Source: Rhipicephalus microplus
Lineage: Eukaryota > Arthropoda > Arachnida > Ixodida > Ixodidae
DNA: 64,000 nt
NCBI RefSeq assembly: GCF_043290135.1
Contig: NC_134710.1
Span: forward strand, 137,972,155-138,036,154
Direction: 5' to 3'
Part shown: piece by piece, positions 1 through 64,000 of the stretch
Position numbering within the stretch: position 1 is the stretch's first letter
Layout of the letters: each line of letters opens with the position of its first letter
Notes under the pieces: generated by a model
Told to the model about the DNA's origin: nothing
Databases searched by the model: none
What the model saw: only the letters and a program-made list of their open reading frames with translations
Translations under genes and position numbers: made by a program

Positions 1-2807
1 CGGCATGCATGCGGCATGCGCTGTGCGTGTCGTGTTTTATGCGGGTTTGAGTGAGAACCGTGGAAGGTGTTGATGCTTGGAAGTGAACGGCCGCCTTAGC
101 CCAGCTATACCTGGGTGCAATCTGGGAATCGTGGAGAAATGTAAACACGATATGATCGGGAATCCTAACCTGTCTTCTCTTTTTTTTTTCTTTATGATCA
201 ACTTCCGCCACAAATATTTCGCCATGTATGCGCCAACTCGTTCAAAGTAATGCATATTCTATAGTAGCCGCTGGCTTGTGTTTATCTTTCTTCACCAGCC
301 ATAGCCAGTCCTTGTGACTCGGACATCACTGGGCGTCGTTTGTGGGTTTTTGTTGCATTCTCAGACGTTGTTGTAGGTAGGCAGTGTTTGGCGTATTGTA
401 GAATGCGTTGAGAAAAAAAAAACAGCTATAAATGGAAATACAGCAACTATTGAGGCCTTTGATGTAGAAGACGCAGTGTGATGACCTCATAATCAGTAAA
501 GTATGTTAAATAAAACGATTTTTTTTTCGCTCGAATTTCTTCTGTTCTCGTCAACGACCGCGTAAGCGAGAGGCTGACCGCGTTGCGATTTCGCCGACCA
601 GGGAGACTATGGGGAGACGTTCTCCTGGCCTCTGCTTGTGCGGACTTAGCCTGGTCTATAAACATGCCGAATCGCATAGTAAAGTTTATTAATTCACTCA
701 CTCACGTGGCTGACCTGAGCCATAGGGATTGTGCGTTCAGGATTGCCGGGGGTTCTCGTATACACTTGATACTGTGTCACGAAACACGTAAAGCGGCTAC
801 CAGCTTTGACATGTCGCAAAGCGGCACCATAGGTCTAACAGCGGCTCATATTACTGTGAATCTACTCTCCAGACAGGTCTGCAGTAAGTTGCACGGTGTG
901 CCGGTGCCATGCGCTTGGCAAGCTGAACATGAGGCGATGGTATACGTGTCTTCGAGTTATCGAGTTTCAATCAGGAACAGAAAGAATGTTCGAACTCCTT
1001 CGTTTTCAGGTATCCGATGTTTCAGCATTTTCTGTAGGCGGCACATGTTATTTTTCGAAGGAATTCAGATATAATCTTCTGTTTGATAGGACTTGCTTTT
1101 GCAAGGGAAAACAGGTAAATCACACCTTTGAACGCGTTATCTGCATCACATTCACTCTAATCGCAACCACGTGGTGTCAATGCTTCTACGGTGAAACGTG
1201 GTGTCCCTTTAGTTAGCATTGCGAAGGTGAACCATGCATGATGTCTTCTGCGAATGTTTGTCCAAGCCTGCGAACATAGCCTATATTATTTTGTTATAGA
1301 TGCCGAAAGGGGTCCCTACGGTGTTTTTTTCACTGCTGTCGTGGTTGAGGCGGTTTTTTTTTTTGTCATGAAGGTGAACAAGCTGCTAAACACTTGTGAA
1401 GTAGAACAACTTTCGTCGGTTGTGCAACGCGTCATTACGGGATGGGCTTTGATAACGAAACAGCTGCTCTAGCCGCGACCGCATTCCCATGCGGAAGATG
1501 AAATGCATCAACGCCTCCCCCCCCCCCCACCCCCTCTCATCATTCGCGCACGGTCACCGTCAGCTGTGGCCGAGATTGTTCCGGATTGGACCATTCTTGG
1601 TGGGCACCTTGAATTAGCGAATAGCAAGAGCTGTCCGAACACAGCAGCGTGGTAAAACCAAGTGCTAATATTAGTCTATAATAAGACGGTAAGTAAAATT
1701 GAACCCCTGTATCAGCGTCGCTGTCCTGGAGGGCATGCGTCGCCCGTGCTATCCCACACGAGGCAGTTTCACGCGGGACTCCCTGGCAGTCCGTGCCCAA
1801 GGGGCGTCGAGTGCGCGAAAAGATGCAAGGTTTTTGACCCGCAGTGGCGACGCCTGCAGGGGGGGAAGCCATGCGTGGCGTCGTTTTAATCCCGCGTCAG
1901 CGAATGGCGTCCTGCCTCGGCGGTGGCGCGGGAGACGGGCTCCCTGTGTGAGCTTGTCGCGTCGATAGATGCACAACCTGGTCGAGCCGCGGCACGCGAC
2001 TCTCCCATTCGACGTCCATTTCGCCGCAATTATTGGCGGCGTCCAATTTGTTCTCTAAACGGGGCCGGCCGACCCCGTGGTGGTGCGCCCGCGCTCCTCG
2101 CGGCCTTCTATAATATCGGGGCCAAGTTTGCGCTTCGCCGACGGCGCATGCAGCGGCCAAGCAAGCATTTGACCGCCGGTCGCAGTGTCACGCCCGCGTG
2201 CGCCCATACTCCGTCGTATACCTCGATCACATCTAGCTGTCTCATTCGGCTTCAATGAATGCACGGGTCGCTTGGCGCCGCAGGCGTCCACGCGGCTGCT
2301 GTTATTTCCTCGTGCTTCTTGGGACAGTCGCGCGCGCCTCGGGCCAACACTCGGGCTCTCGTTGTGGATGCTTTCATTACGCTTCTATTTATCCTGACGC
2401 GTATACACGGCCCACTTCTAGGGCGTCGTGTCACTTTTCCGCAATGCGTATATCGGTCTGGTACAGCAATCGCCGCTGAACTCATTTGCCAGGATTCTCA
2501 TTACAGAGTCAGCCGATGCTGTGCTTCCTCGATATATTGTCTCACGTGGGTGGTACTATCCTTATTCGGCGATCTGATGAGATACGCTTGCACGTAACTT
2601 CTCAAGAGTGTTGAATGCGTTTCTTATTTTACTGCAGGAGCTCCTTGCATTTGAGCTCTCCCGGCTCTATTTCATCGACACGAGCTTATGTTATGGAAGG
2701 GACCTGCAGCGTATTAAGCAAGCGTAGTTGAGACGAATCAGACGACCTCTATGCAATGTTTGCGCGCGCACATACACATACACATAATCACACACGCGTG
2801 CGCGCTC

Positions 2808-2851
<44 letters not shown>

Positions 2852-2964
2852 TTTATACCGTTTGGTTTCTGCTTGTTTTACATCCCTGAACACCACGTTG
2901 CACTCTTTTTTGTATTCCTTATCACTGTATGCCTTCGACCGTGTACCAGCCGGCATTTATATAA
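1..2964. other. Upstream katanin p80 region without recognised features
   Basis: I see no gene or repeat family here apart from simple repeats (2751-2851). The part 1700-2400 is GC-rich with overlapping frames on both strands. The missing first exon of katanin p80 could lie here or before the window, but no ATG-led peptide ending before a GT donor matches the family start. Confidence 0.5.
2808..2851. repeat. (CT)n-(GT)n microsatellite
   Basis: About 30 bp of CT repeats are followed by GTGTGTGTGTG, next to the CA-rich stretch at 2763-2797. It produces meaningless Ser-Leu and Arg-Glu frames. Confidence 0.95.
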
Positions 2965-3423
2965 TGATACTGGGTGCGTGGAAAGAGACCGTATTGAATT
3001 CTCAGACTTTGCGGGGTATACAAACATATCAATTACAGCAGAAGTTGAGGTGTAACGTTAAGAGACTGGAAGACAGCTAGTAGAGTGGATAAGGGGACAG
3101 GTATATAGGGGTAGCGGATTTATAATTACCGGAGCTCGAGACGAAGACACAGTTGATGTCAAGAGGAAGAAATGTATCTGAGTGGGCCACATAATGCGTA
3201 GGGCAGATAACTGATGGACAGTTGGAGTATGCTAAAAATGGCCAACAAGGGATGGGGAACGCAGCCGGTGAAGGCAGCGAGTTATATTGAGGGACGACAC
3301 GAAGAGGTTCGCGGATATAAACTCTAATCAGCGTAGACAAGATGCAGTGAACTTGAAATCATTGGGCGAGAATTTCGTCCTGCAGCAGATCTAAACGAAA
3401 TTGAAACGATGATGATGATGATC
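2965..3423 (+). mobile_element. Old RTE-like LINE 3' end with (GAT)n tail
   Basis: GTAACGTTAAGAGACTGGAAG and GAGTGGGCCACATAATGCG are decayed versions of the LINE reverse-transcriptase C-terminus as it occurs in arthropod RTE-like elements. The segment ends with TCGTCCTGCAGCAGATCTAA and (GATGAT)n at 3409-3423. Frames are broken many times. Confidence 0.5.
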
Positions 3424-4474
3424 GCTTGTCAATATATGAAGTATACCAGCCGGCATGCACGCTTGGGCGATGTCACAGTGCATCAGTGACCGTCCTTGCA
3501 CTATCCGAGCTCGACGCCGAGGCCCAAGGCCGCCGCGAACCAGAGCCGCCTAGCACAGCCACGCTTGAGCGCGGCGCCCGGCCGGGTCGGTTTTTCCCGG
3601 GCTCTGGGTCAGAGCTTCGGCTGCGCTGCTTGGCCATGCGGGTCAGCCGACGGCCTTGCAGGCGCGCGGCCCTGGGCGCACCGAGGACGCTCACCTGCAC
3701 ACGGTTTGTGTGTCAGCTGGCGCGACATATATACTCGTGGGGTCGCTTCGAATCACTTAATTCGGTCACTTGTTCAGCACACCGAACACGTACCGCCGTA
3801 TATACTCGGGACCTTGCGTGGTAGATCAAATAAAACGTAGGTGAATTTATATTTCGGCATGTAAAACTCGTTCCAGATAACGGCGATCTGTTGTGCTGCA
3901 ATGACGAAATTACTGCGTGATGGTCGTTAGCTAAGGTTAGTTCGATTATATGCTTACAGGCTCGTAATGGGAGGACACCACGGGAACAGCTACCTGAATT
4001 ACCTTTGCTGCTAATCTTCCGGCGTTGTTGATTCTAACCTTGTGGGCCGTCAAGTTGGCGTATACATTTCCTATATTTTACGCCCTGGACCAAGCGTCAA
4101 GACGGGGATGTTTGCCAAGTGATAGGTAGATTAAAATTGGTAAAAATGGAATACATTATTCTCTGAGGGTGCCGTAGACGTAACCATCCAATTTTTAGGA
4201 AGTTTTGTTTGGCTAATGTTGTCAGAATACCAAAAATAGGCTGAAATTCGCCAATTCATGGGCGGAGATCTTGGCGCGAAGTTTAAACATGAATCTTTGA
4301 CCTTGATTCGCTCCTGTATTAATCCTTTGTGTGTTGATTTATGTTTTTCGCAGGGTAACGAAAGATATGCCTGTGTGATCTCCAAATAACGTACTTCGAA
4401 ATAGTATGACGCCATTTTCACAAACTACTGTCATTAGTTTAGGAGAGGAAAAAAAAAAAGAGGGACGTGCCATT

Positions 4475-4717
4475 GCCCTGCCGCGGTGGTCTAGGGGCTA
4501 AAGTACTCGGCTGCTGAGCCGCAGGTCGCGGGATTGAATCCCGGTTGTGGCGGCCGCATTTTCGATGAAGGCGAAAATGCTGTATACGCCCGTGCGCTCC
4601 AATTTGGGTGCACGTTAAACAAGCCCAGGTGGTCGAAATTTCCGGAGCCCTCCACTATACGGCGTCTCTCATAATCATATGGTGGTTTTGGGACGTTAAA
4701 CCCCACATAGCAATCAC
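4475..4717 (+). mobile_element. Ruka-type tRNA SINE, full length
   Basis: It runs from the tRNA-like head to the body, ending near GTTAAACCCCACATAGCAATC. It has scattered substitutions, including a disrupted B box. No clear target duplication was seen, so it is older than the copies at 5215 and 6638. Confidence 0.9.
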
Positions 4718-4820
4718 TAGAAAAAGAGGCGTCAGTTGTGATCATGAAATCGGTACGAAAGTAGCGTCGTTTGTAATGCTCAAATATGGGATTAATGCCT
4801 AGCATCCAATTCTGCGAGGA

Positions 4821-4930
4821 GGTGGAATGCCGGAAGGGCCCGTACTGTGCGTTTTCAGTGTACGTTAAAGAACCCCCAAGTGGTCGAAATTATTCGGAGC
4901 CCTCCGCAGCCACTTCGGTACGTTAATTCC
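4821..4930 (+). mobile_element. Decayed Ruka-type SINE fragment
   Basis: Only the middle is recognisable: the CCCGT...GTGCG block, TACGTTAAAGAACCCCC, and a diverged GGAGCCCTCCG. The tRNA head is lost. Confidence 0.6.
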
Positions 4931-5214
4931 AAAAAGCGACCATACTTCATGAGTGCAAGAGCGTGTCACTGTATGCGTTGTATGCTTCATTATAATTGTT
5001 TAATATTATTGTTTAAGAGGTCCGGAGCCTGCATTATATTGTTTTGCGGTCACACACTTTTACCATATTGCACTGCCTACTATGAAGGACTGAATGTATA
5101 TGCTTCAAAAGGGCATTAACCCTGCTGCAAGAGCCTCTACAGAAGTCGTTTGGCTGTTCCACCCGGTCCTTAAAACTTAATCATGTCTGGTGTATGTGCC
5201 TGTTTTTACTGCGG

Positions 5215-5456
5215 CCCCGCCGTGGTGCTCTAGTGGCTAACGTACTCGGCTGCTGACCCGGAGGTCGCGGGTTCGAATTCCGGCTGCGGCGGCTGCATTT
5301 CCGATGGAGGCGGAAATGTTGTAGGCCCGTGTGCTCAGATTTGGGTGCACGTTAAAGAACCCCAGGTGGTCTAAATTTCCGGAGCCCTCCACTACGGCGT
5401 CTCTCATAATCATATGGTAGTTTTGGGACGTTAAACCCTACATATCAATCAATCAA
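5215..5456 (+). mobile_element. Ruka-type tRNA SINE, full length, young
   Basis: The tRNA-like head carries a B box (GGTTCGAATTCC). The conserved body has GTGCACGTTAAAGAACCCCA, then TTCCGGAGCCCTCCACTACG, and it ends in (ATCA)n. It is flanked by a perfect 14-bp duplication, TGTTTTTACTGCGG, at 5201-5214 and 5457-5470, typical of LINE-driven target-primed insertion. The first bases are ambiguous with the duplication. The perfect duplication marks it as one of the youngest copies here. Confidence 0.93.
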
Positions 5457-5828
5457 TGTTTTTACTGCGGTGGTTTATGGGGCGCGAATTGTGGACTCTG
5501 CCAGGAGAAACGAAAAAGAAAAGGATTTAGTATATCAAGCTAAGGTGCTGGCCTGGCATAGTCTTCTGGATTCTGTGGATTGCGAAATCGAATTAATTTT
5601 TTGGTAATAAGTTAGATTAAAGCCGAATACTTTTCTTGAAGCAAAGGTAAGACTACGGCTTTCCTATGTTTGTCGTCTCATATGTGGCACTTGTTTTCAA
5701 GCGGAGTGTTAAAGAAGCCAAGCTGGCGGACTGGTCTGCTAGTGTTGCGGCCCCTTGGGCCCCAACCTAGCCCCGTCAAACTTGGTTTCCCCCGCTTCCC
5801 CTCCCCTTTCTGAATAATAAAGTTTATT

Positions 5829-5906
5829 CCTCCAGAACCCCAGATGGTGAAAATTACCGGAGCCCTTCACCATGGTAGGCCTCGTATTCATACCGGGGTA
5901 CTGGGA

Positions 5907-5960
<54 letters not shown>
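5829..5960 (+). mobile_element. 3' end of a Ruka-like SINE with (ATT)n tail
   Basis: The sequence CCAGAACCCCAGATGGTGAAA and the GGAGCCCTTCACC block match the 3' half of the SINE. A 52-bp (ATT)n tract (5909-5960) forms the tail instead of (ATCA)n. The same tail type occurs at 13471-13547, suggesting a subfamily. Confidence 0.65.
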
Positions 5961-6637
5961 CAAGCGGATGACAAAGGGCGGTTGCCAGTGGAGGAGATGG
6001 TTAAATTTCACTCGTCAGGCCTCGAGGAAGTGACTGTGTGCTTGCAAGAACTTGTGTTCAGCAAATCTCTCTCACGTTCATGCACTTTGTGCCGACCTGT
6101 TCTGATTGAGCTTTTTTTTTCCTGTGCCTCTGAGAGTTTTCACCTCTGTTACGTCCATGCATCGCAATATTTCACGACGTATATCCAACGCTCACGAGGT
6201 CACGATGCAGTCGCGAGCCTGTCGATGGCGGAACAAAATAGTGGTTGTGTAGGCCCTTTCAACACTACACATCGGCCAGGAACAGCTATGAGCATGGGTT
6301 AACTAAACTTGTGAAACTCACTCACTCACTCACTCATGCAATATAATTTACACTTTGGACTCACTCGGACTTAGACTCACCGAAATTTTCCTGACCATAA
6401 CTCACTTGGACTCACGCTCACTAAACTTTTCTTCAGCCGCACTCATTCGGGCTCACACTCACGGCTGGATCAATGAGTGAGTTCGCCGACATATATGGCT
6501 ATGAGCCGTCAGCTATAGCTTTTGCACCTTTTCATGTGTACCAACTGGCGCCAATGTAATTTGTGAGGGTATGTGCCCACATGTAATGCAATGCATGTTC
6601 GTAGCAAGGTGATGTGATCATTGGAGGTTACTGTCGC

Positions 6638-6883
6638 CCCGCCGCGGTGGTCTAGTGGCTAAGGTACTCGGCTGCTGACTCGCAGGTCGCGGGTTCGAAT
6701 CCCTGCTGCGGCGGCTGCATTTCCGATGGAGGTGGAAATGTTTGTGGGCCCGTGTGCTCAGATTTGGGTGCACGTTAAAGAACCCCAGGTGGTTGAAATT
6801 TCCGGAGCCCTTCACTACGGCGTCTCTCATAATCATATGGTGGTTTTGGGACGTCAAACCCCGCATATCAATCAATCAATCGA
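6638..6883 (+). mobile_element. Ruka-type tRNA SINE, full length, young
   Basis: It has the same head, body and (ATCA)n tail as the copy at 5215 and is close to the consensus. The flanking direct repeat TTACTGTCGC lies at 6628-6637 and 6884-6893. It is the only repeat recognised in its 2-kb neighbourhood upstream of the first katanin exon. Confidence 0.92.
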
Positions 6884-6899
6884 TTACTGTCGCTACCGT

Positions 6900-7986
6900 T
6901 TCTTGGGGTAATTTGCTTGTCATGGTGATGTGGAAGGATCACTGAGAATGGCTACTTATTTAATGGCTGTTTCTTTTTGCCTACCACGACGCCGTTCGCT
7001 TGTGTGTCGCGATATTTGCATGAAGAATTTTCTCTTTTTTTTTCCAATTTCTAACCAACCAATGCGTCGATTCTCTTGGTAGTTAATACTGCGGCGTGAC
7101 AAGTCAATTTACAGTATGACGCTTCCGCATGCTAAAACATTTAATCTAGGCGATGGAGATTGTTAAAAGACGATGTGTCCTGTCTTGTATCTTGACTTAC
7201 CTCACATCCACGTGAAATGAGCGTTGCACGACTACTCTTTGCCGGGTCGCTTGCGCGCTCGATTTGTACCGCGGCGTATATCGGATTCCCTCATTGGCAG
7301 TCGTCGCGTCGTCAGTCTGGTGCGACTGCTTTCGAAACTGGCGTGTCCCCTTTGTTCGGGACTTTGCATCCCGCATTGTCGCAGCTTCTGCTTACGTATA
7401 CACTGAGCAGCGCGTCACACACTACCGGCGTGACACGCAAACTGTATTGTTTCACGCATGGAGAGGCTTGCAACGGGAATTGACCCGGCGAGTGCGCTCG
7501 GCTTGCTCGTCGCTGTCTGCCTGCGCCTGATCACATAGGCATGTCAGGGCGTCTCGGAAACAGGCGCGCCGTTGTCGCTATGTATCCTCGCGTGGCCAGT
7601 TCCTTTTCGCTGGTGTAGCAGATATGTTCCATCGTGCGTTTGTTTCCCCTTTTATCTTTTACTACAGCTGTTACGGATGATGCAATTAGTACAGTTGAAT
7701 TAAGCTTTTATGGCATCACATTTTTTTTTCTTACACGCGTTTTCTGTGATTAATGGTTTCTTTGTCACTTTATGATGAGAAGTTGGTGTATGCTTGTGTA
7801 CATTTGTTTTCAGGCTTATATAGCTGTCTAGTCGCACATTCAGTCATAGTATACGTAGGTACTTACCTATATTGAAACATATAAGCGCATTTAGCGTTGT
7901 GCATTGAAATCCATTTTTGTTGTTGTTGTTAATGACCGTACACACGAGCTTTCAAATAATTCCTGTCTTTTTTTTCCTCGTTGCAG
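6900..7986. other. Katanin intron sequence upstream of exon 7987
   Basis: This is mixed sequence ending in the T-rich tract and CAG acceptor. A GC-richer patch at 7210-7600 has three overlapping short frames and no recognisable product. Confidence 0.5.
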
Positions 7987-8117
7987 AAGAGTTCGTCGCT
8001 CACGGCTCGACAGTGAAATGCCTCGCTATTGGCCACAAATCTGGCCGCGTCATGGTCACCGGTGGCGAGGACAACAAGGTCAACTTGTGGGCCATTGGCA
8101 AGACCAACTGCATCATG
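7987..8117 (+). CDS. KATNB1: Katanin p80 (WD40 subunit B1), 5' internal coding exon
   Basis: Katanin p80 is the non-catalytic, WD40-propeller subunit of the microtubule-severing katanin complex. It targets and regulates the p60 AAA ATPase at centrosomes, spindle poles and cilia. The exon follows a pyrimidine-rich tract ending TTGCAG and stops at ATG|GTAAGT (donor 8118-8123). It holds 2 nt completing a codon (xAA) plus 43 codons. The peptide includes [15 protein letters not shown], then [16 protein letters not shown] and ends KTNCIM, which is WD repeat 1. It matches the human p80 segment with EIVAH, GGDDCRVNLW and NKPNCIM at the same spacing. It ends in phase 0 and joins in frame to the exon at 59293. 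The start-codon exon lies upstream and I could not locate it in this window. Identification is by recalled family sequence, not by a search. Confidence 0.93.
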
Positions 8118-8319
8118 GTAAGTTATCTCTGGAAGCGACTTGGGTTACGTGTTGAGCAAATACCGAGACAGGTGTACGCGTTGCCGGACCTGTCTTGAGT
8201 GTTTGTGAAGACGTATACCGTCCTCATTTGAAACGATGCAGCTGCGCGCTCTTTGGATGATGTATCGGTGTGTTTTGGCGCGCAGCGACGGCGAGGTGTA
8301 GCCCCTCTGCAGGGCATTG

Positions 8320-9060
8320 GTGGATAACGACTGTCGATGGGTTCACATCCGCGGCGCTCCGGCACGTTTGTTTCGGGGCCGAGTGGCTGCTTGTCCCTTG
8401 GTGGCCCCGTTTCCTTCTCGTGCCGGGCTGCCTACCCGATTGAATGTGGCGCCTCATCGGTTACCGTGCGCTGGCTATTTTCTGCAACGCTGCAGTTTTG
8501 GGCGCAATTCAGCGCTCACGTCTCGGTGCGCAGTCCGAAAATTTGGAGGCCGCGTGTGTGCGCACACACCGAATTCGTTCTTTTGTGTGCGGCCGGAGGA
8601 CGCGGCCGAGCCGAGGAAATGTGGCCCTCGTCTTTTGGGCTTCGTGGCCAAACAATGTGTTGCGCGTGTGCGAAGTGTGGCTGAGAGCAGGGGCTCCATA
8701 ACAGTTTCCTCGGAGCGGTCCCAGAGCAGGTCTTTGATCAGCGGAGCGCGCAGTGGCGCCCGAGTTCTGCGCGTTTCTCTCTTTTTTTTTTTTTCCAATT
8801 CTCGTCCAGCTCAGCGATGCGCGGCGCAACCGCACCGTTTTGTGGGCCTTCGCATTACGCGGTGGTTACGCCGCACTGCTATAGGTCGAACGAGCTTTGC
8901 CGGCTCGATTCCCGGCTCGACCCCGCGCGCCACAGCGAAGGTCGCGTGCCGCGAACGAGCAGCAGCTGCGTTTGGTTCCGCGGGCGAAAGCACGGACCCC
9001 CCTCGTGTTTCGGTTGGCGAGTCTCTGCCCGCGTGTAAGGCAGCGAATTTAACCAAACTT
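8320..9060. other. GC- and CpG-rich block just inside the intron
   Basis: Frames of up to 275 codons (8317-9144, +) and 108-117 codons on the minus strand overlap here. This multi-frame openness is what high GC gives. No domain is recognisable. It may be an unrecognised repeat or an intronic regulatory or alternative-promoter region; no TATA or initiator was identified. Confidence 0.4.
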
Positions 9061-9114
9061 ATCCGGCATCGTTGCAGACTCGGTGCCGTTCTGACATTCA
9101 TAACCCCTTTGTCG

Positions 9115-9226
9115 CTTGGTCGACTTACTTTTAGAGGAAAGTGAAAATTGGCAGCAGCAAGCACAGGACCGGGTTAACTGGCGGAACATGGGAGAGGCCT
9201 TTGTCCTGCAGTGGACGTAGTCAGGC

Positions 9227-9270
<44 letters not shown>
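9115..9270 (+). mobile_element. RTE-like LINE 3' end with (GAT)n tail
   Basis: The last codons before a TAG read WQQQAQDRVNWRNMGEAF, then VLQWT, the typical C-terminus of this LINE reverse transcriptase. A few bases after the stop the 43-bp (GAT)n tail starts (9228-9270). The very short 3' UTR and microsatellite tail are usual for RTE-clade elements. It is strongly 5'-truncated, so it is a dead copy. Confidence 0.75.
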
Positions 9271-9272
<2 letters not shown>

Positions 9273-12200
9273 AAGATGATGAGCTTGTGCTGCGCCTTGT
9301 TGCATTTATGTACGCATGGAGCCGAGCTAAGTGGAGCCTTTTGAGCAGGAATGTTACCAACACAGTTGAGTGTGCATTTCCTCCAGGACTGTTCTTTACG
9401 GAGGCGCAGTCGTATCTTGTATACGTGGGTTACTACTATTATTTTTGATTGGCGGCATTTTTAAGGACTGATCTCCCAGGTGCTTAACAGGTGCAGTCCA
9501 ACCAAAACATCCGTGTTTCGTATAAAACAATTCCATTGCGATATCGTACTTACCGCTCAAGACTTGTGTATGTCCTCATCTGAGCGTTGCAGGTGTGCAG
9601 GTTGACGACTTTCTTCCGTTTAGGAAACTGTGCAGTGAAACGATAGACGAGACTTGAATGTAGCCAGTGCAAGTGATGTACGAAATGAAGAGCGGACCTC
9701 AGCATTGTAATACTTTTCCAAGTCTGTTTCTCCTGCATGTTTCGTCTTTCGCATGCAAACGGGAGTTAATTCTTGAACCATCTCCTGGACCGAACTACTC
9801 TGATCGACGCGACCGCCACTGTGTACAGTGTCATAGCGATGTGCGACAGTCACGCAGACACTGTGATACGTGTTTCGAGTTACGAGTCTCCGTGCCCTGC
9901 CGTCCTTCCTGATGGTCACGCAATCGCATGAAAACATTTCGCAAGGATTACAGACTTGCATAATTGTAATATCTATGCGCACCTTGAGTTGGTTGGTTGA
10001 CCCTTATTAACTTGGCGCAACCCACCATGGGATATACCGGCCACGAAACGAACGGGGTCTTGTTTTGTAATTTTTTTATTTTATAATCTCAAAATGTTTA
10101 GCAATAGATAGTTTTGAAGTAACTCATCAGTTTAATTCACTAGAAAAATAGAAAAACGACTAATGTTTTTGAATAATAGGCTTGATTTTGATAACCAGTA
10201 TTCAGTTCGTTTCGTCTCTCGTAGAAAATTGCAAACGACTTCGCAAACGCCCGTGTGGCTAATTAAAACCCAACACGGTAGCCCCAAAAGAAGTTACCGC
10301 CGGAAGTGATAAATTTAATGCCATTCTTCGGAGAGGTTCATCAATAAGTCTTTTTTCTTCGATTGGTAAATAATCTGCTTGTTGAAAATTCGTAGTCGGG
10401 TGCTTTTTTTTTTTCTTTCTTTTGTAGATTTAGCAGGGCGTGTGTATGTGCTTAGGCATCTGATCTGGTTCAAATTCCAGTCTTTATTGACTTGTGTTGT
10501 TTAGTTCCGTGTAATCGGGTTGTTTATCTTTCCTGTCATACGTCTTAATTACGGTAACCTTCCTTTGTGCTTGCTTACATAGTTTTAGTTGCACATACAA
10601 GAGCTCCGTCTGCACCTTTATATCAAATAATCTATACGGTACCGATTGGGCAGCTGACACCGTGGAACTGGTTAATCTGGATGCATGTTTGAAGGAGCGT
10701 GAAATGTGGTCCAGCCGGCCCACGCCTCCTTGTTAGTTTCGTGTTCGTTCGAGTATACTATGATGTCTACGTTCACCGCAAATCCCACTACGGCGTGGCT
10801 CGTAAGATTATGGTGGTTATCGCACGCAAACCTTGGAACTTTTTTTTCAGCCTTTTAAACCGCTGGCGTTACAAACCGTGGAAATGGATTGACGTTATAT
10901 ACATTTGTTTTCTTTTCGGTAAAGATTGTTCCGTTAAAGTGGTCGGGACGTTAAAGGACACACATCAAAGAAAGCCTGCGATGGCCTGACCGTGTATACA
11001 GTAAGTGACCCATACGAAAAGCTGAAGTTCCCCGCGGTGTTGTTGGGTAACGCGTGGCGTGCCGCGATTCTATCGCGAGTGCTGCCGTTTTCATCGATGA
11101 CACGCGGCGGTCGGTGCGCCCCAGCAGGCCCCGTTGACGCGGAGATCAGTGAAGTGATCGCGTGAAGGCAAGCTGTGGAAGGGCGCAGCAGCCGCCGTGT
11201 GCCCAGCGCCGAGTTCGACGACCTCAAGCCCCCCCCCCCCCCCCCCCCCCCCAACTTTTCTGCTTGTCGCCAGCCGGACGGACCCGGAAGTGCGGCTCGC
11301 TTTCAGGTGGCTCGAAGGGGGTGCTCTCCGCCGCCGTCTGGCCGACCGCGTGGAGGGCCTCGCTGAATGGCCGCGTGGCTTGATTCATGTCCATCTCTTC
11401 CCCCCCTCTCCTCCTCTCAGACTGCCCTACCGAGAGTTGACGCCGATTGGAGCCTCTGGCGAGCTACGAGTCTGGCCATGTACGTTTTGAAACTAACGGT
11501 AGCTCGCTACAGGCTCTGAGAACGGCACGAAGACTATACCTGTCGAAAAAGAGTGCGCTGTCGTGTTTGTCGCGTTTTATATATAAAACATCCATGGATA
11601 CTGACGACGGCGCAGTGGGGGTTCGACCGCTTAGCGGTTTGTGCGGACTCTTACTGTCGGGTACGTAGTGACGGGGTTATGCGAATGTGGCTGTTCGCGT
11701 CACGACGTATGTTGTGATCAGGTCCTTGTCCGTGTCATCGTTACAGCAGTCCAGTTTAGTTGACGCGCTTAACTCGTCTGTATCCACAGGCGCATGTTGT
11801 TGCAGGCACTGGAAAGAGCTGTTAGACGTGCACTGCAGAATGTTTTTTTTTTAGACGGTAGAGGGAGGGGGTTGAAAAAAAATGAGAAAAAGAGAGCGTG
11901 GTAAATATAATAATGATATATAATTTCAATAATTCTAGATTTTGATAAATACTCCCACATTTGAAGCAGTCAACTTCCGTACGAAGATAAGTTCTTACTA
12001 TCCCACCTGTGCGGCCGCCGAACACGTTTCAGCGTTTCTTCAAAACGGAGGTTCTGACGTTGCACAAGGCATCGTCTCATGCTGTCGTGTGACGTCGCTA
12101 GCGGTTCGCTGAAAACGATTCGCGCACCATTCATCACTGTTACTTGCAAAAAGTCTCGCTTCGAAACTCGCTTCGAAAGCCTGTTTGGGAAAAGAATATG

Positions 12201-12577
12201 GATTCTAAACGGTTCCTTACATTTCTCGAATATATGTTATTTAGGTTTGCACCAAGTATATAATCCTACCAAGCGGGGCCATTTGCGGGCTCGATTCGGA
12301 CACACATGCCCGGGGTCCTGGACACACCGCATTGGAGCAAGGCTGCCTGGTGTCGGAGTGTGCGCCTACTGAACGTGCATTGAAAGGAAAAATATATAGG
12401 TGGGACCGTAAGGGACAAGAAGAGAGCACAGTCGATCAGGAAAAAAAAAAAAAAACAGGTGTGAAGAACATTTTAGTGGAAATACGAAGAAATGGGCATG
12501 AGCAGGGCTTGCAGCGTGAAGGCATGGTAACCACTGGTCAGTGTGAGTAACAGAATGGATTTCCAGGAACGCGCCAT
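9271..12577. other. Intronic stretch, little recognised
   Basis: Apart from a faint SINE-like echo at 10780-10965 (CACTACGGCGTGGCTC and a GTTAAAGTGGTCGGGACGTT block) and the poly(C) run, nothing is recognised. 11020-11480 is GC-rich. Confidence 0.4.
11229..11252. repeat. 24-base poly(C) run
   Basis: This is an uninterrupted C homopolymer in a GC-rich stretch (11020-11480). Similar runs occur at 19226-19245 (20 bases), about 26271-26283 and, as G, at 42712-42725. Homopolymer lengths may be assembly-sensitive. Confidence 0.95.
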
Positions 12578-12750
12578 GGGGGAGGCAGAAAGTTAGGTGG
12601 GCCGATGAGATGCAGTTTGAGGAGATAACGCGGCCGCAGCGAATACAGGACCGGGTTGACTTGCAAAACACGGGGAGAGGCCACTGCCCTGAAGTGGGCA
12701 TAGTCAGGCAGCAGCAGCTGCTGCTGCTGATGATGATGATTATGATGACC
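12578..12750 (+). mobile_element. RTE-like LINE 3' end, decayed
   Basis: GGCAGAAAGTTAGGTGGGCC, ACAGGACCGGGTTGACTTGC and GGAGAGGCCACTGCCCTG match the C-terminal region of the same LINE family. The tail is GCAGCAGCAGCTGCTGCTG followed by (GAT)n, forming a small palindrome. Confidence 0.65.
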
Positions 12751-13260
12751 GCATATAACACGCTTCACGGTACTAAGGGCGTATGTTCGGACATGGCGTC
12801 GAGGGGCGCCATCTAGTAGAGTGAACTGTGCGGTCTAATATGTAGGCAATCAACGTGGCACTAAGGGCTTCACTTTCACCTTCGCTGTCACCGCCCTCGT
12901 GAGATCCCGTGAGTGGTGTCCACAGAGACGCCGTAAGCTCCCTGGCGCGTTACATACAGCGTTGACATTCTGTATAGGTAGAGATTTCTTGGTTGATGTG
13001 CGGGCGTTGCTTGTCGGTGCCGATACACTTGACCGCGGGATCAACTACACTGAACAGCGGCGTCACCAGTGCGCTTGGCTGAGAGCTTGCGTCAGAGTTG
13101 TCGGTGGTGTAGATGCGTATCGCCCAGCGCGTAGGCCGCATCCGTGCATGAGGTGGAGCTCGTGGAGCGCCACCAGCTTTTCTCGGTACAATTACAGCGC
13201 TCGGGCAGCGCCCCTGCCACCGTTCATAGCGGTTGTATAGACGTAATCTCTGACGTGTCT

Positions 13261-13470
13261 GCCGCCGTGCGGTGCTCGGATGCTGACCCGAAGGTCGCGG
13301 GTTCGATTCAGGCCGCGGCAGGCACGTTTTGATGGAGGCGAAATGGTGGAAGGCCCGTGTGCTCTGCGATGTCAGTGTTCGTTAAGGGACGCCAGATGTT
13401 CGAAATTTCCGTAGCCCTCCACTACGATGGAATTTACGATCATAGTGTGGTTTTGGCACGTTATACCCCG

Positions 13471-13547
<77 letters not shown>
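13261..13547 (+). mobile_element. Diverged Ruka-like SINE with (ATT)n tail
   Basis: The tRNA-like part retains GCTGACCCGAAGGTCGCGGG and a B box. The body retains AGGCCCGTGTGCTC and GTAGCCCTCCACTACG. It ends in about 76 bp of (TTA)n, one of the longest trinucleotide tracts in the window. Confidence 0.75.
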
Positions 13548-13549
<2 letters not shown>

Positions 13550-14576
13550 GACATAACCAATGAGGATTACTGCCTTAAATGGACCGACTACTGAGTTTTC
13601 TTGACCCATCGTAGTGTTTGCAGCTACAGTAGTTAATCCCAAAAGCTCGTAGTTGTTTTATAAGGAGCACACAATGCGGCAAAATTACGGGGAATGTGCA
13701 TAATGTCTGATAATGTGATAGTAACAGCTGGTTATTTTCAAAAATATTTTATAAGCTCAAAATAAAGGTGCTCAAGCAGAGACTGCCGTGAAAGCAGAAC
13801 AATGACAGCGAGAAGGGCTGGCGGCATCGCTATCGATTGTCGGCGTAGCTGGTGAAAAGATCTGCATATGTGTTTGCTAAATGCTAAGATTCGGCAGCTT
13901 CACTAGCGGCCGGGTACAATCAATGTTGTTTCTGATGCCTGCAGGCAGCTCGCTGCGCATGCAAGTAGCGGCTTGCGTTCCATTTATGCGCGCACGCGCA
14001 CTAGCTAGACTTTTGTTCCTCGTTTTCTTATTGTCAGAGCCGGCTGGGGAGTCCTCGTTCACCCATGGTGGCCCTCTGGCTTATTTGGTTCCGTTGTATA
14101 GCAGTAGCTTGGCCGTTGTTCTGCACGTAACAAGTTTGATGCTCTCGCCGCTTCTTGGTGCATGTCCAAGACAGTGGGGGAGAGGATGATGACAACGCCC
14201 GAACAAGTCCGGCTGCGTGCACTGAAGAGGGAGCAACAAGAGAATGGACATCTACGCAGCTGGCAAAACAGGCCCCCCTGCAGCGACGCAGTAGCGTGCA
14301 CGAGAAAGGAAGAATTGCCCTTTGTAACGCGCGACAGTGCGTGTGGTCTCCGTATACTTGTATTCGTGCCCTCGTTTCAAAGTATACGCTATTATTGCGC
14401 AACCAGTGGCTTATTTTTTCTCGCGTCTCATTGTTCGGTTGCTACTCCTTGTTGATTTTGCATACGTTGCATTTTATTCGCCGATTGTCATCCCTCTCTT
14501 TGTACCTCTCTCGCCACGTCCTCACTTGACATTGTACATGCACGCGTCGCATCGCTGTGTCTGATTCTTGTCGACC

Positions 14577-14699
14577 TAACTGAATGCAGGAACAGCGCAA
14601 CCTAGAAGTAATTACTTCGTAACTACGGAAGCGAAAAACCGATGTCCGATGTCCCAATGAGTAATTACTTCTAGGTTGCGCTGTTCCTGCATTCAGTTA
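14577..14699. repeat. Perfect 40-bp inverted repeat with 43-bp spacer
   Basis: The left arm 14577-14616 (starts TAACTGAATGCAGG) is the exact reverse complement of the right arm 14660-14699 (ends CCTGCATTCAGTTA). The outermost TA on each side could be a TA target duplication, as for Tc1/mariner-type MITEs. The spacer shows no frame. Confidence 0.9.
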
Positions 14700-15315
14700 T
14701 GTCCTACCAACTCGCCCAAGCTTCCACGCTTCATATCTTGTCGACCGTTGTTCCTACAGCATCAGTAGTCCTGCGAAAACGTCCCTCGTCTTCGTAAACA
14801 TCGTCACGCTGATATTATACGTAACGATATCAACGCGAACCTTATTTTATCCTTTGTTTCTTCGCGCGCAACGTTTGTCTATTGTAGCTTTGCGGCGTAC
14901 GTTTCGAGAGGCACCACAGCAGGCACGCACGCACACGCACACACACACACAGGTGCACGCACTACGCCGCACTTAACAAATACTTTTAATACTGGAGATC
15001 AAAGTACGCTTCAACGCTGAAAGCAGAATATCTGATTTGGGACGAGGGACGGAGTGTCGAATAATGGACATTCAGGCTTGTCGAACATTCCGTCTCGGTT
15101 GGACATTGAGTAGTTTCCAAGATCTCCCGAAACAATGATTTTTTTCGTTTTATTTAGATTCTGATACTCGACAATCGCTGCATGGAGCAAGCATTCGTTA
15201 ACCTTTGTGCATGATTTTACACTGCTGCCCTTCTAGTTAGTGTGCACACTGCGCCAGTTTTTAACGCTGCGACCGATTTTGTTGTCAAGAAAAGAATAGG
15301 ATGGGCGATGGAAAA

Positions 15316-15392
15316 AATAATAATAATAAATGCGCAGTAACGTTTTACGTGCCAAAATCACGATCATGGTTATAAGGCGTGGTTAAGTGACA
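15316..15392 (-). mobile_element. Decayed Ruka-like SINE fragment
   Basis: An (ATA)n tract precedes AACGTTTTACGTGCCAAAATC and CGATCATGGTTATAAGGC, which correspond to the SINE 3' half read on the minus strand. Only the last third survives. Confidence 0.45.
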
Positions 15393-17221
15393 CTGATTCG
15401 TATAGGACATCATGCGGTAATGAAAGGGAGCGAGTGTTTGGCAGAATATAAAAAAACATACCAATTGAAAATGGAAGCAACCTATGCGTTTCTTTTGCGT
15501 TGTTTATATTTTGCCAACATAAATTGATCTTTCATGTGTAGTCTGAATGGAGCGAGTCAGCCTGTCTCTTGGCGTTCGTCTTGTGCAGCCTTTGCTGACG
15601 TTATTCGCTGGCATATGTATCTTAAAACTTTCGTCGGTCACCTCCCTTGCATTGTCCTGACAGCAGAAATGACCTCCAAAGCTCGCCCAGTATATACGCG
15701 CTGGTGGGAATGAATGGCAGTACTGCATAAATATCTCGCGCACAAGATTCTGGTCACTGTTCGTGTGTGCGTCCCTCGTCGCTGCAGGGTTCACAGGCGG
15801 CACTTCTGGCCGTTTCTACATTAACAGGTGGGAAACGCACCGCCCGTTACATTTGGTTCCCGGGCATCAACGTCTGATGTGCATAGTCATGGCTAAAGAG
15901 TCATATCAGTGCCGATCTAAATCGTCTGGTAACATCTGGCGCGTCTGTGACGAAATGCTAGGGCCGCGTGCTTACATTTAGGTGCTTTCCGAATTGCACC
16001 AGGTGATCACTTGTATGATGGCGAGAAACAAATACATTGATCCGAACGAGACAACGAGGCTGCTGCAGCTCTCGTGCGTTCGATGTGTGTGTGTAAACAG
16101 GTCTCCACCGCAGTGCCTGACGCTCCTCCGGCGCCCTTGCGGGCTTTGTTGTTTCAGCGCACTTTTACAGGAAGGCACAGGTGGCTTTCGAAGTCGCTGT
16201 TTCGCGCGCGCAGCCATTGGACTCGCCCACGTGGGCGCGTACGTAAACAAGGCCTGCGCGCGGATTGTCGGGGCAATATTTCTCCCATGCGGGGAAGTCC
16301 TGTTCGCGAAGAGCCCTCGAGGACGTGCTGGACAAATTAAACGCACCTGCATCTTAATCGCTCCATCACTTAATTACCAGAGGTGGGCTCGCTTGCTCAC
16401 CACGTTAATCATCACCTTGATCGGGTTGAGCACAACATCCGAGTTCTCGTAATTGCCCCCGTAGCGCACCGCGGCCTCAGATGGTGGCCGTTCTTATAGC
16501 ACGGAGGTTTCCTTTGTGCGTTTCATTTCGCTGGCGTCCTTCGCTCGATGAACGCACAGGGTGAGCGATCAAACTGATGTGCGTGCCTGGCAAGCCTTCC
16601 CCCCTTCTGGCCATTGAACAGTGGAGGCTGCCAAGCTTCGCTGACTGCCTCGGAGGGCGTTCTTTAATGGTCCCCCCGCGTATTCGTGGGCGGAGCACGG
16701 AGCCTCACGCTGCGTTTCATTCCGCAGCGATGCCTTTTCGAGCTGCCAGTGCCAACTGCGAGCGAACTTTTACTCGTCTACACTATCTGGCCGTGAAAGT
16801 GTGCGCTAAGGAATGTCCTTGTTATTACCCAACATGCGTCTGAATACAGTCTTCATATACCCATCCATCGTCTATTCTGGTTCGGCCAGTACGGCCTGCT
16901 TCTTTCAAGGACGATGCAAATGATTGCGTAATGTACGATGACAATAGGGAGTTTTACAATACCGTTTGCAAGCGCTGCGGGCGAAGCGGGCGCCATAAGA
17001 GTTTTAGAATAGCGTTCGCCCTGCTGCGAACCGCAAAGAACGATCGCAGCGACGCCGTAGCCTCGAAACCAGCGCTTGCGGGCCACATGCGGGCCGCCAT
17101 CACCGCACGCAATTTCGCATTTTTTGCGTGCGGTCCGCGAACGCCGACTCGCGTTACGACGCATGCGCAGTGGCAGCGACCGCACCGCAAGGGCTCGCGG
17201 TGCGCTATTCTTAGAATATGT

Positions 17222-17391
17222 GGTGCTCGATCGACTACTGCACCCGAAGGTCGCGGAGTGAGTCGGAATGCCAGAGGCCCGTGTGCTTTCGCGCTCTTTA
17301 AGGCACAACAGGTGATCAAAATTTGTGGAACCTTCTACTATCGCGTTTATAATAATCTTATACCGTGGTTTTGGACGTAAGACCCTAACAA
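17222..17391 (+). mobile_element. Decayed Ruka-like SINE
   Basis: It contains CCCGAAGGTCGCGG, GAGGCCCGTGTGCTTTC, GTGATCAAAATTTGTGGA and CCGTGGTTTTGGACGTAAGAC in the order of the SINE, heavily mutated. No target duplication is visible. Confidence 0.6.
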
Positions 17392-19838
17392 TTAGTGTTA
17401 AGAGTCAATAATTGGGAAGCCTGGAAGCTTTCACGAAACACTTGAAAACAGAGGGCACCGGCTGTTCAGTGACGCTTTAGTAGGCCTCGCGTGCGCGTTA
17501 ACGAACATGGGTTCAACGTACGAGTCTGGCGCTTCACCTTGTTCGCTTATGCGTTGAGGCCGTTATCTGTATACGAACGCAGCATCCGTTCCCTCGTTCG
17601 TGTAACCTGTCCGTACAGCTTACGAAACGAGCGGGGAAAGGGCGCAGGAAGAGTGATTGAGAAAGGTTTTTGTGGGGCGGCGCGACTGCACGATGTATGT
17701 ACGCTATAATGCACCGTCCGCGCGCACTATATAACTCGCGGTCTTGCGCTTCTGGCAGCTTGACGCTGCGCTTCACGCCGGGGCATTTCGTCACGTTCGC
17801 CGCCGAGCGCGGATGGCGCCCTTTTTTCTCTTCTCTCCCATTACGCCATTGTGTGATAGAGGACGTGAACCGTGGCGCCCCTCGGCAGACTGCACGTTGC
17901 TGTGAATCGCACGAGCTATATATGCGCGGGGATGACGTTTGCCCGCAGTATACGCCATGCGGCACTCTCCATCCCGTCTAATGCTGGGCACAGGTATAGA
18001 GGGCCTGATTAGCCGATGCTGCTCGAGTTGGCTCCACACGGCGATGTTACCCTGGTTTAATTGAAGGCACGGCCCGTCGTCGCTGAATTATTGGAGCTTT
18101 ATGAATTACATCCCTATAGCTTGTTAAACTGGCCAAAAAGGGATGACGACTTCCTTGTCTTATTAAGCATCATGCATGTCTGGTGCTCTCAGCTCTGAGT
18201 GAATGCATGTTTGTTTTTATCTTCTGCTACTCTCGAATATACGTTGTGAGCCTTTTTATTTTTGTCTGTGCGAGCATGTAGGATGTAACTACGCCCAAAC
18301 GAAAGCTCTCGGAATACGGTAAAGTGGATGATTTCGGTGATGAAACTGACCGAACAGTGAATGTCGCTGTAGCCAAACGTTTGGGCATGGGGAACTTGTC
18401 AGTGGCCTCGTCGACGAACACCCTTTGTCGAAACCCTGTTTTAGCGGCATCGCTTGTTCGACGTCCGAGCTTCGATCAGTTACGTCGCCCGCTTTAAGCC
18501 AAAATGAGCGCACCGATGCTTGTACAGGAAGAAGCGATAAGTGCGTAGAAGATTTCAACGGAGCAAGCACTTGTGTAAAGGGGCTCACTGTTTGCGTCAC
18601 CGCCGGATTTCGAATTATCGCGCCCTGTCCTAAATGTATACTTCGTGCGTAATTAACACCACAGCTGGCACGACCGCATCTCGGACGCGCTGCTCATAGA
18701 AACGGGGCCGCGCCTTCTCGGTCGACCGCTTTCGGCGATATATACTTCCGCGCGCGGCGCGTAACATTCGGCGCTCAACCTGCAGTCGGGTGTTCGTTGA
18801 CGTCACGCCTTTTTCTACGGTCTCGCCTCGGTAGCAGCGTGGCGTCAAAATAACGCTGCCGGGAAGTCTATTTGCTCGCAACTATTACTTCACAGCGTCC
18901 ACCGTGCGCTGATGATGCTAAGCGAAGCGCGTTGACAATAGTCGTTCTCGATAGTTGCCGACCGATATCGACTATTCGCTATTCACATCGAGAGCCTGGT
19001 TCCAATCGCACGTATTTACGTCAGCGTAATCAAATTTTACCCAACGTTCAAGCCAGGGAAACCGTCTGTCTACCGTTTATGGCTATTCACTACGCTTGTT
19101 AAATTCTTTGTGCCATTTCATCAAAGTGCTGCATTGTGAGGCGCGAGCGTTTCAGGGAACCGGGCGCTCGTATGCAGCGTCTAACGTATTTAGCTGCAGG
19201 GATGCCATCCTGCCGCGATAGGAAGCCCCCCCCCCCCCCCCCCCCACCTGCCGCGGGGTCATCACGTGGCGTGGTCGGTGGTGCGTTTGCAGTGCCTGCT
19301 TCATCGTGCCTAGCCATAGACTAGTGCAGAAAAGAATTCATTCGTTCCGCGGGAAAAAGGTATAAATCATTCGGGACAAAGAAAAGAAACCGTTTGCTCC
19401 TCTGTGCGACGTGCCTGCCCATCAGTCCGAGCGCTGGCCCCGGCGGAGAATAGGCGTGGAGCCCCGTGCATCTAAGTGCTCCCCCTCATTAGGCGGGCGA
19501 TATGGCCCGGCTGGCCGCGGCGGACGCCCCGCGATCTTGAGATGTCGGCTCCGCCGTCTTCCGGGATCCGGTCGCTCTCCGAGCGGACACTGCGCGACCT
19601 CCTCTTTGTGGGCTCTCCTCGCGGCCCCTGGAGCCAATTCGCGCCCACCGCCGCCAAATTTCTGTATATGCGCGACGCTCCTATAGCTTCGCTGTCCAGT
19701 GGCCTCGCTTTACTTTCCGAACATCGTCTTGTCGACTGTTGGCATCCGTGACTGTTTTCTAAGATTATAAATGTGTTAGACGGAAATGATCCTTAGAAGA
19801 AAGTGTAGGAGTATGCCAGTTGTTGGCTGAACTCTTGA

Positions 19839-19985
19839 CGTCATCATTTTCAGCCTCATTGTGTATCCATTGGAGGACGACGGCCTCTCCCAATAGTCTT
19901 CAGCTCGCCCTATCCTGTACGAGCTGATTCCATTGTATTTCCTTCTGAACTTTTTAATTTCGCAACTCCATCAATCTCTCAATTA
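19839..19985 (-). mobile_element. LINE 3'-end-like fragment
   Basis: CATCATTTTCAGCCTCATTG, GACGACGGCCTCTCCCAATA and GCTGATTCCATTGTATTTCC resemble the minus-strand 3' end of a second RTE-like LINE lineage of arthropods, recalled rather than searched. No open frame remains. Confidence 0.4.
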
Positions 19986-19990
19986 AAATG

Positions 19991-20067
19991 CGCGACCTTC
20001 GGTTCAGCAATTGAATTCGCGACCTTCGGCTCAGCAGCCGGGCGGCGTAACCACTGTACCACCGAGG
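19991..20067 (-). mobile_element. tRNA-like head of a SINE, fragment
   Basis: On the minus strand it reads CCTCGGTGGTACAGTGGTTA, then GCTGCTGAGCCGAAGGTCGCG, which is the SINE head. A second partial GCGACCTTCGGTTCAG lies next to it, so the head may be locally duplicated. It adjoins the LINE-like piece at 19839-19985. Confidence 0.55.
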
Positions 20068-20372
20068 ATGTCACTGTTCCATGAACTATTGACATGAACG
20101 GCATAAATATTTACTGCTTCCCCAGGAACCGCTGGAAATTTCGTTGTAAATTTTGTCGATGCGGTTGCTGCCAGTACACTGTACACACTTTAAGTAACCT
20201 TCCGTTTGTTGAATACATATGTTTAGTAATAAGTGTATACCTGAGAATTAGTCGAGCTATAGGTTCTGTAGTAACTAGTTTATACAATGATGCCGCTTAA
20301 TGTTTTCATATCCAGCTTGTGTATTTATGTAGGCTATTTTCTGGTAACTTTATATGTATGCTATGCAGCGAG

Positions 20373-20768
20373 CTAGCCGTCGTCAATTCTGTATGTTTCC
20401 GCCATAATGTGCTGCTTTACGCATGTTAGATAATCTCGACACGTTTGAGTACGGCCCAAGCATATCTCATAACTTTGCAGCTTTCGGCGTAGAGTGAGTT
20501 TCCCTAATACCTCCATGTAGAGCTGGCCAAACTGAACTGGTAGAAGCTTCTCGTGAAGTATATTTATCGTTTTGCAGCCATATACGCTTTCCCGAAGGCC
20601 CTGTTCGCTAAAAAGCTTGTCACTGCACGCTGACCATGTTGTGCGACTGTTTTTATCTGCAACGTAAAATCTTACTGCCATACCACAGAAGTCGTGCTTT
20701 CTCAGAACCGCATACCGCTTTGGCGGCTCGCAAAGCCTGCAGCTCGTGAGCTGGGTATATTCACTCAC
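20373..20768 (-). other. 131-codon minus-strand frame, cysteine-bearing, unknown
   Basis: The frame contains SCRLCEPPKRYAVLRKHDFC, later FGQLYMEVLGKL and then CLGRTQTC. The C-x2-C-x-P-P...F-C start and a G-x-LY-x-x-x-LG block followed by Cys vaguely recall netrin/TIMP-type (NTR) domains. The match is weak and unsearched. No signal peptide, polyadenylation signal or convincing acceptor was found. Length alone is compatible with chance in 64 kb. Confidence 0.2.
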
Positions 20769-21080
20769 AAAATAAATTTAAGGTATAGGGAGAGTCGGTT
20801 GCTACGCTTCGAAGCGTCTTTCGTTCGTCATTTAGCGGTCGTTGTGTATATATTCATTGTTTTCAAGCGATATAACGATAGCGATCATCTTGCATATGCA
20901 GCTTTCATTTTGTGTGCGCCTGTTGCCGTTTTTAAAGGTGTCCCCATTGTCGCTACCACGCGCAATGTGAATTGTATGGTAATGCTGCGATATCTTCCAC
21001 GTAATAGCATCCTTATGTGATTATTAAAGTGAACCCGTAACTGTCTGCATCAGAGTGCGACACCTCAACACTAGCTCGCG

Positions 21081-21314
21081 AGGGATGGGGGTAAAGGAGG
21101 AATTCAAAGGATAGGTTTGAAAGGTAAAGAGATGGAGGGAGGAAGAAGAGAGCGAGGCGCAGGGGCAGCGAACGACAGAAAACGACGGAAGTAAAGAGGA
21201 GATAGGAAAGATGGACACGGTCGCAGAAGTCCGAGGATGGGGCACCACTCAGCGAGAGCTCTTGTCGGCGTCAAGTGATGGCGTAGGGGGAGCCCAGTCG
21301 GCCAGAGCTGCGCT
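21081..21314 (+). repeat. Unclassified interspersed repeat, copy 1
   Basis: GATAGGAAAGATGGACACGG, GTCCGAGGATGGGGCACCAC and CAGTCGGCCAGAGCTG match the copy at 28207-28420 in the same orientation, with many substitutions. Its minus-strand reading is C/T-rich with TTTCCTATCTTCTC, like some tick LINE 3' UTRs. Class is unproven. Confidence 0.65.
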
Positions 21315-22559
21315 GTCGTCGTAGATCGCGGGGGCACAATCGGTCGGCACGAAATCCAGAGAGCGAGTCGTATATAGCATTCATTTTGATCTCCGGATTT
21401 TGTTTGGGGCATTAAACCATCTCTGAAGTGTTATATAGTTTTTTTGCGTAACCATTTATGAACGGTGTCGGGAAACGCGCCACGTTGTAACCGTACTGCA
21501 GACTTTTTTGCAAGGGCTAGATATCTTTTGATTTGTTGGCTAAAAACAATTTTATAATTGCCATGCATTGTGTCATGATCATTCACATTCGCAAGCCCCG
21601 CATGGACTCGCCTTTGGCCTGGTGTTCCCTGCGAGGCTCTTGTGCCTGACTCTAACGGAATTGCTGCTGTTTTCTAAATAAATGAATTGATAGGCACAGT
21701 TTTGCCCTCGAAGCACCCAGCATTCTCGATAGGCCGCACCGATCGCACTACTTTTCAGAAGCAAAGTGCGCTTTTGGTGAATATGGGAGAATACTGGAGT
21801 TCGAGTGGAGGAGTTGGCAACTGAGCACCTCTTTTCTCGAAAGTATTACGTAACCTTAGACGACACGCGCAGCCTTCATACTGAGACTTACGTGATCTGT
21901 GTCTGTGCGACGTTTCATGGGCAAGCATCGCAGTTCTTGACCTAGTGGCGCGGCGCTCTTTGCGTTCGAGTCCGCCCTCCATTCAGTGCAGGCGGCGACC
22001 TATACGCGGGGATGTGTGCGGCAGCCACCTCGTCTCCGGAACCAGTTTTATCAGCCGTCAGTCGAACGCGGTGCGCGTGAGTTGTTCGCGCTGCTTGGAC
22101 GGCTGCTCTTTGTTCTTTTAGTCTCCGTGATGGGCGCTCTTTTGTACGCCAGCGGTCGTGAACGGTGGCGCGAGAAATGCGGGGAAATGTCAGGCTGACT
22201 GCTTCCGCGTGTGTCTTGTCGCAGTGATGCGTGCAGTGAAATAAATACGCAGTCAGTTCAGCCTGTATCTGGCCTCGTGTGCGCCGTGCATGTTTCTCTC
22301 ATACATATAGTTTCGTCTCTGTTTAGAAAGTGGCTCCTGCACCGCACGGAAGTGACGGCACTTTTAAAAATTGAAGCTATTTAAATGTAGGAATCGTGTA
22401 ATGCGTTAAACCTACATAAACGTTACTAAACGAGTGTTTGACGAGTCAGTTAACGTATATTTGTTAGTTAAACGCATACATCGCAAGCAATTATAAATAC
22501 AGGGGGTGCCAGGGGGCGCTGCGGCTGCGAGGGGCAAAGATATTATATAGTTGCGATGT

Positions 22560-22760
22560 GTTGCGGTGGTAACAACTTTATTCAAAACTCCGGCAAATTC
22601 GTGGCCTGCGCCTGGGCCGCCCCCGGGGAGGACCGGAGACCCTGTCCCCTCGCTGCCTTATGGCCTTGCTGGATGGCCCACAGTTGATCCTATAGAGAGG
22701 TTCGAGGTGCGCAGCGCGGCCGTCCACCGCGCTACAGCTTCATTGGGTGTGTGCACCACG
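22560..22760 (-). mobile_element. Putative LINE 3' UTR-like repeat
   Basis: GGTAACAACTTTATTCAAAA contains a reversed AATAAA and opens a GC-rich block (GCCTGGGCCGCCCCCGGGG, GGACCGGAGACCCTGTCCCC, CGTCCACCGCGCTACAGC). I recall this block as a tick interspersed repeat. Class is uncertain. Confidence 0.35.
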
Positions 22761-22824
22761 AAGTTTCTCACTATGAAGTGTGGATTATTGCTATTAGGCG
22801 CACTGCAGTTTCTATATTGCACTG

Positions 22825-23060
22825 TTAAAACGTGGTGTCGTTGAAGGTGAAAGTGTTCTTGCTGCCGAGCGCCCCATTTTGTTTGTTGCGAAGGGCAATG
22901 TCGATGACGAAATAGATGTTTTTGCGCAGTTCACGTGTCAATGTACGGTCGCAGATGAAACCCCAGTGCGGCTGCGAAGTGTTTTTATGAAGCCGAAGGC
23001 CGACGTTCCTGCATTGCAGGTTTTTTTCGTCAAGTGCGAGCACGTACGGCCGTTTTCATC
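22825..23060 (-). pseudogene. Minus-strand coding remnant, unknown product
   Basis: On the minus strand a frame from a TGA near 23060 reads KRPYVLALDEKNLQCRNVG and later QPHWGFICDRTL, then KNIYFVIDIALRN, ending NTFTFNDTTF before TAA. Many codons end in C (TTC, ATC, GAC, AAC), unlike the surrounding DNA, which suggests past selection. Just upstream a different frame (HGSISQATDENGR) continues plausibly, so a frameshift near 23060 is likely. I do not recognise the family. A chance frame remains possible. Confidence 0.35.
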
Positions 23061-24859
23061 CGTTGCTTGAGAAATGCTGCCGTGCGTGTTATTCAGCAAG
23101 GCAGACACACTGTTCGGCACTGTTTTGTAGGTAGGAGGTCTAACGCTGTCGGCACTTGCCCTTGAGCATCCATCAAGTGTTGGTCGCCTACATAGAGCAT
23201 TAAGGTTGCACGTCAGTATTTTGAAGCGATTACCTCGTCAGGTGGTGACGGTATGCTGAGTGACGATAACTAGGTTTCCTGTTGCATATTCGGCGTGGCT
23301 ACGTAGCAGTGCGCCTTTCTGTCATCAGAACTTTGATAAACCGTGCAAATCAACATTTTTGACGCGTGTGCCGGAGAAACCGATGCAGCGAGTTGCATTT
23401 GAATTCAGCGCGTCCTCCTGCGTCTCGCCGATGAAGAGCATTAATTTGCAAAAACACTTTATCATAATAAATATAGCCAATTCTGCCAGGGTCATCAAAC
23501 ATCCCATATCAAAGGGCCTGTAGACAGGACCGCCAGCAGTGCAGCAGCAGCAGCAAGTACGGCTGACGGGAGGCCGATGATTATGTTGTATTTGTCGCTA
23601 AATGTAAACCATCCGCCGCTTCGCAGGCACGTTAATTGAACGACCCGTGTCAAAAAGGCGGGAAAGGGGCAACTTGAGGAGAACGCTTTTCCCGGTTGCA
23701 ACAAAGGAGGCACACTGAAAGTCGCGTCGTGTGGTGTGGTCCCATGCCGACTCGGCGAAGTCATGCCCGTTTCAAACGAAGCGCCTAACCGGAAAAGTGC
23801 ATGACGTCACTTCCGTGCGACGCAGGAGCCGTTTGTGTGTGAAGGGGGCTCGTGCACTGTGTGACGCAGCAGTCTCTGCCTTGGGAAAAATAAACGCAAC
23901 CGCCTCCTTTTCTATGTTGTCGGTTGGTCACAGTATCGGTGCTTGCAACTTGTGATTATGTCTTTTCGTACATGATGACTGCAGCTATTCGCTCTTTCTA
24001 CAGGTGTGATAGAATGACGATATGGGAAGGAATTTGGGCCTAAATGTAGAAAAATGCTTGTTGCAACTTTGTTCGCTGGCCAGGGTTCGGGCCTTTTTGA
24101 ATAGTTAGTGCGTAAATTTTTCTAGCGACACATTCAAAACGTGAATCCGCTAAGCGCGTCCTGCAGGTTAAAAATAAAGTTTCTCCCTTCCACTCTGTGT
24201 CTTCCGCAAGCTTTACTTTGGCTAGTTTCACACAGGCCGCTGCTAAGGCCCGGCTGAAGCTTTGGTGTTCAGTATATATTGTATATATGTATATATTCCT
24301 CTAAGGAAATTGTTAAATTGTAACGACGTTTATTTCACGACCGTGTAAAACCCACCGCTGTATACTTTAGGGTTGTGCATTGCGCTGCCATTTAGGTAGT
24401 GAGCTCGATCACGGTCTTGGCGGTGCCGCATTTTCATGCAACATTCAAAAACTCGCGTTTCTTAGGTTTAGGGAACATAATTTTAAATGACTCCATCTAA
24501 TTTTTGTAAAACAGTCACCCCTGTGACCTGTTTAATGAAGCTATTGCACGGGGTATACAGTACTCGAATTGCATAGTAGTTTACTCTTAAGAGCTTAATT
24601 TCACAAATGGCATCTGTGTGCTGTAAGATATGACTACCGACGTTTTCATCACTTTTTTTTTTTCTGGTGGCATATGTTGTTTATGTTGGTTGTGCGGGTC
24701 CGTCATGAGGTACTTCACGCAACTCCGTCTTCTGTAGCTTATGTGTAACACACTTAAGTGCAACGTTTCGAGATTTGTGAGTTCAAGTCCAGCATTTTTA
24801 TATGTTTGCAATCAGATGATAAGATAATGGCTCTTCAGTCTTGCAAAGTGATCATGGTC
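23061..24859. other. Intronic stretch, nothing firm
   Basis: Only short frames occur here. Minus-strand pieces at 23060-23180 may extend the coding remnant at 22825. No repeat family was recognised. Confidence 0.35.
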
Positions 24860-24902
24860 ACAGTGACTAACTACATCTGTAACTGATGTAGTTAGTCACT
24901 GT
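24860..24902. repeat. Perfect 18-bp hairpin, 7-nt loop
   Basis: ACAGTGACTAACTACATC (24860-24877) pairs exactly with GATGTAGTTAGTCACTGT (24885-24902). The stem is too short for a typical pre-miRNA. No element was identified around it. Confidence 0.85.
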
Positions 24903-25005
24903 ACTGATGTACGGCAACATGAAGCATTGGCCAACAAAAGTTTTGGGACGTTTCAAAGAGTGTTGCGGTGCGCGAGCTGCCACGTGTGGTGGTCCATCAC
25001 CCGTT

Positions 25006-25580
25006 CTAAATTGAGTGGTGCATAAAAAAAGGAGATGCGCAAGCAGATTTATTCATGTGCCTATCTGTAATTGCACTGCCGCTCTGGCGTTCAAGTTTAA
25101 ATCGTCGGTCGGTTGGCCTCTGCGCTGACCTTTGGTGCCACATTGTCTGCCATGGCGAATAGTACACTCCCAACAAGGGCGCTCTAAGGTGCTCGCTCGT
25201 AGATATTGCAGATACGCGCGCAAGTGCCTCGGCGTTTCTCGCTCCGCGCAGCTGCCAAAGGAGTTTCGCCGCTTCGGTCGACGCCGTCACAGTCTGACGC
25301 GGATCACCTGCGGCCCGATTCTCTGCGACCAGTCTCTTCAAGAAAGAGACCACGGAGGGCATCGCGCAGATCTGATTTCCGCTTATCGGTCGCGGGATTA
25401 CGCAAAACAGTCGAGCGAGCACGTCGAGGAACCGGCCCCGTTTGACACTGGCGCTGGCGAGCCAACTTGGCATCTCGAAGCGCACCACCTCTCTTACAGC
25501 GAGGCTGTTTACCTCTATAGCGATGGGTTGCGTGCACAGGCGACTGCCGCAAACTGAGCATGCTCTCGACAGAAATAACT
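25006..25580 (-). other. Long minus-strand open stretch, unknown
   Basis: The minus strand is open for about 190 codons, from a TAG near 25580 to the stop at 25006, with an internal Met at 25488. It includes CSVCGSRLCTQ, RFLDVLARLFCVIP and VVSFLKRLVAENRA. The peptide is Leu- and Ala-rich and third positions lean to G or C. Shorter frames overlap on both strands, as expected in GC-rich DNA, so coding status is doubtful. No family was recognised and no splice signals stand out. Confidence 0.25.
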
Positions 25581-25825
25581 AGCGGAGCTGGTTGAGGAGT
25601 TCGGTAACATAATTGGCCTTGGTGAGGTTAGAACTAGGGATGCATATTAAGTGCTTATTACTGGATACGCGCTTTGTTGCACAGGGCTCCCTGAGAAGCG
25701 AGAATATGGCGTGGTGTTTTCGACACACAAATTTATTGGAGGCAACGTTGGAGAGTTATACAGCATCCATGAAAGCGCACGCTCCCACGTCCAGTCGTGA
25801 TGGCGAATAAGTAGAACAGTTCTAC

Positions 25826-26018
25826 GGGAATATTGAATTATCAATGTGAAAGGTACGAACCCAGTACGCTATTGTCATGGGTGAATTCAGTGCTAAAGTA
25901 AGAAGAACATGGCAAAGAAGGAATCGAAACTACGGTATTGACTTTCTGAATGTCAATAAAAGGTGCTAGTGGATTTAGCAACGACGTAATCGATATCGCA
26001 TAATGGACACAATCTTTA
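25826..26018 (+). mobile_element. RTE-like LINE endonuclease fragment
   Basis: Around 25870-25960 the + strand can be read, with shifts, as AIVMGEFSAKV, then RNRNYGIDFLNVN. This corresponds to the MGDFNAKVG...GNRN motif of the apurinic-like endonuclease. IMDTIFKKK, in the same neighbourhood, resembles the next conserved block of the domain. It is disrupted by frameshifts and stops and is non-functional. Confidence 0.5.
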
Positions 26019-26030
26019 AAAAAAAAAAAA

Positions 26031-26696
26031 CGCCAGGCCTGCGCTGAATCCGCAGCACTGTCACACTCTTTTGGGTATAGCTGCTTCAAGCACACTTGCA
26101 GGGCACTCACTATACGCCATTAATCATTGTGTAGTAGACAGGCATTCGCTATACCATCCTTCGTCATTCTTCGTAGTAGCTTGGTACTTGCTGCACACTT
26201 GCAAGTAACTTATTGCAATTTGTGTGTGCGGTGCTAGGCGACGAATTATGCCAAAAGCTTTTGTGATTCCCCCCCCCCCCCCCGAGTGGGTATGCATCGC
26301 AGATAATAGGTGAACAAGATCAAGCTTTTGTAAAGAGTTAGGGCATTATATGACCCACTCGGTGTTTAATTCGCATTATCTGACACCTGGTTGTTCCTTT
26401 GCTGTTCTATGACACTTTATTACTCATATTAACGCGATTTTTTCTCGACATCAAGCCTGCCTAGGGTCAATTTGTAAGTGCGTTCCAAAGACCGGTGAGG
26501 TTCAGTGGTAGAACACTGGGCGGGGACACGGGGGACCTGGGTTTGAATCCTGTTGCGTCCTTGGTGTTTTTCATTTCCATTTTTTTTTTGTCATTTCGGG
26601 CGATAGTGGTTACGGACACCGGTGGCGGCGGCGGACAACTGCGGCGCGCGCGTGACCCGTGTTGGGATCTCATGACAGCTTTCGCTGTAAAAGCAT
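26031..26696 (+). repeat. Composite dispersed repeat, copy A
   Basis: It starts after an A-run with CGCCAGGCCTGCGC and GCAGCACTGTCAC, then CAAGCACACTTGCAGGGCAC. It continues with AGATCAAGCTTTTGTA, CTTTATTACTCATATTAA and CTCGACATCAAG, and ends in the tRNA-Gly-like unit. All these blocks recur in the same order at 59693-61112. The nature of the whole (one old transposon, or SINE plus host repeat) is unresolved. Confidence 0.75.
26492..26696 (+). mobile_element. tRNA-Gly-like SINE unit, copy A
   Basis: The head GGTTCAGTGGTAGAACACTG and the B box GGGTTTGAATCC (26539-26550) resemble a tRNA-Gly gene. A shared body follows: GGTTACGGACACCGGTGGCG, CGACAACTGCGGCGCG and ATGACAGCTTTCGCTGT. The same unit occurs at 60913-61112. 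It is distinct from the Ruka type in head and body. It sits at the downstream end of the composite repeat at 26031. Confidence 0.7.
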
Positions 26697-26698
26697 AT

Positions 26699-26737
<39 letters not shown>

Positions 26738-26795
26738 TTCAGTACTGCCTGTCTGATCTTCAGACTTTAGGCAGGGGTGGGTACAAGTGAACACA
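26697..26795 (-). repeat. (TTTA)n and attached retroposon end
   Basis: About 43 bp of (ATTT)n are followed by CAGTACTGCCTGTCTGATCT and TTAGGCAGGGGTGGGTAC. I recall this as the 3' end of a (TAAA)n-tailed arthropod retroelement in minus orientation. Related sequence lies at 45762-45850. Confidence 0.45.
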
Positions 26796-26865
26796 AAGGG
26801 CAATTATATATGGGGTATTCTGCAGAAATAACAAAATACTTTGGTTAACAATAATTTATTTGATT

Positions 26866-27081
26866 TGGCTAAGGTACTCGGCTGCTGACCCGCAGGTCGC
26901 GGGATCGATACCCGACTGCGGCGGCTGCATTTCCGATAGAGGCGGAAATGTTGTAGGCCCGTGTGCTTAGATTTGGGTGCACGTTAAAGAACCCCAAGTG
27001 GTCGAAATTTCCGGAGCCCTCCACTACGGCGTCTCTCATAATCATATGGTGGTTTTGGGACGTTAAACCCCACATATCAAT
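26866..27081 (+). mobile_element. 5'-truncated Ruka-type SINE with long target duplication
   Basis: It begins inside the tRNA head (TGGCTAAGGTACTCGG), lacking about the first 20 bases. It continues at near-consensus to CACATATCAATCAA. Direct repeats of up to 17 bp (core AATAATTTATTTGATT) lie at 26849-26865 and 27082-27098. Truncation with a perfect duplication points to incomplete reverse transcription during target-primed insertion, not later deletion. Confidence 0.92.
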
Positions 27082-27654
27082 CAATAATTTATTTGATTAA
27101 TCCTAACAGTTTTGGCTGGTGGACCAGCCTTCTTCGGAGAATCTAAGTGAAAAAAGCTGTAACGGAGAAACAAAGGATGAAATGATCCAGTATTTACCCA
27201 GGATGTAGCAGTAAATGATAAGTGATATAAGGAAAGAGTGATGAACGAGTGAAGAAATACAGGAAATGTAGGAATGTTTTCTAGAGATCATTATGCGTAT
27301 ACTTTGCTACCTTACACATGGGAAGGGTAATAAAGGAGTAAAAGAGAGACAGGAAGAAAGAACAAAAAGAGCAGTGACCAGGGGTTGGCAAGGGCGAAGA
27401 TAGCACTGAGCCTGAACAGAACAGGAACGAAAGTAATCGCTAAAAAATGACGAACCTACATGCAATCACAGAGGAACGATGAGCGGTTTATGGCAGTATC
27501 GGCTAGAGGAACGGAGACTGGTAGCTTAGAGTGAAAAGAGTTATGTAACGGCAGGGTGGAGGTCTAGCCAAGTGCATTTTATCAGCTTGTTTCCACTTTC
27601 TCTCTTTGCCTCCCTCTCTCTCGCTCTACGCCGGGACTGTTTAGCGGGTTGTGG

Positions 27655-27872
27655 TAATGCTGTAGCTCAAGGACGCAGGTAGGATTATACCAACCACGGC
27701 GACCACGTTTCCACGGGAGCGGGACGCACAAAGAACCCGTGTGGCGAAATTCGCAAAGAACCCGTCCGCTTATTATTACATTCAGGCGCACGTTAAAGAA
27801 CCAGAGGGGGCCAGCATTATTGTGGAGTACGCCAGTACGATGTGCTTCAATCATATGGGAGTTTCGGAAACC
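27655..27872 (+). mobile_element. Decayed Ruka-like SINE
   Basis: It retains CCACGGCGACCACGTTTCCA, ACCCGTGTGGC, GGCGCACGTTAAAGAACCAG and TTCAATCATATGGGAG in SINE order. The tRNA boxes are mutated beyond use. Confidence 0.55.
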
Positions 27873-28206
27873 AAAGCTTTATTATTGCCTTCCTCTGCGT
27901 CACGTGTGTCGGGCGCAGCTTCGCTGTATCGTATCGCTCGCTTCGACGACGGCAACCTGTCCGCTTTGCCAGGACGTGCCAAGTGTTCGGCTCCTCCAGC
28001 GTGTCTGCGCGACGGTGGGTTCCTGGCTTCCGGGCCACCACCGTTTTCGCGCCCGATGCAGTGGCACGGCTGGAAGTTGGAGATGCGGGTCAGTTACAAG
28101 TAGCGAAGCCTAAATAAGTGATTTTTGAAAGGGAAAAGGAAGAAATAAGCGCAGCTTCGTTACTGCCCCTTTCTCTCAATGGAGGGCACCTCCACAGTTC
28201 TGCGCA

Positions 28207-28420
28207 GGGGTTGGGGGTAAGGAAGGATTAAAGAAAGGATAGGGAGGAATTAAAGGCATAGAGATGGAGAGAGGCGCAGGGACAGCCACACACGGAATTA
28301 AGGAGAAGATAGGAAAGATGGACATGGTCGCGGGAGTCCGAGGACGGAGCACCACTCGGCGACACCTCTTGTCGGCGGCAGGAGATGGCGTAGGGCGAGC
28401 CAGTCGGCCAGAGCTGAGCG
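28207..28420 (+). repeat. Unclassified interspersed repeat, copy 2
   Basis: GATAGGAAAGATGGACATGG, GTCCGAGGACGGAGCACCAC, GATGGCGTAGGGCGAGC and CAGTCGGCCAGAGCTG parallel copy 1. Just upstream, TTACTGCCCCTTTCTCTCAA and GGAGGGCACCTCCAC probably belong to the same repeat. Confidence 0.65.
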
Positions 28421-29809
<1,389 letters not shown>

Positions 29810-30603
29810 GCCCTGTAAGACTGGCGGCGAAGTGTAGTGAAGTTGTTAGCGGGTGCGTGAAAGAAGCGCTCTCCTTAAGCTCTTATAGGACCTGAAATTT
29901 ATGCGAGGAAGCAAAGTCGGAATTAATCTTCTATCGTCTATGTAGGTGACGGTGAGTGAAGTTGTCTCGAGCTCACTTAAGATTTACGACAACACTGCGG
30001 TATACGAGCGATGCTCTGCGTCTTGTCCTGTCGTCTTTTTTGTCTTATGCGCCCGTTTTTTGAGCTGCTTCGCGCCGTGTCACATCATTGTGCAATACGA
30101 AGCGCTTTGCCTTTTGTTCTTCCCGACGACTTACCTTGTTCGAGATATCTTTTTTTTTTGTCTTCAGCGGAGTTGGTCGTGGGAGAGGCTGCGATTATAG
30201 ATGTCGGCTTACTTTCGGAACCGTGCATGTATAATATTGACCGACTGCGGTAACAAATGACTGGCATTGTTCGCTCCGTACAGTACTTTAAGATTTTTTA
30301 TTGCAATGTTAGACATATATGAGTCACGAGTAGTCTTTTCGTATGCTTTAATTTATTTACATTTATACCGTAATTACTACGCTACAATTATGGACTACAA
30401 CTAAAATACTTTCCTCGCCTCCTTAGTAAGGTGTCTGTTGTGTTTAAGAAACAAAACTCATTGATTCCGCTTCTAAAGTTTGGACAGATGACCTCGAAAT
30501 ACGATACGGCTATTGAACTACAACGACAGTATTTTGGCTTGGGTATCGTCATGTTGAAGCATATATTACGTCGACAAAATAGGCGACTCACCAGCCCAAT
30601 TTT

Positions 30604-30838
30604 GATTGATATGTGTGGTTTAAGTCCCAAAACCACCATATGATTATGAGAGACGCCGTAGTGGAGGGCTCAGGAAATTTCGACCACCTGGAGTTCTTTA
30701 ACGTGCACCCAAATCTGAGCACACGGGCCTACAGCATTTTCGTCTCCATCGAAAATGTAGCCGCCGCAGCCGGGATTCGATCGCGTGCCCTGCGTGTGAG
30801 CAGCTCAGTACCTTAGCCACTAGGCCATCGTGGTGGGG
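30604..30838 (-). mobile_element. Ruka-type SINE, minus strand
   Basis: It is the reverse complement of the full SINE: the GATTGATATG tail side, CCAAAACCACCATATGATTA, CACCCAAATCTGAGCACACG, and the head near CCTTAGCCACTAGGCCATCG. An imperfect 15-bp duplication (CACCAGCCCAATTTT / CACCAGCCTATTTTT) at 30589-30603 and 30839-30853 supports an older insertion. Confidence 0.9.
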
Positions 30839-30853
30839 CACCAGCCTATTTTT

Positions 30854-32427
30854 ACTGGTGTAATCTAACCACAGGCTTTACTTATGAACGTGCAAAATAA
30901 GTTCCGTCTATACGGATGTTCTCAGTGGGAATCAAATCTTCGACAGCTTTTTATTTATTCTCTGGGTGTTCATCCCGTTCTGCTTAATAATTTCCGTAAC
31001 GCACCCTCGACGGCTTTCTTTTTCAACATTGGCATCCTTTGTTTTGCGACCAGCCGAAAACGCATGACAATGACAGCTCCAATTTTCTTCGACGCCGTTC
31101 TAATGTTCCCAGTGGGTTTATTGTTTCTGTTTCTCGACTGGCCCGCATCCTTCCCACAATTTGTCAAGCGTCGTCGCGTATAGCTCCGTTTTCCACGTTT
31201 CCCAGTATACGCGCGTCCGAGTGCGGCGGCGGTTCTTCCCGCGAAGGTCACTGAACTTTATGGCAGCATCGATCGGGCTGCTCGAATGCTGTGCCGGCCA
31301 TCCTTGTCTGCCAGGGGGTGAGTGAACTCTCGGTTCCTCCCTCCCACCGTATAGCCTTGGGGGCTCCCGTTTAGTTCGTAATTTTTGTTTTCTCTCCGGC
31401 GCCGCTTATCCGGGAGTGAAATCACGCTCGCGCGCTGCCGTTGTGTCCGGTCGTGCATGTAATCTTGCGGCCTTCGAGGAACGGCCACAAGACACGCTGC
31501 TCCTTCTGCTAGTGATGGGCGCTATCTGCATGCAGGCGTTACACTGCTGCGAGCGCGGCTTGTATAGGGGTCGCCTCGGGACGTTCTCGCAGTACCAGCT
31601 GATCAAAAGAAACAAAGGAAGCAGGGGATACTACTGGAAAGATACTCTAGGTGCTTGCAAACAGAACGATACTTTATGTATTATAATACTTGTCGGCAAT
31701 ACGCATTGCGGTATGGGCGTCGAAAGACTCCGGTACGCTTATGGTCGATCTCCACGCTACGTCCGCTTTGTGGGCTGCGTGCGTTGTTGCACTGTGTATC
31801 TTATTCAAACACCAAACTTTTGATTGTTTCTGAATCGTCTCTAATGCATATACATCTGTCCCAAATCAGTACACACGGAAATAGATAACTGTTTTCGAAT
31901 TTATGTAGCATATCTGGTACGGTGCACGTTTAGGGTCTGTCCAGTGATTACTGCTGGCTTTTTTTTTGTTGGCGTTGCATTTTATAAATTCCTTTGTTTG
32001 TCTCAAGGGCTTCATATAGATGGACATTTACCGGCTTTATATAAATTGACATTTTATGCCTAAATATTTTTGGAAGTCGTTTCGTTATTTGGAGCGGTGT
32101 GCCCGTGACGCAATGAGTGTACAATAATCTTGCGTGGTCTACGAATGACAGTGGCATCCTCTTGGGTCGAATGCACCTTATGACTTCAGAGGAGCGGATG
32201 TAGACAGATCCATGATTTGCCATGCTCTAGTATAAGACATATAGCTAAAGATAAGAAATCATGAAGGGCTCCTTACGTGAGTTTAGGCATATCGTAGCTG
32301 CGTGGATTCAGAACGGGTTAGGCAGATTACTCCAGAAGCGACCTTAGTGAGCAAAAAAAAAAAAAAGATTACACTGACAACGTGTGATTGTATCGTTTCG
32401 GCTATTGTCACAAGTGACAGACCTTTC
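30854..32427. other. Intronic stretch, nothing recognised
   Basis: Short frames on both strands without family resemblance. No SINE core motifs are present. Confidence 0.4.
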
Positions 32428-32496
32428 GGATGGATAGACGGAAAGGGCGGACGGATGGATGGACAGACAGGCGGATGGACCAATGGATGGATTGAC
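32428..32496. repeat. (GGAT)n/(GGAC)n degenerate tetranucleotide tract
   Basis: Repeats of GGATGGA, GGACGGA and GACAGACAGG occur in a 70-bp stretch. They are open in several frames by composition only. Confidence 0.85.
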
Positions 32497-32589
32497 GAAC
32501 TTGCGCTCCATATTTGGGAGCATTAATTGTTGTGAAGATAACATAATTGCTATGTATCTTACGTTTCACATGGGTGTAGTTCACGATAG

Positions 32590-33420
32590 TTATAGCGTGA
32601 GAGCAGAACGACGACACAGAGACAAGAAGGACACGAAGGAGACGAGCGCTAACTTCCAACTGAGTTTATTCCGCAGAATGCGAAAATATATAAAGGAGAC
32701 AGTACGCCACGTGAGAAAAACCACGTGGCACAAAGAGCAATACTTGAGTAAGGGAAACACACAAAAGCACAGAGAAATGCAAAGAAAAGTCTATAAAGTT
32801 TATAAGGAAACGAAGCAGAAAAGTAAAGGTAATATAACTACTTGCGCGCACCGAAACCTTCGAGGAACCTTAGTTCCTTCTCGGACAGAGACACGGAGGG
32901 CTTGCTAATGCATGACACCTGTTCGCGTGCCATCTGCGCGGTCGCGACGATGAATCCAGTGCGCTCACCCCTTTGCTTGTACAGCGTCACTGTGTCCTTG
33001 AAAAGGGGCACACAGTTGCACTCAGTGCAGTGTTGAGCAAGAAAACCACCTTTCCCGTTTCTAACATTGTTAGCGTGTTCTCTCAGTCGATTGTTCAGAC
33101 ACCTTCCGGTCGTTCCGACATAACAAGCACAGCAGGAAAGGGGGGTCTTATAGACAACTGCCCGGGAGCATGCCACATACTTGTTTCTATGCTGAACTCT
33201 TCATTAAGTTGATGACTGCGTTTTCAGGGGGTTTGTAGATTTGATGAGGCCGATTAATTTGAACGGTGCAGAGAACAGGACACGAACTCCCACTCGTTTC
33301 CGATTTTCTTCGAGTGGGAGTTCGAACTCCCACTCGTTTCCGATTTTCTTCGAGTGGGAGTTCGTGTCTAAAAGGCATCAGACGATACCCCGAACGGCCG
33401 ACTCTATCCGCAGCACCCAC
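32590..33420 (-). mobile_element. Penelope-like element, 3' part with GIY-YIG domain (broken)
   Basis: The minus-strand frame 33176-32838 encodes VVYKTPLSCCACYVGTTGRC, then LNNRLREHANN and later HCTECNC. This is the GIY-YIG endonuclease that lies after the reverse transcriptase in Penelope-like elements and cuts target DNA. The frame breaks near 33190, where an upstream frame (IYKPPENAVINLM) ends at a stop. Further upstream an 88-bp palindromic repeat (33280-33367) interrupts it. The terminal UTR includes an AGCGCTAACTTCCAACTGAG region around 32645, with matching tails at 41607-41655 and 48150-48215. The copy is 5'-truncated and frameshifted. Confidence 0.8.
33280..33367. repeat. Tandem pair of 40-bp palindromic units
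   Basis: Two identical 40-bp units (33284-33323 and 33324-33363) each form a 13-bp stem GAACTCCCACTCG / CGAGTGGGAGTTC with a 14-nt loop. The outer bases extend the overall palindrome to 88 bp. It lies inside the Penelope-like element. A fragment GTGGGAGTTCGTG recurs at 47800. Confidence 0.9.
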
Positions 33421-35845
33421 CAGTATAGCTCAAGATTCAGCGTTCATGCTTGTGTGATTGTCAATTAAAAAAGCAAGTATTGCGCATATCTGAGGCACCA
33501 TAACAACACGTCAATATTCTGTATGTGTGTGTTTTACAAGAAAACGCATACATAAGTAATTCTAAGGACCGTAGCGTTTATCACGCTGTGCTGACCATGC
33601 AACCGTTGCACGAAAAGGCTAAGGTTTTCAACGCTTTGCTAAGACGACACGGTGGTGACACCTACCCATCGCCTCACATTCTACTGCTTATCACCTCCGA
33701 GACGGGCGCGCACGCTGCGCGCCTTGTTTTTCAAGATAACTGCCAGATAGCGCTCATGTTCATGTGTGACGTGACTTGATGCGCTAGTTCGCCTCCGCTG
33801 CACGCTCGAGGCACTCTAACGCAGCGCCTCCAGAATACCATTCACCAATTTCCTTGTGCAGAACATGAAATAAACGTTTTGTGCACTCTCTTCAGACGCA
33901 AGAGTATCGTCTTTCGACGACGTTTGCAGTATAGTAAGCAGATATGGGGCCGATTTTTCTTCTTAATTTTCTCCTTCGTCTTCGTCGTTTCCAAGATTTG
34001 CATAGTGAGCACCGTTACCTTAGCTTATGGCATTAGTATGAAACAATGGACTTTTTTTCTTTTGTTTGAGTGCGTAGAGAAAACAAGGAGTGATACGCAT
34101 ACAAAAATATTTGCAGCAGTGGTTGAAGTGATGTACCATTCAGTGCGAACTCTGCAGCTTGATTGTACGTACATGTTCAGTGCACATTGATTGATTGACT
34201 GATTGATTGAAATAACTTTATTGTCCTTCACTGCACGGGGCGAGAAATAACCTGACCTGCTCGAAACGACGTCATTTTTTATCTTTCATTTTTTATCTTT
34301 CATTTTTTTGAGTTGCTGTACGTATTCGCGTCTCCGTTCGCAGTTGTGCACTTGCATTATACGTGACGTAACCAGATCGGAAATGACTAGTACAGTTCTA
34401 CAGGGTCCGTAGTGTGCGCGTCGATCATAGTGGGGAACACGTGACCTTTTCGCGGCCTAAGATCATCCGGCGTGGTGTCCCACTAAAACGACGTGTCGTC
34501 ATTGTGGAGGAAGCATACGTGTGGTGTGACAGTAATGTCCATTGCATGGGTCATTGTTTTTGTCGCATGTACTTCCGCTGCCACTGTGGGGTATCTATAG
34601 AGTGGGCCGATCGCAGTATATCCGAATTTAATGTTGACCTTATACATATACCTACGTAATATGGTTCGCTTCGGTTCTCATTTCATCGGATTATGCCAAC
34701 GCATGCTATACCGAGTGCAAGAATGCATTTATGCTCATTTCTCAGGGATCTAAAATTTGTAATGGAGAGGCATATGTGACGCTGTTATTCATCGACCACA
34801 GGAAAGATGGATTTATTTGTCTGAGTGACGTGCTTGTGACTTTGTGTTTATAGTGCTCCTTATACATGTTGTAGTACATTTTCAATCAATCGTATTTTCT
34901 AGGTGCCCAAGGCAAACGAAACTCTGCGCAAATGCATAATTTAAAATCATTTGTTCTTGCACCTGTAGCGAGCTTTATTTCGTCGGAAGTGATCAGCTTG
35001 CGATGTCACAAAGCTGTTTGGAGCTCAGAACCTCCGCTTTAGGTTTCAGTGACAAATCCCGTGCTTGTAGTTCGTGTATTTGTAGGCAGTATGTTCCAAT
35101 TGCGAGCCTTTCTTTGAAAGCAAAATATTTAGGAAACACTCTGAAACGTGTTCGTGCCTCACGGGTCGTGCTCCTTATTTACGGGCGCATTGACCTTTAG
35201 GGGATAAGGAAGTGTTTAATGCTGACGGAAAAGCTTCGCGTGCTCTTTGTCGCGCAGCTGGCGCGAGTAACGTGTGACTGTGCCTTATCTCCGTCGTCGG
35301 TGACGTGCCGCGTATCCAGCCGCGTGTGTTGTGGCGACGACGACCACGCACCGTATATACCGGGGCTTTTCGCCCATGTAGAGCGGCGGCCGTGCTCGTC
35401 AGCCATGCGTGTGACATTAGCCGCTAATTTCCTCTCGCGGCCTATGTAGCCAGTTGATCTCGGGCACCGTTCCCGCACAGCTCAGCCGGCCGTTCAACCC
35501 CGCGGTTGCTTGCGGTTACCCCGCTACTCACCGCCTCGCGCGCTGAGGGGCCTTTGTGTATGCCCCTTTCAGGTCACGCGTGGTTTAATTGACATGCGTG
35601 TTTGCCGGGTGCGTTGGCAGTGTACAAATGTATCGACGGTCTGCACTATTTATATGCATATTACGTGGTCTATTGAGAAGCATATATATAGTTTAAGAAG
35701 GCTCAATATACTTTTCTGTTTCTTTACTTTTGACGTGTCTGAAAAACCAATAGCCTACTTCATAGCGTGATTCGTGTCCATTTACTAACGCTCGCCGATT
35801 CCGGTTCGTGGTGGGGGACGCCAGCAGCCATGATTCAAATGATGA
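33421..35845. other. Intronic stretch with one (GATT)n tract
   Basis: A (GATT)n run at 34188-34210 may be the tail of a lost minus-strand SINE, but no body follows. Otherwise nothing is recognised. Confidence 0.4.
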
Positions 35846-36095
35846 ACACACACACACACGCACACAGACACACACACGCACACAGACACAGACACGCACA
35901 CACGCACGCGCACGCACACACACACGCGCACACACACGCGCACACGCACACACGCACGCACACGCACACACGCGCACGCACACACGCACGCACACGCGCA
36001 CACGCACGCACACACGCACACGCACACGCACACACGCACACGCACGCACACATACGCACACACACACACGCGCGCGCGCGCGCGCGCGCGCGCGT
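35846..36095. repeat. 250-bp alternating CA/CG tract
   Basis: Almost pure alternating pyrimidine-purine (CACA, CGCA, CACG) ends in a perfect (CG)n of about 26 bp (36069-36095). Long His-Thr and Cys-Val frames on both strands arise only from this. Confidence 0.97.
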
Positions 36096-37791
36096 GAAAT
36101 AGAAAATTGAGGAGGGGCGGTTTATGAAGGTGAGTGGCATATGTTGTCGGCGGCAGCAACCATATATGTGTAATTGTTAAGGCACACTTGTTGATTTACA
36201 ATTGTGGTTATTAAACCCTATCTTGATGAATTGACGAGTTGACGTCACTTTGCGATCTGTGACGTCATAATTAATTCATATGCTGATGTCATTCGTGTTG
36301 GCGTTGCCGACACTCAGTTTTCGTGTTTCATGAGACATTTAAGGCTTTTGACTTAATATTTATTTAATTCTCGAAACGTGCATATTGCTGAGCTAGTACA
36401 TTTTTTATGAAGTAGCAAGCACTAGGAGACCTGATAAGTTCCAATTGTTGATACAATTTGTATTCGCCTCCCATTCCTTGGCCATTGCTTGTCCTCCCGT
36501 CATTTCTGGCGCTGTTTGCTTCTCTAAGTTATGTAATTTCGCAAAAACTAAACGTTGGCGGTCACGTAATTGCAAAACTTAGGTAACCCAGTGCTCGGAG
36601 CGTCACGTTTTACTATAGAAACTGCGTCTTGCACCAGTTTCGAAAAAATAACACTCAAAATATGCAAACCATTGTTGTCGTTCGAGGAAAAACGAAAAAG
36701 AAACGGAGCCGTCAGTGACTAAGGCATCAGCTATAGATGCGTCATCGCTGCCGAAAGGAGAACAAAGGGAAAAAAAAAACGACGTCAGGGCGTTCTATAG
36801 CTGTGGTTGTAACGGGAGCTCTTATCTATACACGTCGAAGGAGGCCTTGTGTAACCGCTATATGGGCAAAGTGACCGCTCTCTAAAAGGGGCCTCTGGCG
36901 TTCTCGTAATAACTTCTCGCAATAGTGACCGCAACTTCACTTCCAAGTACGCCAGCTTATTGAACAGGATTTCACCGGATGTGCATGTTTTCCATCGACT
37001 CTTATCTCGACGTAATCGCTGCACTTTCACTCGCTGGGCAGACCCCCGCTCGCTCTGAAGAGCCCGGTTTGTTTCAGAGCAACGCGAGTATTTTGTATTC
37101 AGCGGCAGTCTCCGCCTCGTCAGTAGGCTTCCCTGTTCGGTCTTGCCGAGTGGGCCCCGCGCGCATACCAATTGTTTTCGGGCTGTGCTGCCTCGCCTTC
37201 CAAGTATTGGCCTCGGGGACATACCGTGGCGGCACCTATGCGATGACGTCATTCATAGGATGCCGGGTTTACTTTGTCTGCTAGAACACCGCATTTCCTG
37301 CGCTTTTGCATTGGACACCGTGCATGTTTCCTTTTGTTTTGAAGCTCAGCGCTTAAAGAAGCGGTAAGACCTGATAATACGCGCAAGCAAACTACCAATC
37401 GGTTCCCCCCCCCCGTGACAGTCTTGTGACTAATTTTCATCGTCAAATCCTGACTAAGACCCGGTACAGCCATGGGGGACGATGCAAGTGGTGTCGCGAA
37501 AGCAAAGATGCCGTATCCTATCCAACTGCGCATCCTATATCTGTGACGTCAAAACGATCGCAACGCTGACCTCTCTAGTGGAGGCCCCAGCGGCCAATTA
37601 CAGGGCACGGAACCGCCACGCTGCGCGTGCGTTTGAGTCACAAGGGGGCGTCTCTTCCGTATTCGCGAAAGCTTGGTGTGATCGTGTGCCGTGACTCCCC
37701 AGTGGGTGTATCTCTGAGCGCTTAGTTTCGGTGTGATATGACGTCACCGTATGTCATTGTTTTGCCCTGCTCGTGCTGTCTTCCGAAGTCG
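36096..37791. other. Intronic stretch, nothing recognised
   Basis: A 155-codon minus-strand frame (36785-37252) overlaps a 101-codon plus frame. Neither shows domains, and the region is treated as non-coding. Confidence 0.4.
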
Positions 37792-37803
37792 ACGTCGCAA
37801 GTG

Positions 37804-38060
37804 TTGACTGATCGATGTATGGGGTTTAACGTCCCAAAACCACCATATCATTATGGGAGACGCCGCAGTGGAGGGCTCTGGAAATTTCGACCACCAGGGG
37901 GTTCGTTAACGTGCACTCAAATCTGAGCACACGGGCCTACATTTCTGCCTCCATTTTTTCCGCCTCAATCGGAAATGCAGCCGCCGCAGTCGGGATTTGA
38001 TCCCCCGACCTGCCGGTCAGCAGCCGGGTACCTTAGCCACTAGCCCACCACGGCGGGGCT
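37804..38060 (-). mobile_element. Ruka-type SINE, minus strand
   Basis: It is a full-length reverse-complement copy from GGGGTTTAACGTCCCAAAAC to the head CACTAGCCCACCACGGCGGG. It is flanked by a 12-bp duplication with one mismatch (ACGTCGCAAGTG / ACGTTGCAAGTG) at 37792-37803 and 38061-38072. It abuts the LINE fragment at 38061-38375. Confidence 0.9.
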
Positions 38061-38375
38061 ACGTTGCAAGTGATTTGTATCTGAAACCGCTTACGACAAG
38101 ACAAACCCGGCATCGACAAACTCATTCATTAACACCGTATTTCACCAGAACAAACATTTTCAAATACTCGTTCTTTCCTCGAACCATAAACGACTGGAAC
38201 TGCCTACCTCAATCGTTAACCAGCTCTGTAGAGGCACTTGAGCGTATTTAACCATGACCTATGTTTTTGTATCTTTTGTATATGATGTATCTTTTTTGTT
38301 CTTGCTGTTTTACACCTGTGTGCAATGTTATGATCTTTGCCCTTAAATGGGCCTGCAGTATTTTGTGAATAAAAA
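38061..38375 (+). mobile_element. LINE ORF2 C-terminus and 3' UTR with poly(A)
   Basis: The reading TRTNIFKYSFFPRTINDWNC and then LPQSLTSS is the conserved C-terminal tail (FFPRTI-x-W-N-x-LP) of many animal LINE reverse transcriptases. It is followed by a stop near 38249, a 3' UTR with GTGTGCAATGTTATGATC, GAATAAA at 38366 and an A-run. The 5' end is replaced by the SINE at 37804-38060. Confidence 0.8.
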
Positions 38376-39149
38376 AAAAAGTGTAATTACCAGTCATGTC
38401 AGGCGGCTCGTGCGATTCGCTTGTGTGGTCAACGTTTTGCCATCTCCTTTTCTTTTGGTTCAATGTGGCGTGTCATCTTTCCCAGCTTTGCGTGCGTTGT
38501 GCAGCTGCTGTTCCTGCTGGTGGATGGACAGAGAAATGGGATGCTGTTTAAAGAAAATCCGATGATTTCTGGTGCGTGGATAAGCATGTGGTTCTGTGCA
38601 GAGAAATTATTCTGGTTCATAAGTGCACCGAAGAATAGCGCAGAGAAGGAGAAAGTACTGAGAAAGTGGGAATAAATTCTACATTAAAGCTTCACTTTTC
38701 GGGCGTGACTTCAGTATGAGCTGTTGTTATTATCGTACTGGTTAGTATTCCCAAATAGTTCTTCACAAACTGATGCACTCAACAACATGTTAGTTTTTCT
38801 AGAACTGGGGCCTCCCAGTAGGCTTTCACCGTTTTTGATGCCTCGCGATGATCAGTCTTAGCATTAACGATTATACCAAGCGCTCAGCTATCTGTTAATT
38901 GGTAATTGTAACATTGAGCTTACACTAAGATAGGCTATAGCATAACCTCAGAGTGACGTCGGGGTTTTTTTTTTTTTTTTTGCTTTTTAAGGAGACAGAG
39001 GAGGAAGGGGTCGGGGAGGTGAGGGAGAGAGAATTCTGATGAAAATGCCAGGCAGATCAGGCAATCCTTTTTTTTTTGCGTTTTCTTGGCTCTTCGCCAC
39101 TTAACACGTGGAATATTGGAATGTATGTACTATTGACGTATATACTCTT

Positions 39150-39265
39150 GGGGGAGACAGGTGGGCAGGGGAGATTGAGAAGCTTGCAGGTGTAACGCTA
39201 CAGCAGAACCGGGTTGACTGGCGGAACATAGTACAGGCATTGGCCGTGTAGTGGACGTCGTCTGA

Positions 39266-39327
<62 letters not shown>
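39150..39327 (+). mobile_element. RTE-like LINE 3' end with (ATT)n tail
   Basis: TTGAGAAGCTTGCAGGTGTA, GCAGAACCGGGTTGACTGGC and GTAGTGGACGTCGTC are the same 3' region as at 9115. It ends in (ATT)n instead of (GAT)n (39265-39327). Confidence 0.65.
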
Positions 39328-39328
<1 letters not shown>

Positions 39329-39540
39329 GGCTTCTGTGGTGGTCTAGTAATTATGTATGGTGCTTGACTCGCAGGATCTAATGTAAACCACATTTTGATG
39401 GAGTCAAAATGTTAGAAACCGGTGTGCTACGTATAGTTTCACGTTAAAGAACTCCAGAAGGTCATTTTTTTTTTTCCAGAACCATCCGCTGCGGCGCCTC
39501 GTCTCAATCATATCGTGGTTTAGGGACGGGAAACCCAAAC
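39328..39540 (+). mobile_element. Decayed Ruka-like SINE
   Basis: It has GGTGGTCTAGTAATTA, GGTGCTTGACTCGCAGG, TTTCACGTTAAAGAACTCCA and TCAATCATATCGTGGTTTAG in order, with many changes and a run of T in the body. It follows the (ATT)n tract of the RTE fragment at 39150-39327. Confidence 0.65.
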
Positions 39541-39964
39541 AAGTATTATTTACCGTTTACTGTTGTGTCCGTTAATACCGCTAATGCGGCCAAGCCACAT
39601 AGCCACATTTCGGGCCCCTGGCTGACGTCAGGACGGCCTTTTCAATCCGTGAGCCCTATTTTACCTGCAGATGTGCATTAACTGCTTCAACTTTGAGGGC
39701 GAAACTCATTCAGGAAGATATCCCTTGCTACCACATATTCCTTGCCAATACGATCGAGGGCCTTTGCCAGAATCCAAGCACAGTGCACATTGTGCTCGAC
39801 CGTTAAAGGTGGGTGTTCCGTGTAGGAATGAGTCCGAGTGAACTACTCAACTTGGGCAGGAATGGAGGAAGGTATACTTGGCGCTGCATAAAGTTAGTTT
39901 TAGCCGTGCTTCTAAAACTATGGCCCCTACGTAAAACGATTTAAAATGTACCATATGGCTGGAG

Positions 39965-39965
<1 letters not shown>

Positions 39966-40010
<45 letters not shown>

Positions 40011-40330
40011 GCCTGACTACGCCCACTGCAGGGCAAAGACCTCTCCCATGATCCGCCGATCAATCCGGTCTTGTGCTTTCCGCTGCCACGTTATACCCGC
40101 AAACTTTTTAATCTCATCGGCGCACCTAACTTTCTGTCTCCCCTTCGTGCGTTTGCCTTCTCTGTGAATCCAGTCAGTTACCCTTAACGACCAGCGGTTA
40201 TCCTACTTACGTGCTACGTGTCCGGCCCATGTCCATTTATGTTTCCCGATTTCAACTATGATATCCTTCCTCCGCTGCGTCACAGGTCTGATCGCCGCCT
40301 TGGACAGTTGCTTCGCAGCTGCTGGGGACT
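39966..40330 (-). mobile_element. RTE-like LINE 3' end, minus strand, best preserved
   Basis: On the minus strand an open stretch reads VRCADEIKKFAGITWQRKAQ, then DRIDRRIMGEVFALQWA and a stop, directly followed by the (CAT)n/(ATG)n tail at 39966-40010. Upstream parts up to about 40330 still match the family (a block for GREGK/RTRGRQK-like codons) but with shifts. It is the longest RTE-like 3' fragment in the window and lacks the endonuclease and most of the RT. Confidence 0.75.
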
Positions 40331-41599
40331 GAGGGCCAAGGGTTAATTGATGTGTTCATGCGAGGTTATGGCCAGGTACTGCACCAGGGTGGCCAATCCT
40401 GTTCTGGTGAGGGAGTGCATTACCGTTAGATGGTCGCCCGTGAGGCCACACCCCAGACTTTTTTTTTTGTTTTGCAAATCTCCAAATAACTCATCTCCAA
40501 ATAACGGAGTTCGGATGCCGTGTGGCAATTTTCTTCTTCTGGTGGGTAGCTTCTAATGTTATAGCTGGAAATCGCCCACCGCCGAAGTTCCATGCAGAAC
40601 ATCATTGGCAAACGGCGAGTGATGTGTATCCGTATACATATTCGTCAGTCGGTCAGCTGAAGGCTGTGATGCAGAGAAACATTTCCTTCTTTCTTTCCCA
40701 CTTCATCGCTAGAAGCTGAATTCTTGTAATAACCATCTTTATTTTCTGTATCATTTTCTCTCTCTCTCAGATCAAATGAGTCGCTTTGTGCTTGACAGGG
40801 TGGAAGAGAAATTTAAGAGCCATAAGCGGTGCATTCGACGTGGCAACAACTGAATCGCGTGTGCATGCCGTCCTATAGTCGCGAGGGGCAAGCACCGACG
40901 AAGCGTTCGTTCGTTCGAACACCCGCAGCGCCGTTTTCGCTCCAGCTGCTCGCATCATCGGCACTTGTTTGCCGTCTTCCGAGCCCTGACTCCGCGCTGC
41001 CAGCTGACGTCACTTTTTCTTTTTTTCTGCTTCTTCTTCTTGACGTGTAATCGGGGCGGCGTCTTCTTCTCGTCCCTGTTTCTTCTTCTGGCCCGACCGT
41101 GGCTTTTATTTGGCGGGAGCGAGTCCAGCTCGCTGTTTATCCGATCAGCTGACGGCTGCCGAGACGAGTGTGTACTTACGAGGCGGCAGACAATGACCTG
41201 TTTCGCATTGCCTGCTGCTGCATCGAGGGCCGTGCCGAAACTGCACGAGCGCGCATCTGGGCGCAGGAGACGACGTGGCGATCAAGCGCGCCAGCGAGCG
41301 GCCCTTTTGTCTTTCGCGCCCTCCTATCGCGTGCTCGCCGTCCGGCCTCCTCTTGTCCGCCCTTTGTGTGCTGCACTGCCCTGCGGCGACCGCGGCCTGA
41401 GGCAGCCTTCCGAGCCTCGGACATGGCGGCTTTGTGCGCAGCCTCGCTTCTTCGTTTTTTTTTTCATTTTTTTGTAAACGCTCGTGCAACGCAGGCTTTC
41501 GCAGCGACATTCGGTGACGCGATATTTGCAGAAAGGAGCTTTGCGCTTTTGGCGGCGAGTGTCCGCAGGCTGCATTAACCAAAGCTAAACCACGAGCGG
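40331..41599. other. Intronic stretch with GC-rich block
   Basis: 40900-41570 is GC-rich and open in at least five frames at once (up to 170 codons). That points to composition, not a gene. T- and C-rich runs lie at 41010-41090. Confidence 0.4.
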
Positions 41600-41720
41600 G
41601 AGAAACAGCACACACGCACAGCGCCGACTGACAACAGAGTTTATTATCATTTGACCATAAATAGGAAAAACTAAGGTGACGTCACAGAAATAACAAAGCG
41701 CTTCTCCTTTTAGTTTTCTT
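41600..41720 (-). mobile_element. Penelope-like element 3' terminus remnant
   Basis: AGCACACACGCACAGCGCCG, then ACTGACAACAGAGTTTATT, matches the terminal region of the Penelope-like copy at 32590. No coding part is seen. Confidence 0.45.
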
Positions 41721-42544
41721 TGTCCCGTCTCGACGGGCTGTTTTTCACGCTCAGCCAGCTAACAAGCGGTGTTGCTTAACCTGGACCCAATTTTTCTTAA
41801 CCCGGATGTTTTTCTGCAAGAGAAGTTCTGAGCTCCGGGGTGTCCCTTTACTATCACAATTTGTTCGAGTGCTCCCTGAATATTCCTGTGCATTATACTG
41901 CGATCAATCCAACGTAAAGTGTATCTTGCTTCCCATAGCTTCAGGTTTTCTGATTGCGTCTGTGGCTGTGTACTGATGAAGGGCGCCGCGCAGCAAGGCA
42001 GCATTTATGTGAAGTGGACCACCATGGTATATACATGATATTGTCTCTTGGTTACACGTTTACATAAATGGGACATGTTGTGAGTTATTGCTTTAAATGG
42101 TAATTCTAACTTTGCATTAGTACGCTCAATGCGCTTTAAATTCATTGGCTGGTGTTTTCCAGCCGACTCGGTGCTTCCCGACTGCAGCGGTCGGTACCCG
42201 GGCGAGTCCGTATTTGAATAGAACTCGTGCTCTCTGGAGTTGGCTACTGCACGTGTATTCCTTAATTACCATTCAGGTTATGCTGGTGACACGACACATC
42301 CGTTGCGTCAAAACTGATTCGTGGGAAGGTGGGAGAGGGCTAGGGAATTTTTATTTAGCCGCTTCCGGCAACATTCGCGGCCAGTGGCAAGTCTGCAAAA
42401 TAACATCCTTATGATGTAATAAAGTCCGTAGCAACGTCGCTGTTGACATTCGTAACAACATCCGATGAATCTGGCTTTACAAAAATTCGTAGCAGAACCG
42501 TGCATGTCTTTTCGCGTGACATCCTACTGTGTCATTTTCAGATT

Positions 42545-42765
42545 TTCATGCCGGGGCGGATCAGAGCATGGCTGTGGCCTTCGGCTTCTAAATACGAAGT
42601 CGCGGGTTTGGTTACCGTCCACAATGGCCGGAGTTGGAATGGAAAGAAAGCTCGATTGCCGTTCTTTCAGGCGCGTTTTAGCCCTCGAAATGATCAGGAG
42701 CCTCCTCGGAGGGGGGGGGGGGGGTCTCATACCATGTCGCTTTGCGACTTCACACTCCACGTATT

Positions 42766-42824
<59 letters not shown>

Positions 42825-42850
42825 TAGTCAATTAGTCAATCAGTCTATCA
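42545..42850 (+). mobile_element. Possible very old SINE with expanded (AATC)n tail
   Basis: The segment TCTAAATACGAAGTCGCGGG followed by TTTGGTTACC resembles a decayed tRNA B-box region. A 14-base G run follows, and then about 80 bp of (AATC)n (42765-42845), the tail unit of Ruka-type SINEs. The body is otherwise not alignable by eye. Confidence 0.35.
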
Positions 42851-45761
42851 ATTGGTACACATTTTCAGCGTCATTTTTAGTTTTTCTCTAGCATATTGTA
42901 GCGGCGGCCATTGCGAAATCCTGGCGACTGAACTCTCTCTATACTCGCCTGCATCTAAAGAGACGCGCAGTACGTCGACGCTTCAACATTCTGTCCGATA
43001 CACAGGACGTTCCAATGAAAACACGCTGACGCGCGTCAGGCGTTCGGAGAACCGAGCGCGAATCGATTTGTGCGCTGCCTCTCACCTCGTCCCCCTCTCG
43101 ATGGGGGGTCTTCACGTTGTTGCCGATCGTCCGCTCAGCCGACGTGTTGTGCGCCTTCTCGTCTCTGGCGCACGTATATAGTTCGTGCCCAAACTGAATG
43201 CAACGATATACGGCGACGAGGAAAGTTGCTATGGCTGCTCTCCTTCATCGTTTTTTATTTCTTTCTCGACGAAGAAGGGCGGCCCATATGAGGCCGTCCG
43301 CGTGACACACCTCATTAATTATACGGTGATGGACTCGGCGCACTGACCTGCCGTTTTATGCTCGCAATGTATTCGTGCGTACGTGATGTAGAAAAGTTTA
43401 CTTCGTTGTCATCCTTAGGGGTAGCTTTCACTTAATAAATGGTTCCCATGCAAATATGATAATGGTCTATAGGCAATTTCTCAACATCAAGCTAAATTTG
43501 TCGGTCGCAAAAGTTCAGCGATCGCTGGTAATGCAAGAGGGTGTCACTGTTGCGTTATGTCAAATACTAGATTTAGTACTTTAACACGAAAGTGTTTCAT
43601 GCCGGGGGCCACCAACATTTCAGAGACTACTTTTGTCACAGCAATGGTGTACAAAAATAACATGGTCAGAAGAGAAACAAAAAAAAATTGTCCGTCAGTG
43701 GTACCCATGATTTCTGGATTGACGATAACAGCTGGCGGGTGCGCTACAGCGCCTTGCCGACACGCTTTGTATAGGCTTAAAAAAACAAAACATGCATTTT
43801 ATATCTAGCACTGCCCCCTCACGGTATTCTAGGTAAAGTGTAATAATGTATCATGGCCGTGGAATCCACCATTAGTTCCTTTAACGTTACGCGTACATCC
43901 TATTTGACGCGTTTGGACTATGGGATAACTGCAATTTTGCCAACGCCTTACACACTGCTAGGTCGCGACCTCACTCAGGGTGTCGGAGTGGCTCATATAT
44001 AATCCATCCAAGCCAAAAATAATTCTGCAACGCATAAAGAAACGCACCTGCTTCGCCATATTCGACGTTCCTCCTTACCCTCGCCACACGTTGAATTCTG
44101 GCCGGCCAACAGCGAAGACCAACGCGCGTTGCGTTTCCCTCCGATGGGGCAATGGCAGGGGCGTAGTCGGGGGGTGACACACCGGGCATGTGTCCCCTCC
44201 CCCCCGAATTTTTTCCCCATGGCCTAGAGCTTGAAAATGACCATTTTAACAAGAGTGCGTCTCCCGAATTCAAGAGTACGCTACTTTAGCCCAAGTTTGG
44301 CGCACAACCAGACACACTTTTTTGCTGTCACACTACTTTCTTTGGTTCTGCTCTCACCGTTAACTATACTATACAGCTACAACTGGCGTCCATGACCACA
44401 GGGACATGTTTAATCGTTGATCATTCATTGATCATGGACGTTAGTCTTCGGGATGCAGGTGTATCACTAAGCGTCAGTGTGGATGCGTTTACGAAAAACG
44501 GTGCTTTAACTGTCAAACAGCAACAGACATTGTATAAGCTCTCTTATATCAATGTACTCTGCAAGGAGACGTTTTACTTTCGTGTTATACAGATTCCTAT
44601 TGCGCAGGGATCTCCTATGTTTTTTTTTTTTGTTCTTGTTTCTCTATCCGATTGTGTGGAATGGTCCTCATACGAAAATTCGCACAATCTTTGTTGTCCT
44701 TCCCTCTGTACAACACAACACGAATACGGTGAAATATACTTCTGAATACTTACTCTGGGGGCGAATTTGTGATCGCCTACCTTAATATGTGCTTCAATCG
44801 GAGATACATATCAGTGGTGTGTACGCGTGTTTGTACGGTGTGCATGACTGCTCAGCTGAGGTGAGGGACATTATATATATAACTGGCACGAGAGGCGCAA
44901 GGTCTGTGTTTTGTTTCGTGTTCTGGTACCGCAACCAACACCTTACGATCTCATATCGTGCCGGCTGCAGGTCCGTTCGTATTATGGATTAAAAAGGGCA
45001 TGTTCAAATATATCTGCATTTGGTACATCGCATGGCCATGGCTACGACGGGTCGCCGCCATATGAGTCGCGTGGTCATGGCGCATCGATGGAGGATTCCT
45101 TCTGCCTAGTATATGCTACCCGCATATGCGCGCTTCGTATTTGAATGCGTAAGAACGCACCACTATCACCTGACCTTCGTATATATACTTTCGGTTTTCA
45201 CTTCATCTAACCGAGTTAAGCGCTATGCACCGCTTCATTCTATATGTGCCTCTTAAACCTCATGTCTGTCATTTTGACTCCAATCGCACTGTAACGTACT
45301 TAGGAATATTCAATACTATTACTGCAGCGGCGTCTGCAATGCTTTTTGCGCTAATTTTTTTATGCGTGTGGCGCTTGATACGTAAAGTGGTGGCGACTGT
45401 GATCAGCTATGCTATAGCCAATATCGCAGTATTTGTGCAGGCGTTTCCTATGTTGACGGGGCCGGTGTTGATGTGTTACTTACCGCGCTCTGTTGAAGCG
45501 TTTCGTATGTCGTTTCAGAAAGTGTATGCTTTCCGTGTAATTTTATGCAGTATATGTAGATATCATACAACTTTAAACTCGCATAAAGGTCTTACTGGCC
45601 AAATATCAAATTATAAGAATGCATACAGAATGTTTCAACATGACATGAAAAGCGGCTTGAGGTGCATGTATAGATTACTGAAATAAACTGTGCTTGCATT
45701 ATTCTTTCCGTTTGTGTGGGCTTTACACCATTATATTGTAGCAGGTCAAGTTGTTTCTAAA
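42851..45761. other. Intronic stretch, one unassigned membrane-like frame nearby
   Basis: Apart from the MITE relative at 44156, no repeat was recognised. A 153-codon plus frame (45225-45686) is hydrophobic in its middle and is discussed under findings. It is not called a gene. Confidence 0.35.
44156..44235. mobile_element. Short relative of the CAGGGGCGTAG-type MITE
   Basis: It starts CAGGGGCGTAGTCGGGGGG, has GTCCCCTCCCCCCCGAATTT, and reaches CCCCATGGCCTAGAGC, which resembles a decayed right end. No convincing duplication was found. Confidence 0.4.
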
Positions 45762-45926
45762 TGCACTTATTTATTTATTTATACTTATACCTACAGCGCC
45801 CTCTGGGGGCATTGTTGAAGGGGGGTTTATAAATTCAAAGTACATTTAAATAAGTGGGGACAAGTTGAATTGCACGGCAAAATTTATTTATTTATAAATA
45901 AGTATAAATAAATAAATGTACTTACT
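45762..45926. repeat. TTTA-rich inverted repeat around a retroposon end
   Basis: Left arm GCACTTATTTATTTATTTAT (from 45763) and right arm ATAAATAAATAAATGTACTT (to about 45922) pair with few mismatches. Between them lies ACAGCGCCCTCTGGGGGCAT, then GAAGGGGGGT. The left half resembles the (TTTA)n element at 26697. Confidence 0.6.
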
Positions 45927-46520
45927 AGGGGTTAGTTATAGCTGCAAGCTAGCTTCGCCCTTGGGCGGATGCGTAAGCTTGCTCATTTACAGCACCTATG
46001 GCCGACGATCGATTACCAAGGCGTTCACTAATAGGTCACCTTATATGGGTGACTACAGTTGCGAAATGTGACCTGCGCATCGACCGTGCACAATGGATGC
46101 TGCCAGCTCCAGTTCACATACCTGTGGTCACCGACATTTTAGGGGCGGGCTGCGCATGGGAGAGTTCATAAACCGAGGTCTGCCGTAATAATGAGTGCCA
46201 TTGTGGCAAGCCAAGCGGCACAGTGCAGAGCGAGCCTCCAAGTGCCGCTTGTGTGGGCGCGGCTGCGTCACGTAGTCGAACGTGTCGTCGTCGTCCCGTG
46301 GGCTCCGCGGGCGTGGGGTTCTGCGGCAGAATGAGGCCGCTGGGCCCTCTCGCTCACCGTGGCCCAGTCTCGTCCCACCCTGGACACTTCGTGGGCACGG
46401 CGGCCTTCGCGGACCCGCCGCATTCCGCGCTCTTCTCGTAATTATTCTTATAATTGTGATTACCACGCTGGATGCTTAACGCCGGACATGAACTTTCGTA
46501 TGTTGTTGAATAGCAAGCAG

Positions 46521-46720
46521 CAGGCGCGTAGCCAGAAATATTTCTCGGAAGGGGGGGCGGGGGGGGGGGGGGAGCACCATTTTCAATTCGAAAGGGGCAC
46601 CCCCTTAAAGTGGACATTTTTCGCTCTCTATGCCATGACGAAAAAAATTCCCGGAGGGGTGGGTGGGTGGGGGGGGGGTCACGTACCTGGTGCGCCACCC
46701 CATGGCTACCTACGCCCCAA
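46521..46720. mobile_element. hAT-like MITE, 200 bp
   Basis: The left end is CAGGCGCGTAGCCAG and the right end, read inward, is TTGGGGCGTAGGTAGCC, an imperfect terminal inverted repeat of the CAGGGGCGTAGCC type. A perfect 8-bp duplication GCAAGCAG lies at 46513-46520 and 46721-46728. The interior holds a 15-base G run and GTGGGTGG repeats. It is non-coding. Confidence 0.78.
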
Positions 46721-46816
46721 GCAAGCAGAAAACACGCATTTCGCTGTTTCGTTCTCTTTTTTTCTTTATTTTAACATTGAGCCATTGGACAGTCACTACT
46801 AAAAGAAGGTAGCGCT

Positions 46817-46818
46817 TT

Positions 46819-46886
<68 letters not shown>

Positions 46887-47014
46887 TTTATTTCTTTTTC
46901 TTTCTTTTTCTTTCTTTCTTTCTTCTGACCCGCAGGTCGCGGGATCGATACCCGGCTGCGGCGTCTGCATTTTCTTCCTTTCTTTCTTTCTCTTTCTTTT
47001 TCTTCCTTTCTTTT

Positions 47015-47074
<60 letters not shown>
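46817..47074. repeat. (CTTT)n microsatellite in two blocks
   Basis: The blocks at 46817-46924 and 46972-47074 are separated by a 48-bp SINE head piece. The same SINE piece follows the second block, so block plus SINE head is duplicated in tandem. Confidence 0.95.
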
Positions 47075-47075
<1 letters not shown>

Positions 47076-47742
47076 TGACCCGCAGGTCGCGGGATCGATA
47101 CCCGGCTGCGGCGCCTGCATTTTCTATGAAGGCGAAAATGCTGTAGGCCCGTGCGCTCAGATTTGGGTGCTCTTCAAAGCATAGAGTTTCCTAATATACA
47201 CTATAGAGGGAACTCTGGCGCTAGTGTCTATGGGAGCTGCAACGCACGGCGCTTCAGCGAGCATGGGAATGATAGGTAGTACATACATTTGTCTAATTTT
47301 CGTACTTCTGGCCTGCCTCTGGCTCCGTGTGTGTTCGTGTGGCTCGGAGCTGTTTTTTTTTTTCGACACACAAAAAATGAGCAAATGTTCAGCGTTTGCG
47401 CTTCACAACCTTATTCTTTTAGGCTTAGCATTTCAAATCGGGTCACAAAGCTCAGAAGGGTTGGTTCTTTCCTTCAAAACGAAACCGTAACCAGTAATAA
47501 ACGAAGCCGCAAGTACGATTTGCCACCCGCAAGTACGAAGACTAGGCAAATGTGTGTACTACCCATCATTCCCATGGTCGCTGAACGATCGCAGCGCCAG
47601 GGTCCCCTCTAGTTGTTTTTAGGAAACTCTATGCGTCAAAGAACCCCGGGTGGTCGAAATTTCCGGAGCCCTCCACTACGGCGTCTCTCATAATCATATG
47701 GTGGTTTTGGGACGTTGAACCCCACATATAAATCAATCAGCT
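46925..47742 (+). mobile_element. Ruka-type SINE interrupted by a MITE and by CTTT repeats
   Basis: The SINE starts within its tRNA head at CTGACCCGCAGGTCGCGGG. A first 48-bp piece (46925-46971) is followed by more CTTT repeats. The same head piece recurs at 47075 and continues to 47171. After a 454-bp MITE it resumes at 47642 with AACCCCGGGTGGTCGAAATT and ends at the ACATATAAATCAATC tail. The duplicated head inside a CTTT tract suggests tandem duplication of about 150 bp by slippage or unequal exchange. Confidence 0.85.
47180..47633. mobile_element. hAT-like MITE, 454 bp, nested in a SINE
   Basis: Both ends share an inverted repeat of about 100 bp with mismatches. The first 14 bases, CATAGAGTTTCCTA, pair with TAGGAAACTCTATG, and CATGGGAATGAT pairs with ATCATTCCCATG. 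It is flanked by an 8-bp duplication with one mismatch, CTTCAAAG at 47172-47179 and CGTCAAAG at 47634-47641. Removing it restores the SINE core GTGC-ACGTTAAAGAACC, so the insertion site is exact. An 8-bp duplication and a CA...TG end fit hAT. No transposase frame is present, so it depends on an element elsewhere. Confidence 0.85.
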
Positions 47743-48129
47743 GATACGTGAGAAGTAACTGATACCTCAAAAGTAAGTGATGCGTTATCTTTCTTCGGGT
47801 GGGAGTTCGTGAGAATGCATGCGCATGCCTACCATTTTTCATGTTTCTGACAAAAAAGTCCATGTTATTTTATACCTTTGTGGATTGCAGTGTCTAAAAG
47901 AAATCTATGCGGGGAGTAGCGCTTGGCGGTGCAGTGTCTCACGACAAGCGAAATTAGGGTTTCTTTAGTAAGGGAGTCTGAGATCGTTTCTGCACTGCGT
48001 TTAACTGTCTGTATGCGTGCAAGCTCGTCTGTTTTACGCATTGCGTGAGTGCCGTTTTTTTATAACAGGCGGTTCTATCGAGTTCTCATCTGTAATTAGG
48101 ATTGAAAACTTAGCCTCTTGGGTTTAGTT

Positions 48130-48250
48130 TGTGCGGAACACACAGATAGGACGAATAAGGAAAAAACACGCGTGAACAGGCGCCGACTCTCAGCTGAATT
48201 TAAGGAAAAGCTAGGAAAAGAAGGAAGTAAATCTATAAGCGCTACGTGAG
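48130..48250 (-). mobile_element. Penelope-like element 3' terminus remnant
   Basis: CGGAACACACAGATAGGACG, then GGCGCCGACTCTCAGCTGAA, matches the same terminal motif as at 32640 and 41620. It is short and lacks the GIY-YIG frame. Confidence 0.45.
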
Positions 48251-48699
48251 ACCCTCCATATTACTATACGCTATAGGTTTTGTTATAGAAAGACGCATGC
48301 CCCACGCGTCATACATGGTTCATCTTACGTCAACGCGGGTGCTGGTAAAAAATTGATACTATTTGTCCGATAGCTTCATTGACGGTTGACTCACGCAACC
48401 ATATATCTCCCCCCCCCCCTTTTTTTTTTGGATGTATTCTGTTGTCTGTCGTGCATGCTGTACTTTATACTTGGATAATATCACTGCAATGGGTCGAACA
48501 CTCGCATCTTCGGTATTCAGCTGATAAGTGTGATGGCTTTGTTTCAACCAGCGATCTGTTGTGTAGGCTCAATCGACTTCTCATTTAGACATCTTCCGTT
48601 TTTGGCCTGTATACCCGTTTGTACGCAGGAAAACGAGATATGGTGTACCGCGCCAATTACCCTGTCGGTGTATGGGACGTGTTTCTTCTTACGCCTCTA

Positions 48700-48923
48700 T
48701 ACGCATTTCTTCAGCAGAGCATCGGACGCGTTATTCGAATGTCGCAGGTTCGGTTCCTGCCCAGGGCAAGTTATTTTTTCGTCCCCTTTTCTTTCGTCAA
48801 ATTTACGATACAATTACTTTTAATAACATCCTCCATACTTTTCCCGGTACGACTGTCTGTAAAATCTCATTAATATTGTATCTAGCAGAGAAAACGAGCC
48901 CTTAAATGTACACCTCTTTCCTT
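48700..48923 (+). mobile_element. tRNA-related SINE of another family
   Basis: A tRNA-like stretch (CGCGTTATTCGAATGTCGCA, then GGTTCGGTTCC at 48747-48758) is followed by a T-rich body. The body includes CGTCCCCTTTTCTTTCGTC, TACTTTTAATAACATCCTCC, TCTCATTAATATTG and GAGCCCTTAAATGTACACC. From memory this combination recurs in arthropod sequences as a tRNA-derived repeat. Only one copy is present here, so family assignment is tentative. Confidence 0.5.
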
Positions 48924-50123
48924 AATACGCCTCGGGCATTTGTTAGCGTTTCCTTCGGGATACCTAGTCTCCTCATTCCCGACAGTTTATTGGGCGCAAA
49001 ATAGAGAAAGGCTCACGTTTCTCATCTGCAATGCTGCCATTTGCTGCTGTTGAGTCTTCCAATTAATGTGCAAACGCGAAATAAACACCGCCTCTGAACG
49101 GAACGAGATTTTGAAAAGCGCTAAAGCGTCATTACTTCGTGTCTCCTCTTGGGCTGTTACTTCGCCCTTGTATCGGCGCCGATTTTCTCAAAAGTATTCA
49201 CTGCAACATGGACAGGCGTATTCATTAGGACGATGCGTGCAAAATGTACGCAAAATGATTAGACACCTGGCTTCAGTTATTTATTGCCGGTACATTTCAT
49301 ACTGTTTGGGCATCTGGAGACCGTGGGCTAGACGGCGTTTTTTCCCTTTTGTTTGCAACAGTACAGTTCTGCAGGTGTGAAGAACACTTTCTAGCCCTTT
49401 TGTTACGGGCATTGCGAAAAGTGCATGAGCGACGAGTAGCTTTTCGCTATAGCTCCGCGGGCGCTGGCAGTCGTGGTGCGGCGACTGCTGCTGCGCCGCG
49501 CACCGTGAAGTGTGGCGAGACGAGTATATTCAGCGGCGCCAGATCTCTTGCCGCACGAACTTCTTTCCACGGAGGTCGGTCTTTGGACATCCCTTTCACA
49601 GCGTGCAGTGCCTTTGAAGCGAGAATGAGTGCGCGGAACGCGTTCGTGACTTTCACGGAGAGTGTAGCATCAATGAAAGTGTACGCTATACGTGACCTAA
49701 ATAAACCGGCGGCCATCTGCAGCGGCGTTCGCAGTGTTTCGTATGTTTCGAGTTGTGATTACTGGACACTGAGCCAATAAAGGGCACTGTTCGCACAAAT
49801 TCGGGCCGAGGGGGTGGCGCTTCATTATTCGTTCACATTCCGCGAGGCTCAGGCGTACGTGACGTAAGCGATGTTGCCTGTGATGTAAGCGATGTTGCCT
49901 CCTTGTCCACTAGAGATTGGTAAGAGTAAGATTGGTCGTATACGTCGGCGCGCACTTAGCCGCGTGTACCGAAGGTATAAGAGGCGTGCGTGCAGTAGTA
50001 AACGTGCTCCGCGTTTCTGTCTACCGATACGCCCACACAATGGTGAGTGGGCGTGTTCATGCAAAGAACCTGGTGGGTTATGGTCCATATTGATCGGGAG
50101 GCGTCTTCTGCGGAGTCCCTTAT
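48924..50123. other. Sequence upstream of the LTR element
   Basis: A minus-strand frame 49716-49447 (89 codons) and a plus frame overlap in a GC-rich patch, with no domain. A 21-bp unit is repeated twice at 49859-49900 (GTGACGTAAGCGATGTTGCC and the next base, one mismatch between copies). Confidence 0.4.
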
Positions 50124-50337
50124 TGTTGTGTTCATATCGCGATAGGCTACACCTGTCGTAGTTGTCAAGTTGCGGTGATAAGTGAATGATCGCCACTGCG
50201 CATGTGTAACCTGGAGCCACTTGTATATAGGGGCGTGTGCCCTATGTTACGGTGTTCGTTGTGCTGTTGTGAGGCTGCCCTTTGGCATGCCGGAATAAAG
50301 GATTCGAAAAGCATGCCCTGGCTCTGAAGTTACAACA
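50124..50337 (+). repeat. 5' LTR (214 bp)
   Basis: It starts with TGTTGT and ends with ACAACA, a 6-bp terminal inverted repeat with TG...CA ends. It contains a TATATA box at 50224-50229 and an AATAAA signal at 50294-50299, so it can supply promoter and polyadenylation signals. No base difference from the 3' LTR was seen when compared by eye. Confidence 0.97.
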
Positions 50338-53300
50338 TGATTGGCAACGAGGATGGGATCCAGACAGCAGGAAAAACAGCAGCTGTTCGGGGTGGTGCCA
50401 TGCTCGGAAAGCTTCCAGAGTTCGATCCGGACGGTGACAACTGCGATGTTTTCTTCGAGCGATTTGAGTGTTTTGCAGCTGCTAACGACATCGCAGAGGA
50501 TAAGAAGTTGCAAGTGCTATTGACGTCCATCGGGGAGAAGGCATACGTCACGCTGAGGAGCCTTCTTCTGCCGAAAACGCCTACCCAGGAGACGTATGAC
50601 GTGGTCATCGCAACGCTGAAAAAGCACTATACCCCAAAGTGCTCCGTGGTTACGGAAAGATACCGTTTTAACCAACGCAATCAAGAACCGCACGAAAGCA
50701 TCAGCGACTTCATAGTAGGACTCAAGAAACTGGCTGCAACATGTGAGTTCGGCACATTTCTTGAGCAAGCCCTGCGAGATCGTCTCATCGCGGGATTGTG
50801 TTCCGACAGCATACGGTGCAGGCTTCTGGCGACACCTGATGCAGAATTAACCTGGGAGCGCACCTGCAGCATTGTAGCAGCCATGGAATCTGCTACTAGA
50901 GGCACTCGGGAAATGGTGGCGACCCTCGCAACAGGGACCCCCGTCGACAGCGACGTTCACTGGAACAAGGAAACGGCAGCTGGACAACGGCCAGCACCCG
51001 CTGGGGACTACGCACGGAGTTTCATGCCGAAAACCACTCCAGCTGCAGGTACACAAGAGACTAAGGGGTGTCATCGTTGCGGTGGGCGGCACTCTCCTGA
51101 AAGTTGTCCGTTCATGAACAGCCGTTGTTTTAAATGTAACAAGAAAGGCCATGTAGCCAAAATGTGTAAAACTAGGGCGCCTATTCATTGCCTGGCTAAT
51201 GATGCAACGCGTGATGAGTTGTTGACACTGTGTCACACAGACCGTAGGTCGGGCACGCCTGCCATTGTGGTGCCGTTGCTGATAAACGGAAAAAAGATTT
51301 CGATGGAGCTAGATACAGGCGCAGCCGTATCGGTAATGTGTGAAACAGAATGTTTAAAACATTTTCCCGATGCAAGTTTCAGGGAAACAGATGTTAGGCT
51401 AGTCACCTACAATGGCACGCCTGTCACGGTCAAAGGTATTATGGATGTTGATGTAGAGTACCAGAGCCAACACGTTCGCTTGCCACTAGTGATTGCTAAG
51501 GATAGCACAGGGGCTAGAATGCCAACATTATTAGGGCGGGAGTGGCTAACGAAAATAAAACTCGACTGGCTGAATGTGGTACGGGTGCAGAACGTACGGG
51601 AAGAAGCACCGATAACTGATAAGTACCGCGAGGTATTTCAACCAGGATACGGGGCCATTAAAGGGTTTCACGCTAGTATTGTGCTTAAGAAAGGCGCTAC
51701 TCCTGTTTTTTGTAAAGCGAGACCAGTGCCATACGCGTTACGCGAGCAGGTAGAACAAGAGCTGCTTAATATGGAGAAGGCAGGCATTGTGTACCGCGTG
51801 AGGCACAGTGCTTGGGCCACCCCACTGGTGGTTGTGCCGAAAAAGAATAATGGCATTCGACTGTGCGGGGATTACCGGGTCACCGTCAATCCTTTCGTGG
51901 TAGTTGACCATTACCCTCTACCGCTGCCTGAAGATATATTCACCACGTTGCAAGGTGGAGCTGTGTTTTCAGTTCTCGACCTGAGTAAGGCGTATCTGCA
52001 ACTGGAATTAGATGAGCACGCTCAGGAACTGCTCACCATTAACACGCATATGGGCCTTTTCCGGTACAGGCGCCTACCCTATGGTGTAGCCTGTGCACCA
52101 GCCGCATTTCAGGCGGTAATGGACCAAGTCCTGAGGGGCTTGCAAGGCACGGCTTGCTATCTTGACGATGTCATCATAGCGGGAGTTAGCTACGAGCAGT
52201 GTCGTGAAAGAGTGGAACAAGTACTCATGCGCCTAAGCGAATACGGTATCAAGGTCAACGCGGAAAAGTGCAGCTTGTTTAAAAAAAGAGTAACCTACTT
52301 GGGGCACGAAGTTGATGGCAATGGGTTGCACCCTACCAGTGACAAAGTAAGGGCGATAAAGAATGCACCCAAGCCAGACAATGTCACGCAACTAAAGGCA
52401 TTTTTGGGACTGGTAAATTTTTACGCAAAATTTTTACCAAATGTAGCTACAGTCCTGGAGCCTCTTCATGGCTTGCTGCGCAAGGAAACCAAGTGGCACT
52501 GGTCCCGACTATGTGACGACGCGTTCAACAAGTGTAAAACGTTGTTGACGGATGAAAGTGTGTTGGAAATATATGATGTGGCAAAAGAAATTCAGCTCAC
52601 GTGTGACGCTTCAGAGTATGGCCTAGGAGCCGTACTATCGCATGTCGTGAACGGCCAAGAGAAGCCTATCGCTTTCGCCTCAAGATCGCTGTCAGTGTCC
52701 GAGCGGAACTACGGACAAATAGAGAAAGAGGCACTGAGCATAGTATTTGGAGTAAGAAAATTCCACAAGTATCTATATGGCAGGGCATTCAACGTTTTAA
52801 CGGATCACCAACCACTGACGGCTCTTTTCGACCCAAACCGACATTGCGGTGCCGTGGCAATTGCCAGGGTACACAGATGGCTGACATTTCTAGCAGACTA
52901 TCGGTACAAAATTACGCATAAGCCGGGCTCCGCCATATCGCATGCTGATGCTTTGTCACGGCTACCGTTGTCGGAGGGGGGGCATGACGAGGACACAATT
53001 TGCTACTTTTCCACGTTGTCAGATTTGCCGCTGACCGCGAAAGACATTGAGCGTGCAACAGGGTGTGACAGTTTGCTGCGAGTTGTGCGAAATAGGATAT
53101 GGCAAGGTTGGCCAAAGACTGTCAGTGCGGAACTGCAACCGTTTTGGGTTCGCCGATTTGAGCTCACGGTGGACGAGGGCTGTATTGTTTGGAATAACAG
53201 GGTTGTTGTTCCTGAAAGCTTGAAGACTGTAGTACTAGCACTCTTGCACGAACAGCATCTCGGGATCTCAAAAATGAAGGCTGTTGCACGGTCAATGGTC

Positions 53301-54362
53301 TGGTGGCCGGGTATCGACGATGCCCTTGAACAGGCGGTGCGCAAATGTAGTATCTGTCAGGCAGTACTTCCTGCAGCGCAGCCAGTTCCTTTGTTTCCAT
53401 GGAAAGTTTGTGAACACCCGTGGCAACGAGTCCACTTGGATTTTGCGGAAAAAGAATCGCAAATCTTTCTTATTGCAGTAGATGCTTTTTCCAAATGGAT
53501 AGAGGTTAAGTGTATGCAGTCGACCACGGCTGCGAAAACAGTCGAGGCTGTGCGTTCCTGGTTTGCGTCTCACGGGTTACCTGTGGAAGTGGTTACTGAT
53601 AACGGGCCTCAGTTCCGCGCAGCGGAATTTCTAACTTTCCTGAAAGCGAATGGCGTGAAACATACGCTCACCCCACCGTATCATCCGCAATCTAATGGAG
53701 CGGCCGAGCGAGCGGTGCAAACAACTAAGAAGGCTCTCCTGAAGCAGTTAATGGATGACGAAAGGACAGGTACAAACAGGTCACTACAACATCGCCTAGA
53801 TAATTTCTTGTTCTCGTACCGCGCAACCCCGCACACTTTCACTGGGAAATCACCAGCAGAATTGTTTCTGCGACGGAAACTGAGGACCCGCTTATCATTG
53901 CTACGACCAGATGTGAACGGTGTGTTGACTGACCAAGCAGAGGAAGTGAAAACATCCGCTGACAAGCGGCGCGCAGTGTTTCGTTCTTTTGCGATGAATG
54001 AGTGCGTACTGGTACGATCAGTGCGTGGAGAGACTGTGAAGTGGTTACCGGGTAGAGTGTTGCAGGTAAAATCAATATGCACATACTTAGTGTTGGTGGG
54101 AAATCGTGTGCGATATGTGCATGCCGATCATTTGCGCCACTCCTGTCTGGAACGGGAGAAAGAGCCAGCTGTGGACGACGAGTTCGAGCTGCCGCATGTG
54201 CCCGAAGAACGGGACCCTACTACTTCGACGACGACGCTACCACCGATTACCCAACACCAGTCGAGCACGGAGCGTATGCCGCAGCCGGACATGACTACGC
54301 TCCGGAGAAGCACCCGACAACGCCGGGCGCCTGATCGCTGGGGCTATAGTAGCCGTACTTAA
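50337..54362 (+). CDS. Gag-Pol polyprotein of the Ty3/gypsy retrotransposon
   Basis: The open frame has 1341 codons with no stop or frameshift. The first ATG uses the last base of the LTR; Met22 at 50400 is an alternative start just before the capsid-like region. In order: gag; two zinc knuckles (C245-x2-C-x3-H-x4-C257 and C264-x2-C-x4-H-x4-C277); aspartic protease with D326-T-G; reverse transcriptase with Y608-L-D-D; RNase H with a T-C-D757-A-S motif; integrase with zinc residues H971, H974, C1004 and C1007, and a catalytic triad D1035, D1088, E1124 (D-x35-E). The C-terminus has an Arg-rich stretch ending RAPDRWGY and no chromodomain. Gag and pol share one frame, so no ribosomal frameshift is needed. 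All catalytic residues are present, so the element appears competent by sequence. Activity itself cannot be read from DNA. Confidence 0.97.
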   Translation: MIGNEDGIQTAGKTAAVRGGAMLGKLPEFDPDGDNCDVFFERFECFAAANDIAEDKKLQVLLTSIGEKAYVTLRSLLLPKTPTQETYDVVIATLKKHYTPKCSVVTERYRFNQRNQEPHESISDFIVGLKKLAATCEFGTFLEQALRDRLIAGLCSDSIRCRLLATPDAELTWERTCSIVAAMESATRGTREMVATLATGTPVDSDVHWNKETAAGQRPAPAGDYARSFMPKTTPAAGTQETKGCHRCGGRHSPESCPFMNSRCFKCNKKGHVAKMCKTRAPIHCLANDATRDELLTLCHTDRRSGTPAIVVPLLINGKKISMELDTGAAVSVMCETECLKHFPDASFRETDVRLVTYNGTPVTVKGIMDVDVEYQSQHVRLPLVIAKDSTGARMPTLLGREWLTKIKLDWLNVVRVQNVREEAPITDKYREVFQPGYGAIKGFHASIVLKKGATPVFCKARPVPYALREQVEQELLNMEKAGIVYRVRHSAWATPLVVVPKKNNGIRLCGDYRVTVNPFVVVDHYPLPLPEDIFTTLQGGAVFSVLDLSKAYLQLELDEHAQELLTINTHMGLFRYRRLPYGVACAPAAFQAVMDQVLRGLQGTACYLDDVIIAGVSYEQCRERVEQVLMRLSEYGIKVNAEKCSLFKKRVTYLGHEVDGNGLHPTSDKVRAIKNAPKPDNVTQLKAFLGLVNFYAKFLPNVATVLEPLHGLLRKETKWHWSRLCDDAFNKCKTLLTDESVLEIYDVAKEIQLTCDASEYGLGAVLSHVVNGQEKPIAFASRSLSVSERNYGQIEKEALSIVFGVRKFHKYLYGRAFNVLTDHQPLTALFDPNRHCGAVAIARVHRWLTFLADYRYKITHKPGSAISHADALSRLPLSEGGHDEDTICYFSTLSDLPLTAKDIERATGCDSLLRVVRNRIWQGWPKTVSAELQPFWVRRFELTVDEGCIVWNNRVVVPESLKTVVLALLHEQHLGISKMKAVARSMVWWPGIDDALEQAVRKCSICQAVLPAAQPVPLFPWKVCEHPWQRVHLDFAEKESQIFLIAVDAFSKWIEVKCMQSTTAAKTVEAVRSWFASHGLPVEVVTDNGPQFRAAEFLTFLKANGVKHTLTPPYHPQSNGAAERAVQTTKKALLKQLMDDERTGTNRSLQHRLDNFLFSYRATPHTFTGKSPAELFLRRKLRTRLSLLRPDVNGVLTDQAEEVKTSADKRRAVFRSFAMNECVLVRSVRGETVKWLPGRVLQVKSICTYLVLVGNRVRYVHADHLRHSCLEREKEPAVDDEFELPHVPEERDPTTSTTTLPPITQHQSSTERMPQPDMTTLRRSTRQRRAPDRWGYSSRT
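50342..50358 (+). promoter_or_regulatory. Primer-binding site of the LTR element
   Basis: Four bases after the left LTR comes TGGCAACGAGGATGGGA. It begins with the TGG that pairs with the CCA end of a tRNA primer. The tRNA species was not identified. The site overlaps the start of the open frame. Confidence 0.7.
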
Positions 54363-54369
54363 AGTTGTC

Positions 54370-54379
54370 AGAAAGGGAG
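54370..54379 (+). promoter_or_regulatory. Polypurine tract of the LTR element
   Basis: AGAAAGGGAG lies directly before the 3' LTR, the usual place for the primer of plus-strand DNA synthesis. It lies just past the TAA stop of the polyprotein. Confidence 0.75.
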
Positions 54380-54593
54380 TGTTGTGTTCATATCGCGATA
54401 GGCTACACCTGTCGTAGTTGTCAAGTTGCGGTGATAAGTGAATGATCGCCACTGCGCATGTGTAACCTGGAGCCACTTGTATATAGGGGCGTGTGCCCTA
54501 TGTTACGGTGTTCGTTGTGCTGTTGTGAGGCTGCCCTTTGGCATGCCGGAATAAAGGATTCGAAAAGCATGCCCTGGCTCTGAAGTTACAACA
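54380..54593 (+). repeat. 3' LTR (214 bp)
   Basis: This is the identical partner of the LTR at 50124-50337, offset by 4256 bp, with AATAAA at 54550-54555. It is followed by the CTTAT duplication at 54594-54598. Confidence 0.97.
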
Positions 54594-54721
54594 CTTATAA
54601 GCCAATGTTCAGTTTCCGCGTGTTGTAATATCCCATTATGCGTGTGCATCGAGCGCACCTGTCTCCACAAATGTCAGTATGCTAAATCTAATCCGTCACT
54701 TCGTGCATCTTTCGATTGAGA

Positions 54722-54842
54722 CAAAAATGCTTGAGGCCCACTCATATAGATTTAAGTGCTCACAGCACGTTAAAGAATCTCAGGTTGTCAACATGTTAGG
54801 AGCCCTCGCCATCGTATCGTGGTTTTGAGACGTTAGTTGCCA
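54722..54842 (+). mobile_element. Decayed Ruka-like SINE
   Basis: It contains TGAGGCCCACTCATATAGAT, CACGTTAAAGAATCTCAGG, GGAGCCCTCGCCATCG and CGTGGTTTTGAGACGTTAG. It lies about 130 bp after the LTR retrotransposon. Confidence 0.65.
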
Positions 54843-56567
54843 AGAATTCTATTAATGTGTACGCTGGTTCTTTATTAGTTAAGAAGATGAATAAATTAGT
54901 ACGGTGTTACGGCTTCTATTCATATCGGGTTCAAAGGAACTAAAGAAAACCTGCTTATTAATTTATGCATATACGGACGTTGAACTGAACAGTTAATTTT
55001 ACCCGAGCATCGAAGTGTCGGGAAGGTTGTGGGGTGAAGGGGCCGCACGCAGCGGCGTGACAAACTCTTTGTCACATTCAGGAAGCTCGACCGTCGTCTT
55101 CCTTCTTCGAAAGAGCTCATCATATCACGGAAGTTCTGTAATTACCACAATACGGCAGTTAACCTGCGCAAGCACCGTAATCGTTACGTTTCCTGCCACC
55201 GCACGAGCGGTGGAACTGTCTCTCCATTTAGACGGAGGTCCTGCAGATGGTTCTACAGATATTTGGGTGAAATATGGTGCTCTCAACTTCTGTTTCCCGT
55301 GTTGTCCAACTGGATCATAACTTTGTTTCGTTCAGTCGCGTCGACTACATGGTGCTTTGCAGCGGTTTCGTGCGTCGCGTGTCTTTTTTTATATCAGTTC
55401 GAAACCATTGACACGAAAAGGCTCGTTGATATATGTATACAATATATGCTCTATTTCAACGAATGATTCTATTTATCCGAAATTTCGTTTAAACGGAAAA
55501 CACAAAAGTGAACACCGATCGTTTTATTCTAAAATCATCCAAGTGTTATGGTATGCAAAGACAATGTCTACGCACGCTTTGTTCTGTAAACTTCTGACCA
55601 AGGCTGGGCATTTCTTTTTATGCTTGTTTTCTTATATACGTGTCGACATTTGAGGCTCACGTTTCTCGTAACGCAACACGTGTCATGTTGCCCGTTGTGC
55701 CCCCTTCTTTCGACAACTTGATCTTGTCGGTTGCTTGTGTCTTTTGCTCTGACGACCTTGCCAGCGTTTACGTAGCGCTCGGCCAGTTTTCAGGGGTTGT
55801 TTTGTTTTTTCCCGGGGGAACGTGCACTCTACGGTGGGAGCGATCTGACGCAACATGCCGCGCGTATGGTCCTTGAAAACGAGAATGACACCATAGCGCT
55901 TTTTCGTAACGCATGTTTTCGTTGCCGGGTGTCGTATACATGACATGGCATCTACCACAGGCGCCGCGGGCACGTATCGCGTTGAAGGCCGGTTACTCTG
56001 GTCACGATATTCGGTTAGTTCATTGGCATTCATTTCTTGTGGCCCGTTCCGTTTGCCGGACTTTGCCGGGGCGAAGCGTGCTGTGCGTCATCATCACATA
56101 GCCCTGGCAGAGTCATCCGTGGCGTAAGCTTCCTGGATGCGACGGCGCTTCGCTGCATCAGCAGACTCGCGAGAAGCACGCATGTGCTCGCAATGTCGCA
56201 GAAATCCGGCGTGACGCAATGCGCCCGGTCCATGAGAGGTTTCCTGAGCGCGACGTCGGCGCTGTTACGTACCGTGTACGCGTGCCGCGGTGCTTTATTT
56301 TTTTGCCTTTCCGCGCAGTATATGCACCGCGAAGCACGTGGGTCGAATCGCTGGCGTGCAAGCCTATAAACGGGCAGCCATGGCAGCTCGCCCGACGGCG
56401 CGCTCGTTGTGTGGAAGGAAAATGGTTGGCTATGACGCTCCATTCCAGCCAAGCATTTATGAATGGAAGGGCATGTATGCTCACAGCGAAATTTGAATTT
56501 GTCATTAGTCAGTCGGCCATTATGCGCTCTTTGCGATTGCGCTATACAAGGAACACGAGAAGACAAA
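54843..56567. other. Intronic stretch, nothing recognised
   Basis: Overlapping frames at 56030-56600 on both strands (up to 178 codons, minus) lie in a GC-rich patch. No product is recognisable. Confidence 0.35.
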
Positions 56568-56652
56568 GGGGTACGACATTTCCGGAGTCCTCCACTCTAT
56601 AGGAGGCCCATAATAATAATCTTATCGTGGTTTCCGGACGTTAGACCCCGAC
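56568..56652 (+). mobile_element. 3' fragment of a Ruka-like SINE
   Basis: CGACATTTCCGGAGTCCTCC, TCTTATCGTGGTTTCCGGAC and GTTAGACCCC match the 3' third of the SINE. The 5' part is absent. Confidence 0.6.
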
Positions 56653-56825
56653 AAGCAGTACTAGAGTAGAGATGCGATGGGACGTCGTTCGTCAGGTTCA
56701 CCGAGCCTCAGCATGAGCCAAACGAAAGATCCCAGTGTTTTGATCCGGGCAGCTCTTGTTAAATGTCAGGCAATTACCTATCTCGACGTAGGACTCTGAA
56801 TGATGTTGAACAGTTTATTTGCTCG

Positions 56826-57012
56826 ACCGCTGACCCGCAGGTCGTGGGATGGATGCCCGGCCGCATTTTCAATGGAGGCGAAAATGGTTGATGCCCGTGT
56901 ATATACGTAGATTTAAGTGCACGTTAGGGGTTGTCGAAATTACCGGAGTCCTCCACTATATGGCGTTTCTAATAATCATATCGCGGTTTTGGGACGTTAA
57001 ACGCCAAAAGTT
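56826..57012 (+). mobile_element. 5'-truncated, diverged Ruka-like SINE
   Basis: It begins at CTGACCCGCAGGTCGTGGG, has the CATTTTCAATGGAGGCGAA block, AAGTGCACGTTAGGGG, and ends at TTGGGACGTTAAACGCC. No duplication was found. Confidence 0.75.
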
Positions 57013-59292
57013 ATCAACAGGTCGTTACCAAATGCTGTATAAAAATAAGTACAAGAGTATGTGGGCGTTCAATTCGGTTTCGAAAAGCGGGATGCCACTG
57101 TCCAAGTAGCGTCACGATATGTTGCTGTTAATTTCGTTCTCATTAAGTGGGAGCCTCAAACTGTTGCGTGTCAGTTCCGTCGTTCCCATTGTAAAGATAT
57201 GCTTGCATATGCGTACGTAATGGGACGTCACATTGTGCTGCGCAGCGTGCAGATTGCCGTGGAGCTGAGGAAACGCACACGCTTATGTCGTGGCGCACCC
57301 CATGGGGCACTGTCGTGCGGAACCGAACTTCCTTGCTGGGGTCGCTGTTCCTCGCTCGCCGTCATCCCGTCCGTCCTGCGCTGCTGAGAGCGTCGCTGCA
57401 GGAAAAAGGAATAGTGCTCGCGCGTCGTCAACACAAATTCTGTAAATTCCTGCATGCCATGGAGCCCCGAGCTTTCGCGGACCACATGTGGCACTTCAAG
57501 CGAGAACAGTGTGGAAATTAAACGCTGCGAATTGATGGGGTTAGTGATTCGCAGTATGATCCGTGTAGGAGTAAGTCGCTGCCGCCTGGATTGAGATATT
57601 GGGCGCCTCTATGTATAGCAATGATTTGACTTGTTTTAGAGACATGGCTTCTATAGGCTGCGCCATGGTAGCATTCTTTTGCGCATGTCCACTGTTAAAT
57701 TTAACAATAGCCATCAGCAACATTGCCACCGCCGTTGTCACCAAAATGAGGGTGTGATGCGTTCAGTCATGGCGGGATGCTGACTACCTTTTCTCATCTG
57801 TCCCGATTGCTTACCAGCGAAGGTTCACACTCCATGTAGGTCCAGTTGGATCGTTTTGCCGCGTACAACTATATGAAACTTTTAATTCCTGCCTTTATTT
57901 ACTGTGCATGTTGATGAGTTGATACTATCTCGTTGTGGTTGCTATACGTAATTCTAAGTTACAGTTAAAACATATTTTTCATAAGTTGTAAGGTCTATGA
58001 ATTCACTGTTTTATAGTAAAGCCCCATTGGCCCAGAGAGGGGTGTTGCTTGCTGCAGGTGGATATATGTACATTGCCGGCAATTAATCCGGCTGACTACC
58101 ATCAATAAAATGTAGTACCGTCTGAAGTCAGCGCATTATATATTTTGTACCATCTCCTTGCGACGCACTCGTGCATGTTTCTTTGTGTTTGCTTTAATAT
58201 TATCAATTGTTAGAGTTTAAGGTCTTAAAACACGAAGTGATTACGAGGAATGCTGAAGCAGGAAATTTCGACCGCCTGGGCTTCTTCAGAAACGTGCACC
58301 GAAATCCAATGACACGGGCCTGTAACGCGGCTGCCGTGACTGGGATCACATGAATTTGGAGACCTTTGTGTTTGTTTTCTTTGCAATAAATGATTTCTCG
58401 CTTGAGAGACCAAGTCTTGGGTGACCGAATACCCTCAACAGTTTGCCATTAGCCAGTCGCTGCCTGTATGTCGAGCAACAGGATAGGGAACAATTGTCTC
58501 TTACGAGATATTCAGCATAAAATGAATACGTGTGTCCTTTTTGTTGAAACACCGACGTTCCATGTACTGCGTATTGCTTTCATGCTTTGTAGGCATGTAA
58601 AAAGCGGCAAGCTCATGAGCAGAGCAGCAAGTCCATTCATGCGCTACTTACTTGTATGAAGACAAATGCAGGAACCTAAGAACGACATTCGCATGTTATA
58701 TCGCAGTGATTCGTCCCGTTGTCCTTGTGTTGTGTTGCGAATGAGTCTCGCGTACTGGATCTCATGAAGTGAACGCACCGCACTTTCACTGCGTCTGCGT
58801 GGCGTCTGTTCGTCCCAAATATCTGCAGTTTGCGCGCATGCACTTTATGTCGTCGTGCAATGAGCGAGACCCACTTATATGAACGGGTTGGGTCTTCCGC
58901 TCGGATTGTTACCCGGAGCTCATATATGCGAAAAGTTCCGCATAAGCATTACCACGCCGCGCATTGCCCGTACTTCTCGTCGCCGTATAATCCGATAACA
59001 TAAATGCCTTCAGCGTATATGTATATAGTTGAAAAGGCATTGGGATCTTAGAAGAGTCTATAGATTGTGAAAGTGACACTCTACAATAGGTCTTGCTGCA
59101 CGTTTCTGTGGCTGCCTCTTGTGGGGCTAGACTGCACTTGTTGATGCGTACTGGTATAGGCAGATGATCGGCTGTAAACTGCTCTGAACTGATTGCACTG
59201 TGTGCTGTTTGTGCGCCGCGCATTCATCTTGGCTGTCCCTTCACTGTATAGGTGCTCAAGGTGGCGGCGGTACTTTTGTCTCTTTTACGCAG
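57013..59292. other. Last part of the katanin intron
   Basis: Besides the minus SINE at 58225, nothing is recognised. The segment ends in a pyrimidine-rich tract and TTACGCAG at the exon boundary. Confidence 0.45.
58225..58352 (-). mobile_element. Decayed Ruka-like SINE, minus strand
   Basis: GGAAATTTCGACCGCCTGGG, AACGTGCACCGAAATCCA and ACACGGGCCTGTAACGCGG are the reverse complement of the SINE body. The head decays after CTGCCGTGACTGGGATC. Confidence 0.65.
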
Positions 59293-59410
59293 AGCTTGAC
59301 TGGACATACGACGGCGGTGGAATGCGTCAAGTTCTGTCCAGCAGAGGAGATGGTGTGCGCGGGATCCACATCGGGAACAGTGAAGATCTGGAACTTGGAA
59401 GCTGCCAAAA
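59293..59410 (+). CDS. KATNB1: Katanin p80 (WD40 subunit B1), following coding exon
   Basis: This exon continues the p80 propeller with WD repeat 2. It is preceded by a pyrimidine-rich tract ending TTTTACGCAG and ends AAA A|GTGAGC (donor 59411-59416). It has 39 codons plus one nucleotide, so it ends in phase 1. It encodes [14 protein letters not shown], then [17 protein letters not shown] and ends NLEAAK. The human protein at this point reads SLTGHTSPVES, then AGSQSGSIRVW and DLEAAK. Joining it to the exon at 7987-8117 gives an unbroken TNCIM-SLTGH frame. The leftover A would start an ATG or ATT codon, which fits the residue after EAAK in the family. No later exon is recognisable before 64000, so the next intron exceeds 4.5 kb. 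Confidence 0.93.
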
Positions 59411-59829
59411 GTGAGCTTTCAATATGTACTTTCTCATTTTCGTTACGGACGAACTGCTATATGGGTGCAGTAATATCTCTAAACGTTTGTATCGCGTTGG
59501 GATATAAGTCAAAAGACTATCGGGTAAGACAATTGGACCCCACTTTCAGGGTCGCACTGCTACGGAGTTCAGTAGCGACTTGCCGATGCAGTTGTGGTGT
59601 CATAACAGTGGACAGTGTCAAGGTCGCAAATTGATTCGCCTTATTTCATTCCGAATTAGCTTTTTCCAAAACACACACACACAAAAAAAAAACGCCAGGC
59701 CTGCGCGGAACTCGCAGCACAGTCACAGTGAAAGCTAGAAGAGCGCCCTTTCAGAGCCTTTTCTAAACACTCTTTGGGATGCTACAAGCACACTGCCGGG
59801 TACCCACTACGCCATAAATAATCATAAAT

Positions 59830-60449
59830 TTTAGTTCTTGTTATTGTTTACCTTCACTTGTGGCTCATACCCACTGTGGGGAATCGGCCAATAATTGAGT
59901 GGTCTGATAACGTATTATTCGATGTTATAGTAAAGGAACTTATAAAATTTTGAAAACGTTACAAATTTTAGAACAAAATTTTGATGATCACTGATCTGTA
60001 CTATACAATAAAGTTTTTGTATTAGTAATAGATAATAACCCAGATCAAAACCTAACTTAAAAAAAAGAGACAAGTTATGCGTATGTCGACACAGAACAAT
60101 AGTAAGATAAGTCTGTTAGTCTTTTGGTTTCATTCAGATAATTCCGCATGTCTCCGCAAACTTTTTCACCGGCAAACCCACAAATAGAGGCTCCAACAGA
60201 AGCACGGGCATGGATAAATTCATTCCAATAGCACGTAAAGGATTTTCTATCTTGGATCTACGAGCTGTAGTAAATCGCCTTCATGTCAAAAAATAATGAT
60301 TTATAGTTTTTGGCTCGCCACAGAAAGCGCACATTGGAGAAAGACCCCGACCAGACCTGTGTTGGTAGAAGTTTAGTTTCGGCACCCTACAGCGCAGCGA
60401 CCTCTAGTTTACGTGTGTCACGAGAGGATCGGCGCCAGGGATATTTTTT
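59830..60449 (-). mobile_element. I-clade-like LINE, 5'-truncated 3' end
   Basis: On the minus strand, around 60400-60290, the reading contains HRSGRGLSPMCAFCGE and TINHYFL, then RRFTTARRSKIENPLR. This is the C-x2-C...H...C knuckle that closes ORF2 of I-clade LINEs common in ticks. The last Cys is replaced by a stop and the frame is broken further on. The 3' UTR carries CCCCACAGTGGGTATGAGCC near 59870. It is inserted in copy B of the composite repeat and absent from copy A, so it postdates that repeat. Confidence 0.7.
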
Positions 60450-60912
60450 GTAGTATATAGCCAGCATTCACTACATGCTATCCTTCATCATTCTTTGGAG
60501 AATTGTGGTATCCGCTACACAGTTAGGAATTTCGTGCAATTTTTTATGCAGTGGCTGATGACGATGAAGAAATAAGCCTGAAGTGGGTATGTGCCACAGC
60601 TAACAGGTGATCAAGAGCAAGTTTTTATAATGGTTTGGAGCACTGGATGGCACACGCGTTACGCAAGTAGCAGTGTGTGACGCCTGGCTGTTCCTGTGAT
60701 GTTCTAAAATGCTTTATTACTCATATTAATGCGATTTGTTTCTCGACATCAAGTCAGCCTAAGGCCAGTTTAGAAAGGAGTTTTAAGCTAGTTTTGACCC
60801 CGTTCCGGAGTGGCTTCCCGTTCTTGACGCTTGTGTGTGTTTGCCTGACTTCTGATGAAGTATGTTGTGTGTACTTTACTGGTTTTAATTTCATTCATTA
60901 AAGAAAAAAAAA

Positions 60913-61112
60913 GGCGTGGCTCAGTGGTAGAATACTGGGCTGGCACGCAGCGGACCCTGGTTCGAATCCCAATCTGTCATAGCTGTTTATTTATTTACTG
61001 AGGGATTTTTTTTTTATTCGATACTGATTACGGACACTGGCGGCGGCGGTGGCAGGCAACTACGGCGCCGCTCGTCACCTGTGTTCTGATCTCATAACAG
61101 CTTTAAGTGTAG
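60913..61112 (+). mobile_element. tRNA-Gly-like SINE unit, copy B
   Basis: The head GGCGTGGCTCAGTGGTAGAA plus GGCACGCAGC and the B box GGTTCGAATCC (60959-60969) are close to a tRNA-Gly(GCC) 5' and T-arm region. No acceptor-stem pairing was found, so it is not called a tRNA gene. The body GATTACGGACACTGGCGGCG and CTCATAACAGCTTT matches copy A. Confidence 0.7.
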
Positions 61113-64000
61113 AAGTGACCAGAACATCAATCAAAGCTTATTTAACAATAATAGAGTCAATGTTACGGTGGATGAACATTTTAGTCTCCTCGCCCTATAT
61201 AGCCTTGACTATGTCGTGACACAGTTAATCTCTTGGCTTACTTGTTTACTATTCAGCTGTAAAGCGAATTAAAGCTGCTTTCAAGACAAATTCAATAACA
61301 AAAAGAGCACTTTTGTGATACAGCAAATCAGCACTTACAGAACTGTGCGAAAGACGAGTAGACATTATACCTGTCGTGTACGCGACACTAAGCCGAATGA
61401 GTAGAAGCTGTGTAAAAATGACAGGCAGTTTTTGAAAGAAGAGACAAATGTATCTCATTGCTGCATGTTTTGCTGTCATTTATATCGGAGTGCTGAGTTG
61501 GGACATCAGAAGCAACTTGCGAGTCGCGGCTCTCGATTTAGTGCTTCGCTTCTCATCATTAATCAAACGTGGGCTCATGATGTGCGGTGTAACATTTAGG
61601 ACCAGCGCCTGTCACTTGCAACAAAAAAAAAAGGAAAGGGGTTTCACTGGCATGACAGGTATATGCTATGAAACAGATGAAATTCACAAAGCGTTCCGTG
61701 TGGATGACGGCCAACTTGCGCCGTCTGTCAGTCACCGGGGTATACGCATGGGAGCATGTGTGCAGATCGGCCTGTTCCCTCTGGTTGCCCGGCAATACCT
61801 TGTGCCGCCGGCCACGCACTACGCTGGTTGCGTTTTGCTTTGGCTGCGACGGCGCACAGCTCTGAATAGTACTTATATGAGCCGATTTTGCGAAGTAATC
61901 GATAGCGCATTGGGTGACGGTACACTCTTTAAAAAAATGGAGTGACGTACTCTCCATTTAGGGAGGAACGGCGATGTCCCCAATGTTCGTCTTTAAATAG
62001 AGAAACATTGCTCCCTCATCCACGGAGAAACACGTTATTCCTTATGAAAATCAACATGGCTGCCCCCCGGCGAAGCGAGTAGGCTTAGCAAATGCAGCGA
62101 TTCTCGACTGGTAAGGAGTACACGGCACTGAAAGTTACAAAAAACGGTCCCGCTGAGCTTGATATTGAACGAAATGATTATAAAAACAAGCAGACGAACC
62201 TGTGGCGGTGAACACATCGCGAAAGAGAACGACGGAGCAAGTACGTTTCGTTCGGTCAGCGAAGCCACGTTCACTCCGAAAGACACGGGTTCTGCAGAGC
62301 CCTCACCTGAAGAGCACATGCTAGGCTTGCTGTATTTATTTCTCGCAGATTCACATAGTGTAGCGACGTTATCCATGCGTTTACGGGTCCGCAGGTCACG
62401 AGATGTGCCTCCAAACCGTACACTCGATCGCAGTGAAACCATTCCGAATCCGTAGTGCAGCATTGATAGATAGATGTTCAACGTTATATAAATGACTGGA
62501 GGTGTGAGAGCGTCATAGCAATGAAGTAGGTGGTAGGTAGCGCCATCTGGAGGGACTTAACAAAACTAAAAAAAGTTGACTGCCGCGACGTACGTTGTTA
62601 TTACCCACTATCACGGCTCCCTTGCGGATTGTTTACGCATCAACCCATTCAGGACTACTTACGGACACTGAAAGCCTAACATGTGCTGATGCAATCCATA
62701 TAGCTACACATGCACACATGGTCACATAGTACACATATAGTACGCAACAAGTACACTAGCGTATACGCTCACAAGTACGCAACAAGAGCACAATCACCCA
62801 TTCACACCAACGACCCACACTTTGACGTGTTTACTCACACCCTACTATGAAAGCGCTTCAGCTTATATAGCTATGAATTTGGACTGACCTGTGTGGCGCA
62901 GGTTACAAGTACGTTTTCTTACACTTTTTTTACGTTTTGTATCAATACCACAACATGCGCACACGTAAATATATTGTATCTGATGGTTAGGCAAACCTTA
63001 GTTAATCAATGATTGCACAATAATGAACGAAATAATTACTAGAGCTTATCAGGTTTTCACGAAGACAAATACCCCCAAGCCTACGGCATTTCGAGCGCTG
63101 CGCCATCTGTCGACCACTGCCACAGTTACTTTTTTTTTTCTTGAAGCCTTTGAGAGTGCAAACACTTGCCGCGCGTTAGCCATTTCGGAGGTCACGCTTT
63201 TTTTTCTTCTTGTTACTTGGAGAGGGCGCAGCATGCAGACCAAACTTTGTCTCCGTCGTGGTAGGTGTTCTGTGGTCACGTCGACCTCGTTTAGTTGTTT
63301 CGTCTTAATGTTTGCTTATATTCTTTTTACGTGCGTACCACAAGTGTGACCGTTAGCCATGGATATAGCACACCACTAGCCCTTCAACGACAATGTTTTT
63401 GATGCGGTAACGACCGTCCTAGCAGTGTATACGTACGTTACAACGCGGGTCTTGCGAGAGAAATAAGCGATGACCTCGCATCCGACGGTATTTTTTCGTG
63501 AGCTATGACAGTGGCTGTTGACGTCGCGGCAGCTCTCATACTTGAGTGGAGGAACTATCGCTGCAGTGCGCAAGTTTATTATAACTTTATAGAATGTTGT
63601 GCCTGCATACTTTTCTGCTTCAGATGCCTCTCGCGATTCGCCTCGCGTGTCAACTTGCAATCATAGTGCGTGCCATAATTTTGTTGTTAGCGCTGTGGCT
63701 GTGGTGGTTATTACTCTGGATTCGGAATACTCTTTTCACAAAGGTGAGTGAGCGTTAGTACTTACTTGCTGTGCACAGCTGCTACTAGAAGTGCATCTTG
63801 TGTTGAGTTTCTCGCAACAAAGGAGAATCATGGACGAGAAAGGCATACTGCTCGCGTGCATAATTCCTTCCTACTTCTCAGTGCTGGCATGGACAATTCA
63901 AAACCAATGCGATTGAGAATTTGGTTTAACCTACAGAAGTCATTGGTTCACTTTTCACAAAAGTTTAGTTATGATGATGTTTAAAATGTTTCTGATGGTT
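61113..64000. other. Next katanin intron, nothing firm
   Basis: A plus frame at 61448-61945 (165 codons) and minus frames at 61559-61957 and 62035-62481 overlap one another without family resemblance. No WD40 exon is visible, so the third exon of this series lies beyond the window. Confidence 0.4.

Follow-up and report, generated by a model that had tools for sequence, protein, structure and literature searches.

Whether the LTR retrotransposon at positions 50124-54593 of a 64,000-nucleotide stretch of the Rhipicephalus microplus genome (the window) moved recently, and what its copies record of their own reverse transcription, is the question raised by this locus. The sequence-only reading had described an intact Ty3/gypsy element with identical LTRs and a perfect CTTAT target-site duplication. 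Base-by-base comparison of the 5' LTR (50124-50337; 214 bp, TG..CA, 6-bp terminal inverted repeat) with the 3' LTR (54380-54593) revealed 0/214 differences, a value that for one pair only bounds divergence to <1.4%, and the duplication is present as an exact repeat at 50119-50123 and 54594-54598. All features between the duplications lie on the forward strand. The 5' LTR contains a TATA-like box (TATATA, 50224-50229), a presumed promoter element, and a poly(A) signal (AATAAA, 50294-50299). A putative primer-binding site (PBS) of 18 nt begins 4 bases past the LTR end (50342-50359) and is the exact complement of the 3' end plus CCA of a variant tRNA-Ser(GCT), and a candidate polypurine tract (AGAAAGGGAG, 54370-54379) precedes the 3' LTR.

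The 1341-codon Gag-Pol frame (50337-54362), with an ATG straddling the LTR end, likewise carries the catalytic motifs ascribed to it (DTG, YLDD, RNase H and integrase D-35-E); an alternative start at codon 22 would give 1320 codons (50400-54362). Pfam and motif matches define a single CCHC zinc knuckle (51126-51167), followed by an aspartic protease (51273-51551; DTG at 51312-51320), recognised by its motif with three Pfam protease models scoring just short of their cut-offs. The reverse transcriptase (51834-52313; YLDD at 52158-52169) is supported by Pfam, a structure match and its motif, RNase H (52500-52901) by Pfam and motif pieces, the integrase zinc-binding domain (H2C2, 53208-53366) by Pfam, and the integrase core (53463-53708), in which the second D and the E are spaced 35 residues apart, by Pfam and motif. 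Above the Pfam cut-offs were CCHC, RVT_1 (8.5e-27), RT_RNaseH, H2C2 and rve, and simple hand-made H2C2 and GPY/F patterns gave no match in the frame. Elsewhere in the window, a dispersed repeat, perhaps a SINE, occurs on both strands with up to 96% likeness (5234-5462, 6657-6885, 26866-27094, 30619-30844, 37804-38062, 47072-47179 and 47634-47737), and short-period tandem repeats lie at 35797-36121 and 46805-46986.

The order of protease, reverse transcriptase, RNase H and integrase between direct LTRs confirmed the placement in Ty3/gypsy. Among solved structures, the RT-RNase H region is nearest to Ty3 of yeast (PDB 4ol8, 7q5b; E 7.9e-50), and the RT is nearer to Ty3 than to retroviruses ('Enzymatic polyprotein' at 7e-35; first retroviral-type Gag-Pol entry at 2.6e-27). 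Tf1 is close to 1341 codons in length and is self-priming; a Tf1/sushi chromovirus was rejected because no chromodomain was detected at the integrase C terminus (E up to 1), and Tf1-like self-priming because the PBS is complementary to a tRNA. With a probability of roughly 90%, we read the element as a complete, recently inserted Mag-lineage Ty3/gypsy LTR retrotransposon, one of 23 copies of a recent burst, the Mag assignment being based on features rather than on a tree that includes named Mag elements. These features comprise a PBS for tRNA-Ser or Leu (here 18/18 nt to host tRNA-Ser(GCT) genes) and 5-bp duplications together with short LTRs (here exact duplications in 18/23 copies and a 214-bp LTR). 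The two LTR end motifs agree with those in Table 3 of PMC3601003 at 7/7 and 10/12 positions for Mag A and at 7/8 and 7/8 for Mag C, compared with 6/7 and 4/7 for CsRN1, 6/7 and 5/7 for Sushi, 6/7 and 4/7 for rGmr1, and 6/8 and 3/5 for Zam, a comparison that is not a sharp discriminator.

As far as the parts of PMC3286476 considered here go, the Mag elements of mosquitoes are similar to the tick element in their mostly 5-bp duplications, their PBS mostly for tRNA-Ser/Leu and, in several, a single ORF, and the LTRs of Culex elements (cqgypsy_15, _53 and others) span 119-304 bp in part of its Table 1. They differ in host and sequence, and many have two ORFs. Likewise, the Ixodes scapularis elements Mag, CsRn1, Squirrel and Toxo, as described in a portion of PMC4748124, share a tick host, Ty3/gypsy membership, CCHC and TG..CA, but have two ORFs, 4-bp duplications and GPY/F, whereas the window element has one ORF, 5-bp duplications and no GPY/F by simple pattern. 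The best named I. scapularis protein among the matches listed in the pol search reached 53% identity. Outside the young family, the best proteins in that search (best 120 of 3121) were P0002-P0004 (75, 73 and 70%), which group with Haemaphysalis longicornis, R. microplus and Dermacentor silvarum proteins in the gag tree. No protein named Mag was among the matches listed in the pol and gag searches, pattern scans of genome contigs and viral contigs yielded no relative, and among the papers retrieved on R. microplus none was, by title and abstract start, devoted to this element.

The sequence-only reading had called the copy very young and possibly still mobile, and had pointed to near-identical copies as a check. 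Searching the R. microplus assembly revealed 23 copies, and among the 20 that were compared pairwise (leaving out C8b, C23 and C839, which are incomplete or error-rich) differences ranged from 2 to 62 of 4470 bases, with a mean of 0.48% and with C4c as the outlier (substitutions only). With a piece of the RT, 23 rows at 99-100% identity were followed by 18 rows at 70-83% (40 of 113 candidates scored), so that the next relatives scored in this genome are at most 83% identical in RT; six stretches of these relatives were read and each contains stops in at least one matched part. All 40 scored matches to the LTR (of 62 candidates) were at 98-100%. The first 35 nt of the LTR matched the whole genome 46 times with up to 3 mismatches, and the 23 copies have 44 complete LTRs, which account for all 44 matches without mismatch. 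The two others (2 and 3 mismatches) are old, one aligning over the whole LTR (177/215 columns equal) and one partially (158/205). The search thus turned up no solo LTR belonging to the young family. A separate RT search of the same genome, with 150 matches scored, returned many matches of equal score whose frames are all exactly 1192 aa long, and a smaller group with 1214-aa frames; these look like other very homogeneous, probably young RT families.

Both LTRs are complete in 21 copies, in which 19 pairs are identical and 2 pairs have one difference each. These 2 differences in 4494 sites correspond to K = 0.00045 (95% 0.00005 to 0.0016), or about 80,000 generations (10,000-290,000), assuming a Drosophila-like rate of 2.8e-9 per site per generation, which is not tick data. 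Besides the 18 copies with an exact 5-bp duplication, one more (C1a) has a duplication offset by an extra T, and no matching duplication was seen at C2b, C3e, C4c and C839. The frame is largely preserved: 19/23 copies lack a stop or frameshift relative to the window copy, and no stop-gain substitution occurs in the compared pieces of all 23. The damage consists of a 1-bp insertion in C1a, the loss of 374 bp from about element base 4060-4079 in C23 (frame end included), the loss of 1186 bp at the 3' side of C8b, and thirteen 1-bp indels relative to the window copy in C839, a copy on a 28-kb contig in which they are perhaps sequencing errors. Across 19 copies (C4c excluded), 28 replacement and 31 silent changes were counted, while ~72% replacement is expected without selection (p 6.6e-5), demonstrating purifying selection on the protein across copies; C4c differs from the window copy by 12 replacement and 25 silent changes. 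A recently active family is therefore supported by its 23 near-identical copies, the 19/21 identical LTR pairs, the lack of a detected solo LTR or stop-gain and purifying selection, so that the claim of youth and intactness holds by virtue of the whole family rather than of one LTR pair. The 800-bp left flank of the window copy has a single match in the assembly, its own locus, so that no empty allele was visible there. The protein P0001, which belongs to the same family but comes from another data set, has R at residue 339, where all 22 copies that can be read at this position have C, a hint that the family has copies beyond this assembly.

Identical LTRs could also be produced by gene conversion or assembly polishing, and one alternative to a recent burst is an older family in which either process made LTRs and copies uniform. 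The 13 one-base indels of the small contig C839 speak for it. In contrast, LTR types vary among copies, yet the two LTRs within a copy agree save for two single differences, as expected from separate recent insertions; 101/131 variants are confined to one of 20 copies (LTR sites counted in both LTRs); and the 590-bp flanks share no match >60 bp (megablast), which also led us to reject segmental duplication as the source of the copies. We thus regard homogenisation as highly improbable. A recent arrival by horizontal transfer from another tick or arthropod, followed by amplification, would account for the gap in RT identity (99% versus at most 83% among the candidates scored) and for the missing solo LTRs, and the gag protein P0128 of D. 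silvarum (75%) is closer by identity than the R. sanguineus ones listed (64-70%). However, the same genome harbours broken relatives at 81-83% in RT and the isolated complete LTR-like copy (177/215 columns), indicating that a sister lineage is an old resident, and, among the annotated or predicted proteins listed as matches, R. microplus was the only named host of a near-identical element. Transfer is accordingly considered unlikely, and a burst of a Mag-type family within this genome is the reading that we carry forward.

Translation of this family may begin at either of two start codons. The first ATG of the ORF uses the last LTR base and the frame crosses the PBS, while the next in-frame Met (50400, codon 22) is followed directly by a GKLPEF-like motif, in the vicinity of which many relatives start. 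The codon 22 start is favoured by the restriction of upstream residues, among the first 20 relatives, to P0001 of the same family. For the upstream ATG speaks that its codons stay open in 23/23 copies (50337-50399; 21 open codons across the PBS, 20 in C4c), one copy of the 23 carrying an in-frame 3-base deletion there. In addition, the NCBI gene model P0121 begins at this ATG, and P0122, which has 94% identity over 67% of the gag query and may derive from a decayed copy, keeps a similar extension but has Ile where Met 22 stands. Gag may begin on the LTR border or at codon 22. P0121 is the annotated R. microplus gene LOC142775122: its first 218 residues are gag of the young family (residues 22-218 equal those of copy C11c and of three further copies) and the remainder of the model did not align, a warning that gag of this family has entered the annotation as a tick gene.

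Variation among the copies is unevenly distributed in two places. Across the 5' LTRs of 22 copies, sites 115-214 contain 16 variants and sites 1-114 a single one, and LTR site 130 (window 50253), 29 bases downstream of the TATA-like box, shows all four bases among 20 copies (A in 7, G in 3, C in 1 and T in the others, with C4c aligned as a deletion). Judging from the distance to the TATA-like box, site 130 is the probable U3/R junction, altered at strand transfer. The second place is the PBS, a substitution hotspot of the family with 7 variants in 18 nt compared with 0.42 expected from the remaining internal part (Poisson p 3.4e-7; 22 copies, without C839), and every other 18-nt window of equal variant density overlaps it. 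The main PBS type is carried by 16/23 copies, and the PBS supplies two of the three homoplasic internal sites (its positions 5 and 11; Fisher p 0.013, on a poorly resolved tree). All 7 PBS variants are transitions, compared with 52/95 elsewhere (Fisher p 0.02).

To relate these variants to the host, R. microplus tRNA-Ser(GCT) genes were collected by pattern search and checked with ARAGORN. The 36 genes called in 11 loci include 15 that predict the main PBS, 3 whose predicted PBS is exactly the one in the window copy and in C4b, and 2 that predict the C3c type, one of them with another anticodon; if ends are set one base in as in other genes, L118 predicts the C2b PBS and L117 that of the window copy. 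Outside the window, a large tandem tRNA-Ser(GCT)-like array (C11:162954694 onward; L113, L114) has a spacing of often ~162 bp and many variants, and the tRNA-Ser(GCT) 5'-end pattern matched the whole genome 1347 times forward and 17 times in reverse. Among the 76 matches of the array part listed, 61 are of the main type, 10 of the window type, 2 of the C3c type and 1 of the C4c type, and 2 have a change at nt 59 alone. A control pattern for the remaining transitions found in the same stretch single changes at nt 63 (2) and nt 73 (1; the C9 position) and no others, as well as 4 tRNA copies with double changes at nt 61, 62 or 70. The C4c PBS type is matched by one array member without an ARAGORN call and one remnant; for the C4a pair of changes, tRNA-like remnants are the only matches. 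Six of 8 dispersed matches (L115, L116, L119, L120, L121 and L122) were rejected as tRNA genes, since they are tRNA-Ser 3' ends with CCA joined to non-tRNA DNA, identical after the CCA in L119 and L120; they look like products of reverse transcription for >18 nt into the primer tRNA in other families.

Since several PBS variants, including that of the window copy, are the same as the 3' ends of tRNA-Ser(GCT) gene variants in the host genome, the primer tRNA may rewrite the 18-nt PBS during retrotransposition. This would ally the element with retroviruses and set it apart from Ty1 and Ty3, a proposal that we put forward tentatively at slightly below even odds. The 18-nt limit of the tract fits a stop at modified base 58 of the tRNA. 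The statistics are mixed. Six of the variant positions are shared between the PBS (7 of 15) and the tRNAs, which gives p 0.009 with single transitions only, 0.03 with nt 61 added, 0.18 with the double changes as well, and 0.03 to 0.38 without nt 73, so that counting the double changes leaves an overlap that chance alone would give (p 0.18 to 0.38); the test was chosen after the data were seen, CpG sites are common to both sides, and with >1000 array matches some agreement arises for free. The variants may instead reflect ordinary mutation, CpG decay or selection to escape silencing by tRNA fragments, the last having been proposed for mouse elements in the portion of PMC7472051 considered, and we hold this explanation, too, to be plausible at somewhat less than one chance in two. 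It is favoured by the exclusive occurrence of transitions, 3 of 7 at CpG, where transitions outside the PBS are ~3 times as frequent as other transitions. Moreover, nothing in the PBS corresponds to the tRNA variants at nt 63 and nt 61 (the latter a single change added by ARAGORN-checked genes), to the double changes or to several transversions, nor was the nt 65 change of the PBS seen in the checked tRNA genes. On the other side, CpG decay predicts 0.14 variants at the 4 CpG bases of the PBS, an effect too weak for the 7 seen in 18 nt, and was rejected as the sole cause. Escape from silencing predicts mismatch to the tRNA; the window/C4b, C3c and C2b types, in contrast, each match a tRNA gene exactly.

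The element's cycle would run as follows. Its RNA would start near LTR site 130, a host tRNA-Ser(GCT) would prime minus-strand DNA at 50342-50359, Gag-Pol would be cleaved by its own protease, and integrase would insert the DNA with 5-bp duplications. With less certainty, the plus strand would copy 18 nt of the primer, so that a new copy could take the sequence of the priming variant. The primer of the window copy might then have been a variant common in the large tRNA-Ser array on the same chromosome. In the sections of PMC5371799 and PMC7472051 considered, Ty1 and Ty3 do not inherit primer tRNA sequence and retroviruses do; the PBS of yeast Ty3 is thus reported without primer tRNA inheritance, whereas the young tick family may inherit it. 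A small literature search retrieved no title reporting primer tRNA inheritance for an animal Ty3/gypsy element.

The young element is ordinary in kind, a recent burst of Mag-type Ty3/gypsy, and it is unusually clean (23 young copies, no solo LTR found), which makes steps of reverse transcription readable from its variation. If rewriting holds, the rule derived from yeast would not extend to this Ty3/gypsy element of an animal, and tRNA variants of the kind present in the C11 array would be made and used. Combined with translation from the ATG at the LTR border, the first Gag residues would be templated by a host tRNA. Under rewriting, each genomic copy would record which tRNA-Ser gene variant primed it, and the young copies together would document how primer tRNAs are chosen among >1000 tRNA-Ser-like matches in the genome.
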